NCBI GenBank assembly: GCA_963924555.1
Contig: OZ004596.1
Coordinates: 1,736,001 to 1,800,000, forward strand
Direction: 5' to 3'
DNA from: Crambe crambe
Lineage: Eukaryota; Porifera; Demospongiae; Poecilosclerida; Crambeidae
Length of the DNA stretch: 64,000 nucleotides
The translations under genes and the position numbers were made by a program. Under the pieces are notes generated by a model that saw only the letters and a list, made by a program, of their open reading frames with translations, did no database searches and had not been told where the DNA came from. Below, piece by piece: positions 1 through 64,000 of the stretch. Positions within the stretch are counted from its first letter, which is position 1, and each line of letters begins with the position of its first letter.

Positions 1-122
1 AGGAGACTAGCTGGCTGTAACATCGGTACATACCTTGACTTCATTCAAGTATTTGTAAGCATATCGTGATGAATAACATGTAGCCTATATGAATTGGAGT
101 CATGTGATTTACTTCATTAAAG

Positions 123-3100
123 TCACGTGACATGGTTTACCTCTAATCCAGCAGCATGGAGTAGTTGTTCCATGCTGCATTCAGAGAGCAAGTTGATCGC
201 CTCACATTCTTCTTCTAAACTGCTTGTCTGTTTTGCATCAGCTTTTGTGGGACTCTGCAAAAGGTCATCACCACCATCAAAGGAGGACTGGTAAGTATCC
301 ATGGTCTCCACACTCTTTCTTGATTGCTTTCCTTGCTTGTGCACTTCCCTGGAAGAAAATTTAGCACATAAAGAGAGCTCAGCAGCTTCACAAATGTTTG
401 GAGTCATCCTGCCGTTCAGAATTAGCCTGGTTTAACTTATAAGAACACAACCTCTTGGCGAAAATCTGTGCACCTAATAATCACGTACATATGCCAGCAT
501 CACACAGCATGTGATAATATGCAAATGACCTAGCTAACCGGTGTCACGTCTCATCAATGATTGGACAACTGACCATGCTCTATCTTAATTACTGTACGTA
601 CCCTTTGGGAGACATGTGGAGTTTCCGACGCTTGACTTCTCCAGCTTTTATACCAAAACTTTTTGAGAGATTTCTCTTGCTGCAAAGTGCTCTGCCGGTG
701 AGGCTCGTTATCAACGTCTCTTGTTCAGCTCTAGACTGTAAAGATGAACCAACTGAAGGCTTCACTTTGAATTTCAATGCCAGTTGATCACTAGTCTTGT
801 CAGAAACCCCATGAGAATCACTAGCAACTGGCACTATCAAACGATTGATATATGGATCTAGTATCTTTGATATTTTGCGATTCTGTTCAAGTTGCTTCTC
901 CTTTTTCTTTGCTTCCTTTTTCTCTCTCTCTACTCTCTTCTTATGGTAAGTCTTCATGGAGGGAGGGGGGGGGGGGGGAATAAAGGATTAGGTTTGCTTT
1001 TCAATGCCTTCCTTACCAGGACCCAGTCTGGTAGAAGATCACTGCGATGCTTACTTTCACCATCTTCTGTACAGTTTTCAATAGAGTGAAAATATCATTA
1101 TCAATTCAGTCAGAGATGGACTAGCTATCACCTTTGAAAGGGATCTTGACTTCCTTCGTCCGTTTATAATGCTATTTATAGGATGATAAAATTATTAAGA
1201 TTTTATGAAGATCCCAGGAACTTGCCTTGATCACATTGTCTCCTGCTCGTTTAGAACTGGCATTCTTTACTCGTAGCCGAAGCTACGGGAAGAAACATGA
1301 GATATGAATCACTTAAATATAACACTGTACAGTGGTGTGGACTCAAAAACAAACAAACAAACAAAACAATAACAAAAACAAAACCAATAACCAAATAACA
1401 ACAAAAATAAAAACAAAATCAATAACCAAACAACAACGAACACAAATAAACAACAACAACAACAACAAAAAAACAGGAACACACTGTTATATATCCCCAG
1501 GGCGCACAATTTCATTGGTCGGTCTGTAGCTAGAGCGTATATGCGTAGCTACCCCTTAGTTACGAAACAAAATGAAAACTCCTGCCATGGCTTGTCTGCC
1601 GTTGTTCAGACGCCAACTCTAGCCTCGTGCTCTCAAGCAAGACTACGAACTACGAGGCTCCTCCCATGCCCACCACACCCAGCTATTAACGAGTTCCTCC
1701 ACCCACGTTTTGTGCTTGCTAGCGACAGCGAAGCTAGCGGAAGGTATGACGCCAAATACCAATGGGCCTTAGAAATAATTTCTTCTTGTGGAAAATTGCA
1801 AAAAAAAAAAAATGAAGTTTCCTTGTGACCCAGCACCAGATGACTTCTTCATTTTCCAACAATCAGCTATAAACTACCCAGAGACAGAAATAGATTCTTT
1901 AGTAATAGTTAATGACAATGTTATAGACTGATTGTTAACTTCATAATCATCTTCTTCCAACAGTCAGCCATAAACTACCCAGAGACAGAAATAAACTCTT
2001 TAGTAATAGCTAGGTAATGACAATGTTAGCTATCTGATCATTATCTCATAGATTATCTTCATTATCATCTTCTTCCAACAGTCAGCTTCAGAAAACCTAA
2101 CTGTTGTTATTCATAGCCTGGGGAACAGTGCGTTTATGAGTCATAACGCACTTTACCCTAAGGGAGGGAATTTATGACAGTAAGAGCACTTTTCTCTATG
2201 GGAGTAAATGTATTAGGTGGGATATATATATATAAATAAAGCCTCTCTGCAATCAGGACACTTGCTGGAGTTAGTCTAATCATAGTCCCAACATTGTGAG
2301 GTTCCCACTGTACACTAATCCATGACCTACACTACCCAAACAAGCTTTCTACTTAGCAACACTCGTACCTGCTTCTCCGTCTTTATTGGGAGCAACCTCT
2401 GCTGTATTTGGGACCATGCCTTCACACTTCCATAATGATCCATACCCATCACGAGCAGACTTTGTCAGAGAGGAAGATACATACCTACACACATGAGATG
2501 GATGATTGGATGACTTACTAGTCCTCCTCAGTTGTGTAGTTTGAGTTCAACTGCTTATCTTTAGCAGATCCTGAGGTGAGGGGGTGAGAGGGAAAGGAAG
2601 GAGCAGCAGAATGTGAGGGAGAAGGGAGCAGGGAGTGGGGGAGAAGGGGAAAGGAAGGAGCAGCAGAATGTGAGGGAGAAGGGAAAAGGAAGGAGCAGCA
2701 GAATGTGAGAAGGAAGGAACAGCAGAATGTGAGAAGGAAGGAGCAGCAGAATGTGAGGGAGAAGGGAAAAGGAAGGAGCAGGGAGTGGCAGAATGTGAGG
2801 GAGAAGGGAGCAGGGAGTGGGGGAAAGGAAGGAGCAGCAGAATGTGAGGGAGAAGGGGAAAGGAAGGAGCAGGGAGTGGCAGAATGTGAGGGAGGAGGGG
2901 GAAAGGGAGCAGGAAGCGGCAGAATGTGAAGGGGAGGAGTAGAATGAGGAGGGGAGGGGATGAGGAAGGAGGAAGGGGATAAGGAAGGGGGATAAGGAAA
3001 GAGGGAGGAGGATGAGGAAGGAGGCCGGAGGAAGGGGATCAGGAAGGAGGAAGGGGGATCAGGAAGGGGGGTATGATAGGATATGATCAAATTGGTACAC

Positions 3101-6100
3101 ATCACACTCCTACCGAAGCCAATGGCAGGCAGGAAATGAGGAAAGGTCCAAAACGTCTCGTGATTCATCAGCACCTCCTGAGCACTTTCAGGAATCCTCA
3201 CAGGAGTACCAGAAGCTGCATGGTCAAAAAGATAGATATGAAGTTTATCGACATCAGCTATAATTAAAGACTTCAGGTAGAAACATTATCTAACCTTTAA
3301 CTTTGATTAAATATTTCTTTAAATATTTTGTTAAAATATACTGTTCAACTGTATTGGAATTTATCTTTGGTGTGGACTATCTCCACACCAAAAATATGAG
3401 CTCCAAAGTAATCACGAGTTATGGAGAGCTAAAAAAGTGAATGTGCCTGATTTCTACTTATTTATTAATGTCTGTATGTATACCTGCCACTAATTTCACT
3501 GCATCGCTGTTGTGAGGGTCCAGCTTGCTGATGATCTCCAAGCCTTCATTGATGGTGGGAATGCCCCAGAGTCTACTTTGCACATCATCTGCACATACAT
3601 GGAAGCAGAAAGAAACAAAGGAAGTGATTGAATTACTGTGGTTGGGTGGGTGTGGGGGGTAACATGAACTAGGTGCGAGGTTATGGTAGGGATAACCCCT
3701 TCTCTTTCTCACCTCCAGAATCCAAAGCATCTTGTCTCAACTTATCGAGTTCTTCCTGCAAGAGATAGACAATGCATTTGCTGGTTTGATGAAAGCTTGA
3801 AGGCCTTGCATATCTCTATATATATAGCTTGTATGCACTCACCACAGCCTGTGCAGCTAACTGGGACACATGGACAAGAGAAGGCTCGAATCTTGAGAGC
3901 ACAAAAGTTTGCATCAGTAGCTGATAATGCTTCAAATGAACAAAGGAAATATCATAGTATTGTGAATTACATGGAAGGAGTGAGTAAAGGGATCATCTCA
4001 GTAGCTATTTATGGACTTCCTATAGTTAGAAGTATGCATGGTTTGTTTCCTAATCCTAATATGTTGCTATAGCTACATAGTGATTATAGTTATTGCCAAA
4101 TTGCAGTAGAACACACTCTTGGCAAAATTAACATTGCTGTTTTGATTGCTATATTAATTATTATGTAATAGTATACTAAAGTGCAGCCACACACATATAA
4201 CCACACCTGCTGTATCTGGGTGTGAAGTTGGACAGTCTGATCTACTGTGAGGTAGTCTTGAGTGCCTTGCTGCTGCAGAGGCTGCTGCAGATTGGTGGGA
4301 AACTTGCTACCAATCAGAGACCCTGTGCTCTCAGGTGCCGACTGCTGGACGGGTGCTGCATTTTGCAGCAGCAAAGACTGCAGTCTGGAACACATTCCAT
4401 AATTCATATGATATGCATGACAGGGGAATTCCCATTATATGAATATGGGTATAAATATACCACTACATCAAGAATAAATAAAACCAAAGAAGAGCAATGG
4501 CAGAAGGTAATGGTGAGTTATGAGTTAGTAATTGTACTGTGATTGTCCATAAGCATGGAATACTCTATCCAGTAGCTAGCTATAGATGATACTAGGGAAC
4601 CTGTTTCATGTGGGTAAGACCTTACTTAGCTTTCTTATAATGTGTCTTCGTTGTCCAAGGACAATACCATGTATGAGAGGGGCCTACCTATAGCTTTCTT
4701 TACATGGTGGCAACATCAAGCTTCAGGGGCCAGACCTGTTGCAGCATTTAGACAGGCAACTGTCTGAGTGCTTTAGCTTTGCAGCAATATGTATACATTC
4801 TATAGGACAGCTATCATGAGTGTCTTAGCTATACATCTATGTCAACTATCTGAGTATATCTTCAAAATAGCTATACCTATACGTATGTCCCATAGGAGAA
4901 CTGTCTATGGAAAGTTTAAGTGACGTCCTGGAAGGAATCTATGAAGCCAGTTCCAAGTGGTACAACCTCGGGCTACGCCTTGGCCTCCTGGCTTCAGTGC
5001 TGGATGCCATCAGCACACGGTGCCTGCAAGACCCAGAGGTTTGTCTCCGAGAAATGCTCAAGGAGTGGCTGAAGCGCAACCCTCAGACCACGACATGGAA
5101 GGTTCTGATTAGAGCACTAGAGAGCACTGCTGTAGGTGAACTAGTACTTGCAAAACACTTGAAAACTAAGCATTGTCAGCAGGATCCAGATCAAGGTCAG
5201 AATATAGCTTTAAAGAAACAAGTGGGTAAAGCATTCGGGGGGAATCATATTTCTTTCTATCCTTTCCCCCTAAAGCATTGATCATGCAGATCGTAGTCAA
5301 AACACCACTGGTCCATTTGTTTACACTATGTTAGAGGAGCAAATCATAGTATGCACACATACTATGTATATGAAACATGTATGTAGGTGCTGGAAACATC
5401 TCTTGAGAGATCAGTTCTTCCTTAATCCCCCCCATGCAAAGTTCTATAGTTCTAGCTATCATAGTCCTTGTATAGTATCACACATGACACACATGCCATA
5501 GCCAAATTTGGTGCTTTCATTTGTTGCTATACCACTGCAGAAGAAGATGCCATGCCCTCAACACCGAGACGCAGTGAAGAGTTAGAGTGTAGTACTGAAG
5601 ATGGTATGGTTAATTCTGCATGGACTCATTTATATATAGAATCATTTTAGGTCACTTTTTCACACTTTTAGCTATCAAGGATGGTGAAATAAGTCCTGAC
5701 GTATTCCGCAAAGCATATTCAGCATCAAACTCTGACCAACACTCAAGCGACACTTCCAATCTCAAGGACCAATTCATGATCCTCCAGGCCTATGGCTGTG
5801 GCTGTGGAAAATGCAGCTTGAACACGTTCTTAAATCAAGGTTGCCCAGAGCCTGTCAAATCACGGAGCTCTTTCCCTTATCTCAACACCAAAGGACTGAA
5901 CGAGAGTGAAGTGATGATCCTTAAGGGAAGACTCTTCCACGAGTTTCAGCTGATATCCAGAGGCTTTTCAAAGTTTAACACGGCAATCTGTGAGTCACTG
6001 ATCAATCGAGATGTTTCGGTAAAGACCCTGGCCCGAAGCCTGCGTGATTTGAGAGCATTTCAGCCATCTGGTCCCGATACGGACAGCCCCTTACTAAGAG

Positions 6101-9100
6101 AAAGGTTCGACGAGATCAAGGCTGCAAAGGACATAGACGACATTTTCGATATCCTAGCCGACTACGTGTCATTCTTCAGTTTCCACATTACAGAACATAT
6201 AGTGGATAACTTAGGAACTCAAGAAGACAGGCAGCTGCTGAATCAATATAAGAAGGAATTAGAAGAGTATTGCAAAAGAAACATCTACGAGTGTCCTTCG
6301 TACTCTGCACCCAAACCAGGTGTAGCTGATCTGATGCTGAAAGTGGAAGGGATTGAAAAGTACAACCTGAAGCACCTTGCTGAGTTGATATCATGCATAT
6401 CTAGAGTTGTATCCGTGGCAGATTACACATTGCAGCTGTGCAGTGTGGAAAAGGGATGCGTGCAACTTAACTTCCAGATTCCACACTTTGTGAAGGAGGC
6501 AATCTTCCCACTAGCTTCAGAACAGATGGAGAAACTGAAGGATATGGACATTATCCTTGTGCAGTGCAGCAAATGGCAATATAAGGTTTGAGTTGGGATA
6601 GCTATGTAATTGAGTTGGAGTAAAATTACTGAATCCATTGATCCCTCATTAGCTATTAACTTTCTCAATTCTTAAAATTCCAAAAAAAAATCAAAAACAA
6701 CAACAACAACAACAAACAACAACAACAAACAACAACAAACAACCAGCTAATATCAACTCTCTGCTAGTGTGTTTTTAATTAAATATAAAGTTAGAGCAGA
6801 TATAGTGAATGGTCATGGGTTAACTCCATGGACATTCAGCTTAGTCTAGTTTCAGCCCCCTTTCCCCCTTGTCCATATAATAATACAAACAAGCACCAGG
6901 GAAAGTTTATTGATGAAAAGAGTCTAGCACATATAATAATATAAACAGAGAAGCACCAGGGAAAGTTTATTAGGATCTAGCAGCTAGACTACACTGTGGC
7001 TAGGCTTAGACGCATTGGAAGGACTCCATGGCTGTGTATAATAAACCTTTCTCCCTTTTATAGTTATCAGAGAATTACAAGCCAGATTCCAAAGTTAAAG
7101 ACACCTCAAACAGTGCCAAAGGTATACACTTGTACATTAAGTATACAGAAAAGCAGGTCAAATACCATTGACATGTGTGTGAGATGGACCTTCTGAAATA
7201 TAACTATGTATGTTATATAAGCTATGTACACAGTTTGTGTAGGTGAAACAACACAAAGGCTTGACAGTGTTCCAACATTCACTGGAGAAGGTCCAAAATC
7301 AGTCCCACATCTAATTCTGACCAATACTGAAAGTGAGTTAACTATTGCAAGCAGCTACACAGTTCCGTCTCATTGAAGTGAAAATATGCATAAATGATGA
7401 CATGCAACACACACCACCTCTTGTTGTGCAAGTTTTTATAATCTAGCCATGACACACACAGAACACACACTCCTTATTGTGCAAGTCTTTCTAACTTAGT
7501 CATCAACACACACACCTCTTGTTGTGTAAGTCTTTCTAACCAATTACACTTTAAGGGGGAGGCATGGGCATATGCATACTTTGAATTTCTAAATTGGTCT
7601 TGTGAATCTGTGCAAACAGCCAGAGACGGGATTATATAATTTCTGGTCGATTCTTTACCTTATCTGGTCAGAAAATACTAACATGCAGGTGTTACACATG
7701 TCCAGTAAACAACATATACTTCTCTTATTTGAGGACTTCCTGTTTTAGATAAATCGATATCTGATCATGGGCGAATCTCGAGAGAAGTTTCTGAGCAGAG
7801 ATTGAAGTCAGTAGGCTATGATTGTTTCCTCATAAGAGAAAGCGAGAAGGTTAAGGACTGCCTTGTTCTTTCAGTGAAGCAGAAAGGAAAACTGAGTCAT
7901 GTATTGATTAATCGAACAAAAGATGGGTTTGTGGCACGAGGGGAAGTAACACCTTTCCCAAGAATCGAGAGTTTGATACTGCATGTGACCAACTACCTCC
8001 CACCATGCCCAGCACCAAATGCATCAGGTACATAAGAATAGACCACATAATTTCACGACTCATTAATTTCCATTACTTGATAAGATTTTGTAGTATTAAT
8101 AAGAATCTTGTTGGTTTAAAATCTTTTCACCAGTACAGCATCAAAGTACTCCCCCAATCCCTTGGACTGTATTATCTTATTATGTGTGACTTTAATCATA
8201 CAGAAGGTGATTCAAAAACACTTGAACCTCAGAGGAACTCCCAACAAGCAAGGTAATTATGCACACACACTGAAGGACAGAGTTGGAAAAAGAAATCACC
8301 ACTTCTCCATGAGGCAGAATTTTATGTAGCATTATGTTCAGTGTAGCCATACTAGAAATAGGCACAGGGATTTATATCTTATTTGCAGTAGTCAGGATGC
8401 AAGTGTTGGTGAAGCTACCCTGAGCGACTATGGTAGTGACTACAGCATTGATGAATCAGGGGAGAATACTGGAGATTGGTCAGGGACAGGAGACAGCGCT
8501 GTGGTCCTCGGGAACAAGCTTTTCCCACCTCTACTCCCTCCTCCTAAACACGCGGCAAACTTGTATGAAAAACTCCAAATGGACAAGAGGGACAAGGAAC
8601 ATCACTACAGCAAAATTAGGAAGGAGGAAATGTATGAAACATACATTGACATCACTGATGCAATCAAACAGAAAACTGAAGAATCGAGAGAGCAGGAGAA
8701 AAAGAAGACCACTACTTCTCCACCAAAAGGAAACATTTATGTGAAAATATAATATTGTGAATGATTGTTCTGTGTATTCATTTTTTTAACAATTAAATTT
8801 TGGTCAAGAAACGAGGAAGTGGATTGAGGAAGTTGCAGCAGTCAAGGTGGATGATGAATAGATTTATAGCTTCACATGCACATGGTTGCATGGGCACATT
8901 CAGTAAAGGCATGGACCATTACATGCATAGAAGTGAACACTAACCCAAGAGACTGAAGTAGGTAAGCGCTGGTCAGGTCCACCCCATCAGGAGAGAGCAA
9001 GCCTCCAATGCCACCAGCAGACTAGAAAGAAATGAACACAATCATATGTACTACAAGTACAGAAGAAGTGCATGGTAATCCCCCCACCCATTAAAACAGC

Positions 9101-9492
9101 TACTGTTGATAATGTCTCTATCTAGTGGCTGGGGAAAGGGGGTTTTTATTACCAAATGTAAAATACTGAGTGTATGCTACCACTTACAGGATACAAATAC
9201 TCATTCAGTAAATCATCCACTTCCTTTTCTGTAGATACAAACACAATTATGAAATCAACACAATACCAACAACACCAAAACTATATACAACGATAATGAA
9301 ATTTCTTACTTGATATTCTGACAGCTCTGTCATCACGGAACTCTTCCTTCTCTTCATCCAGTTGCTGATCAGCTAGATAGTTGTATTCTGTGTCATCCCC
9401 ATCCTCCTCTCCACCTCCTCCGCTCACAAAGCTGTCGTTGGGGTTCACAGGTGCTGCATAAACAACAATAACATCAATATAGCTTTTGAAAA

Positions 9493-9529
<37 letters not shown>

Positions 9530-11755
9530 TGTGTACTGTTTGGGTTGAAGAGGTCACTCAGCCATTTCTGCCATTCCAGGTCGTCTTCTTCCAACTCCAT
9601 TGGCTCCAAGTCTCTGGGGGTTAGAGGGTCATCCACATCAGGGGGAAAGAAGGCGGCTATAGTGCATGCATGATCAAGGAAAGAGAGTTGAAGGGGTGTG
9701 TGGCTGGGATGCAAGTAAACACAGGCATGCATGCATTGTATCCCCATACTTACCTTCAATGGCAGATATAGATGTGTCATTCAGTGGTAATTTTGACCTG
9801 GTGCGCTGGGCTATCTCACCTTCTTGCATCTCTTCCTGCATCATTCAATGAAAATCCCATCACTGTGTATTCTCTTACACCCCCCCAATATGGATTCACA
9901 GTGGTACCTATCGAACCCCTCAATGTGGACTCAGTGGAATCACTCAATAAGATGGTATTGAACTACTCAATGTGGACTCACAGTGGGATCCCTTATATTG
10001 AACCCCCCAATTTGGATTCGCAATGGAACCCTCAATATGGTGGTATTGAACCAACTCATTACAATGCCCCTACCAGAAATATCATAGCATGCTCAATCAT
10101 TGAAGGGGTTCCACAGTAATAATGGGGGGTTCCACTGTAATGATGGAGGAGGTTACACTGTAATAATGCACATTGAGTGAGGGTTTTGCCCGAACCTCAT
10201 AGGGAAGAGAAGGTGGTGGCAGTGCCTCAACAGTGGTGGGACAGTGCAGTGGTGGTTTCTCTTGCAGGATCGGTGGTGCCTCAACAGTGGTGGGGGGACA
10301 GTACAGAGACTTGAGTGGTGATACCTCAACAGTGGTGGGACAGTGCAGTTGTGGTTTCTCTTGCAGGACCGGTGGTATCTCAACAGTGGTGGGGGGACAG
10401 TACAGAGACTTGAGTGGTGATGCCTCAACAGTGGTGGGACAGTGCAGTGGTGGTTTCTCTTGCAGGACCAGTGGTGTCTCAACAGTGGTGGTGGGACAGT
10501 GCAGAGACTTGAGTGGTGATGCCTCCACAGAGGTGGGACAGTGCAGAGACTTCATGGGACTCTGTATCATGTCGGAGAGGGAGGCAAGGAGAGCAGCTGT
10601 CTCATGGATGAGGGCATTGTCAGGAGGAGGCATGAGGGAACTGGAACTAGGCTTAGGAGGAGGAGGAAGACAGTTGGGGTCAGGGAGTAAACTTATCCCT
10701 GGTAGACCTGAGTAAGTGGAGTTACCGCTGGCAGAAGTGATAAAGGTGGTCGATGATGAAGCGAGGTTACTGGATGATGATGAAGAAAATGATGATGACG
10801 ACGATGTAATTGCTGTGACAGATGAGGTATGGGTGACTAAAGTGTTTGTGATGATGGCAGGAGCTGAGGGGATAGTAGGGGTGATTGATGCTGTGGTTGG
10901 GAGGCCGAGTGAAATGTGAATGGGAGACCTTGGACTACTTGGATGTGAGATGGCTGGACGAGAGGAATCAACAGGAGAAGGGAATTGTTGGTAAATACTA
11001 CCAGAAGTGATGTTCGGATATGATGGCATGATTGTATTTGGTAGCACCTGGGAGGAAATTTTGGGGATGGTCTCTGTGATTGATGTCGATGGAGTTGTGA
11101 AAACACTTTCAGTGATAGGAAGTGTACCTGTGCTAAGGGGTGTGGTTGCTGCACCTTTTTCACAGACAGTACCAGATATTTGCAGTTCTTTGCTACTAGC
11201 ACCAGGTACAGAGGAGGTCTGAGATGATTTCAGCAACACGAGTCCAGTCTTTTCTGCACTCATAATTTTTCTTCCTTGCTGCAAATCAGCTTGCTGCAAA
11301 TCTGTATCAACTTCTTCAGTAACTCCTTTCTCGCATGCATTCTCATCTGCCTCCTCTTTCTCTACTTCTTCTTCATCCTCCTCCTCTTTTTCTACTTCTT
11401 CTATGTCCTCCTCCACTTCCCCTACCTCTTCTTTGTCTTCCCCCTCTTCCTCTACTTCTTCCTTGTCCTCCTCCTCTTCTTCTACTTCTCTGTCCTCCTC
11501 CTCACTATCCTCATCACTGCTATTCTCACTATCACCATGACTACCAGAGTCCTCCTGACCATCACTGTCTTCATTACTGCTGTCAATAACAGGGTTATAC
11601 TCTTCATCAGAAGAATCATCAGTAATAATGCTTTCATCCAGTAGTATGCCAGCACTACCTTCTGTCTTCTTAACTGGTGATTTCATTTTGGCAATTTTAG
11701 TGAGAGATGCCTATGAAGGAAATACAAATTTCATTTTGATTCTTATTACTAAATT

Positions 11756-11791
<36 letters not shown>

Positions 11792-13044
11792 TAAGGCTGA
11801 CAGTGCAAGTGTGGATGATTGACTAAACCACTTACTATTTTCTCTGCACTGATTCCACCACTGCCCATCAACTCTTGTCTGACATGTGAACGAGTCAACT
11901 TGGGTTCCTGTTGAAAACAAGCCAGGTCAGCAGGATGAAGAAGATGCACGAATAAAACATAACAAGAAAGAGACCACACTCACATAAGTGACAATCTCCT
12001 CCATGTCCCACTGCTGTCCAGACACCTTGCCCTCTTCTTCTGCTGCCTTCTTCTGGGCTAGAGCCAGCACTCTCTTATCTTTCAGGACATGCTGCATTCA
12101 TGAATTAGAGAAACAGTCACATAGGAACCAGTTGAGGGACATTATAGGGACCAGTTGTTTTGTCCAGGTTGTAAAGGTGGAATGTATTAACATTGCTGTA
12201 TAACTTTCAGTGCATTGAAAGGTCCTTTATAGGGAGGTTTTGGAAGGTCCTTCAATACAGGAATCCCCCCCACCCATCCCCCTGGAGAAAGAAATGGCTG
12301 TATAAATGCACTATACAGACATCTCAGTGGAGACACTTCATGAAATTCCAAGGCCTAACCCAAGTGAGTTATAATCCTAACACAGAAGACGATCTGACTT
12401 ACACGGAGTATGCTCTTCACATTCAAGACGGACAAATTTATTCTGTGTGCAGCATCTTCTAAGATATTGTCGATCTTCAAAGTAGAGGAAGCTGGTCTGT
12501 CTTGCTCTTTCTTTTCTTCTCCCTTTCCATCTTCACCTCCTTCCATCTCCTCAACCAGTGGGCTGTTTTCATCATATTCCCCCATCTCTTCTTCATCTCC
12601 TTCCATCTCCTCTACCAGTAGGTTGTTCTTGCCATGGTCTTCCCTCCTTTCATCCATTTTGTCCCCTTCTATCACCTCAACTGGTGAGCTGGGGGCACTT
12701 CCATTGCATTCTTCCTTATCTTCGTCCACTCCTTCCATCTCTTCAGCGGGAAAACTGGGACAAATCTCACCACATTCTTCATCTCTTACCACCTCATCAA
12801 TTGGCCTTCCACATTTATCTCCCTCCATCTCCTCAGCTGTTGAACTTGGATAACTCTCTCTATCCTCTTCCATATTAAACACAAAGCTGCCTTCAAATAC
12901 AAGCCTAGCTTATGCTAGGCAAATTCTATAAGGAGGGAAAAACAGTGCATAAACCCTTTACCTGACTAGAGAGAATGCTAGATAAAAACTTACTGTACAC
13001 CTGCTAGTTTCCTCATCAGCATCACTAGCCTCAACTCCTCCCAT
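123..13044 (-). CDS. GON4L: GON4L-like nuclear transcriptional regulator, multi-exon
   Basis: Exons read from high to low coordinate: 13001-13044, 12403-12886, 11984-12091, 11836-11907, 10196-11710, 9754-9835, 9537-9656, 9310-9453, 9188-9228, 8945-9021, 4207-4384, 3843-3860, 3713-3755, 3484-3588, 3114-3215, 2519-2570, 2369-2459, then probably 608-953 and 123-408 (stop at 123). Splice phases agree at every join listed except 2369 to 953, where an exon may be missing. Family matches seen: NVKSILR, EPKLTRS, DDSSDEEYNP, AQRTRSKLPLND, DDRAVRISKKEVDDL and a SANT-like segment TTEEDYLLVMGMDHYGS. GON4L proteins are nuclear corepressor-type factors carrying PAH and SANT/Myb-like domains. The N-terminal third is very acidic and includes a Pro/Thr-rich repeat block. 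The gene shares a promoter region with the SLC12 gene and contains a nested gene. Start choice: ATG at 13044 (acidic N-terminus) or ATG at 13055 in another frame with a different acceptor; I prefer the first. The family call is sure; the last two exons are less so. Confidence 0.85.
1330..1475. repeat. (CAAA/CAA)n low-complexity tract
   Basis: A/C-rich AAAC, ACAA and AAC repeats; noncoding on both strands. It lies in the stretch 954-2368 between GON4L-type exons, where no other gene is supported. Confidence 0.9.
2580..3080. repeat. purine minisatellite (GAAGGAGCAGCAGAATGTGAGGGA)
   Basis: About 500 bases of imperfect 24-30-base purine-rich units in the GON4L intron between the exons at 2519-2570 and 3114-3215. 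Long ORFs over it on both strands are compositional. Confidence 0.95.
4497..8752 (+). CDS. Death domain + SH2 + ITAM-like adaptor protein
   Basis: Nine exons with consistent phase: 4497-4506, 4896-5195, 5541-5603, 5672-6585, 7082-7121, 7243-7332, 7749-8027, 8204-8252, 8389-8752 (702 residues, stop 8750-8752). Residues about 5-105 form a death domain (LGLLASVLDAI, LREMLKEWLKR, TTWKVLIRALES). Residues about 125-430, mostly one large exon, form an all-helical-looking region I know from other invertebrate death-domain proteins but cannot name (FDILADYVSFFSFHITEHI; EKGCVQLNFQIPHFVKEAIF). Residues about 477-560 are an SH2 domain (HGRISREVSEQ, then FLIRES with the phosphotyrosine-binding Arg). The tail has tyrosine motifs YEKL (641), YSKI (655), YIDI (667) and YVKI (699). 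The spacing YxxL-x10-YxxI-x8-YxxI fits the ITAM rule. No membrane segment or signal peptide is visible, so it should be cytosolic. Role inferred: a phosphotyrosine-linked death-fold adaptor. The whole gene lies inside one intron of the minus-strand GON4L gene. The tiny first exon (MAEG) is the least certain part. Confidence 0.8.
6683..6742. repeat. (CAA)n microsatellite in the death-SH2 gene intron
   Basis: CAA/AAC repeats about 100 bases downstream of the donor at 6586. Confidence 0.95.
9497..9526. repeat. (CT)n microsatellite beside a GON4L exon
   Basis: CT run (GA on the gene strand) beginning about 10 bases after the donor of exon 9537-9656. Another (CT)n run at 11758-11788 sits in the GON4L intron before the large exon. 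Confidence 0.95.
10210..10555 (-). repeat. coding tandem repeat in the large GON4L exon
   Basis: Within exon 10196-11710 the protein repeats a 30-35-residue unit built from VEASPLKSLHCPTT and VETPLVLQEKPPLHCPTT. At least four units are recognisable, with Cys-Pro-Thr recurring. The frame is kept throughout, so the array is translated. Confidence 0.85.
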
Positions 13045-13353
13045 TTTCCCGCCATTGCTAAATTAAATTTTCCCCCCGCGAACTGCTTATTCTAAATTAG
13101 CGAAAAGAATAATTTTGAATCAAGCTTCGACGCGCGCGCGGCATCTTACGTGTGATGACCAATACCCAATCTCCGATGTAATTATATCACTGTGGTCTGT
13201 ATAAGGTCTCCGGGGGCCACCAGTATTCTCTACATACTCTATTGCCCTGTGCTGCTGGGTAGCTAGCTTAAGGCCTTGGGGAAAAGTGGATTGCGCCACA
13301 TCCGCTTGCTGACTTCGGAAGAAAGTCTTCTATTCTGACACTAACAAATTGAG
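13045..13353. promoter_or_regulatory. divergent promoter region between GON4L-like and SLC12 genes
   Basis: The two genes start back to back. The minus-strand GON4L-type ATG is at 13044, and the SLC12 gene appears to have an untranslated first exon ending at a good donor after 13353 (gag|gtaagg), joined to the coding exon at 14148. The interval contains a CG-rich alternating tract around 13130-13142 in otherwise AT-rich DNA, as expected of a CpG-type promoter. No TATA box is evident. Confidence 0.45.
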
Positions 13354-14147
13354 GTAAGGTATTATTTCTCTTAGTATCCAGCTAGGTGTCTGATTTTCGT
13401 GATAAAGTGGTACTGTCCTAAGTAGAGTTACATGCTGGCTTGGATGCAAATAGTATGTGCTACACCAGCCATATTCACCCTATGCAGCGAGAGGTTTAAG
13501 TAAGAGGTTTAAGTGGGTTTATAAGTATCCATGTAAGTGTCTGTAAATTGCTCTAGCCCTTGTCACACAAGGTGTGGCTTCTCGTACCAAGGATGACTTC
13601 TGCTGCAAATGTAGCCAAATGCCTCACTTGCACACCAAGACAATGGATATTTCAGTACAACTGTAGTTTTCAGTAAGAGATCATGTGATGAATTACCTCA
13701 TCATAATTATTATTCGCAAGCTATAAAATGTTTAACGTTTACAAGGTACTTATAGGCATGGCAGCTGTTAAATCATGTGATTGTGTCATGTGAGTGCCAT
13801 TACAAAGTGTGACTATTTGCTCTCCTAAACATGCCATTGTGTGAATGAGAATGACAGTGGTCATGTAGTTATGTATGCATCAACTGAAGGTTCCCCTCCT
13901 ATGTAAGTTCTGTTGTTGCCTATATCCAAGATACAGCTGCTAAGATACATGGCAACCAGGCTGAGTCATGTGACCTACGATGGTGATAATGTAAATTCTT
14001 TTTTAAAATGGACTGCTGCAAGCATTTGTTGTTATTGAACACAATACTATGCATATCCATAGTAATGGCCTAGTTCAATAACATGACTAAAAATTAATTA
14101 TGACATCATAAATAGATTATTAATATGATTGCATAATTTTTTTTCAG
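13354..14147 (+). other. first intron of the SLC12 gene
   Basis: This intron separates the putative untranslated exon from the first coding exon, ending at a polypyrimidine tract plus CAG at 14139-14147. I see no coding potential, structured RNA or transposon ends here. Confidence 0.4.
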
Positions 14148-14179
14148 GGTATAATTTTAAGGTCAGAGGTCATAGTGCC

Positions 14180-24007
<9,828 letters not shown>

Positions 24008-25128
24008 TTGACCAGGAGAGTCATGGTACAATGTCCTACACATTCCAATTTCTAGTAATAAATTAGCTAGCTTCTTCAATAATTCAAATTATTTTTGATC
24101 TGTTGCTTTTATGTATTGCATTCAAACACTTTTACAATCAAAAATTTTGAGTTCCTGTGCCAATAGCTTACATTCTCTGTTTGGTCTATTAGTAATGTTG
24201 TATCAGCCGATGACACACCTGCAATGAATGAGAGAGAGAGAGAGAGACCTTTGCCTTGCATATGAAATGGCACTACTTAAGAATCATAAAACTTTGTACT
24301 TCTACTGAAGTTGAATTGCTCTTCCTGCATCCCATTTCTTGAGTGAGGGACCATCCACTGAATCCTAAGGAGGTCATCTAGGTCAGACAGCTTCAGGTAT
24401 CAGATTCGATATGCAGAAGAAGAAAAAACATTCCACACACCTGGAATGCAAAAGAAGAGCTCAACCAACAAGACTACTCACTTAGACCAGTCAGAGCTGC
24501 ATCAGCCATGTGGGTTGTCAGTTGCTCAAGAGTCTCTTTATGACATTTGAAGTAAATTGACTCTTGAGCAACTGACAACCTCTATAGCTAATAATAATCT
24601 ATATTGATGTGGACTAGCCTGCACCCACAGAAAATCTCTAGTTTGCATTTGAAATTGGGGCTGGTTTCTTCTAGTTAAGCCTATGCTGTGCTCTTCTTCA
24701 TTCAGTGAGGCTTTTCCTGGCACCTTGCTTGCTATCTAGGCTTGCTGCAGCCATGGCCTAGGCGCTAGATTTTCGCGCATGACTCAATAATGTGACTTTT
24801 GAGCAAAGGTCAAGGTTCAGATTTTCGCGCATGCTCACAAGGGTGAGCACGAGGCCACAGGTATTTCGCTAGGAGGTGCGTATAAACTAATCTACTAGCT
24901 ATGGTTTGTGGCAGCTAGCTAAGTTAAAAATATTCCTTTTCAAAAATGTTAGACCCCTTGCTGTAAGCACAGCAATGTATGCAACTAGCTGGAGGGTGAA
25001 TAATTATGAAGCAATGTATGTAATAGCTGGAGGGTGAATAATTATGAAGCAATGTATGTAATAGCTGGAGGGTGAATAATTATGAAGTAGCTACTGCTGT
25101 TTTCTCCTCTGCAAACATGGCCAAACAG
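24008..25128. other. intergenic region with a short tandem repeat
   Basis: Downstream of the SLC12 stop. The first about 230 bases are the source of the degraded copy seen at 32000-33150. A (GA)n run is at 24230-24247, and three copies of a 37-38-base unit (TAGCTGGAGGGTGAATAATT plus flank) are at 24970-25087. An inverted match between about 24513-24535 and 24556-24582 (GTTGTCAGTTGCTCAAGAGTC and its complement) could form a hairpin. No gene is supported. Confidence 0.6.
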
Positions 25129-25290
25129 TAGTCTGGCGTAGCCAGCCACACCCCGAGCGCTGAACAGTTGGAAGTGGTGATCCAATTTTATCTGGCAGGG
25201 ATGTTTTTGCTGTGCTCCCAACTGGATTTGGGAAGAGCTTGTGTTTTGCTGTCCTCCCTTTAGCTTTTGATAAACTTAGTTACTTCTCTT
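25129..25290 (+). pseudogene. RecQ-like helicase fragment next to a MITE-type terminus
   Basis: At about 25181-25275 one frame reads ILSGRDVFAVLPTGFGKS followed by LCFAVLPLAFDKL. This is the RecQ-type motif I (Walker A, TGFGKS) and its surroundings. Upstream codons run into another frame, and no motif II or other helicase motif follows within the next kilobase, so this is a relic. It begins just after TAGTCTGGCGTAGCCAGCC at 25129, nearly the same terminus as the MITE at 37258, which suggests it was carried by an element of that group. Such RecQ-like genes are common passengers of invertebrate transposons (general knowledge). Confidence 0.55.
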
Positions 25291-25648
25291 CTATATCCGA
25301 GCCAACCGTAGGCTAGCAGATATACGTACATCTTTGCACTGCAGCTGCTGCTTTCCATATAACCACATGTTTTTATTATAGAAACGTATCTGCGCATATA
25401 AAAAACTCATACCACTTGGCAATGCGCAGCCATCCTAATAGTAACCCACAATCATAACAAATCCCAGACGGCTGGGAGGTAATCTTGTTTGGGGCGGTCT
25501 TGAGGTTTCCAGGAAGCGCTTTTGAACAGGATAGTGAGGTCAGACAAATGCGATTTAACTTTATAAACAATAGATATGATGGTACTATTTTTTTTTGACA
25601 TAAATAAACACCACAAAAATAGTGCAAAAAATGGAATTTCATGTATAG

Positions 25649-28600
25649 CAGCTGGGTAAGCATTGTCGGGTATGTGGTAGGAGACTGAGCAAGGCAAAGG
25701 CAAGCAGAGCTTCAGTGCACCAGTGTTCTGATCACCAAACTGATCTATTCACTACCTTTGGGGTGGATATCAGTAATGACAATCAGTTTTTCCCCCAAAA
25801 ATTCTGCAATCCTTGCTATGCTATCATTAAACGGGCTTTGCAGGCTCGGAAAAATGAATTGCCTTACACCCACACCATCACCCCCTTTGTATGGACAGAA
25901 CATACAGATAACTGCCTGGTAAGAACAAACCATCTCAGATAGCTAACTAAAATTTTATAAACACAACGTGTGCTAGGTTTGTTCGCACTTTGAGAGCCTT
26001 GCCCGAGGTGGCGGCCAGAATAGAAAGGACGACGCTAGGCACAGAGGACGACAATCTGGAGAAACACCACGGGCTGTGCTACAGCATATTAGAAGCATGG
26101 CACAAGCAACATCACTATTTCCGGATGACGAGGCAATCCCAGCTACTTCATTATCCCTTGCAGAGAAGCTTTGCTGCCCTATACGATCTTTGATAGACCA
26201 CTTGAACTCTCCTGTGGTGCTACTGTGTGCATAGGTTGTTGCTGTAAGTGGATCCAGACATCACCCACCCTCTCCTGCCCTTGCTGCTACAATCACACTC
26301 TTAGCAGTTCAACAATTCATCCTGCGTCACCTCTTATAGTTTCAATGATTGAGAGCCTTGTCGTTAACTGTAGGAGGAAATGTGGCAAGCTAGTGAGAGT
26401 TGACCAATACAAAAATCACATTGCAGGAAACTGCAAAACCCATTATCACAGCTGCATAGACTCACCCTCAAAAATGGCCATCAGTGATGTTCTAGCTCGA
26501 CCCACTACAGCACCAGCAACTCCAACGGAATTGAGAGCAGCAGAGCACCTAGTACGAAGGATGATGGATCAGGGTACCAGTAGTGAAGAGAGCCAGGGAA
26601 TAGTGAAGGTCCGAACTCGTGGTCAGGTAACCAACCTGAATAATTAATGTAGATGTATCATTACTTGAATACAATAATACACAGCCAATTACCTTGGTAC
26701 CAGTCACTGGATGTAGAGTGACCAGTTCTGATGCTAGCAAACGAACTCTGAAGCGGCGTACCGAAGGAATTGACAGGGTACGATCCATCACTAGTGGGGG
26801 TGACTCAGGTGCACAGTTTGCAGCAGAGGTACAGTCCCTCACGAAGGCTGAAAGGGAGGCATTGCTCCAACAGGCACAACTGCCCATCGTAATCCCCACT
26901 GAGCAGGCATTGGCTATGAAAGCAGATCTTGGCTTACCATGGAATACACTCAGGATCCTCAGGAGGTAGCTCTAATCAATGTAAAGTTCCAAATAAAGCA
27001 CACTCTGAACATTCATCATAGATGGTTCAGATGCCATAAAATTTCCATTGCCAGTGAAGGGAAACAGAGAGCGATGGCACGTAATGTTGTAGGAGATAGC
27101 CTGGTTGCTGAGTTGGGTGCCTTTACTTTCCCAGTTGACAAAGGGGAGGAAATCAGAAAGGTTCCCTTTGTGTATTACCCCAACTTCATTGCTAAAGTGG
27201 CAGACATCATTCACCAACATGAAAGGTAGGCATTAGTATCAAGGATAAACACACTGTTATCAAGATAAACATACCTAGTTCTCCAGCTGGTTTGACATGG
27301 CACAATGGTGCCATTCCTGATGATGAGTTGTGGGTCAAGTTAGGGGGTGATAAGGGCCGAGGAAGCTTCAAGTTCAATATCCAGCTTGTGAACACCAAAA
27401 CCCCCAACTCAATGAAGAACACTGCACTCTTGTCCGTATTCAAACCTGGAGACAGCTTAACCAACCTGCATACATCCCTGGACATGTACAGGGACCATAT
27501 CCAAGAGGCACAGGGAATGAAGATTAAGTATGAAGTAATGTAATCGAAATTAATATGGTTATTAATTTAGTATACAATTTAGTGGACGTAAACTTCGCCT
27601 ATTTCTATCTGGAGATTATGAGTTTTTGTGCAGAATATATGGGCTCAGTGGTGCCAGTGGTAGGTATTTTCCTTTATCTTAATTCAATACATAAACAATA
27701 CTTACATTTAGGTCGTCACAACTGTTTATGGTGCTTAATAACCAGCAGCAGTTTGAAGGAACCTCTGGCGAAGCGTGGGAAATCAACCCCCAGATCACTT
27801 CAGTCACTCAGGCAAGACCATAACAGGTTCATGTCAGCTGGAAATGGAGATCTGAAGCAGGCCAAGCTGTACAATAACGTAATCAGGGAGAATATCGATC
27901 TATTCGATATTCCTTTGGAAAATGTAGGATAATAATGAGCATGCATAACATAATTAAATTTACATACTTCTAGGTTTGTATACCTGGTCTGCATCTCTCA
28001 CTGGGTATCTTTAACCGGATATGGTCCCTGTTAGAAGATGCCTGCATCAAATTAGACCTCAAGTTGGCCAAGTCTGACAGTAGAGGTGGTAGCTCTTTCC
28101 ACGAATACTCCTGTGCTCTCCAACGGAAGTTACTTCTGAGAGCTGAGTTAGAAACTTTAAAAAATTACACCACACACATAGAAGAGATGGCTACGTACCT
28201 CTCTTTGACACTACCTGATGCTGCTATCCTTGGAGAGCTGAAGAAAGATGTAGCTGCTACTCAACACAGGATTGATCAACTGGTATGTGAGCACAGATAT
28301 AAAGCTACTCTTGCCATTGACTGTGTGCTGAATGAATAGTCCACAGAGATTGTACAGATTGATAAGACCCTGAAGAAAGAGCCACACGATGGACCCTTCT
28401 ATTCAACACTGGAGAAGTCCCTGGACGAGCTGAATGTGAAACGCCAGGCGTATCAGGGGGGTACATTTGTTGGCAATCATGTCCACAAACTGCTGAAGGT
28501 AATCCTCCCTCAACCAACCTTGCAGGTGCAGACAGTAACTTCATTCTGTAAAAATCTAGTCAAATAGCATCAGTATTCTCTGTGAGAAAATCAGCAAGGC

Positions 28601-28906
28601 TGCAACCAATCACCCCCAACTCGAGAGTGATGCTGATAAAGTGAGCAAGAACTTTAGAGCCCTTCTGCAGTACTTCTCAAAGTGCCATAGTGGGTACAAC
28701 TCATCTACCTACATGGAGGATGCAGAGATTGATGAGTTGGGTATGTGAAACAAGAGATTATTTTTTTAAAAATATTATGCTTGCACACAATCCTCCAAAT
28801 ACAGAAAAAGACATCAAAACATTCTTGGATTATTACCGAGTCACTTTCCCAGAAGCAACAATACTCCCCAAGATGCATATTCTGGAGGACCACACAGTTA
28901 TAAAGT
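25649..28906 (+). pseudogene. transposon-derived gene with RAG1-N-terminus-like zinc/RING region (N-RAG-TP-like), decayed
   Basis: Exons: 25649-25918, 25977-26626, 26685-26965, 27022-27225, 27279-27527, 27583-27659, 27712-27923, 27974-28282, 28340-28498, about 28568-28740, about 28806-28906. Most phases agree. The first two exons carry, in the order of vertebrate RAG1: CRVC, FGVDIS, KFCNPCYAIIKRAL, FVWTEHTDNC-LVC, then a RING-like block (KLCCPI, SCGATVC, LSCPCC) and a following CGKLVRVDQYKNHI zinc motif. The remainder (TWHNGAIPDDELWVKLGGDK; LFLSGDYEFLCRIYGLSGAS; GRHNCLWC) matches a protein family repeated in invertebrate genomes, which I take to be transposon-borne; it is not the RAG1/Transib DDE core. 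Breaks: a frameshift inside the RING at about 26181-26186 that removes its second cysteine, a phase problem at about 28568, and no C-terminal exon after 28906. I compared with RAG1 from memory only. Confidence 0.7.
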
Positions 28907-29815
28907 AAGGATACAAAGAAAATATGATGAGAATAAACAGACATGTGGAATCAACAAAACATTCCCTATATAGCTTAATACAAGACATTTTTGCCTCGGT
29001 ACCGAAGTGCCGAGGCGCAGTGCTGGAGGCGACTATGTGTGCGTGGTACGTACGTCCTATTAGTAGCTCGCACAAACGTATGCACGTGACCTTGACCTTA
29101 CAGTCACGTGCACAGCTCAGCAGTTAATGATCGTCTGAGGGAGCAAGAAGACAAGCTGAAAAGCGAGAGCAGATCCAGATGGTACAAAGCTCAAGATTTT
29201 ATGATCGTATGAAAAGGCAGCAAGAGAGCCTACAAGAAAGTTAAATAGCAAGAACAGAAGCTACAAAGTCACTAGAGTAGTAGGCAAGTTAACAATCGTA
29301 AGAAAGCAGAAAGAGAGTCAAGCAGCGAGAGCAGAGGCAGTAGGCAAGTAAACGATCTTCTGAGAAAGTACTGGGAGCAAGAAAACCAACATGAAACAGG
29401 AAGAGTAGAGGGTATAAAGCTCAAGATTCTAAAAAAGCAGCAAGAGAGCCTACAAGAAAGCCTTAAATAGCAATCAAGAACAGAAGCTACAAAGTCAGGT
29501 TAAAAGTCCTGAAGAAAAGCAGAAAGAGCCAACAAAACTAAGCAAACAAGCTATAGCTAGCCACTAACTATATTAGTTTGCTACAGCATAGAAAGTCATT
29601 GACATGCATGTAAAATAAGATCTTCAGTCTTCAGTATAATTATAGCTATAGGTAAGCACAGTGAAAAAGTAATCAGTGAAAATCAAAGTAATAACAAGTC
29701 ACATGCCGAGGCATCAAGTCTTTTTAAAGACAAACTTGTGGAAGTGGAGACCCCGTACCGTGGTCTGATAGCGTAGACTGTAGAGCAGCCACCCGTACTG
29801 AATTCATAGGCAACA
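28907..29815. other. A-rich noncoding stretch with short inverted repeats
   Basis: No open frame of note. It contains a hairpin-capable pair TGCACGTGAC / GTCACGTGCA at about 29079-29112, a GCCTCGGTACCGAAGTGCCGAGG palindrome at about 28993-29015, and direct near-repeats of CTACAAGAAAG and GCAAGAACAGAAGCTACAAAGTC at 29230-29270 and 29449-29495. It may be transposon debris. Confidence 0.4.
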
Positions 29816-29924
29816 TTATGCCACACTTATTAAATGGTTCCCTGAAACCCTTATCATGCAGAGGGTATGTCTTGAGCCTCATAATTATAGTGAGTTCTTC
29901 TAAACCTTACACTCTTTTGTGTGC

Positions 29925-31532
29925 AGGAAATGGATCATATTATTCTGCCAGGTTATATCGTGACCTGAATCCTTCCCATGAGGCATCTGCTGTATTCAGC
30001 ATGTGCTTATATCATCCTATGTACATTCAAGTATGTTTATATAACATAGTGACTTTCCTGACAATCAACTCTATCTTTCAGCATTGTGATAGAAGAATGA
30101 TGGAAGGGTACACAGGTATGAGAAAATGGGAAGGACGAAGTGAAAAAGTAGCCCAAATGATATCTGAAGAAGTGGTAATTGATGCCACTGGTAAAACTGA
30201 GTGGAATACCAGATTCGATAAGAAACCTACAAAGGTATGAGTTGACTTAGCTGTCTTGAACCATGACTCATAATTTTACTGCACAGATTCTAAAGAGAGA
30301 GATTCATCTTCCTGAACTATTGAGAGTTAGGGTTTCAGACCTTCTGGACTACCCCCCAAAGTTCACAGCTCACATCAAAGCAGCAATGAGTACTGCTTCC
30401 AATCCACCGGAACTGCAAGTTAGTGGATTGGACATTGGGGAATTCTACTTTGAACTTCCCACTCCCACTCCCAAATAAGACACACCATCCATGATGCATG
30501 CTGTCACCCCTTCATGATTCATATCAACTAACACTTCAGAGTCTCTATCTCTATCTGTGGGTGATCAGTCAGAGTCAGGGACCTCCCCAGCCCCATCAGC
30601 TGCTGAACAAAAGAATGTGAATAAATGCCATGTTATACTCGAGTGCCCATTAAGGGCTAACAGCTAATACACTTGATTTGGCCTTGTGAAGAGTGTGCAA
30701 TCACAAAGAACTTATTTTTTAAACTGACACATAATAGGAATTTGCTGATATTAACACTACAACTGTGTCATCTTCAACTTTATCAACGATTGATGACACA
30801 ACATTAGGTGAGGATGTTAGAATGTGTTTTATGCTATTATTGATCATCTGTTGAATTGTGTGATTATTGTTCAATTCAGGGATTAGTGATTTGGGTGACG
30901 TGTACGATGCAGTGGAAACTTTGTCTGCCAAGTGGGAAGTGCTTGCCACTAAACTACGCATTTAGCAACACGCTGTTGAGGCCATAAAGAAGAAGAACCC
31001 AGGGGATGTTGATGTCTGTCTCAATATAATGTTGGGGCAGTGGTTGAAGTTGAATTATGATTATCAAAAGTATGGAAGACCAAGCTGGAGGATTATAGCT
31101 AAGAGTGTGCAGAGAATGGATCCAGGACTGTTTGAAGAGATTGCCAAAGATCATCCTGCAGGTGAGAGAAATATACATGACTGTGGCTCAGTAAGATACA
31201 TGAATTTTTCATGCAGCTCAAGGTCACATGACAAGCTAAAGACTGAACACTGCATTTTGAACACCGGAAGAGCCACAACCCCACTTCTCATGATTTGATT
31301 AAAAATTCTGCGCATGCTCAAATTTCAATAACACCCACGCGCGCGCGAGGTGTTTGCTTTAGGCTGCTGATGACCCAACCTTCAGTGTCCAAAAAGTTCC
31401 TGAAGAGCTAGAAGATCAGATGAGCAAACAATATACTTACTGTGAGACTGGGAATGGTGCATCAAATCTTTTAGGCCTTGCCTATGGTGTAACTATGAAG
31501 CTAGCATCTGCTAACTTAAATATAGTGCTATA
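29925..31532 (+). pseudogene. death-domain protein gene with in-frame stop
   Basis: Exons read as 29928-30030, about 30082-30236, 30288-30478 (ends in a stop), then about 30735-30808, 30880-31161 and 31362-31532. The first three encode an unrecognised region (RLYRDLNPSHEASAVFSMCL; ATGKTEWNTRFDKKPTK; LLRVRVSDLLDYPP). The exon at 30880-31161 encodes a death domain (ISDLGDVYDAVETLSAKWEV; NIMLGQWLKLNYDY; RPSWRIIAKSVQRMDP), but a TAG at 30964-30966 interrupts it after KLRI. Either the locus holds two neighbouring decayed genes or one gene whose middle has an additional stop at 30476-30478. The last piece has ADDPTFSVQKVPEELEDQ. It is probably a non-functional relative of sponge death-domain genes. 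The stop could also be an assembly or polymorphism artefact. Confidence 0.5.
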
Positions 31533-32360
31533 ATAGCTTTGCAGTTGTTTAATGTTACTTAGTAATGGTCCTGTGCCTAGCTACCATCATCAAACTTGAC
31601 CATGGCTATGAAGTAAATTTATCCTTCTCTTCTTCAGAAATATTCATGTACAGTGAGCTCATGTCAAACTCTTTTACTTCCCCTGACAGCTGGAAAGAAT
31701 GCAGTGTGTGGGGATGGCTTGAATCTGTGTGATGAGGACAACTTATTGTAATGCTGCTATGCTGGTGCTAGCAAGGCAGGTTTGTTTCATAATAACCTAC
31801 CTACGAGAGTTGCAAGACTACCACCAGCTGAATAATGACATTACAAATGATTTGGCTCAAGCAAAGCATGTTGGTGGGAGATCTTTATGAAGATTTGATG
31901 AGACATGTCTGGGTTGACCCTCCTGGTGACAGCAAGGAGCTGGATAAAAGTGTAAGTACTGTGTATGGGGGAAGTTTCTGCGTCAGCACTCCAGTGATGC
32001 TAAGTTCATCGTAATAGGAACATAACCACACAACCAGCAAATAGGTGTCCCTTTACCATGTGAAATGTGTCCCAGCTAGGCTAGGCCCCCTGTAATAATA
32101 GACCCTTTACCAGAATGTCAACCTTTTACCTAATAACTCACCTCATACACACATACATGGACTATCTCTGTCCCTCAGCATAAACATGTCAGTTCGAAAG
32201 TATATGCTGGGATCTCCCCTCAACACTTCTGATGTGAGGAAATCAATCAGTCCTATAATAATCACCTTTTTTTACTTGTGATAGACCAGGAGAGTCGTGG
32301 TACAATGTCATAATAAATTAGCTAGCTAACTTCTTAAATTTTTTTGACCTGTTGCTTTTA

Positions 32361-33005
32361 GGCCAGTTTCTCGTTAGACCTTCCGTGAAAATTTATGCAG
32401 GCGGGCGGGTCATTATCATTATGTCATTAGGCAGTTCCAAATAAATCACTTGTTTAACGGATTTTTTCTCCTTTCTTATAGCCAGGCAAGACGAAATAAA
32501 CTTAAACATAAACTACTATGCATCATGTTTATATTGTCATGTGTTCTAGTATACAGAGAAACAGAAATATACTGGGATCTAGTATACAAAGATAAACAGC
32601 AGTATACTGAGAATATACAAGTTTAAATTTATTTCAATTCTGTAAAAATAGGGCAGGGAAAAATCCGTTAAACAAGTAATTTATTTCGAACTGCCTTATC
32701 TCAAGACATCGCTGTTAATTTGCTGTCCACAAAGTCAGTTAGGTGTTTAGACTTTCCAACTAAGTACAGTCCTCTTGAATGAGTCTAACAACCTGGTTGT
32801 GAAAAAAAAATCATGAAAGGTGAGTACTCAATGACTGAATTCTCCAAGGAACTAAGGTTGGTTTTGCAGTGAACAGTAAAATTTAACAACGCCATCTTAT
32901 GCGTGGTGTCAATATGTGCATGTGCTGGGTAATGATATTGTTATAATAACTTTAAAGGTGATGCGGGCAGATGATGAGAAACTGCTATTCAACCAACAAG
33001 TGGCC
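32361..33005. mobile_element. PIF/Harbinger-like MITE inserted in the SLC12 duplicate
   Basis: The segment starts GGCCAGTTTCTCG, ends CAAGTGGCC and is flanked by TTA on both sides (32358-32360, 33006-33008). The paralogous empty site is at 24101-24120, where gctttta continues straight into tgtattgcattcaaac with a single TTA. A 3-base TTA/TAA duplication is the PIF/Harbinger hallmark. It contains a second, inner element at 32430-32695. No transposase is encoded. Confidence 0.75.
32430..32695. mobile_element. inner PIF/Harbinger-like MITE with about 38-base terminal inverted repeats
   Basis: GGCAGTTCCAAATAAATCAC at the left pairs with the complement of GTAATTTATTTCGAACTGCC at the right; the pairing extends through CTTGTTTAACGGATTTTT. 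TTA flanks both ends (32427-32429, 32696-32698). It is 266 bases and non-coding. It is nested in the element 32361-33005. Confidence 0.85.
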
Positions 33006-33288
33006 TTATGTATCGTATTCAAACACTTTCTGTTCAATCTATTATTATTAACTATGTATCAGCCTGAAGGTGACAGACCTGTTGTGAAGGCGATAAATGA
33101 TTATGAGTGAGGGAGAGAGAAACCTTTATCTTTTGTCTCATGTGAGAATCAGATGAAAAAAATTGCCACCCTTTCCTTATTAGTTGCAATCTAAATTCTT
33201 TACTTTCTATTATGAGAATTATAACTGCAGCACAAAACTACTGAGTAAAAATAAACAAACTCAAAAAAAGCTAGTTCAGAATCATACA

Positions 33289-36200
33289 CTAATCTTCGTT
33301 ATCACTAGTGGCACTATCTCCCTCCAGTTCTTTCATTTGATCAAACCAAGTTGAGAGTGGATCCATTGTAAAAGGCACGTTACTCCACTTGCGCACTAAT
33401 TGTGGCTGTCCTTTTATTTCGAAAAGAAAGCCAGTACATTTGATGATGGGGAACTCATTGCCGTTAGAGGGCCAGGTACACATTACTCCCCAGTCTTGCT
33501 CACACTCGGAACAGTGAACCTTGTGGGTCTTAATTGCTTGATCCGCAATGACGTGCTCACGTTTCTTGTGTTCCTTCAACTTGATTTTTTTCTTGAAGTC
33601 AGGCCTGGGTACAACATGATGAAAGCTGTCTTCACCAATGGTGTAAATATCAGGTCCAGAGCAAGCAACCGTTTTGCACTTCTTGCAACGTAGCAACACA
33701 TCTTCAGAGTTGTGTGTTCGTTCCCTCTTCCTCTTTAGCATCACCTTTTGCTTCCTTTTTTCAATGATGGAAGCTTGGATATCAGCGAGTCTCTTCTCCA
33801 AGTGTTTTCCTGTTGGGAACCAGTCACACTCCAGAATCTCTTCCACTAATTTGAGCAGCTCTTCATTTTTCATCTCTTGGTATTTCTTTTTAGAATCACC
33901 ACGAAGGATAGTGAATCCCTGGCTATTGTCAGCCCTGGCTCTCCCTTCTGCCTGCTTTTTTGCAATTTCATTGGACACGTGTAGAAATCGGATGACGAGA
34001 TTGCATTCAGGCACATCGAGCCCTTCTTCTGCTACAGAGGTGGCAATCAAGAGATTGATTCTACCTTTATGGAATCTACTCATAACCTCTTCTTGTTTCA
34101 TCTGAGTCATCCCTTCATCAGATTTACGAGTGTGGCCAGTAATCACATCAGGGGTGATCTCCAAGCTCTTCAGTGTTAGATTTTTACTTGCCCACTTACA
34201 TAGAGAAGAGGCATGCTTCTTAGTACGTACGAATAAAATGGCACGTGAATTCGGGCAACTTCCAAAAGCTTCAGAGAGAATTTTCTTGAGGTCATTCAGC
34301 AGGGGATTTTCTGTAGGAGGGATACCTTTTAGCTCTTCGATGAGCCTTCTCGTTTTGTATTTCAAGTCCTTCTCGTGAGGTGTGGCTTTAGAGTCATCTT
34401 CCATGAAACCAGGATATTCTTCCAATACTTCAATAGCGTCACTCTGCTGTAAATCCATGTATGCACTCAGGGCATTGCTGTAGCGTCGTAGCAAGTCCAG
34501 GGTACCAATCTGATCACGAAATTTCGGATCTTTGCTCAACATGAGAGGCTTCTTGAGTTGTTCTTGAACTTTTGTCTCGTATTCCTGAGACCACTTTGAA
34601 AGGTGGCAGTTCTCCATGCCAACTTTAAGTTCTAACTCACCCATTACATCTTCAATTTTAGCAATGAATGCATCAGGGTCACGTGGTTTCAAGATCTTTC
34701 GTGTGAAGGATGAACTCTTGGAATATTGTTCCAACTCATCTCTATTATCGATAACAGTCTTTATGCCGCCAGTGGCATCAAGTAGAGCAGCTAATGTTAG
34801 CAGATGATCAAGTGTTTTCTTAGTGATTAGAGTGGGGTTGTCACCAGCTCCTGGTGAAGCAGTCATTCCAATCACTTGTGGAAGATGGAGATCGGGATTT
34901 TCATTGTGCTGCTCTAATAAGCATCCCATGACTTCAGCATAAGCATGGGCTTTTATTGTGTGGTGGCACTCATCCATGATAATCAAGCTGAAGTCTTTGA
35001 AATTGACCGTACTCTTTCTGACTTCATCAAGAAGTTTTCCAGCAGTGCATACACTGATGTTATTTGCCTTAATGGAGTCAGTTATGCGGTTGTTAGTTTT
35101 TCCAGTGTAAACCTCCACTCTAGCTGCTGGTATGAGCTTGTCTAACTTTTCCTTCTGCTCCATTGCAAGTGTTCCAGTTTCAACGATGAAGATTACATGG
35201 CAAACTGGAAATCGTTGATACTTCTGAAGATGGTCGGAAATCACAAGAGCAGACACTAGCGTTTTTCCGCTCCCTGTTGGTGCTATGATGATGTAATTTT
35301 TACCCTCTAATCCTGGCTTGGCTAGTTCTTGTTGGTAATTGCGCACAGCATGTCCATCTTCAAGTTTTACAGAGTAATCAAAGAAATATTCTTCACCATC
35401 AGATGCTCCTACTTCAGGATCTCTTTTAGTTGGTGGGACACTAATTCCAGGAGGTATGGGAAGAACTGGGGGAGGACCAGGCATCAAATTTTGCCCAATT
35501 TGGGCATCTGAATGAAAGAGAAGATGAACTTTCTAGATCTATTTTGTATAGTTACTAACTTGCTAGCTAGAAACATTCTGCATCATAAAATATATATAAA
35601 TTAACAGCCGTGACTAAAAGTAAGGATTCTGAATCAGTTTTCAATGGGCTACCTTTTGATACCTAAATTGTAGGTACTGAAAAAGTGTCCAGTAATTGAT
35701 TTGATTGATCACTTATTCTAATTGCCTGGTGGTCAATGAATCTCATTAAGCATTAAGTGCACGTACATCATTAAAGCAGGTATCTGAAAATCAGACAAAA
35801 GTATCATAATTATTTCAGATGGCTACCAATTTATGGCAGAGTTTTCCGTCAAAGTTGTCCTTCCCCTATCTGTCTCCATTTAAAGAAGTCAAGCTTCAAA
35901 TATCACTGCAATGACAAACCTGAACTTAAGGCATTTTTAGGTAATCGGCAAAAAAATGGGGTAAGTTAAAGTTTTAAGTCCCTAAAATAAATGTTACTAT
36001 TGTTACTGTCATGTTTTTTCTATGATCTGTAGGTGTCAGCTCTCAATAGCCATGAGAAAATGTGAACATGTTGGAACTGTTCATAGTTTAGCTATGAAAC
36101 TTGTTACAATAGGCAAAAAGGGCTGATTCCACTTGTAGTTTGTATTGCAATGGTATTTTGACTTCTATAAAATTTAATAGAGACACAGATAAGGGAAAGA

Positions 36201-37890
36201 TAGAACTTTCTGTCTTCCAACTTTGACAATTCTGCCATAAACTGGTACCCATCTGAAATATGAAACTTTGTCTGATTACAGACACCTGCTTTAATGATTA
36301 AAATCTATATGAACAGCTGAAAGTCAGGATTCTGAATCAGTTTTCAATGGGCTATCTTTTTTGATAATCGTAGGTACTGGTATACCTAATACCAGAAAAA
36401 GAAAAAGTGTCCAGTATAGTAATTGGTAATTGAACTCTATCGCCCACCCTGCATCCGGTACTCTCACGTAGCCAGACCCAATTCTTTCCTTTTTCTTAGG
36501 GGCGGGGGAAAGAAAGGGTCTGGTCAAACTCGCATGAACATTTCGTTTTGCAGATTTTTGACCGACCAGAAGGGGTGTGGTTACGTGAATTTAAGTAGTG
36601 CAAAAGAAAAGTATGCATGGTCACAGCTAGCTCAGTGCTCCTTTTTCATTTTGACGGCTGGTCGCTAGCGCTATAGCAGTAGGATGGCTGCAAGTGATTC
36701 TTCTGTATTGAAACAACAAACTAAGTCTGTGCAGTTAGTTAGCTAATAATGATCATCTTGTCAAATTCACCAGGAAAAAGTGAAGACTTTCAATAGCCAG
36801 TAGGTAAAGACACAAAATGTATTATGACCCTACACAAAAAAGAATATGGCCTCAGCTTCAACTCCAATCCATATAGGCTTGGTATTGCTAAACGAACGTT
36901 TGCGGGCCGACCCTTTACCAACCCAAGGGTGCGACTGTACTGGTCCAGGAATTTCTTGGACCGATAATTAATTCAGTGTAAAATAACTTCAAAGCTATGA
37001 ATAATGTTAAGAATAAATTGGCGTGTAAGTTTAGTCATTCGGGCATGAAGATCGAGAGCAAGCTGCCGGAGAGAGCAGCTGCTAGCTTGCTCTAGCTACT
37101 AAGCCATAAGAAGTTGCATGGAGCTAGATGTGCCGCTGAAGGGTCGGTTGTGTGAGACTACACAGCAGCTACTGTGCCTTTGGAAAGCCCAGCAGAGATT
37201 GTGCTTATGCTCGAGCTGTGAGTGCTAGCTGAAATCCGGCCTGATCAGGCTCAGAAGTAGTCTGGCGTCGCCAGCCCAGCTTTTCTTCTTTCTTTTTTTT
37301 TTCAGGCCAGGTATTCCTAGCTGTTTAAACACAGCTCTTGGTTACTGCTCCATAGCTCTAGCTCTGCCAACCTGGAATAAATAGTGGGTGTGTCTCGCCA
37401 ACATTAATACTACTTCACGTGACTGAATAGAGCAATCTGATTGGGACGTACGCAGCTATAGCTGCGCGCGCGGGCGACACAAGTAGTTGATGCTAGAGCT
37501 ACCAGACCACTTTTCTTCCCCGTCCCAATAAAAAAAATTTAAAAAAAGAAGAAAAGCTGGGCTGGCGACGCCAGACTAGCTCAGAAGGTGGAAGAGATGT
37601 GACGCACGCAAATCATTAGCACGTTCTATTTTGCTGAGTGTGCAGAACGAAACGCTCATGCGAGTTTGATCAGACCTTTCCCTTGGGTTGGTAAAGGGTC
37701 GACCCGCGAGACTACGGTACGTTCATGCGCGCGAGATATTAAAAATACCCTTCCCACCCCCAAGAAAAAGGATCTGAAAACAACGTCAGTGAAAGGGTCT
37801 GGCTATAGCTATATATTTTACCATAGTTTATAATTTATTTATAGCTATCATGATGCTACCGTACTTACCAAGGCATGGGTCATGATCCAT
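33289..37890 (-). CDS. RIG-I-like receptor helicase without CARDs (LGP2-like layout)
   Basis: Two exons: 37869-37890 (start MDHDPCL) and 33289-35507; the phase-1 join gives 746 residues. An in-frame stop lies upstream of the ATG on the genomic strand. Seen in order: Walker A APTGSGKT at about 83-90, DECHH at about 186-190, TASPG, motif V SVAEEGLDVPECN, motif VI QAEGRARAD, then a C-terminal zinc-binding regulatory domain with CKKC and, about 60 residues later, CSEC. The helical insert between the two RecA folds is present. This set is diagnostic of RIG-I/MDA5/LGP2 double-stranded-RNA sensors, which act in the cytoplasm. No CARD, and no death domain, is encoded between the ATG and the helicase; only a Pro-rich linker is. 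Without a CARD it should not signal on its own but could regulate or partner another receptor (inference). The 2.36-kb intron holds MITEs. An upstream alternative exon cannot be excluded. Confidence 0.9.
36470..37802. mobile_element. possible composite element with TAGCCAGACCC inverted ends in the RLR intron
   Basis: TAGCCAGACCC with a following C/T-rich run near 36470 is mirrored by GGGTCTGGCTA near 37792-37802. An inner pair (GGGCCGACCCTTTACCAACC at about 36904 and its near-complement at about 37685-37705) lies inside. The flanks do not show an obvious target duplication, so boundaries are uncertain. It encloses the clearer MITE at 37258-37578. Confidence 0.4.
37258..37578. mobile_element. 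MITE with TAGTCTGGCGTCGCCAGCCC ends and 9-base target duplication
   Basis: Left end TAGTCTGGCGTCGCCAGCCC, continuing AGCTTTTCTTCTTT; the right end is its exact complement. GCTCAGAAG flanks both sides (37249-37257, 37579-37587). It is 321 bases with no ORF. The outer 18 bases also contain a small internal palindrome (CTGGCGTCGCCAG), so each terminus can fold by itself. Related termini occur at 25129 and 50085. Confidence 0.85.
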
Positions 37891-38079
37891 GAACGATGAT
37901 GCTTTTCTTCCTACTGACTCAGAGAAACGGCTAACTGCAGACTATTTATAGCAATAAAGTAAATGAATCAGCATTCGTCAAAAAAACATAGTTCCCAGTA
38001 AAGTCAGCAAAATTATCGCAGTAACTAGAATCATAGTAATTAGTTCCCAGAACTAGAACTGGTAAAGAACCCCCTCGCG

Positions 38080-38130
38080 CAATGCGCGACTGCCAGCGCA
38101 CGCATGCGCAGTACCCTAGGGGCGGGGCTG
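38080..38130 (-). promoter_or_regulatory. GC-rich promoter elements upstream of the RLR gene
   Basis: About 200 bases upstream of the RLR ATG (minus strand) is a cluster of CG-rich motifs: GCGCACGCATGCGCA (NRF1-like) and GGGGCGGGGC (GC box). It sits in the short gap between the RLR start and the 3' end of the PH-SH2 gene. Confidence 0.4.
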
Positions 38131-38252
38131 ATAAGAATATTATACATGGGCACTGGAAGGAGTGCAATTCTCAGTGTGTATATACATAAAAGGTTGTAAA
38201 TAGCCACACAAACATTCAATAAAGTATAAACAGATGCGAAATAACAGTATAT

Positions 38253-41200
38253 TCAGTGTCTTTGTTTCTTGAAGCCAATATTCTGATATTCTCCAGCAGA
38301 GTTTCCATGCAAAGATCCATTCAGTTGTGCTCCACCACTGATGTGATTCGTGGGTCTGGATGATGCTGAGGGCTTAGGTGATTTTGTTGGACCAGTTTTT
38401 GGAGGCTTTTTCTTGGTTGATGGAGGGTTTTCCGGTTTCTGTGTCTTGAACCCAACATTCTGATAATGTTCACCACTGTCCCCAGAAGGTGTGGTTTCAG
38501 GAGGACCATTGAATTCCCAATTTTGGTACTTGGTATCTTCGGAGGAGTCTAGTTGTAAAGGTTCAGTGTTGGCATACACTGGTTCATCCTCTTCCACTGC
38601 TACATCTGAAGTGGACGACACATCTGGTTTAGCTGGAGGCTGGGGAGGTCTTCCACCACCCAAGGGGTTGGACCCTGGTTTTTTCCCTCCCTTTTTCTTG
38701 ACATTAGATAGTTCTTGTATGAGTGCCATTCCTGTACTGGGTCCAGGGTTGCCTAGTTGCTTTGATCTGACTGCTGCTGGTGATGTCTCAGTGCTGCTTC
38801 TCTCAGGAGAATCAAGGCCAGATCCTGGTTTCTTGGGTGGAGCGGGTCCTTGTTTCTTTGGCTTACTTAAAGGTCTTGGTGATGTCCCAGGACCTGATGA
38901 TTTGGTGGGTGGTAGTGGGAGTGGTTTTGTTTTTATTTTTATTGTTTGCTCTTCGCCGGGAAGGGGATCGTTTTCAAATCCCCCCTCGTCATCATTCAGA
39001 CCTGTATCTATCTCTACTGGAGTGTACTCTTGCTTCTTCCGAGGCTTCTTGGCTTTCTCACGCAACTCTTTCTGCTGCTTCAACTTCTTGCCCAATAGCT
39101 CCATATCAAATTCTACAATGCACAATACATATAACAATTAAACCAGTCACTTCCTGATCAATCTAGTTTTCAATGTTCCATTAGTGCATAATAATTGGTA
39201 ACCCTTTATGCGGATACCCTGAAAGGAAAATGCTACAACTTACTTGTACAGCTTTTACACTAGTGCAGCTTTTACACTAGTGCATGTGTGTGCGTGCATG
39301 TGTGTACGTGCATGTGTGTGTGCGTGCATGTGTGTGCGTGCATGTCGTGTGTGTGCGTGTGTGTGTATGTTAATTATCATAAATATTTTTCAAAATTAAT
39401 TAGGAAAGTTTTCTGTGTCCCATCATTAGGTATGCATGTAACTTTACAATAGGTGCGTCCACAGTGATAGGTTTTTGTAGTGTCCATGGGTCTGAGTATT
39501 GCTAAAAGGGGACATACCTTGTGGTGTCCATGCGTATGTGTAGTTCTGGAAAAGTCCTCCACCAAATGGTTTTATGTTCTTATCTTTAGTGCAGTTCTTC
39601 ATGTATGTGTCAAGTAGGTCAGCCAAGCTCTCGCCCTCTGCATTCACTGCCTGCAAAAACAAGTCACAAATTTGCTATAAAATCCCTTCAAATATTGAGA
39701 CCAAAAGTGGTCAAAAACTAGTTGCAGCCAAGACCAGGTAAAAGCTTGACACCTGGCCTAATCATATCACTGGAGCATTTCTGGAATGACTGGGCACTGA
39801 AGCGAAGATAATTGACTGGCCAATACAAATATCCCTTCCTCCCCCCTTTGAATTCCACTCTTTTCCCTCTTTCAATTCCTCCAACTCCTCATAAAGTGGA
39901 ACCTTCCAAATAACGGACACACTTGGGACTCAACCTTTTGCCCTTTGTAGAGAGGTTGTCCTCATTTGGAGGATGTTTTGGTATAGAGTGTATCTATAAG
40001 GTACTTTTAGAGAGGTTTGTCCTTTATTGGAGGTTACCCCTCTTGGACCCCTTCACTTACTGCCTTCTCAAAGCGCCATTGTCCATCGTGATGTAAGATC
40101 TTGTGATGATGGACTCCGTCAGCACGCCTAAGAGAGAATAAATTATGAATCATTGAATTCATGTGGACAAAACTAAGAAATGGAAACACTAATTTGGATA
40201 TTGCTACATTTGATAACTTATGGACCCTATTTAGGTATAAAATGACTACGAAAACAAGTTTACAAAAATAAATCTTTATTACGTGACTGCACTCTTGATT
40301 CAATTTATATATATTTTTTCATAAGTTTAATTGAAATCTGGTGTACACATGATAAGTAGAACCAAGAGGCAGAGCCGACGTATGTGAAAGTGACTTGGAG
40401 AGCTCTGACAGTATACAGTGCTAAGATTATACTTTTTAATTCAGAACTGTAGATTAATATGGATAGCGGATAGAAGTGACAAAGCATGAACGTAATAATA
40501 ACACGATGCCAAGAGCGCTGACTAAGCAAAGACTAATTTACACACGAATCCATTACCTCCTGTAAACCAATTTGTTTATATCAACTCAATTTCACTTTCA
40601 CTTTCTCAAGAAACTTCATCGGTGGATTGTTTTTTCCGTCAAGAGTGCTGTTTCAAGTGGGATGAACATAAGGAAGCCAGGTCATGTGGGTATGAAAAAT
40701 TGTGACAGTCATACGTATGACCATACTAGGCCATGGGTATATAGGCTTTATCAGTCAGACAAAGTGAAACATACAATTAATGTCAACAATGTCAACATTA
40801 GAGAGATTTTTGCCGACTATATCATCACGATTAGTTAGTATTTAAAGTTCTTACCAGAAGCTCATGATGTGATGACCGGTGGCATTAACTCTGATGACAA
40901 AGTTTCCAATCTCTCCTTCTGTCCTCAGACGGTCCTCGCAGTCCTGTCGATTCATGGTCCCCCAAAACCACTTCGGAGAGTCCTCGTCACACACCTGAAC
41001 CAAACAAGAAGAAAAAGTTCATGATAGATCCAAAAAAGAACATAAAGATAACACAGAGGCTGGTTGCATGTTAAGCCTTACTTTGCCCCAGCCCTCGATA
41101 CTCTGAGAGTTCTTTGTATCAACTTGCTAGAGTGATATTGTAAACAAACCTCTTGTGAGTCTACCACTTAACCTTGCTATCATGAGAAACTCTCGGCAAA

Positions 41201-43563
41201 TCAGTAACATATTAGATTATATGAATCCAAAAAATCGAGTTACTATCCACTCACTTTCACTCTATGTTGAAATTCTGCATCAGCGCTGTGAGGACCACCT
41301 CCCCGATCATCAGCTCCTCGAGAAACCATGCCACTCCCACTATTGGGGACACTGGTGGACCCACCCTTGTTCAAAGGGGGACGACGTATCTCCCCACCTA
41401 CACTGTTTCCGATCCCACTGTCTGTAGAGATGACACTGTCTCTTGGACTACTGCTCCCTATGGGAGGAGGGGGCAAGGCTGTACGGAGAACAGAAGTGCT
41501 GTTATTATTGCCAGCTGTTGATGTACGCCCCCTGCCTGGGAGGGTCCGTGAATTAGTAGTAGGGGGCGATTTGGGGATAGAGGGAATATCGAATTTAGTG
41601 GGCACAGCTGTCTGGGAACAGACATTATCAGGAGAAAATGTATTTGGGGAAGGAGCTCGTAGACCTTGAATCTTGTCCAGACCTTCCTTCTGTATAAAGT
41701 TAAATAAAAAATAGATAATTAAATAAGTTATTAAGGTCACAATTTTTTTAACCAAAGTGGGGTGGGGGGTGGGAGGGGAAGGGGTACCCCCCACCCACCC
41801 CCTAAAATCCTGTAGTACTCATTATTCCTTAGTCACTACACATTTTCACATGGGTCACATGGGTCATAATAATGACAGCGCCACAATCTTTTTGGGTACA
41901 GTAAATAATTGCAAAAAAGGTTACTGTTTGCATTTTAAAAACCCAGAAATTCCCCACTAGTAACTATTCTTATAAATATTATGATGACTGACACGCCCTG
42001 CACTTGGCAGGCTTTCAGTTCCATACATTAACTTATGTCATGTGTGATGTCTACAACCAAAGTACTGACATAAGGAAGGATGAATCGAGGTCACTTACCT
42101 CATTAACCTATTACTGTACTATTGCCATGATTGGTAAAATTATTTCCCTGGTGGGGGTGACCCCTGACTATGTCCCTGCTCATTTATATGGATATGTATA
42201 GACATCAGAGATGAGTACATCCAGGTAGCTAAATAGCTCACTTTTTGACCATAAAAAGTCTCATACACACATAACTGAAATATGTATGAGTAAACCCCTG
42301 CTAATTTACATACATTGATCACTCTCTGTAGCTTGCTGATCCACTCCTCCCTGACGGTTTCTGAGGGAACCTTGAAGACGTACTTCCCATCCCCCGGACG
42401 ATTGAGGTAGAACCGAAACTCGCCCTTCCTCACTTTGGTCTCCACTCCTGCCACATCTGAAGCATCGATACGCACACTTAACAAATGCTGCATCAAAAGA
42501 AAGAAGTCTAAAATCATCGTATGGAGAAGAACTCAAAAGAAGTCTGAAATCATCATGTGCAGAGTTTAGAGAGAGGACAGTTGAGTACCTACTCATAAGC
42601 AAACTACATTGGCTGCCGTGTTTCAACTGATATGATTTCTCTCCCTAAGTAAATTGTTTAGAAAGATGCTTTTTCAATAATTAACGCTCAAAAATAAACC
42701 AAGATCAGATAAACAAACAGATAGACATCAGTGATAAATTGAAAACATGGTTGTATACAAACACCAGAGATTAGTCTAATGAAGTCGTGTCATGGTTGGT
42801 ATATATACATACATAGGGTAGGTGGGATGGTACTCTTGCATAACATGTTGTCCCAGAAGTGCATCATTCGCTATTGCATGACTCAGTGACCCACATATTT
42901 CATGGAAGTTTAATATTTAGACTTGAGTTTTCAGTGAAAGCAGTCGAATATCCTAACAGGATGTAATGATCCAACAAGGACTAAAATGGTAGCTAGGCAG
43001 CCCAACCAGCCAAAAGTACTTGGGTGTAAAGGTTACATAGAGATGTGCATAGTAACTGACGCTTCCAACAATACATCATTAGTGGCTTCACTTCCACTCA
43101 ACATGAATGTATTGAAAACCACTGTCACTACTCAACAGATGTCCTAGTGACGGCACATGATTGTCCCATATAATTATGTATCCATGGGAGACACTTAGTA
43201 GTAGAAAATATCCCCTTAGTGGGAAAGTATTTTCATGCAGAAAAATGTGACAATGTAGAGCTGGTCAGGCAACATAAATTATTGGGATGATACATTACGT
43301 CATTATTCATGCATGCACAAAGCCAAGTAGTACTAATAATATGGGCAAAGACTGTCCTTACCGCTAGTAGAATTACCCCTCCCTCATGCACATTACATTA
43401 CTGAGTATCACGTAAACCCTATCTTCTCAATGCTATCGTCAAGTTGCCCTTCAAGACATGACAAAAAGCAGTGAGACCTGTCACCCGAGTTAGCAGGTCA
43501 CCTACACACATTATACTTGTCAAGATGAAGAGTCTCAGAGAGAGAGAGTGTGTGAGGGAGAGA

Positions 43564-43625
<62 letters not shown>

Positions 43626-44610
43626 GATATAAACCTATAAACCTCATATTAGAGGTCACTGGCCACCTCTAGCAGCTACTTTGTTCAGTACCAAGGCTGT
43701 ATGAATCATGGCACTGCTATCCACTGTATGAACCATGGCACTGATACATCACTATACTGTCCACTATGGCACTGTTATGCCCACTATACAGGTTGGTTGT
43801 CAGGGAATATAATTAGTTCACACAACTGCAATAAGTATCAAGTGTCTTAGGTCCTTACCTATTCCTCATGGACAAGCCAGCCATCCTGAAAGCTACAGCA
43901 CTTTCAATTTTAAACTACCCATTTCCTTTTTGAAGTATACTTTGTAGGGTATCCTGATATTCGTAAGGGAGAGTCTGGCCAGTTCATTCCTTCCTAGTAC
44001 ATTTATGTAACATCCCAAGAGAATACATAATGTGAACATGGCAAGTTATCAATAACATACCTTCCAAAGAAGGCACAAAAAGGAAACATGTCCTCATCAT
44101 TATAGTGGGTGGGGGGAAAATCATTTGCAAAGATACTCATACACACCGGTCACAAAGAGAGTAAATTAATAGATACTTATATGGGATGGGGGGTGTCTTG
44201 ATTAGAGCGAGGTGCGAGCCTGGTACTGTAATTGGGGAAGGGAATGGAATATGTGAGCACCTGGCCATCATGGAGAGAGCACACGACCCTGGGGGGCCAC
44301 CCCTTGGGGTGATGCTCCTCTGCCGAAGGCAGATGGCTCAATGCGCCTAAAGGCTCTCTTGCAAGTGTCTCACTTGAAAGGTAAAGCAATGGCTTCCCCT
44401 AACTGATTGCTGGCTTCATCACTTAGCTCAGCGGCTTTTCTTTTCTTTCTCAACTCATCTTCCTTCACTCTCTTCTCTGTGGCATCTTCCAACCCAACAT
44501 GGCATCTTCCCCTCCAACTTCCCCTTTCCAGAGCTACCTTGTACCAGCTACCTTCAAACTCCTTCCTTACTCATCTCTCCATCTCATACTGGTACCATGT
44601 GCGGGTCTTT

Positions 44611-44677
<67 letters not shown>

Positions 44678-47439
44678 ATATAAATACATACATACATTGA
44701 TAATCAGGAAGAAACCAGAGCTACATGGAGGATGGACACACAACTACATACGTATGGGAAACGATAACTTAGTTAATACTATCTTCTAGGCTATAAACAG
44801 TATGTTCCTATTAGGACCAATCAAGCAACTGCTTTGCCTAGAATCGGATGCAGCCCCTCTAATGATGAGGGCAGCTGCCACCATATAAGGCAAGCAAGGG
44901 GACGTTGCAATGGCAAGCAATCCTAGAACCAATGCTATACAACACATACACATGCGCAGTAAACAACAGCACATTCTCACCCGGTCAAGAGTAAATTAAA
45001 TTTTCACAGTTTTGCTAATGTCAGAGCCAAGCGTCTATACTACCTGGACACAGTCCCAAAATCATCCCATTCATTACCTGGACACAGTCCTACCTACAAA
45101 AAGGATGTGATGTAGTCAATCAACAGAGTGCAAACCATCCCAAGGAGGTCCAAAGGTCATGTGAAGCCTTATAAATGGACATCTAGAATTTTTGACTCAC
45201 ACAATCTGAGATTCTTGATTGACTTAATTTTTTTTTTTTGAGAAATAATGACATACACTATGTGTCCTCAGCATGAGCATGCCACAAAGCCTGTGGATTT
45301 CACCAGGTAATAGGAAGAAGGTACTAGTATGCACAGCTGCATGTATGTATATTCCAACAGCTGTAACAGTACCACCTGTGACTTACAGAAAGTTCCACAG
45401 TGTCCTTTTAGAGACTAAACTACAGTTCCACCTGGTACCATAAGTGAAAGTCATGGGCAAGTGCCAGAAGACATTAGACAGCACTCGTAGTTGAGTTTGG
45501 TGGGTGGGAAGGCATACAGACACTCAAAAATAAGGTAAGCAAAGGTCAGGTGGGATCATACAGAATGATCAGGTGGGATGGCTGGTCTCTGGTATGTAAG
45601 CATAATGGACCATGATGACCAATATAAGCATGACAATGCATCATAATATGCAAATGGCATTCCTTTTGCTCAGCCTGCTTGACTGGACACTAAGTACAAA
45701 GCTAGACTTTCAAACACTGAAACATGATTGGGTCTGAAATGGTAAGAAAACGACCAGTGATCAATATCATTATCTAGCAGGACACAACACCAGCAGGACA
45801 TCTTAACACCACACCATTGTATCTGGCAGGACATAATCATACCACTGCATCTAGCAGGACATAATACCATACCACTGTATCTAGCAGGACACAATACCAT
45901 ACCACTATCTAGCAGGACACAATACCATACCACTATCTAGCAGGACACAATACCATACCACTATCTAGCAGGACACAATACCATACCACTGTATGTAACA
46001 GGACACAATACCATACGATTGTATCTAACAGTACATATAACACCATACCAATGTCTACAACACTAATAATATTGTACCACTAGCAGGGTTATTGAAAGAA
46101 TAACCTTGTAGTTGCATGGTGACCTCACCAGAGATGAGTATATACCTGCAATTAGCAGTTATCGGCAGCAAGGTTTCTGGTGTTGCATATTTTTACACCC
46201 TGAGAGTGTTTAGAGAAGAACTCATGTGAGTAGGAAAACATGCTGTGATGACTTCAGTGAGCATTCCATCATTTTAAAATACTAAACACAAAACTAACTC
46301 TGCCTCAATCAATAACAACCGAATAGCTGACAGCATCACGCACAGTTTGCCCAGTCATTTTTATATTCAGTACAAACAATAAACACCACTTTTAGAAAGT
46401 TTTGACTAATGACCAAGAGGTTAATACTACTGAGAGCATAATACCTGTGTACTTCACCTACCCATACCCTCTCTCTCTCTCTCTCTCCCCACCCTACATG
46501 TCCCACCCTCCCTACTCGATCCATTCCTTTTCCCTCCATCCCACCCTCTCTCTCATCTCTATGTACATGCCCCACCCACTCCCTCCTCCAGTTAAGACGA
46601 ACCTTTCTTATGTCTGTGTCTTGGCCATCGAAGATATGAAATTGTGACGTGGTGAGCTCGAGGTAATAAAGATAGAACTGCAGTGGGCGAGAATATGAGG
46701 GCAATAATAAGAAGAAGACAAATTGTTTATGCCTTCACAACACACACAGCCACTAATTCTCCAACTAGCTCATGTATGAACACAACTTGAAGCAGTGCTC
46801 AATAATATGTTGTCTGAAACAAGATATTTCCCCAGCCATAATTCCCCATAAGTCAGTTTTTTTGCCTCAGTCTCGTCAAATTCCTATTAAGATTACGACT
46901 ATCAGGTACTAGACGATTTCTTGTCTATATTAAAACCTATGGGATTAAGACTATGGACGTATATCTGGAAAATTTCCACATTTATCTGGTCAAAAGCTAT
47001 GGGATTAAGACTATGGACGTATATCTTTTATCTGGTCCATTTTACCAGTCAAAAGCTATGGGATTGGGAAATGATACTACTGGCATATTGTTCTTATAGC
47101 CAGATTACCTCTGATCAAACCCTTACATAGTACCAAACCAAGCCTACACTTCTCAGTACATCCTTGCCCAAGACTACACTTTGTGTGTGCCCACTATGCG
47201 CTTCCATCCACATGGCAACCAGCCATAGCAACAAAATACAAAAGTGCTTCTAAACAAAGTCCTTCATTTAAGTATACAATTCTGAGAAACCTTCATAGGT
47301 ACACAGTCATACCTCCATCACGTTTACACACACACACACACTTGATAATCATGAAGGTTTTCCCTACATATTATATTGGGCTGTATACAATCTATGTATA
47401 TACCACTCTGTGTGTGAGTGAGTGAGTGAGTGAGTGAGT

Positions 47440-47518
<79 letters not shown>

Positions 47519-48680
47519 TGATGATGATGATGACAATTTTGAGCACTACCTTTGTGGCACAAGGTCACGTCATGTGTCAGTTACCCCCTACATCTTGTAA
47601 CTACATCCTGTACATAACCAGTGATGTAATGAACCAACAAAAATCTTACATAATTGTTGTCATCTTCAATAATTAGAACAAATCATCTCAAATTAGTGCA
47701 ATGGGCGAAATAAAAACGTGGTCCATATCACTGAGGTGTCCCCCCCCCCCCCCTCCCATTTTAAAATCCAGACATTCCTACATGTAACTATTCTAAGGAT
47801 TCTGACATATATTTGATTACAAGACATACATTCAGGAATTTGCTTGTTTGGCTGTTTTTATTGCAAGCATGATATTGATCAAATCTTTTTATTGCAAGCA
47901 TGATATTGATCAAATCTCTTATTGTTTCTAAGCACTTTTGACACACTCAGATCACAAAAGGAATGATAAACCTCGTTAACCTTTCCATCCCAGCAGTTAA
48001 ATGTCTAAACAAGCATAGCAGACTCAGATATCTATGTCTCCCGAGATTGTTGAAAACAGGGTTACTCATTTTGTGAGGTGTAATGAAACTTGATACTCTT
48101 TGTTAGACAGAGCCTCTCAATCTTTATCTTTGCTATGATTATGAGGATTCAGCTGTTACACAGAATAGTCTCACCAGAAGTTGTGAAAGCAGGCAAGCCA
48201 GCTGGAGATATAACTAAAACTGCATAACACCATCACACATGCAACTGAAAGCTAATAGTTAAATGCATCATGCCGTTCCTTCTTGAGATAAACATACCAG
48301 AAAGTATTCAATGCTACATTTCTACACCAGGCTTCTAGTCCAACTGTAGCATAATATCTACTCTAACAGCAGCTTGCAGCAGTAATTTTGGCTACATGAC
48401 ACACAGTTTCCCATAGTTATGAGAGAGGTAGTCCATGTAGTTGAAATCTGATAGGGGGAGGAAGTGATCTGTTATGCATAGGAACAGATTGCACTGGTTT
48501 CCAAGACTGAGTCAGCTAAAACTATATCATACTCTTGTAGCTAGCAAGCAAGCCTATAGGTAGATAGCTGGAACAAGGGCACTTTTGCAAACAAGCTCTA
48601 CATACCAGCCCCGCTCCTACCTCTTTTCTATTTGGTAGTCTTCCTTGGAATAAGCCATCCAGTAGGATATCTCTGCTCAT
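38253..48680 (-). CDS. PH-SH2 adaptor protein with proline-rich tyrosine-motif tail
   Basis: Eight exons in phase: 48621-48680, 46603-46677, 42314-42487, 41255-41689, 40855-40994, 40061-40127, 39518-39650, 38253-39112 (647 residues). Residues 1-103 form a PH domain split over three exons (LLDGLFQGRLPNRKE, FYLYYLELTTSQFHIFDGQD, EFRFYLNRPGDGKYVF, REEWISKLQRVI), expected to bind phosphoinositides. A Ser/Pro-rich linker follows, then an SH2 domain at about 253-345 (PKWFWGTMNRQDCEDRL, GNFVIRVNATG, HHHKILHHDGQWRF, SLADLLDTYM). In the SH2 core the usual FLVRES motif reads NFVIRVN; the Arg is kept. The tail is Pro/Lys-rich with PxxP segments and four YxN-type sites (YANTEP, YQNWEF, YQNVGF, YQNIGF) that fit the Grb2-SH2 preference. 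The layout resembles SH3BP2 or DAPP1/SH2B-type adaptors but with an added tail; orthology is not claimed. Confidence 0.88.
43545..43622. repeat. (GA)n microsatellite in PH-SH2 intron
   Basis: Nearly pure GA run, noncoding, in the intron 42488-46602. The rest of that intron shows only the retroelement remnant and repeats listed separately. Confidence 0.95.
44180..44610 (-). pseudogene. putative LINE 3' remnant in PH-SH2 intron
   Basis: On the minus strand the segment about 44365-44600 reads VRKEFEGSWYKVALERGSW, then a basic/acidic stretch (ATEKRVKEDELRKKRKAAEL) and a stop. The W-x5-ALER-x2-W spacing looks like the C-terminal end of a non-LTR retrotransposon polyprotein. It is followed downstream by a GC-richer tail (GGGGCCACCCCTTGGGG on the plus strand). 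A (CA)n run cuts it off on its 5' side. The family is unidentified. Confidence 0.35.
44612..44675. repeat. (CA)n microsatellite
   Basis: Pure CA dinucleotide run adjoining the retroelement remnant in the PH-SH2 intron. Confidence 0.97.
45770..46045. repeat. about 27-29-base minisatellite (CTAGCAGGACACAATACCAT)
   Basis: Nine or so imperfect units containing ATCTAGCAGGACACAATACC followed by ATACCACTGT; in the PH-SH2 intron between the second and third exons. Confidence 0.9.
46925..47070. repeat. short tandem repeat of about 59 bases (GCTATGGGATTAAGACTATG)
   Basis: Three imperfect copies of a unit containing CTATGGGATTAAGACTATGG and ATCTGGTC in the first PH-SH2 intron. Confidence 0.7.
47410..47514. 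repeat. (GTGA)n-(GA)n compound microsatellite
   Basis: GTGA tetranucleotides (47412-47444) pass into a long GA run; in the first PH-SH2 intron. Confidence 0.95.
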
Positions 48681-49809
48681 GTTTGAAGTCAGCAACGGCT
48701 GGAAGTATCGCTTGAATAACCTGGCACACTTTTACGACGGACTATTGAATTGACTAAATAAAACAAGTCTCTGCAAATCACTGTTTCAACATCACAAGTC
48801 GAATTTCCATTTCCGCCTAAGAATAGGCGGAGGCGTGACCTTATGACCCTCCTATGAATGCGATTTTTTAATATTAATTTGGGCTCAGTTTGGGGGTCAA
48901 AGGTCAACCAATTGTATGCGCATGCGCTAAGCTAGGCTTAGGTAGATTATGCCAGCATAATTTTGGGAATAATTGGGACATCCTGGAATCAAGCATAATG
49001 CCAGAATAATGGGGCATATTTTGAGCATAGTGAGAATAATTGGAGCTTCTGCAAGCCTGAAAACAAAGACTTCTGTCACTCTCTACTGCCTGAGGTGGTT
49101 TCTTGCTACACTGTGACAGTGTCTAGCTATATCGATACCTAAGACCTGAATCATTAATATGGACAACTACATGCAGCTGTTAGTTTATGGCAATGGCTAA
49201 GCTACTTCTAGCTCTGCTACTGCTACTGGTGGACTGGGGAAGCATAATCATTAGCTTATTTAATAATAATAGTGGGAATAATTGGTGCATTTTAGGGAAT
49301 AATTGGTGTATTTTAGGTGCATTTGAGGGAATAATAGGTAGCATTTTGGAGCATTGTGGAATAGAATAACTGGAGAAATCTTGAGCATAATCTACCTAAG
49401 CCTAATCTGTGACACTGATGTCTTTGAGCTTAGCAGTATCCATTTTCAAATCTCTCAACAAGAATTTTGACCTGCTCAGTTTCGCTCAGTTTCAGTACAA
49501 GGGGAACGTTGTCCACTGGAAATTATCCCATGTGTTATACTCCAACAGCACTTTTTCTTTGACAAAATGCCTAGACTTGGAACTTTCTCCCTCCTTTCGA
49601 CTTCAAATTGCCACTATTAAGCGTAATCTAGTGAACTTTTTATGGAACCACTTCAGGGATAATTTTCTCTTTACATCAACCTGCAACTATCATTACTTGT
49701 GTCCATGTTCAAGATGTATTTCACAGTCCAACTTTTAACTCTCACTCTCTTCTAGCTGTTCACTCAGACCATCAGTATAGTAACTATTATCCTCTGTTGT
49801 TTTTTTTTA

Positions 49810-49854
<45 letters not shown>

Positions 49855-50080
49855 TTTTTTTAACCCTCACTTGCTCATTTGTCGCCATTTAGCTACTATG
49901 TAAGGCATTATTACATAACAAACGGCACATGCACACACACAAGGTCTGGCAAGCAAGCCAATCTTTTGACATTTTTTCCAAACTACCACCCCAGACTGAG
50001 ACACCATTCTGCAAATGCAATTTGGCAGTAGGAGCTATCAATCGTACCCAGGCCTTTTCTTTTTCAGGTATGAGGTAGTC
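48681..50080. other. intergenic region between the PH-SH2 and myosin genes, left part
   Basis: Upstream of the PH-SH2 start. TGCGCATGCGC at 48917-48927 is a candidate NRF1-type promoter site for that gene. A (TG)n run is at 49813-49852, and short direct repeats of GGGAATAATTGG and TTAGGGAATAATTGGTG lie near 48966-49300. No convincing gene is seen. Confidence 0.45.
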
Positions 50081-50084
50081 TGGC

Positions 50085-50127
50085 GTCGCCAGCCCAGCTT
50101 TTCTTCTTTTTTGGGGAAAGGCAGGTA
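50085..50127. mobile_element. MITE terminus remnant flanked by an 11-base direct repeat
   Basis: TAGTCTGGCGTCGCCAGCCC, continuing AGCTTTTCTTCTTTT, is identical to the terminus of the MITE at 37258. It is bounded by CAGGTATGAGG on both sides (about 50075-50085 and 50132). Only one terminus remains, so it looks like a deletion product. Confidence 0.55.
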
Positions 50128-50339
50128 TGAGGTAGTCTACCTCTGATAATTCATCAGTGGAAAACCACTTCTACCACACAAGATAATGCAGGCACATTTC
50201 AATGGGTAGCAAGTGCTACCTCTGGTAATTCAAGATCACATTTCCTGCAGCTCTTGCAGGTAAGGTGTAGACAATGTTGTCGGCGCGGCGCGCGCGCGAG
50301 CCGGATCGATATATTATATCGATATATCGCGCGATATCG

Positions 50340-51262
50340 ATGTCCCTCTACGGCAACGATCTCTTTCCTACAGCATTGATGAGGCCTCCTTCCAGAACTT
50401 ACTCTCTTCTGCCCCCACCATCCGCTCACGAGCTCTGGTATACTCTTCAAGTCTGCCTCATGCAGGGGACTGGCTTAATGTGGTGCCATCAACATCACTG
50501 GGTCTTCACCTTCAAGACAGAGAATTCCAATGCTGCCTGCGGTACTGGCTGGGAATTCCTCTCCAAAGTAATCCACTTCCTTGCCCAGAATGCCGGGACA
50601 CTGCTGACATCTTTGGTGATCACCAGGTTGGGTGTAGTGGAAACGGTGACCGCATTTCCCGGCATAATGCCATACGTGATGTGGTCTTCTCTGCAGCCCA
50701 GTCTGCAGCCTTGGCCCCTTCCAAGGAGACCCCTGGCCTCCTTGCCAGCTCCCTCTCTCGCCCAGCTGATATCCTTCTACCCAATTGGAAAGGGGGCCGT
50801 CCTGCAGCTCTGGATGTCCATGTAATCAGCCCCCTGCAGCAGCAGACTCTAAATGAAGCCTCCTTCACCCCAGGCCATGCCCTTCAGGTGGGAGTGAACC
50901 GCAAGCTAGCATCCTCTTTATCAGCTTGCCGCTCGGCAGGCTTGCACTTCATTCCTCTGGTAGCAGAAACGTTAGGTGGCCTTGCTGACGACACAATTCA
51001 AACTGTTCACTCCATTGGCAAGGCCATCGCAGACAGAGTGGGTACTACAGATTCCTCTAACTCTTCCAAGCACCTCTTTGGTCGATTAGCCATCGCCCTG
51101 TGGCGTGGCAACGCCTGTTTATGGCTACATCGCCTCCCAACTCTCCCCCCCTCTCTAGACGGAGTGCCATGACTTGGACTTGTTTGTTTGTCTGTGTATA
51201 ATCGAATGCCATTATTAAAATTATAAAAATTAAAATAAAATAAAATTAAAAAAAAAAGAAGA
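50340..51262 (+). pseudogene. 5'-truncated retroelement ORF with A-rich 3' tail
   Basis: An open frame from about 50343 to the stop near 51170 contains CPECRDTADIFGDHQVGC (a CxxC-x10-H-x3-C candidate zinc motif), RHNAIRDVVFSAAQ, RPADILLPNW and AALDVHVISPL, then LFGRLAIALWRGNACLWLHR. I recognise this as the C-terminal part of an invertebrate reverse-transcriptase-type protein that occurs as many genomic copies; the exact clade is unknown to me. No reverse transcriptase core is present. About 50 bases beyond the stop the sequence becomes A-rich (51218-51261), as in a target-primed insertion. Palindromic CG/AT-rich DNA (GATCGATATATTATATCGAT) precedes it. Confidence 0.5.
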
Positions 51263-51632
51263 TCGGATCGGATCGAGCGCGCGCAAAATGCGGCAAAAAT
51301 CCGACCATGGGCATTGGTGGTTGATTGCTTTTTAAACGATTGCGTTTTTCCTATTCTCCTCTTTCCTCTTTCTCTCCCTCATTTCCAAAATTAAAATTAC
51401 TAACGTATGCTTCACCCCCGGCCCCGCCCCACTGATAATCACCTTTGCAGCTGAATTCAATCGTCCATCTTCTAGAAGAAGAAATATTGAAGCTACGCTA
51501 CACATTGATACCGTACAAACCTTTGAAAGTACCGAAGACATTGCATTTCTGAGAGTGTGGGCTGGTGGCTGGTGGACTTTACCGTGGTGAAACTAACCTT
51601 CCTAGCTAGCTAGCTAATTTGGAAGGTCAGCC

Positions 51633-51936
51633 ATGGTAAGTTCATATTACAACAGCTGGCCTGCTGCACTGAAATTGCGGAGTAGTATATCTTAGCAAAT
51701 ATTAGAGCCCTTGCATAGCTACAAATTAGCTGGCTAGCTAAGAGCTACAATGACCCTTGCTGACAAGGCTGGTGCTACATTCTTTTTTGCAACAGGCATA
51801 CCACTGGCAGAGTCGGAGTAAGAAATCAAGTGGTGTAGAAGACATGGTTCTCCTCGTCAAGATTCAAGAATCAGCTATTGTTGAAAACCTCAAGAAGCGT
51901 TTTTTTGATGATCTGATATATGTATCCTGTTACATG

Positions 51937-51988
<52 letters not shown>

Positions 51989-54080
51989 TGTTCTTACATG
52001 TGTGAATACTGTTGGAATTGGATTGGTACAGTGGGATATAAAAAGCAATCGTTTTACATCAACCACCAATGCCCATGTTTGCAGCTCTTTGCTCTATAGC
52101 ATGCTGGTGACAGAGAGAGTTCAAACTTTGTTATTTGTAAATGCCTCTCTATTATGTTCACTGCTATCTATCAGACTTGAAATCTCTTGGATTGATATAC
52201 AGTGAGCCTTGGCATCCTTGTACCAAATCTCCATTGGCCAAGGTGTAGTAGGTCGAGAAAAGGCCATGTTCCATAGACCCTGTAGAGCTGAGCTCTATAT
52301 GGAAGTACTTCCTATTAGGGACTGTTAGGAACTGAGTGGTTTGGCTATGGTTAGTGCACCATTGTCAGAGTTCCTTTGCCAGAACCCTTTGTAGTTCTGT
52401 CAATGAGGGTTTTCTTTCAACCACTACAAGTATCCTGTTCAATTGTGTTGTGCTAAACTTTAGATTCTGCTATAAACACTTGAGCACAATCATGTTACAG
52501 CCCTGTTGTATTACAATACTAGTATCCTTGGAGAAATTGATAAGCATGAACGCTGGCAGAGTAGTGACCCTGAGGGCATACAGAAACACCAAGACTACTG
52601 AGAAATGAATGTTGGAGTCTATCTCACTATGTTCTTCTCAGGGTCATTACTCTGTATACCCTGTGGCCCGGACATGATTACCTAACACTAGTTTTAAGAG
52701 TATAGCTATAATAGAAAAATTAGTCAGACAAAGGCAGAAAATGACTGGACAAATGAAGAAATTGACTGGCAAATGTCCTGTGACTGACTGTTATTATGAG
52801 CCCTGCTGTATACCCAGTATTCATCTCAGGATCACTGTAGTATACCTAGTGTTTTTCTTGGGGTCACAACTCTGTATATGTGTTCATCTCAGGGTCACAA
52901 CTCTGTATACCAAGTGCTCTGTATTCCCACTCAGTGTTCATCTCAGGGTCAGAACTCTGTATACCAAGTGCTCTGTATTCCCACTTAGTGTTCATCTCAG
53001 GGTCACAACTCTGTATACCAAGTGCTTTGTATTCCCACTCAGTGTTCATCTCAGGGTCACAACTCTGTATACCAAGTGCTCTGTATTCCCACTCAGTGTT
53101 CATCTCAGGGTCACAACTCTGTATAACCAAAGTGCTCTGTATTCCCACTCAGTGTTCATCTCAGGGTCACAACTCTGTATACCAAGTGCTCTGTATTCCC
53201 ACTCAGTGTTCATCTCAGGGTCACAACTCTGTATACCAAGTGCTTTGTATTCCCACTCAGTGTTCATCTCAGGGTCACAACTCTGTATACCAAGTGCTTT
53301 GTATTCCCACTCAGTGTTCATCTCAGGGTCATAACTCTGTATACCCTTTTTTCAGGATCATTAAAATCTAAAGTGTGTGGTATGTCTCTCTAAGCTACAC
53401 ATGCAAGTTCCTGGGTGTTACAGCTCTTGCTACTTAAGGTGATTAAGTAGTTTAATATTACTAACTTTACTCCATTGCTAACTAAAACACTACTTCTTAA
53501 GGAGAAAGCATTTGGCATCCCACATGTGAACAAACACTTAATCAAATCACTGATTTGCTTTTTGCAAACTCTGTAAGTCTTTGGGAAAATGAAGAGTGTA
53601 ATCTCTGCATCAGCTTTCAAATGGATTACTTCAATTAGTATAAATGATACAGGGTGGATCTGTATAATAATTAGACTGTATTGCTTGTTGTGTCTCCAGT
53701 TAAACATTTATAATTTCGTATGTGAGAGCGCATGTGACTTGTTTGCAATAAGCCATGATTTCCCAGTGTTCTTTCTTTTCAAATCCCCTTGCTGTTAGCA
53801 AGCCGAGTGACCTGATGTTGAACGCTGTCAGAGAGACACTCCTGCATGCAGTTCCATGTTGCTGATTGTTGTGAAACAAATGGTTTAATATGTCTCAGTG
53901 GGAGCTCTATAAGTCCTATCGCATTGAGCGATTAATAGCACATTCACGGGGTGCAACAGACCCTTTCATTTGCAGCCTAAAATGGATGCCATTCAGATTC
54001 GTCGCATCAGACAGGGAAATCTTGTCTTGTATGGCAACAAGTGAGTGCAAAGCCTTTGCACTGGCATTGAATGTGTGTGT

Positions 54081-54111
<31 letters not shown>

Positions 54112-57100
54112 GGGGGGGGGGAAGCACTCAATGTGAACTCACTGAAATCAAATTGAGTGTTCCAGATTCAAATTAAATTATATTCAAATGAATTTGTAAT
54201 GACCATGGTTTGAAAGGGGACTTGATTTCATATTTCATTTCAGCATTATGGTTAGGATGTTACTTTGTTCATGACCCTGAGTGTAATGTTTATCTTTCAT
54301 TTTTGTTAGTATTGAAGTCTTGATAGATGTGGTAAATCCTATTGCAGTATTGTATGATTTCATTTCCCCAAATAAGGAATCAATGCTGATACATTATGAA
54401 TTAAATTTTTGTATGAATGTTTATGGAACACAGTGATTTTCCATTTTCAGTTGCCTTTCTTATCATTATTCTTCCTCCTCTAGTTTGTGTGGTCTGCAAG
54501 TGGTAATAATATAACAATACACTCCTTGCTTTTGGATTCGACTAAGTCCAGAGGAAACATTAATATTGCTATGCAGAGTAGGTATACAGTGCACCTTTAC
54601 TGGAAACTTTAGGGCTCTGTGTAATTGTGATGTGGTGATATGATATCTCTTCCTCTCTAACCCCTTCTCTAACCCCCCCCCCCAAAAAAAGAAAAAAAGA
54701 AAAAAATGTGGCCCTCAATGAAAGGTCTCATTATGCCACCTTGTAAGGACACTAACTCCCTATCAAAAATTATATTCCAGCCTCAAAGAGACCACCTCCA
54801 TGACTCATTGAAATTGTAAATATATACTGCACTCTGCCCTGCGCACACATAATGTACATGCTCCGATTTCTACAGCCTCTCTACAGCCTCTCTGGATAGT
54901 CATAGGTGCTAGGTTTACTGGCTTATCTAAGTGGATTGTAGGCTCTAGGCTTATAAGACCTAGTCCATAGGTGTCACAGTAAGTAGGTTTCACATATTAA
55001 CTTCCTTTATGTGCAGTGTAGGCGTGAGGTACGTATGTTTTGGTATAGTGTAGTTATATAGGAGTGTTAGGTACACATTGGTGAGGCAGTGAGGAGGTGG
55101 ATTGCATGCATGTATACTAGTGTGTACATACAGGGCTTCTTTTTTTATCTTATTTGGTTACTTTTAAGTTGTCTTGTTTGAGTTTAGATAGTTTTATGAC
55201 TTGTATTCTCTAGATAATGGCATTGCTTAATTTCCCTGATGGTTGACTGCACCCCTAATAATTATAGCATACTTTACGTATTAAGAGATTCTTTTTCCTG
55301 GAATTAAAAAAAATAATTTTTTTTTGCTTTGAATATTAGCCATCACTTACTGATTTCATGTGTATTCTGGTCTGTACTTTTTTTTTGTTGGTGCACATAT
55401 GATGGGGTTCTATCTATTGACCTTGACTCTCTCTCTCTCTCTCCTCTCTTCCTGCTGGTACTATATAGACATATATTGGTCCAGTGTTGATATCAGTCAA
55501 CCCGTTCAAACAGATGACATACTTCACAGATAAGGAAATCGAGATCTATCAGTGTGCTGTAAGTAGCAGTAGTGCTCGCATACATAATCCAGCTACACTG
55601 TATTAAATTTTAATGTATGACATTATGTGGTGTAACTGCAACCCTGTGATTATATATGAATCCCTGCATGGGGACAACCCTGAATCCCTGCATGGAGACA
55701 ACCCTGTGATTATCTGAATCCCTGCATGGGGACAACCCTGTGATTATCTGAATCCCTGCATGGGGACAGCCCTGTGATTATCTGAATCCCTGCATGGGAC
55801 AACCCTATGATTATCTGAATCCCTGCATGGGGACAGCCCTGTGATTATCTGAATCTCTGTATGGGGACAATCCTGTGATTAGCTGATCCCTGCTGCATGC
55901 CTGAATCCTGCATGAGGACAATTTTATAATTCTCTGGTATTGTGTGCTCTTATGATATGTAGGCATCCTACGAGAACCCACCTCACATTTGGGCCCTCAC
56001 GGACAATATGTATCGAAACATGTTGATAGAGAATGAGAACCAGTGTGTCATCATCAGGTCAGTGGACCTTAAATAACATTGAGTTGACAGCCTGACAGAG
56101 GCACATGAATTCCCATCTATGGAATCGTCATTAGTGTGTCTGGACTGTGTGCAGTTTCAAACATAGTCATCATGATGTACACAGCAGGGTTCTCCCCAGG
56201 CATCTTAAGGCATAGCCGGCCACTATGCCTTCAGTTCTTCCCCCTATGCATTATTATTCATTATTGGTGGCTGGCTTCTACACCAGAAGCCATCTCAGAA
56301 CACTCATAATCATTAGGCCCCTCTCCTTCATGATGATTATATTTATACCTTCAATAAACCCTGGGGAGAACCCTGCACAGATACAGTACCACTACACATC
56401 TGTCTGTGTTACATCACTTCCCTATATTATGTACTTGCTTTCCAAATATGGTGCAATACACAAATCAAACGTTAGCTCATGATGACATGGATACATGATG
56501 ACATGGATACAGAGCTATAGCTCATGATGACATGGATACAGAGCTATAGCTCATGATGACATGGATACAGAGCTATAGCTCATGATGACATGGATACAGA
56601 GCTATAGCTCATGATGACATGGATACAGAGCTATAGCTCATGATGACATGGATACAGAGCTATAGCTCACGATGACATGGATACAGAGCTATAGCTCATG
56701 ATGACATGGATACAGAGCTATAGCTCACGATGACATGGATACAGAGCTATAGCTCATGATGACATGGATACAGAGCTATAGCTCACGATGACATGGATAC
56801 AGAGCTATAGCTCATGATGACATGGATACAGAGCTATAGCTCACGATGACATGGATACAGAGCTATAGCTCACGATGACATGGATACAGAGCTATGTGTG
56901 CATACACAGGTCCTTGCTATTGTGCGACTCTTAAATAGAAGCAGTACAAAATACAACCAAGGTCTATGATATCGCAGCTCCCTCTTATGATACCTTATAA
57001 GGATATTATGATTTAGTTTGTGTATGTTTTGATTGGTGGTATACCTGTACTAACATTTGAGAGGTTTTCTTTATCAAGGGATTGTGTTAGCCTCAAATCC

Positions 57101-60100
57101 AGCCTTCTTTTTGGGGGGTTGGGGGCCTGGTATCCACTGTGCGCCAATACAATTAATAAACGCTCATGCGATGACAAGTTTTAACGAGATTGAGAAGTGC
57201 TAAGTGCAATCTCATGCATGATTCCGAGAATGCTTAGATCCCAGAAGTAACAAGGGCTTCAGGGGCACAGAAGAGAAGGTTATCTGATCTAAGACTGGCA
57301 GATGTAGCGAGGTAGTACTGGCCACAGCGTCATTGGACGATCGATCATCAGAGCAACACAACCAGTACTGTGCTACACTTACCAGCATTATCATGAAGGG
57401 GAGGTTCTGGTAACAGAGACTCTATAACCAGTAGGTGGACGAACAAAAACATCCTTCCCATCGTAGACTGCCTTGACAGCTATGCGTTGTTCCTTCTTCT
57501 GGAATGCAAAGTTTCTGCAAGGAGAAACAAAGAGCAGCAGCAAAGGAGAAACGAGGAGCAGCAGCAAAACAATATACTAGCACTGGTTGTGAAAACTGCA
57601 CCCATTAATTATGACAATCGTGTAGCGGAAATATCCAAGTGAATATCCTGATTCCCACATCCGCAAGCAAAAAAAAAAAAAAGGAAAAAAGGAGGCTGGG
57701 TTCAAGGCTAGGGATTATGTGAGGTTCCTAACGTTATAATGTGAGGTTCCTAACCCTCATGTATACTAGAGTGAGGCTCCTAACCTACATACATAGCTCA
57801 ATGGTCTTGATTCAGAGGTTGATGCTGACCTTTTGTCCTATTTCTGTGTGGGATTATTAAGTGCATAGCAGTCCCAAGACATATCTTTTTCTCTCTCTCT
57901 CTCTCTCTCTCTCTTTCTATTGTCCTAAATCCTTGTCATAAGGGTAGCCATGAGTTACGGAGAACTAAATTACTAGGTGGCCCAATGAATGCTAGCTGGC
58001 TATGCCTGGCAATAGCCTTGGGGCTGAGATATTGTAGTATTTATCTCACCCCCAAGGCTATTCAATTGCCAGGCAATCACGAATTATATAAATTACCAAG
58101 AGGTGGCCAAATGAATTGTACCATCACATACATAATATCAAATTTCCCCTCACACAATAATTAGCAACTCATTATATGCAGCCACTACTAATTCCACAAG
58201 TCAAATGGTGCATGAGGTGATTTCCTTATTTGTACAGTTACTTCATTGTACTCCATTGTTTGTTTTACACCTGCCCCCTCGACTCTCCTCTGTCATTCTC
58301 ATCTTGTGACATACATGCATACATACATACATACATACATACATACATACATACATACATACATACATACATACATACATACATACATACATACAGTGGA
58401 GAAAGTGGAGCTGGCAAGACTGTGGGTGCAAAGTTCATCATGCAGTATATTGCCAAAGTGTCTGGTGGAGGTCCTAATGTCCAGGTATGTTGCACAGGTA
58501 TTATTATTCCCTATAGTATAATGAACACCCCATAATGAGATCAAGGTCCTCTCCACTCTGCCTGTACCTTTTTCAACTATTTCAACTTCCCTAATGAGAT
58601 CGCCTCCCTATTAATGAAGGCCACTTGGAACTTCCTGGCCCATAAGGTGGTCACAGTAAGCAGGTTTCACTCATAAAGAGGGTGACCTCATTACAGGGTC
58701 GTCTGATTTCCATTCACTTATCCCTTAATTGGACTATAGTCAGATTTTAATACTATTTCCAAGTAATCAAGTGTCTCTACTGCAGTAATCCTATAAATAT
58801 TTATTGTTGGGAGATGCAATGTTATTGCAACTATGGACTTGAATTTCACATGTCAGAGTATCGATTATTTTGCTAATGTGTGAAAGGGCTGTTGATGATG
58901 TTAGAGCCTCCAAAACAGCATCACCAATGAGAGACCCAAAGTAGTATAGGGTTAGCTTATGTGGCAGTAGCTGGAGGGGATGGACTTGCCAATATATACA
59001 GAACTTAGAGAAGAGTGTAGTTTGTAATAGTGATGTTTCTTTATTCAGCGTGTCAAAGACGTTATTCTTGAGTCCAACCCATTGCTAGAGGCCTTTGGAA
59101 ATGCCAAAACTGTCAGGAACAACAATTCCAGTAGATTTGTGAGTTGCCTAGGTGTTCTGATATGCTTACTGTGTTACATATCATATCTTGTGCCCTTAGG
59201 GGAAGTACATGGAGATCCAATTCTCAAGGGCTGGTCAGCCTGACGGGGGAAAAATATCAAACTTCCTCCTGGAAAAGGTACTGCCCCTTTTTAATTAAAT
59301 TTTAATTGCTTAACTAACCATACCTTAAATACTGTTGCCTCCCTTTTAAATCCAAGAATGCTTGTCTCTGAGCACTTTGGTACCTCTCCTTAATGCTGCT
59401 CCTTCTCTTACATATGTAGTCTCGGGTGGTAGGTCAGAACGAAGGCGAAAGGTGTTTTCACATCTTCTACCAGCTAATATCAGGGGCTGACCAAGAGATG
59501 AGAGGTAAGTATGGTACATAATGTTGTCTAGTTTCTTTGTTCTAACGTCATATAGTAACCAGGTGATCTCCTGTATGTGNNNNNNNNNNNNNNNNNNNNN
59601 NNNNNNNNNNNNNNNNNNNNNNNNNNNNNNNNNNNNNNNNNNNNNNNNNNNNNNNNNNNNNNNNNNNNNNNNNNNNNNNNNNNNNNNNNNNNNNNNNNNN
59701 NNNNNNNNNNNNNNNNNNNNNNNNNNNNNNNNNNNNNNNNNNNNNNNNNNNNNNNNNNNNNNNNNNNNNNNNNNNNNNNGTACTTGAATCAGAGTGGTAC
59801 TTACACAGTGGAGGGCACAGATGACAAGAAAGACTTTGAGGACACGTTGGTGAGTGGAGTATCCTTGAAATGAGGCTATCCCTCTAATCTGGACCCTTGA
59901 AATGGGTCGTCCCAAGGAATGTTTGAATCCATGCTTTATAAATGTACCGCTGAATAAGGCCATCCAGATTTACAGAGGCGTCTCCCTCAATCTGCCCTGA
60001 TTCACCAAAGTGCTTTCGGCCAACCAATTTCATCGCAGCATCTCAGTTTATGGTTTATTTTCTTCTTTTCTTTGCTGCCTCCAGCATGCAATGGAAGTGA

Positions 60101-61188
60101 TGAATGTGACAGGAGAGACTCAAGTGCATGTCCTGAACATTGTGGCTGGCATCCTTCACCTTGGCAACATTGCCTTCTCCGAGGATGGCAACTATGCAGT
60201 TCCCGAGGACGACGGATGTAAGTGGGTGGAGTATGGAATGAGATGTGGGGTTTTAAAAGTTTAAAGGTTTCATAATTTTGTCACACCTTACCATTCCTAA
60301 AGCATGTTGCAGTTCTAGCTCTGTATGTTCTTCTGTAGAAGTCATATTCATTTTTAATACTTCAGTTCTTCATGACTCACAGTTACTAGTGGCCTCAGGG
60401 CTGAAATTTGGTGTAGAAATAGGCCAACCATTATAGAACACATTATCAGGGACCGTTTCATTAAACCATATTATTTAATGAAAATCACATCACATGGATG
60501 TTTGTGTGTAGTTCTGCAGTTTCCAGCATTCCTGATGGGTGTTGAGGCAGAGAGTCTGAAGGAGAAACTGACAGGTCGTGTAGTGGAGAGTAAATGGGGA
60601 GGAAAGTCTGAGACCATTCAGATGAAACTGAACGTAGAGCAAGCCACTTACACCAGAGACGCTCTCTCAAAGGCTCTCTACTCACGTCTCTTTGATTGGC
60701 TGGTTCAGGTCAGATGCACCACATGACTTATGTGACTATAACTATTTCAAGGACTTATTCTCAATGGATTTGCATGACAATTCGAAGAGTGTTATCACAT
60801 GACTATCACATGACTATTTTATCATTAACAGAGTGTGAACAGAGCTATGCAGAAGGATCGACAGGAACTTGCCATAGGAGTACTGGATATCTATGGCTTT
60901 GAGATCTTCATGGTCAGTGTCTTAATTAATTTACATTGTAGTATAGTGAGTAAGTCCCCCTTTTAAAGCAGCCAAATTGCTTTCACAAGTGAGCTGTGCA
61001 GTATGTATACTACTCTTCAATACTACACACACATTAAGTGCATGCTTATCAGCATGTGCACACTTTCTGAAGCAGTACAACCATCAAGTACTACTTCTAA
61101 TCCCACATAGCAAGTCTAAGCATGATATACATGTCTACTGGGCAAGAAAGTCCTGTTCTATTGAAGTAGAGGTCTATAGCAGTCATTG

Positions 61189-61267
<79 letters not shown>

Positions 61268-64000
61268 CATTGTGTTAAACATACACACATAAAAAGAACT
61301 ACATACCCACTCTGCACAAAGTTCTCTCTCTATGACATGATGTGTTACTTCATGGAGGAATTTAAAATGTATACAATACATCTACAGGTCTAAACACTGC
61401 AGTGTGTCAGTTATATCTGGTGTAGGACTATAAAAGTCAAGAAGAATATCAGTTTGACATTGATGATTCATATTAGCTGCCCCTGTGCCCCCCTAAATGC
61501 ACCCCTGTATCCCTGTGTCCCCCTAAATATACCCCTGTATCCTAAATATACCCCTGTGCCCCCCTAAATACACCCCCTGTATCCCTGTGCCCCCCTAAAT
61601 GCACTCCTATATCCCTGTGGAGCCTAAAAATTCCCAAGAGACTGATGGATCACTAGACTGTGCTTTCTCTACATCCAGAAAAATGGATTTGAACAGTTTT
61701 GCATCAACTTTGTGAATGAGAAGCTGCAGCAGATCTTCATTGAGCTGACGTTGAAGGCGGAGCAGGAAGAGTATGTGCAGGAGGGGATACAATGGAATCC
61801 CATTGAATACTTCAACAACAAGATCGTGTGTGACCTCATCGAATCAAAAGTGGGTGTGGTTATTAGTCACGTGACTCTCATGTGATTTGTGTGTGTCCTT
61901 CCCATTAGCGTCCTCCTGGTTTGATGTCTGTGTTGGACGACATCTGCTTCCAGATGCACGGACAGTCAGAGGGTGCTGATGTAAAGGTCTTGGAGGTATG
62001 TATTGTATAATATTATTATCTGGGGAGACTCGGGGCCTGGGGAGACTCAGGCTGGGCCTGGGGAGACTTGGGGCCTGGGGAGACTCAGGCTGGGCCCGGG
62101 GAGACTCAGGCTGGGCCCGGGGAGACTCAGGCTGGGCCTGGGGAGACTCAGGCTGGGCTTGGGGAGACTCGGGGCCTGGAGAGACTCGGGGCCCGGGGAG
62201 ACTTGGGCCCAGGAAGACTCAGGCTCAGGGAGACTCAGGCCCAGGGAAACTCAGGTCCAGGTTTGGGCCCAGGGAGACTCAGGTCCAGGGAGACTCCAGC
62301 TCGGGGTGCCAGGGAGAATGAAAGTGTACAGTGCACACCTGTGTGTGTATAGCTACTATTAAGCACACCTAGTGTGTGTGTGTATTGGGACATTTTAGTG
62401 TACATGGCACTTCTATTTTAACAGTGTGGGGAGAATCCGGCCTGGGAAGACTTAAGCTTGGGCCTGGGAGAAACTCGGACCCTGGGATGGGAAGATTCAG
62501 GCCTGGAGGCTTGGGCCTGGGAGGATTCAGGCCCAGGGAGACTCAGGCAGGCCTAGGCCTGCAGAGACTCGGGACTGTGAGGACAGTCGGGCTTGGGGGG
62601 ACTCAGGTCCAGGGAGATTCAGGCCCACCTTATGTACTTTTACTCCTTAGGCAAAATGAGTACTGATCCTCTCACTTCTCCCCTCCCCTCCCCTCCATAG
62701 AAATTGCAGCAGGTTCAGCTTCCAGGACGGGACCATTATGTGGGATTCTCAGCTGGCTTCACCATCCAGCACTATGCAGGAAAGGTGACTTACGAGGCTG
62801 AGGGCTTCTGTGATAAGAACAGGGATGTCCTCTTCAGGGACTGCATTGAACTCATGCAAAGCAGCAGCAAGTAATTTTTCATTGTTATGCAGAGAGAGAG
62901 AGAGAGAGATTTAAAATTATACCCCACAAAAATTTGCAGCTCATTTATTCGAAGTTTGTTCCCCGATGACATCAGCCCTGACAAGAGAAGTAGGCCAACC
63001 ACAGTCAGCAGCAAGATTAGGGTAAGTCCAAATGTGCATGTACTGAAGAGAGACACAGCTCTCATTTAGTCCCACTCTCCCGGCTCAACACCTGTGCTGC
63101 AGGTGCTGCAGGCCCAGCCCAACACCTGTGCCTGTAGTCCTGGCCTGATACTCCTACTGTGTTATTATGCAGTATGACATTGTGAAATGCATGCACACAA
63201 ATTTTCCCTCGCCTGCAGAATGAAACAATTAGTAGCTGCAGTATTTAATCAAGCAAATGTCACATGACTATCATGTGACTATGTCATTTAACTATAATAG
63301 CCAGCAGATATTCTTGCGTGTATGACTATCACATGACTATCACTGTGAGGGAGCAGATCCATCAGAGCATTTAACATTTTGCTTGCTTACATTACAGCAA
63401 CTATCATGTGACTGTCATGTGACTCTTGATATAGCACACAGAAAGGTCATTCATCACAGACGCTCAGTGTAGTATTTACTTGATCATCAAAGAGAGAGAG
63501 TGCATCAGAAAAGTGCATAACATGTACAGAACTTGACATGTACGTATGAGTGGATTGGCACAGATACATAATTATTGTGTAGATAAGAGTACAAAGGAAA
63601 TGTGCGTGTGAAAGAACGCCATAAAAATACTACAAAGAGACACACTAACTCTCTATACAATTCACTACTGTCTTTATTCCTATGTTGTATTTCTTTCTTA
63701 CTTGTTTTGGAAGCACTACAAAGAGACACTAACTCTCTTACTAGTACAAGAAGTACAATTTACTACTAGAATTGTCAGTTCTTTATTTGGCAATGTCGTA
63801 TGTTATATTTCCTTTCTTAATTGTTTTGGAGGAATGCTACAGAAGCGAGAAAGCTCCTTCGATCGATGCAAGTAGCGAATTGTAAGTCGGGAAGGATGTC
63901 TATGCTGTTTAGGGAACAGACTTGTCCCTCTTCGCAAGGTAGGTCCTTGCAGGACATGGGTGGGACTTCCACTGGAGGGGAACAGAATGTCTGTACACTG
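51633..64000 (+). CDS. MYO1E/F-like: class I myosin heavy chain, MYO1E/F type (partial, cut by window end)
   Basis: Exons seen: 51633-51635 (ATG only), 51796-51921, 55469-55558, 55963-56057, 58397-58483, 59049-59138, 59200-59277, 59420-59504, one partly lost in the gap ending 59849, 60085-60217, 60512-60708, 60832-60912, 61679-61849, 61909-61995, 62701-62870, 62940-63021; the rest is beyond the window. This is an actin-based motor acting at membranes. Seen: [19 protein letters not shown] (typical of long-tailed class I myosins), the P-loop [14 protein letters not shown], switch [16 protein letters not shown], switch [12 protein letters not shown], the relay/actin region [20 protein letters not shown], and [10 protein letters not shown] before loop 2. 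Motor spacing is normal. About 65 residues between the 59504 exon and [12 protein letters not shown] are hidden by the 200 Ns. IQ, TH1 and SH3 parts are not in the window. Confidence 0.93.
51940..51985. repeat. (GA)n microsatellite after a myosin exon
   Basis: GA run about 20 bases into the 3.5-kb second intron of the myosin gene. Confidence 0.95.
52800..53350. repeat. 54-base minisatellite, about ten units, in myosin intron
   Basis: Units CAGTGTTCATCTCAGGGTCA + CAACTCTGTATACCAAGTGC + TCTGTATTCCCACT repeat head to tail with few changes. Because 54 is a multiple of three, the repeat stays open in several frames on both strands, which gives spurious repeat-protein ORFs. Confidence 0.95.
53976..54040 (+). 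other. exon-like segment of unknown gene inside the myosin intron
   Basis: A good acceptor (ccctttcatttgcag) and donor (aa|gtgagtg) bound a short open segment with an internal ATG reading [19 protein letters not shown]. It does not fit between the flanking myosin exons in phase. It may be a nested-gene exon, an alternative exon or chance. I do not recognise the protein. Confidence 0.25.
54075..54121. repeat. (TG)n followed by a G homopolymer of about 27
   Basis: A TG run (54071-54094) passes into an unbroken G run (54095-54121), a strong quadruplex-forming candidate. Homopolymer length should be treated as uncertain. Confidence 0.9.
55640..55915. repeat. about 33-34-base minisatellite in myosin intron
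   Basis: Seven or so units containing GAATCCCTGCATGGGGACAA followed by CCCTGTGATTATCT. Confidence 0.92.
56475..56895. repeat. 29-base minisatellite, about 14 units, in myosin intron
   Basis: Unit CATGATGACATGGATACAGA + GCTATAGCT, nearly identical between copies; units differ mainly by CATGATG versus CACGATG. The internal AGCTATAGCT is palindromic. Confidence 0.97.
57088..57710. mobile_element. second copy of the TAGCCTCGAACCCAGCC MITE, 10-base target duplication
   Basis: Ends TAGCCTCAAATCCAGCC and GGCTGGGTTCAAGGCTA; flanks GGGATTGTGT (57078-57087) and GGGATTATGT (57711-57720), 9 of 10 identical. Internal sequence (GGTAGTACTGGCCACAGC; TTAATTATGACAATYGT) matches the element at 21683-22246 in opposite orientation. 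It lies in the myosin intron before the P-loop exon. Confidence 0.8.
58311..58396. repeat. (ACAT)n microsatellite forming the acceptor of the P-loop exon
   Basis: About 20 copies of ACAT end in atacag, which is the 3' splice site of the myosin exon starting TGGAGAAAGTGGAGC at 58397. There is no pyrimidine tract. Confidence 0.93.
59580..59779. other. assembly gap (200 N)
   Basis: Exactly 200 unknown bases. The gap removes the start of the myosin exon that continues at 59780 with TACTTGAATCAGAGTGG, and probably a preceding exon. Confidence 1.
61190..61262. repeat. (CT)n microsatellite in myosin intron
   Basis: Uninterrupted CT run between the exons ending 60912 and starting 61679. Confidence 0.97.
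61480..61618. repeat. C-rich minisatellite (CCCCCTAAATGCACCCCTGT)
   Basis: Imperfect units with CCTAAATNNACCCCTGTATCC just upstream of the myosin exon at 61679. Confidence 0.88.
62020..62625. repeat. 20-base G-rich minisatellite (GGGGAGACTCAGGCTGGGCC)
   Basis: Two blocks (62020-62320 and 62428-62625) of imperfect GGGGAGACTCAGGCTGGGCC-like units fill the myosin intron 61996-62700. All three frames are open by composition; it is not coding. Confidence 0.93.

Follow-up and report, generated by a model that had tools for sequence, protein, structure and literature searches.

An inactive Chapaev transposon copy with a RAG1-like N-terminal module, most likely in a sponge genome

Introduction

The closest described systems to the locus reported here are Chapaev transposons and RAG1. 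In sections of PMC4411706 (Kapitonov and Koonin 2015), Chapa is described as a part of the RAG1 N-terminus that also occurs in Chapaev and Chapaev3, a RING is placed behind Chapa in two Chapaev subgroups, and Chapa and RING are inferred to have been fused to the core in a common ancestor. DUF1280 is characterized in a passage of PMC3985635 as a family of putative Chapaev transposases belonging to the same clade as RAG1. Excerpts of PMC12730594 give C(2)C and H(3-4)H motifs for CACTA, Mirage, Chapaev, Transib, and RAG1, and target site duplications (TSDs) of 2-5 bp for the wider group around Chapaev.

For RAG1 itself, a section of PMC3124419 assigns to residues 87-217 the binding of two zinc ions, a preference for double-stranded DNA, and an aid to nuclear localization, with the zinc dimerization domain coming after these residues; according to a passage of PMC4411706, the RAG1 RING has ubiquitin ligase activity. 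N-RAG-TP from Aplysia is described as consisting entirely of RAG1-N-like sequence (Panchin and Moroz 2008, as cited in a section of PMC8355894). Two models for the origin of RAG1 are outlined in parts of these sources: an ancestral transposase with Chapa, RING, and DDE parts, whose front disappeared from other Transibs (PMC4411706), or a Transib that recombined with N-RAG-TP (PMC8355894).

Here, we describe a gene within a window of 64,000 nucleotides, by which we mean the whole stretch of DNA analyzed; positions are those of the window unless stated otherwise. An initial annotation had proposed a RAG1 N-terminal-like zinc and RING region at 25649-26626, within a transposon relic akin to N-RAG-TP. 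We conclude that a Chapaev element, a DNA transposon of the cut-and-paste kind, very probably left an inactive copy at this locus, that the host is most likely a sponge, and that the single gene of the element encodes a multi-domain transposase.

Results

A collinear gene with Chapa, RING, and DUF1280 parts

The preserved stretch and its exons are listed below with their coordinates, strand, and basis.

25374..28899 (+): preserved Chapaev stretch with both ends missing; blastn to sister copies
25649..25918 (+): exon 1, first Chapa part with CRVCG, FGVDI, FCNPC, and WxxH; RAG1_imp_bd match, GT donor after 25918
25977..26626 (+): exon 2, end of Chapa (CLVC), basic linker, RING, and third zinc motif CxxxVx4YxxHI; the RING and zinc part of the family matches RAG1
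26685..26965 (+): exon 3, where the transposase region begins; AG/GT borders, kept in sister copies
27022..27225 (+): exon 4; splice borders, kept in sister copies
27279..27527 (+): exon 5, DUF1280 with the first catalytic Asp (KLGGDKGRGSF); Pfam PF06918 at 1.1e-11, 45.2 bits, cut-off 25
27583..27659 (+): exon 6, second catalytic Asp (FLSGDYEFL); splice borders, kept in sister copies
27712..27923 (+): exon 7, C(2)C zinc motif (RHNCLWC); splice borders
27974..28282 (+): exon 8, CIPGLH segment; splice borders, kept in sister copies
28340..28498 (+): exon 9; splice borders, kept in sister copies
28560..28740 (+): exon 10; AG before 28560 and GT after 28740
28805..28899 (+): exon 11, truncated, with the H(4)H motif (HILEDH) present and the catalytic Glu gone; sequence reading, sister copies having GEQGAES

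Based on blastn, homology to sister copies starts at 25374 (copy L040) and stops at 28891 (copy L041) or 28899 (L040). Inspection of the sequence recovered all of the RAG1 N-terminal landmarks that the initial annotation had placed in 25649-26626, in the order it gave: exons 1 and 2 contain CRVCG, FGVDI, FCNPC with a basic stretch, VWTEHTDNC-LVC, the RING (which in the window copy is read in the frame of 26129), and then CGKLVRVDQYKNHI, and the intron at 25919-25976 divides the VWTEHTDNC-LVC motif. Position 25649 is merely the first base past an in-frame stop codon (25646-25648); position 26626 coincides exactly with the splice border at the end of exon 2, with the donor at 26627 and the next exon from 26685. 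The extent ending at 26626 was too short, as the gene runs on via nine further exons (26685-28899) into a DDE core. GT donors are present on exons 1-9 and AG acceptors on exons 2-9, exons 3-9 form one open frame, and RAG1_imp_bd and DUF1280 both score over their cut-offs within this one collinear gene. It is this extension past 26626 into the DUF1280 core that changes the interpretation of the locus.

The window core retains GGDKG, SGDYEF, CLWC, and HILEDH and is without the catalytic Glu, homology ending at 28899. We take the RAG1 counterparts to be D600, D708, C727, C730, H937, H942, and E962, paired with the sponge motifs by eye.

The N-terminal module and RAG1

Exon 1 by itself matched Pfam RAG1_imp_bd at 2.6e-6 (27.7 bits, cut-off 23.3), and its runners-up, zf-AD (3.1e-5) and FYVE (3.6e-4), were below their own cut-offs; the Chapa part of this exon is a homolog of RAG1 residues ~109-210. 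Once spliced, the Chapa segment of 107 aa reached 3.2e-8 against RAG1_imp_bd. Searched against PDB sequences with E values up to 10, the same segment matched RAG1 in three sequences (lowest E value 1.7e-5, or 0.0024 for the best single stretch), and the sole other match was one chance hit at 0.59. The reversed segment did not find RAG1 in PDB (best 0.1, a homeobox) and matched no Pfam family up to E 1.

A RING-free Chapa profile of 10 rows, with the window among them, found RAG1 in PDB at 2.4e-13 and 1.4e-11, the next match being at 0.0063; an earlier version of this profile aligns to RAG1 residues 109-215. Between Chapa profile A3 and a RAG1 fragment, hhalign gave a probability of 98.4% and an E value of 5e-15. 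The RAG1 N-terminal-like region of the initial annotation is thus borne out by the RAG1_imp_bd match and by the RING-free profile, and the profile search against RAG1 that it had called for returned RAG1 with the RING left out, rather than generic RING hits only.

The RING of the window copy is frameshifted between the frames of 25977 and 26129, and its exon alone gave a best Pfam RING match of only E 0.75; the identity of the RING here rests on sister copies and relatives. The model of sister copy L048, described below, had no Pfam RING match up to 0.1; against PDB it matched the RAG1 RING domain 1rmd at 5.5e-5 and BRCA1 at 1.1e-4, and the relative P0038 matched Pfam zf-RING_2 at 4.2e-7. The RING call for the family depends on these PDB matches and on relatives such as P0038. 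A full-length family profile of nine relatives, window excluded, matched RAG1 in PDB at 1e-14 along Chapa, RING, and zinc motif (RAG1 residues 156-379), ahead of its best generic RING, RNF168, at 1.6e-10.

Sister copies and their ends

The assembly searched comprises 143.1 Mb in 119 contigs, and the place counts that follow are lower bounds. RAG1_imp_bd gave at least 32 matches at at least 25 places (E≤10), 21 of which were over the cut-off alone or with neighbors and 4 under it, and DUF1280 gave at least 23 matches at at least 23 places (E≤0.001). Both domains occur no more than 6 kb apart at at least 13 places, and, counting over-cut-off places only, relatives are spread over 12 contigs. The Chapa, RING, and core exons follow in the same order across the sister loci. 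In a stitched reading, 5 of 20 sister loci show the complete set of five core motifs (D, D, C(2)C, H(4)H, and E, the last in GEQGAES), as does the L048 model; the other 14 sister loci have them partially or are without them.

We picked end pairs by terminal inverted repeat (TIR) sequence alone in 21 loci, and this identified nine end pairs in eight loci, with CAC..GTG inverted ends. The element ends are CACGGGTG or CACAGCCG, depending on family. An exact 4-bp target duplication flanks 7/9 end pairs and a 5-bp duplication 0/9; both failing pairs are distant pairs in a single locus (L042). A length of 4 bp is the usual figure for Chapaev target duplications, and 2-5 bp that for the wider group. 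At L048 the flanks are an 8-base repeat, so the duplication there is either 4 or 8 bases.

The RAG recombination signal heptamer is CACAGTG. The ends of L041, L044, and L048 start with CACAGCCG and have CACAG in common with this heptamer, which may be chance.

The initial annotation had also proposed a search for intact copies and terminal repeats; along with the nine TIR pairs, seven of them with 4-bp duplications, this yielded the uninterrupted copy L048. L048 is a 4,360-bp element (4222-8581 in its own coordinates) with a gene from 4732 to about 8152, modeled as 11 exons encoding 950 aa with no stops; the ten introns, with borders set by eye, include one GC-AG intron. In Pfam, the model matched DUF1280 at 1.1e-16 and RAG1_imp_bd at 5.6e-8. 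Three further copies (L031, L032, and L033) on three contigs are 99% identical based on blastn, which indicates that one family moved recently.

Two truncated copies, L036 and L037, are identical at 99% over more than 6 kb including flanks, a pattern suggestive of either a segmental duplication or a composite repeat of larger size. Places are concentrated on one contig, C3, which makes up 6.8% of the assembly and holds 9 of the 21 RAG1_imp_bd places over the cut-off (10 of 25 when those under it are included) as well as 12 of the 23 DUF1280 places. Most of these (9 of the 10 RAG1_imp_bd and 11 of the 12 DUF1280 places on C3) lie within C3:0.45-3.73 Mb. Binomial p values for the enrichment are 4e-6 (9/21) and 6e-9 (DUF1280), with duplicated copies counted as independent.

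Decay of the window copy

Both ends of the element and the catalytic Glu are missing here; this copy is dead. The outer 5' and 3' parts of the family had no match in the window at 23-33 kb, and exact copies of two TIR sequences were absent at 20-34 kb. With neither TIR nor TSD, the window copy owes its assignment to Chapaev to its relatives. The description of the locus as a transposon relic was correct, given the frameshifted RING, the stop before exon 1, the lost ends, and the scattered relatives.

Just past the truncated 3' end, at about 28988-29126, lies a repeat of ~140 bp that matches at least 33 other sites with 74-95% identity, and another short repeat (28896-28991) matches contig C1 twice. 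Elsewhere in the window, a 747-aa frame at 33292-35532 on the minus strand, 4.4 kb from the relic, is a RIG-I-like helicase gene with DEAD helicase, helicase C, and RIG-I C-terminal domains. Amino acid permease matches at 17675-18208 and 18976-19497 (+) are probably exons of one gene, and an N run of 200 bases occupies 59580-59779.

Host and relatives

A COX1 gene, in which TGA is read as Trp, is located on a 19.5-kb contig (C119). Among the best 120 of 7,999 COX1 matches, the top three proteins are 89-90% identical, and Demospongiae form the best cluster with a taxon name, at 87%; in the same best 120, their lead is narrow, as cnidarians come to as much as 85%, and Saccoglossus, a hemichordate, is at 79%. 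Based on this narrow COX1 margin and on the grouping of the elements next to those of Ephydatia, the host is most likely a sponge. Contamination of the contig from a bilaterian, which the initial annotation had raised, is unlikely, since relatives occur on 12 contigs.

A first protein search gave 29 transposase relatives, which include 24 from Ephydatia muelleri (10 by name and 14 assigned from 'Em' gene ids), 2 from Antedon, and 2 from Lytechinus. We built a tree of 29 rows from 21 of 39 found transposase proteins, 7 of 20 sister loci, and the window copy. The elements of the searched assembly fall on one side (support 89/91), with one database protein inside; the Ephydatia group (100/99) adjoins them at a joint fork (90/91), and the echinoderm elements are separate (100/98). 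This tree fits long residence in sponges, although with two sponge genomes transfer is also compatible with it. The initial annotation held that a sponge copy would move the module to the base of animals; diverse elements with Chapa and DUF1280, in this genome and in Ephydatia, that group together and apart from those of echinoderms stand in favor of this, and they suggest that the Chapa module lies near the base of animals and may be about as old as animals.

Among literature listings, which do contain texts naming Chapaev, sponge, and transposon, we found no account of sponge Chapaev elements, and the word 'sponge' is absent from the main-text portion of PMC4411706. Because three EukProt 'Em' proteins already carry both Pfam domains, the raw facts were public.

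Discussion

Alternative readings of the locus

It is extremely improbable that the resemblance to RAG1 reflects chance or a generic RING or zinc site. The RNF168 and BRCA1 RINGs likewise match the RING part, and exon 1 has weak matches to zf-AD and FYVE; however, the Chapa profile free of RING finds RAG1 at 2.4e-13 against 0.0063 for the next match, and the reversed control does not recover RAG1. A reading as an N-RAG-TP-type element, in which a RAG1-N-like part alone lies beside an unrelated transposase, draws on the Chapa part being by far the most RAG1-like part of the gene and on such an element being known from Aplysia (as described in a section of PMC8355894). Against this reading, the exon order Chapa, RING, core is constant in the sister loci, both domains lie within 6 kb at 13 places at least, and an open 950-aa model sits inside one TIR pair. 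Single predicted proteins also carry both Pfam domains in 4 of 29 cases (three EukProt 'Em' ids and Antedon) and, in a second protein search, in 6 of 12, Antedon again included. We consider an N-RAG-TP-type element highly unlikely, and the initial annotation erred on this point: here the N-terminal part and a DUF1280 DDE core belong to one gene, and the sister copies end in CAC..GTG and are flanked by duplications of 4 bp. The window element is of the published Chapaev type with Chapa and RING and is not a stand-alone N-RAG-TP.

A true RAG-like (RAGL or Transib) transposon or a RAG1 ortholog in a sponge is less probable still: Chapa and RING together match RAG1 at 1e-14, yet the DUF1280 core yields no RAG1 match in PDB up to E 10, the duplications are 4-bp and not 5-bp, and the 4.36 kb of L048 leave little room for a RAG2-like gene. 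That core exons 3-9 of the window copy are still open could point to a domesticated, Chapaev-derived host gene rather than a relic, but the RING frameshift, the stop codon upstream of exon 1, the absence of the exon 11 end with its catalytic Glu, and the scattering of relatives through the genome make this very improbable.

Proposed working of the transposase

The Chapaev transposase comprises, in order, a Chapa zinc domain, a RING with a second zinc finger, and a DUF1280 core that is very probably RNase-H-like. Chapa is the homolog of the RAG1 central non-core domain and the RING with its zinc finger the homolog of the RAG1 zinc dimerization/RING domain, and the core combines DDE residues with zinc ligands of the C(2)C and H(4)H kinds, which it has in common with RAG1, Transib, and CACTA. 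By homology with RAG1, the protein is predicted to enter the nucleus and dimerize via its zinc modules, its zinc binding being likewise presumed; the core would then bind the CAC..GTG ends, catalyze excision of the element, and insert it with a 4-bp stagger. The RING, if active, could attach ubiquitin to the transposase or to a protein of the host. Of this mechanism, the sister copies document the footprints, namely the ends, the duplications, and the spread.

Origin of RAG1 and a possible likeness to ZAD

A core-only profile of ten relatives, searched against PDB to E 10, matched no RAG1 or Transib chain; its matches were five coiled-coil-type chains (best 0.28). RAG1 chains of 1040 residues, presumably mouse, were present in the PDB set searched. 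As the core profile returns no RAG1, core homology rests on the motifs and on published work. Chapaev and RAG1 thus have a recognizable N-terminal module in common, with the core unmatched. Fast evolution of the core could explain this asymmetry, and a chimeric RAG1 could too. We put forward tentatively, as a doubtful proposal, that RAG1 may be a chimera in which Chapa and RING came from a Chapaev-type lineage predating the split of sponges from other animals and were placed before a Transib-type core, and that the C4 site of Chapa and RAG1 may be a ZAD-like dimerization domain, as in insect ZAD proteins.

Outside RAG1, the Chapa profile has its best PDB match in 7po9, the structure of a ZAD (0.0063), and the 7po9 segment itself matches zf-AD at 1.3e-8, above the cut-off. 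In Pfam, zf-AD ranks directly behind RAG1_imp_bd for both the window segment (7e-5) and a RAG1 fragment (0.0031), below the cut-off in both cases, and at E 0.05 it matches 4 of the 10 A3 rows. There are weak matches to FYVE and rabphilin too, so four-cysteine zinc sites in general may resemble ZAD to this degree. We treat the weak though recurrent similarity of Chapa (25649-25990 in the window) and ZAD as a possible lead, not a result. A literature search returned no text joining 'RAG1' and 'zinc finger-associated domain'. A claim of homology between Chapa and ZAD was set aside, as hhalign of A3 against the ZAD fragment gave 44%, which is too weak.

The elements with Chapa and DUF1280 described here and in Ephydatia supply intact relatives for testing both models of RAG1 origin.

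Comparison with known systems

N-RAG-TP of Aplysia, compared by description only, likewise has a RAG1-N-like protein on a transposon; in the available descriptions it is RAG1-N-like only, whereas the sponge element joins an N part and a core in one gene. In RAGL, ProtoRAG, and TransibSU elements, most new RAG1L proteins retain N-terminal zinc motifs and the RING is missing in several lineages (as described in sections of PMC7204232). These elements differ from the sponge element in their Transib-type core, RAG2L gene, and 5-bp TSD.

Vertebrate RAG1 has its residues ~109-379 (the central non-core domain, the RING, and the adjoining zinc motif) in the same order as the sponge gene, and it has the same set of catalytic motifs, D, D, CxxC, HxxxxH, and E, paired by eye; however, its core is missed by the Chapaev profile, and the Chapaev sister copies have a 4-bp TSD.

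The L048 model is 29-32% identical to two Antedon proteins. Chapaev elements with Chapa and RING (Kapitonov and Jurka 2007, as described in sections of PMC4411706) have the same Chapa, RING, DUF1280 core, CAC..GTG ends, and short TSD. Because the combination of Chapa, RING, and DDE core in Chapaev is already published there, the architecture is known; whereas the published hosts are lancelet, sea anemone, and others, the host here is most likely a sponge, and the sponge host is the addition made by the present analysis.
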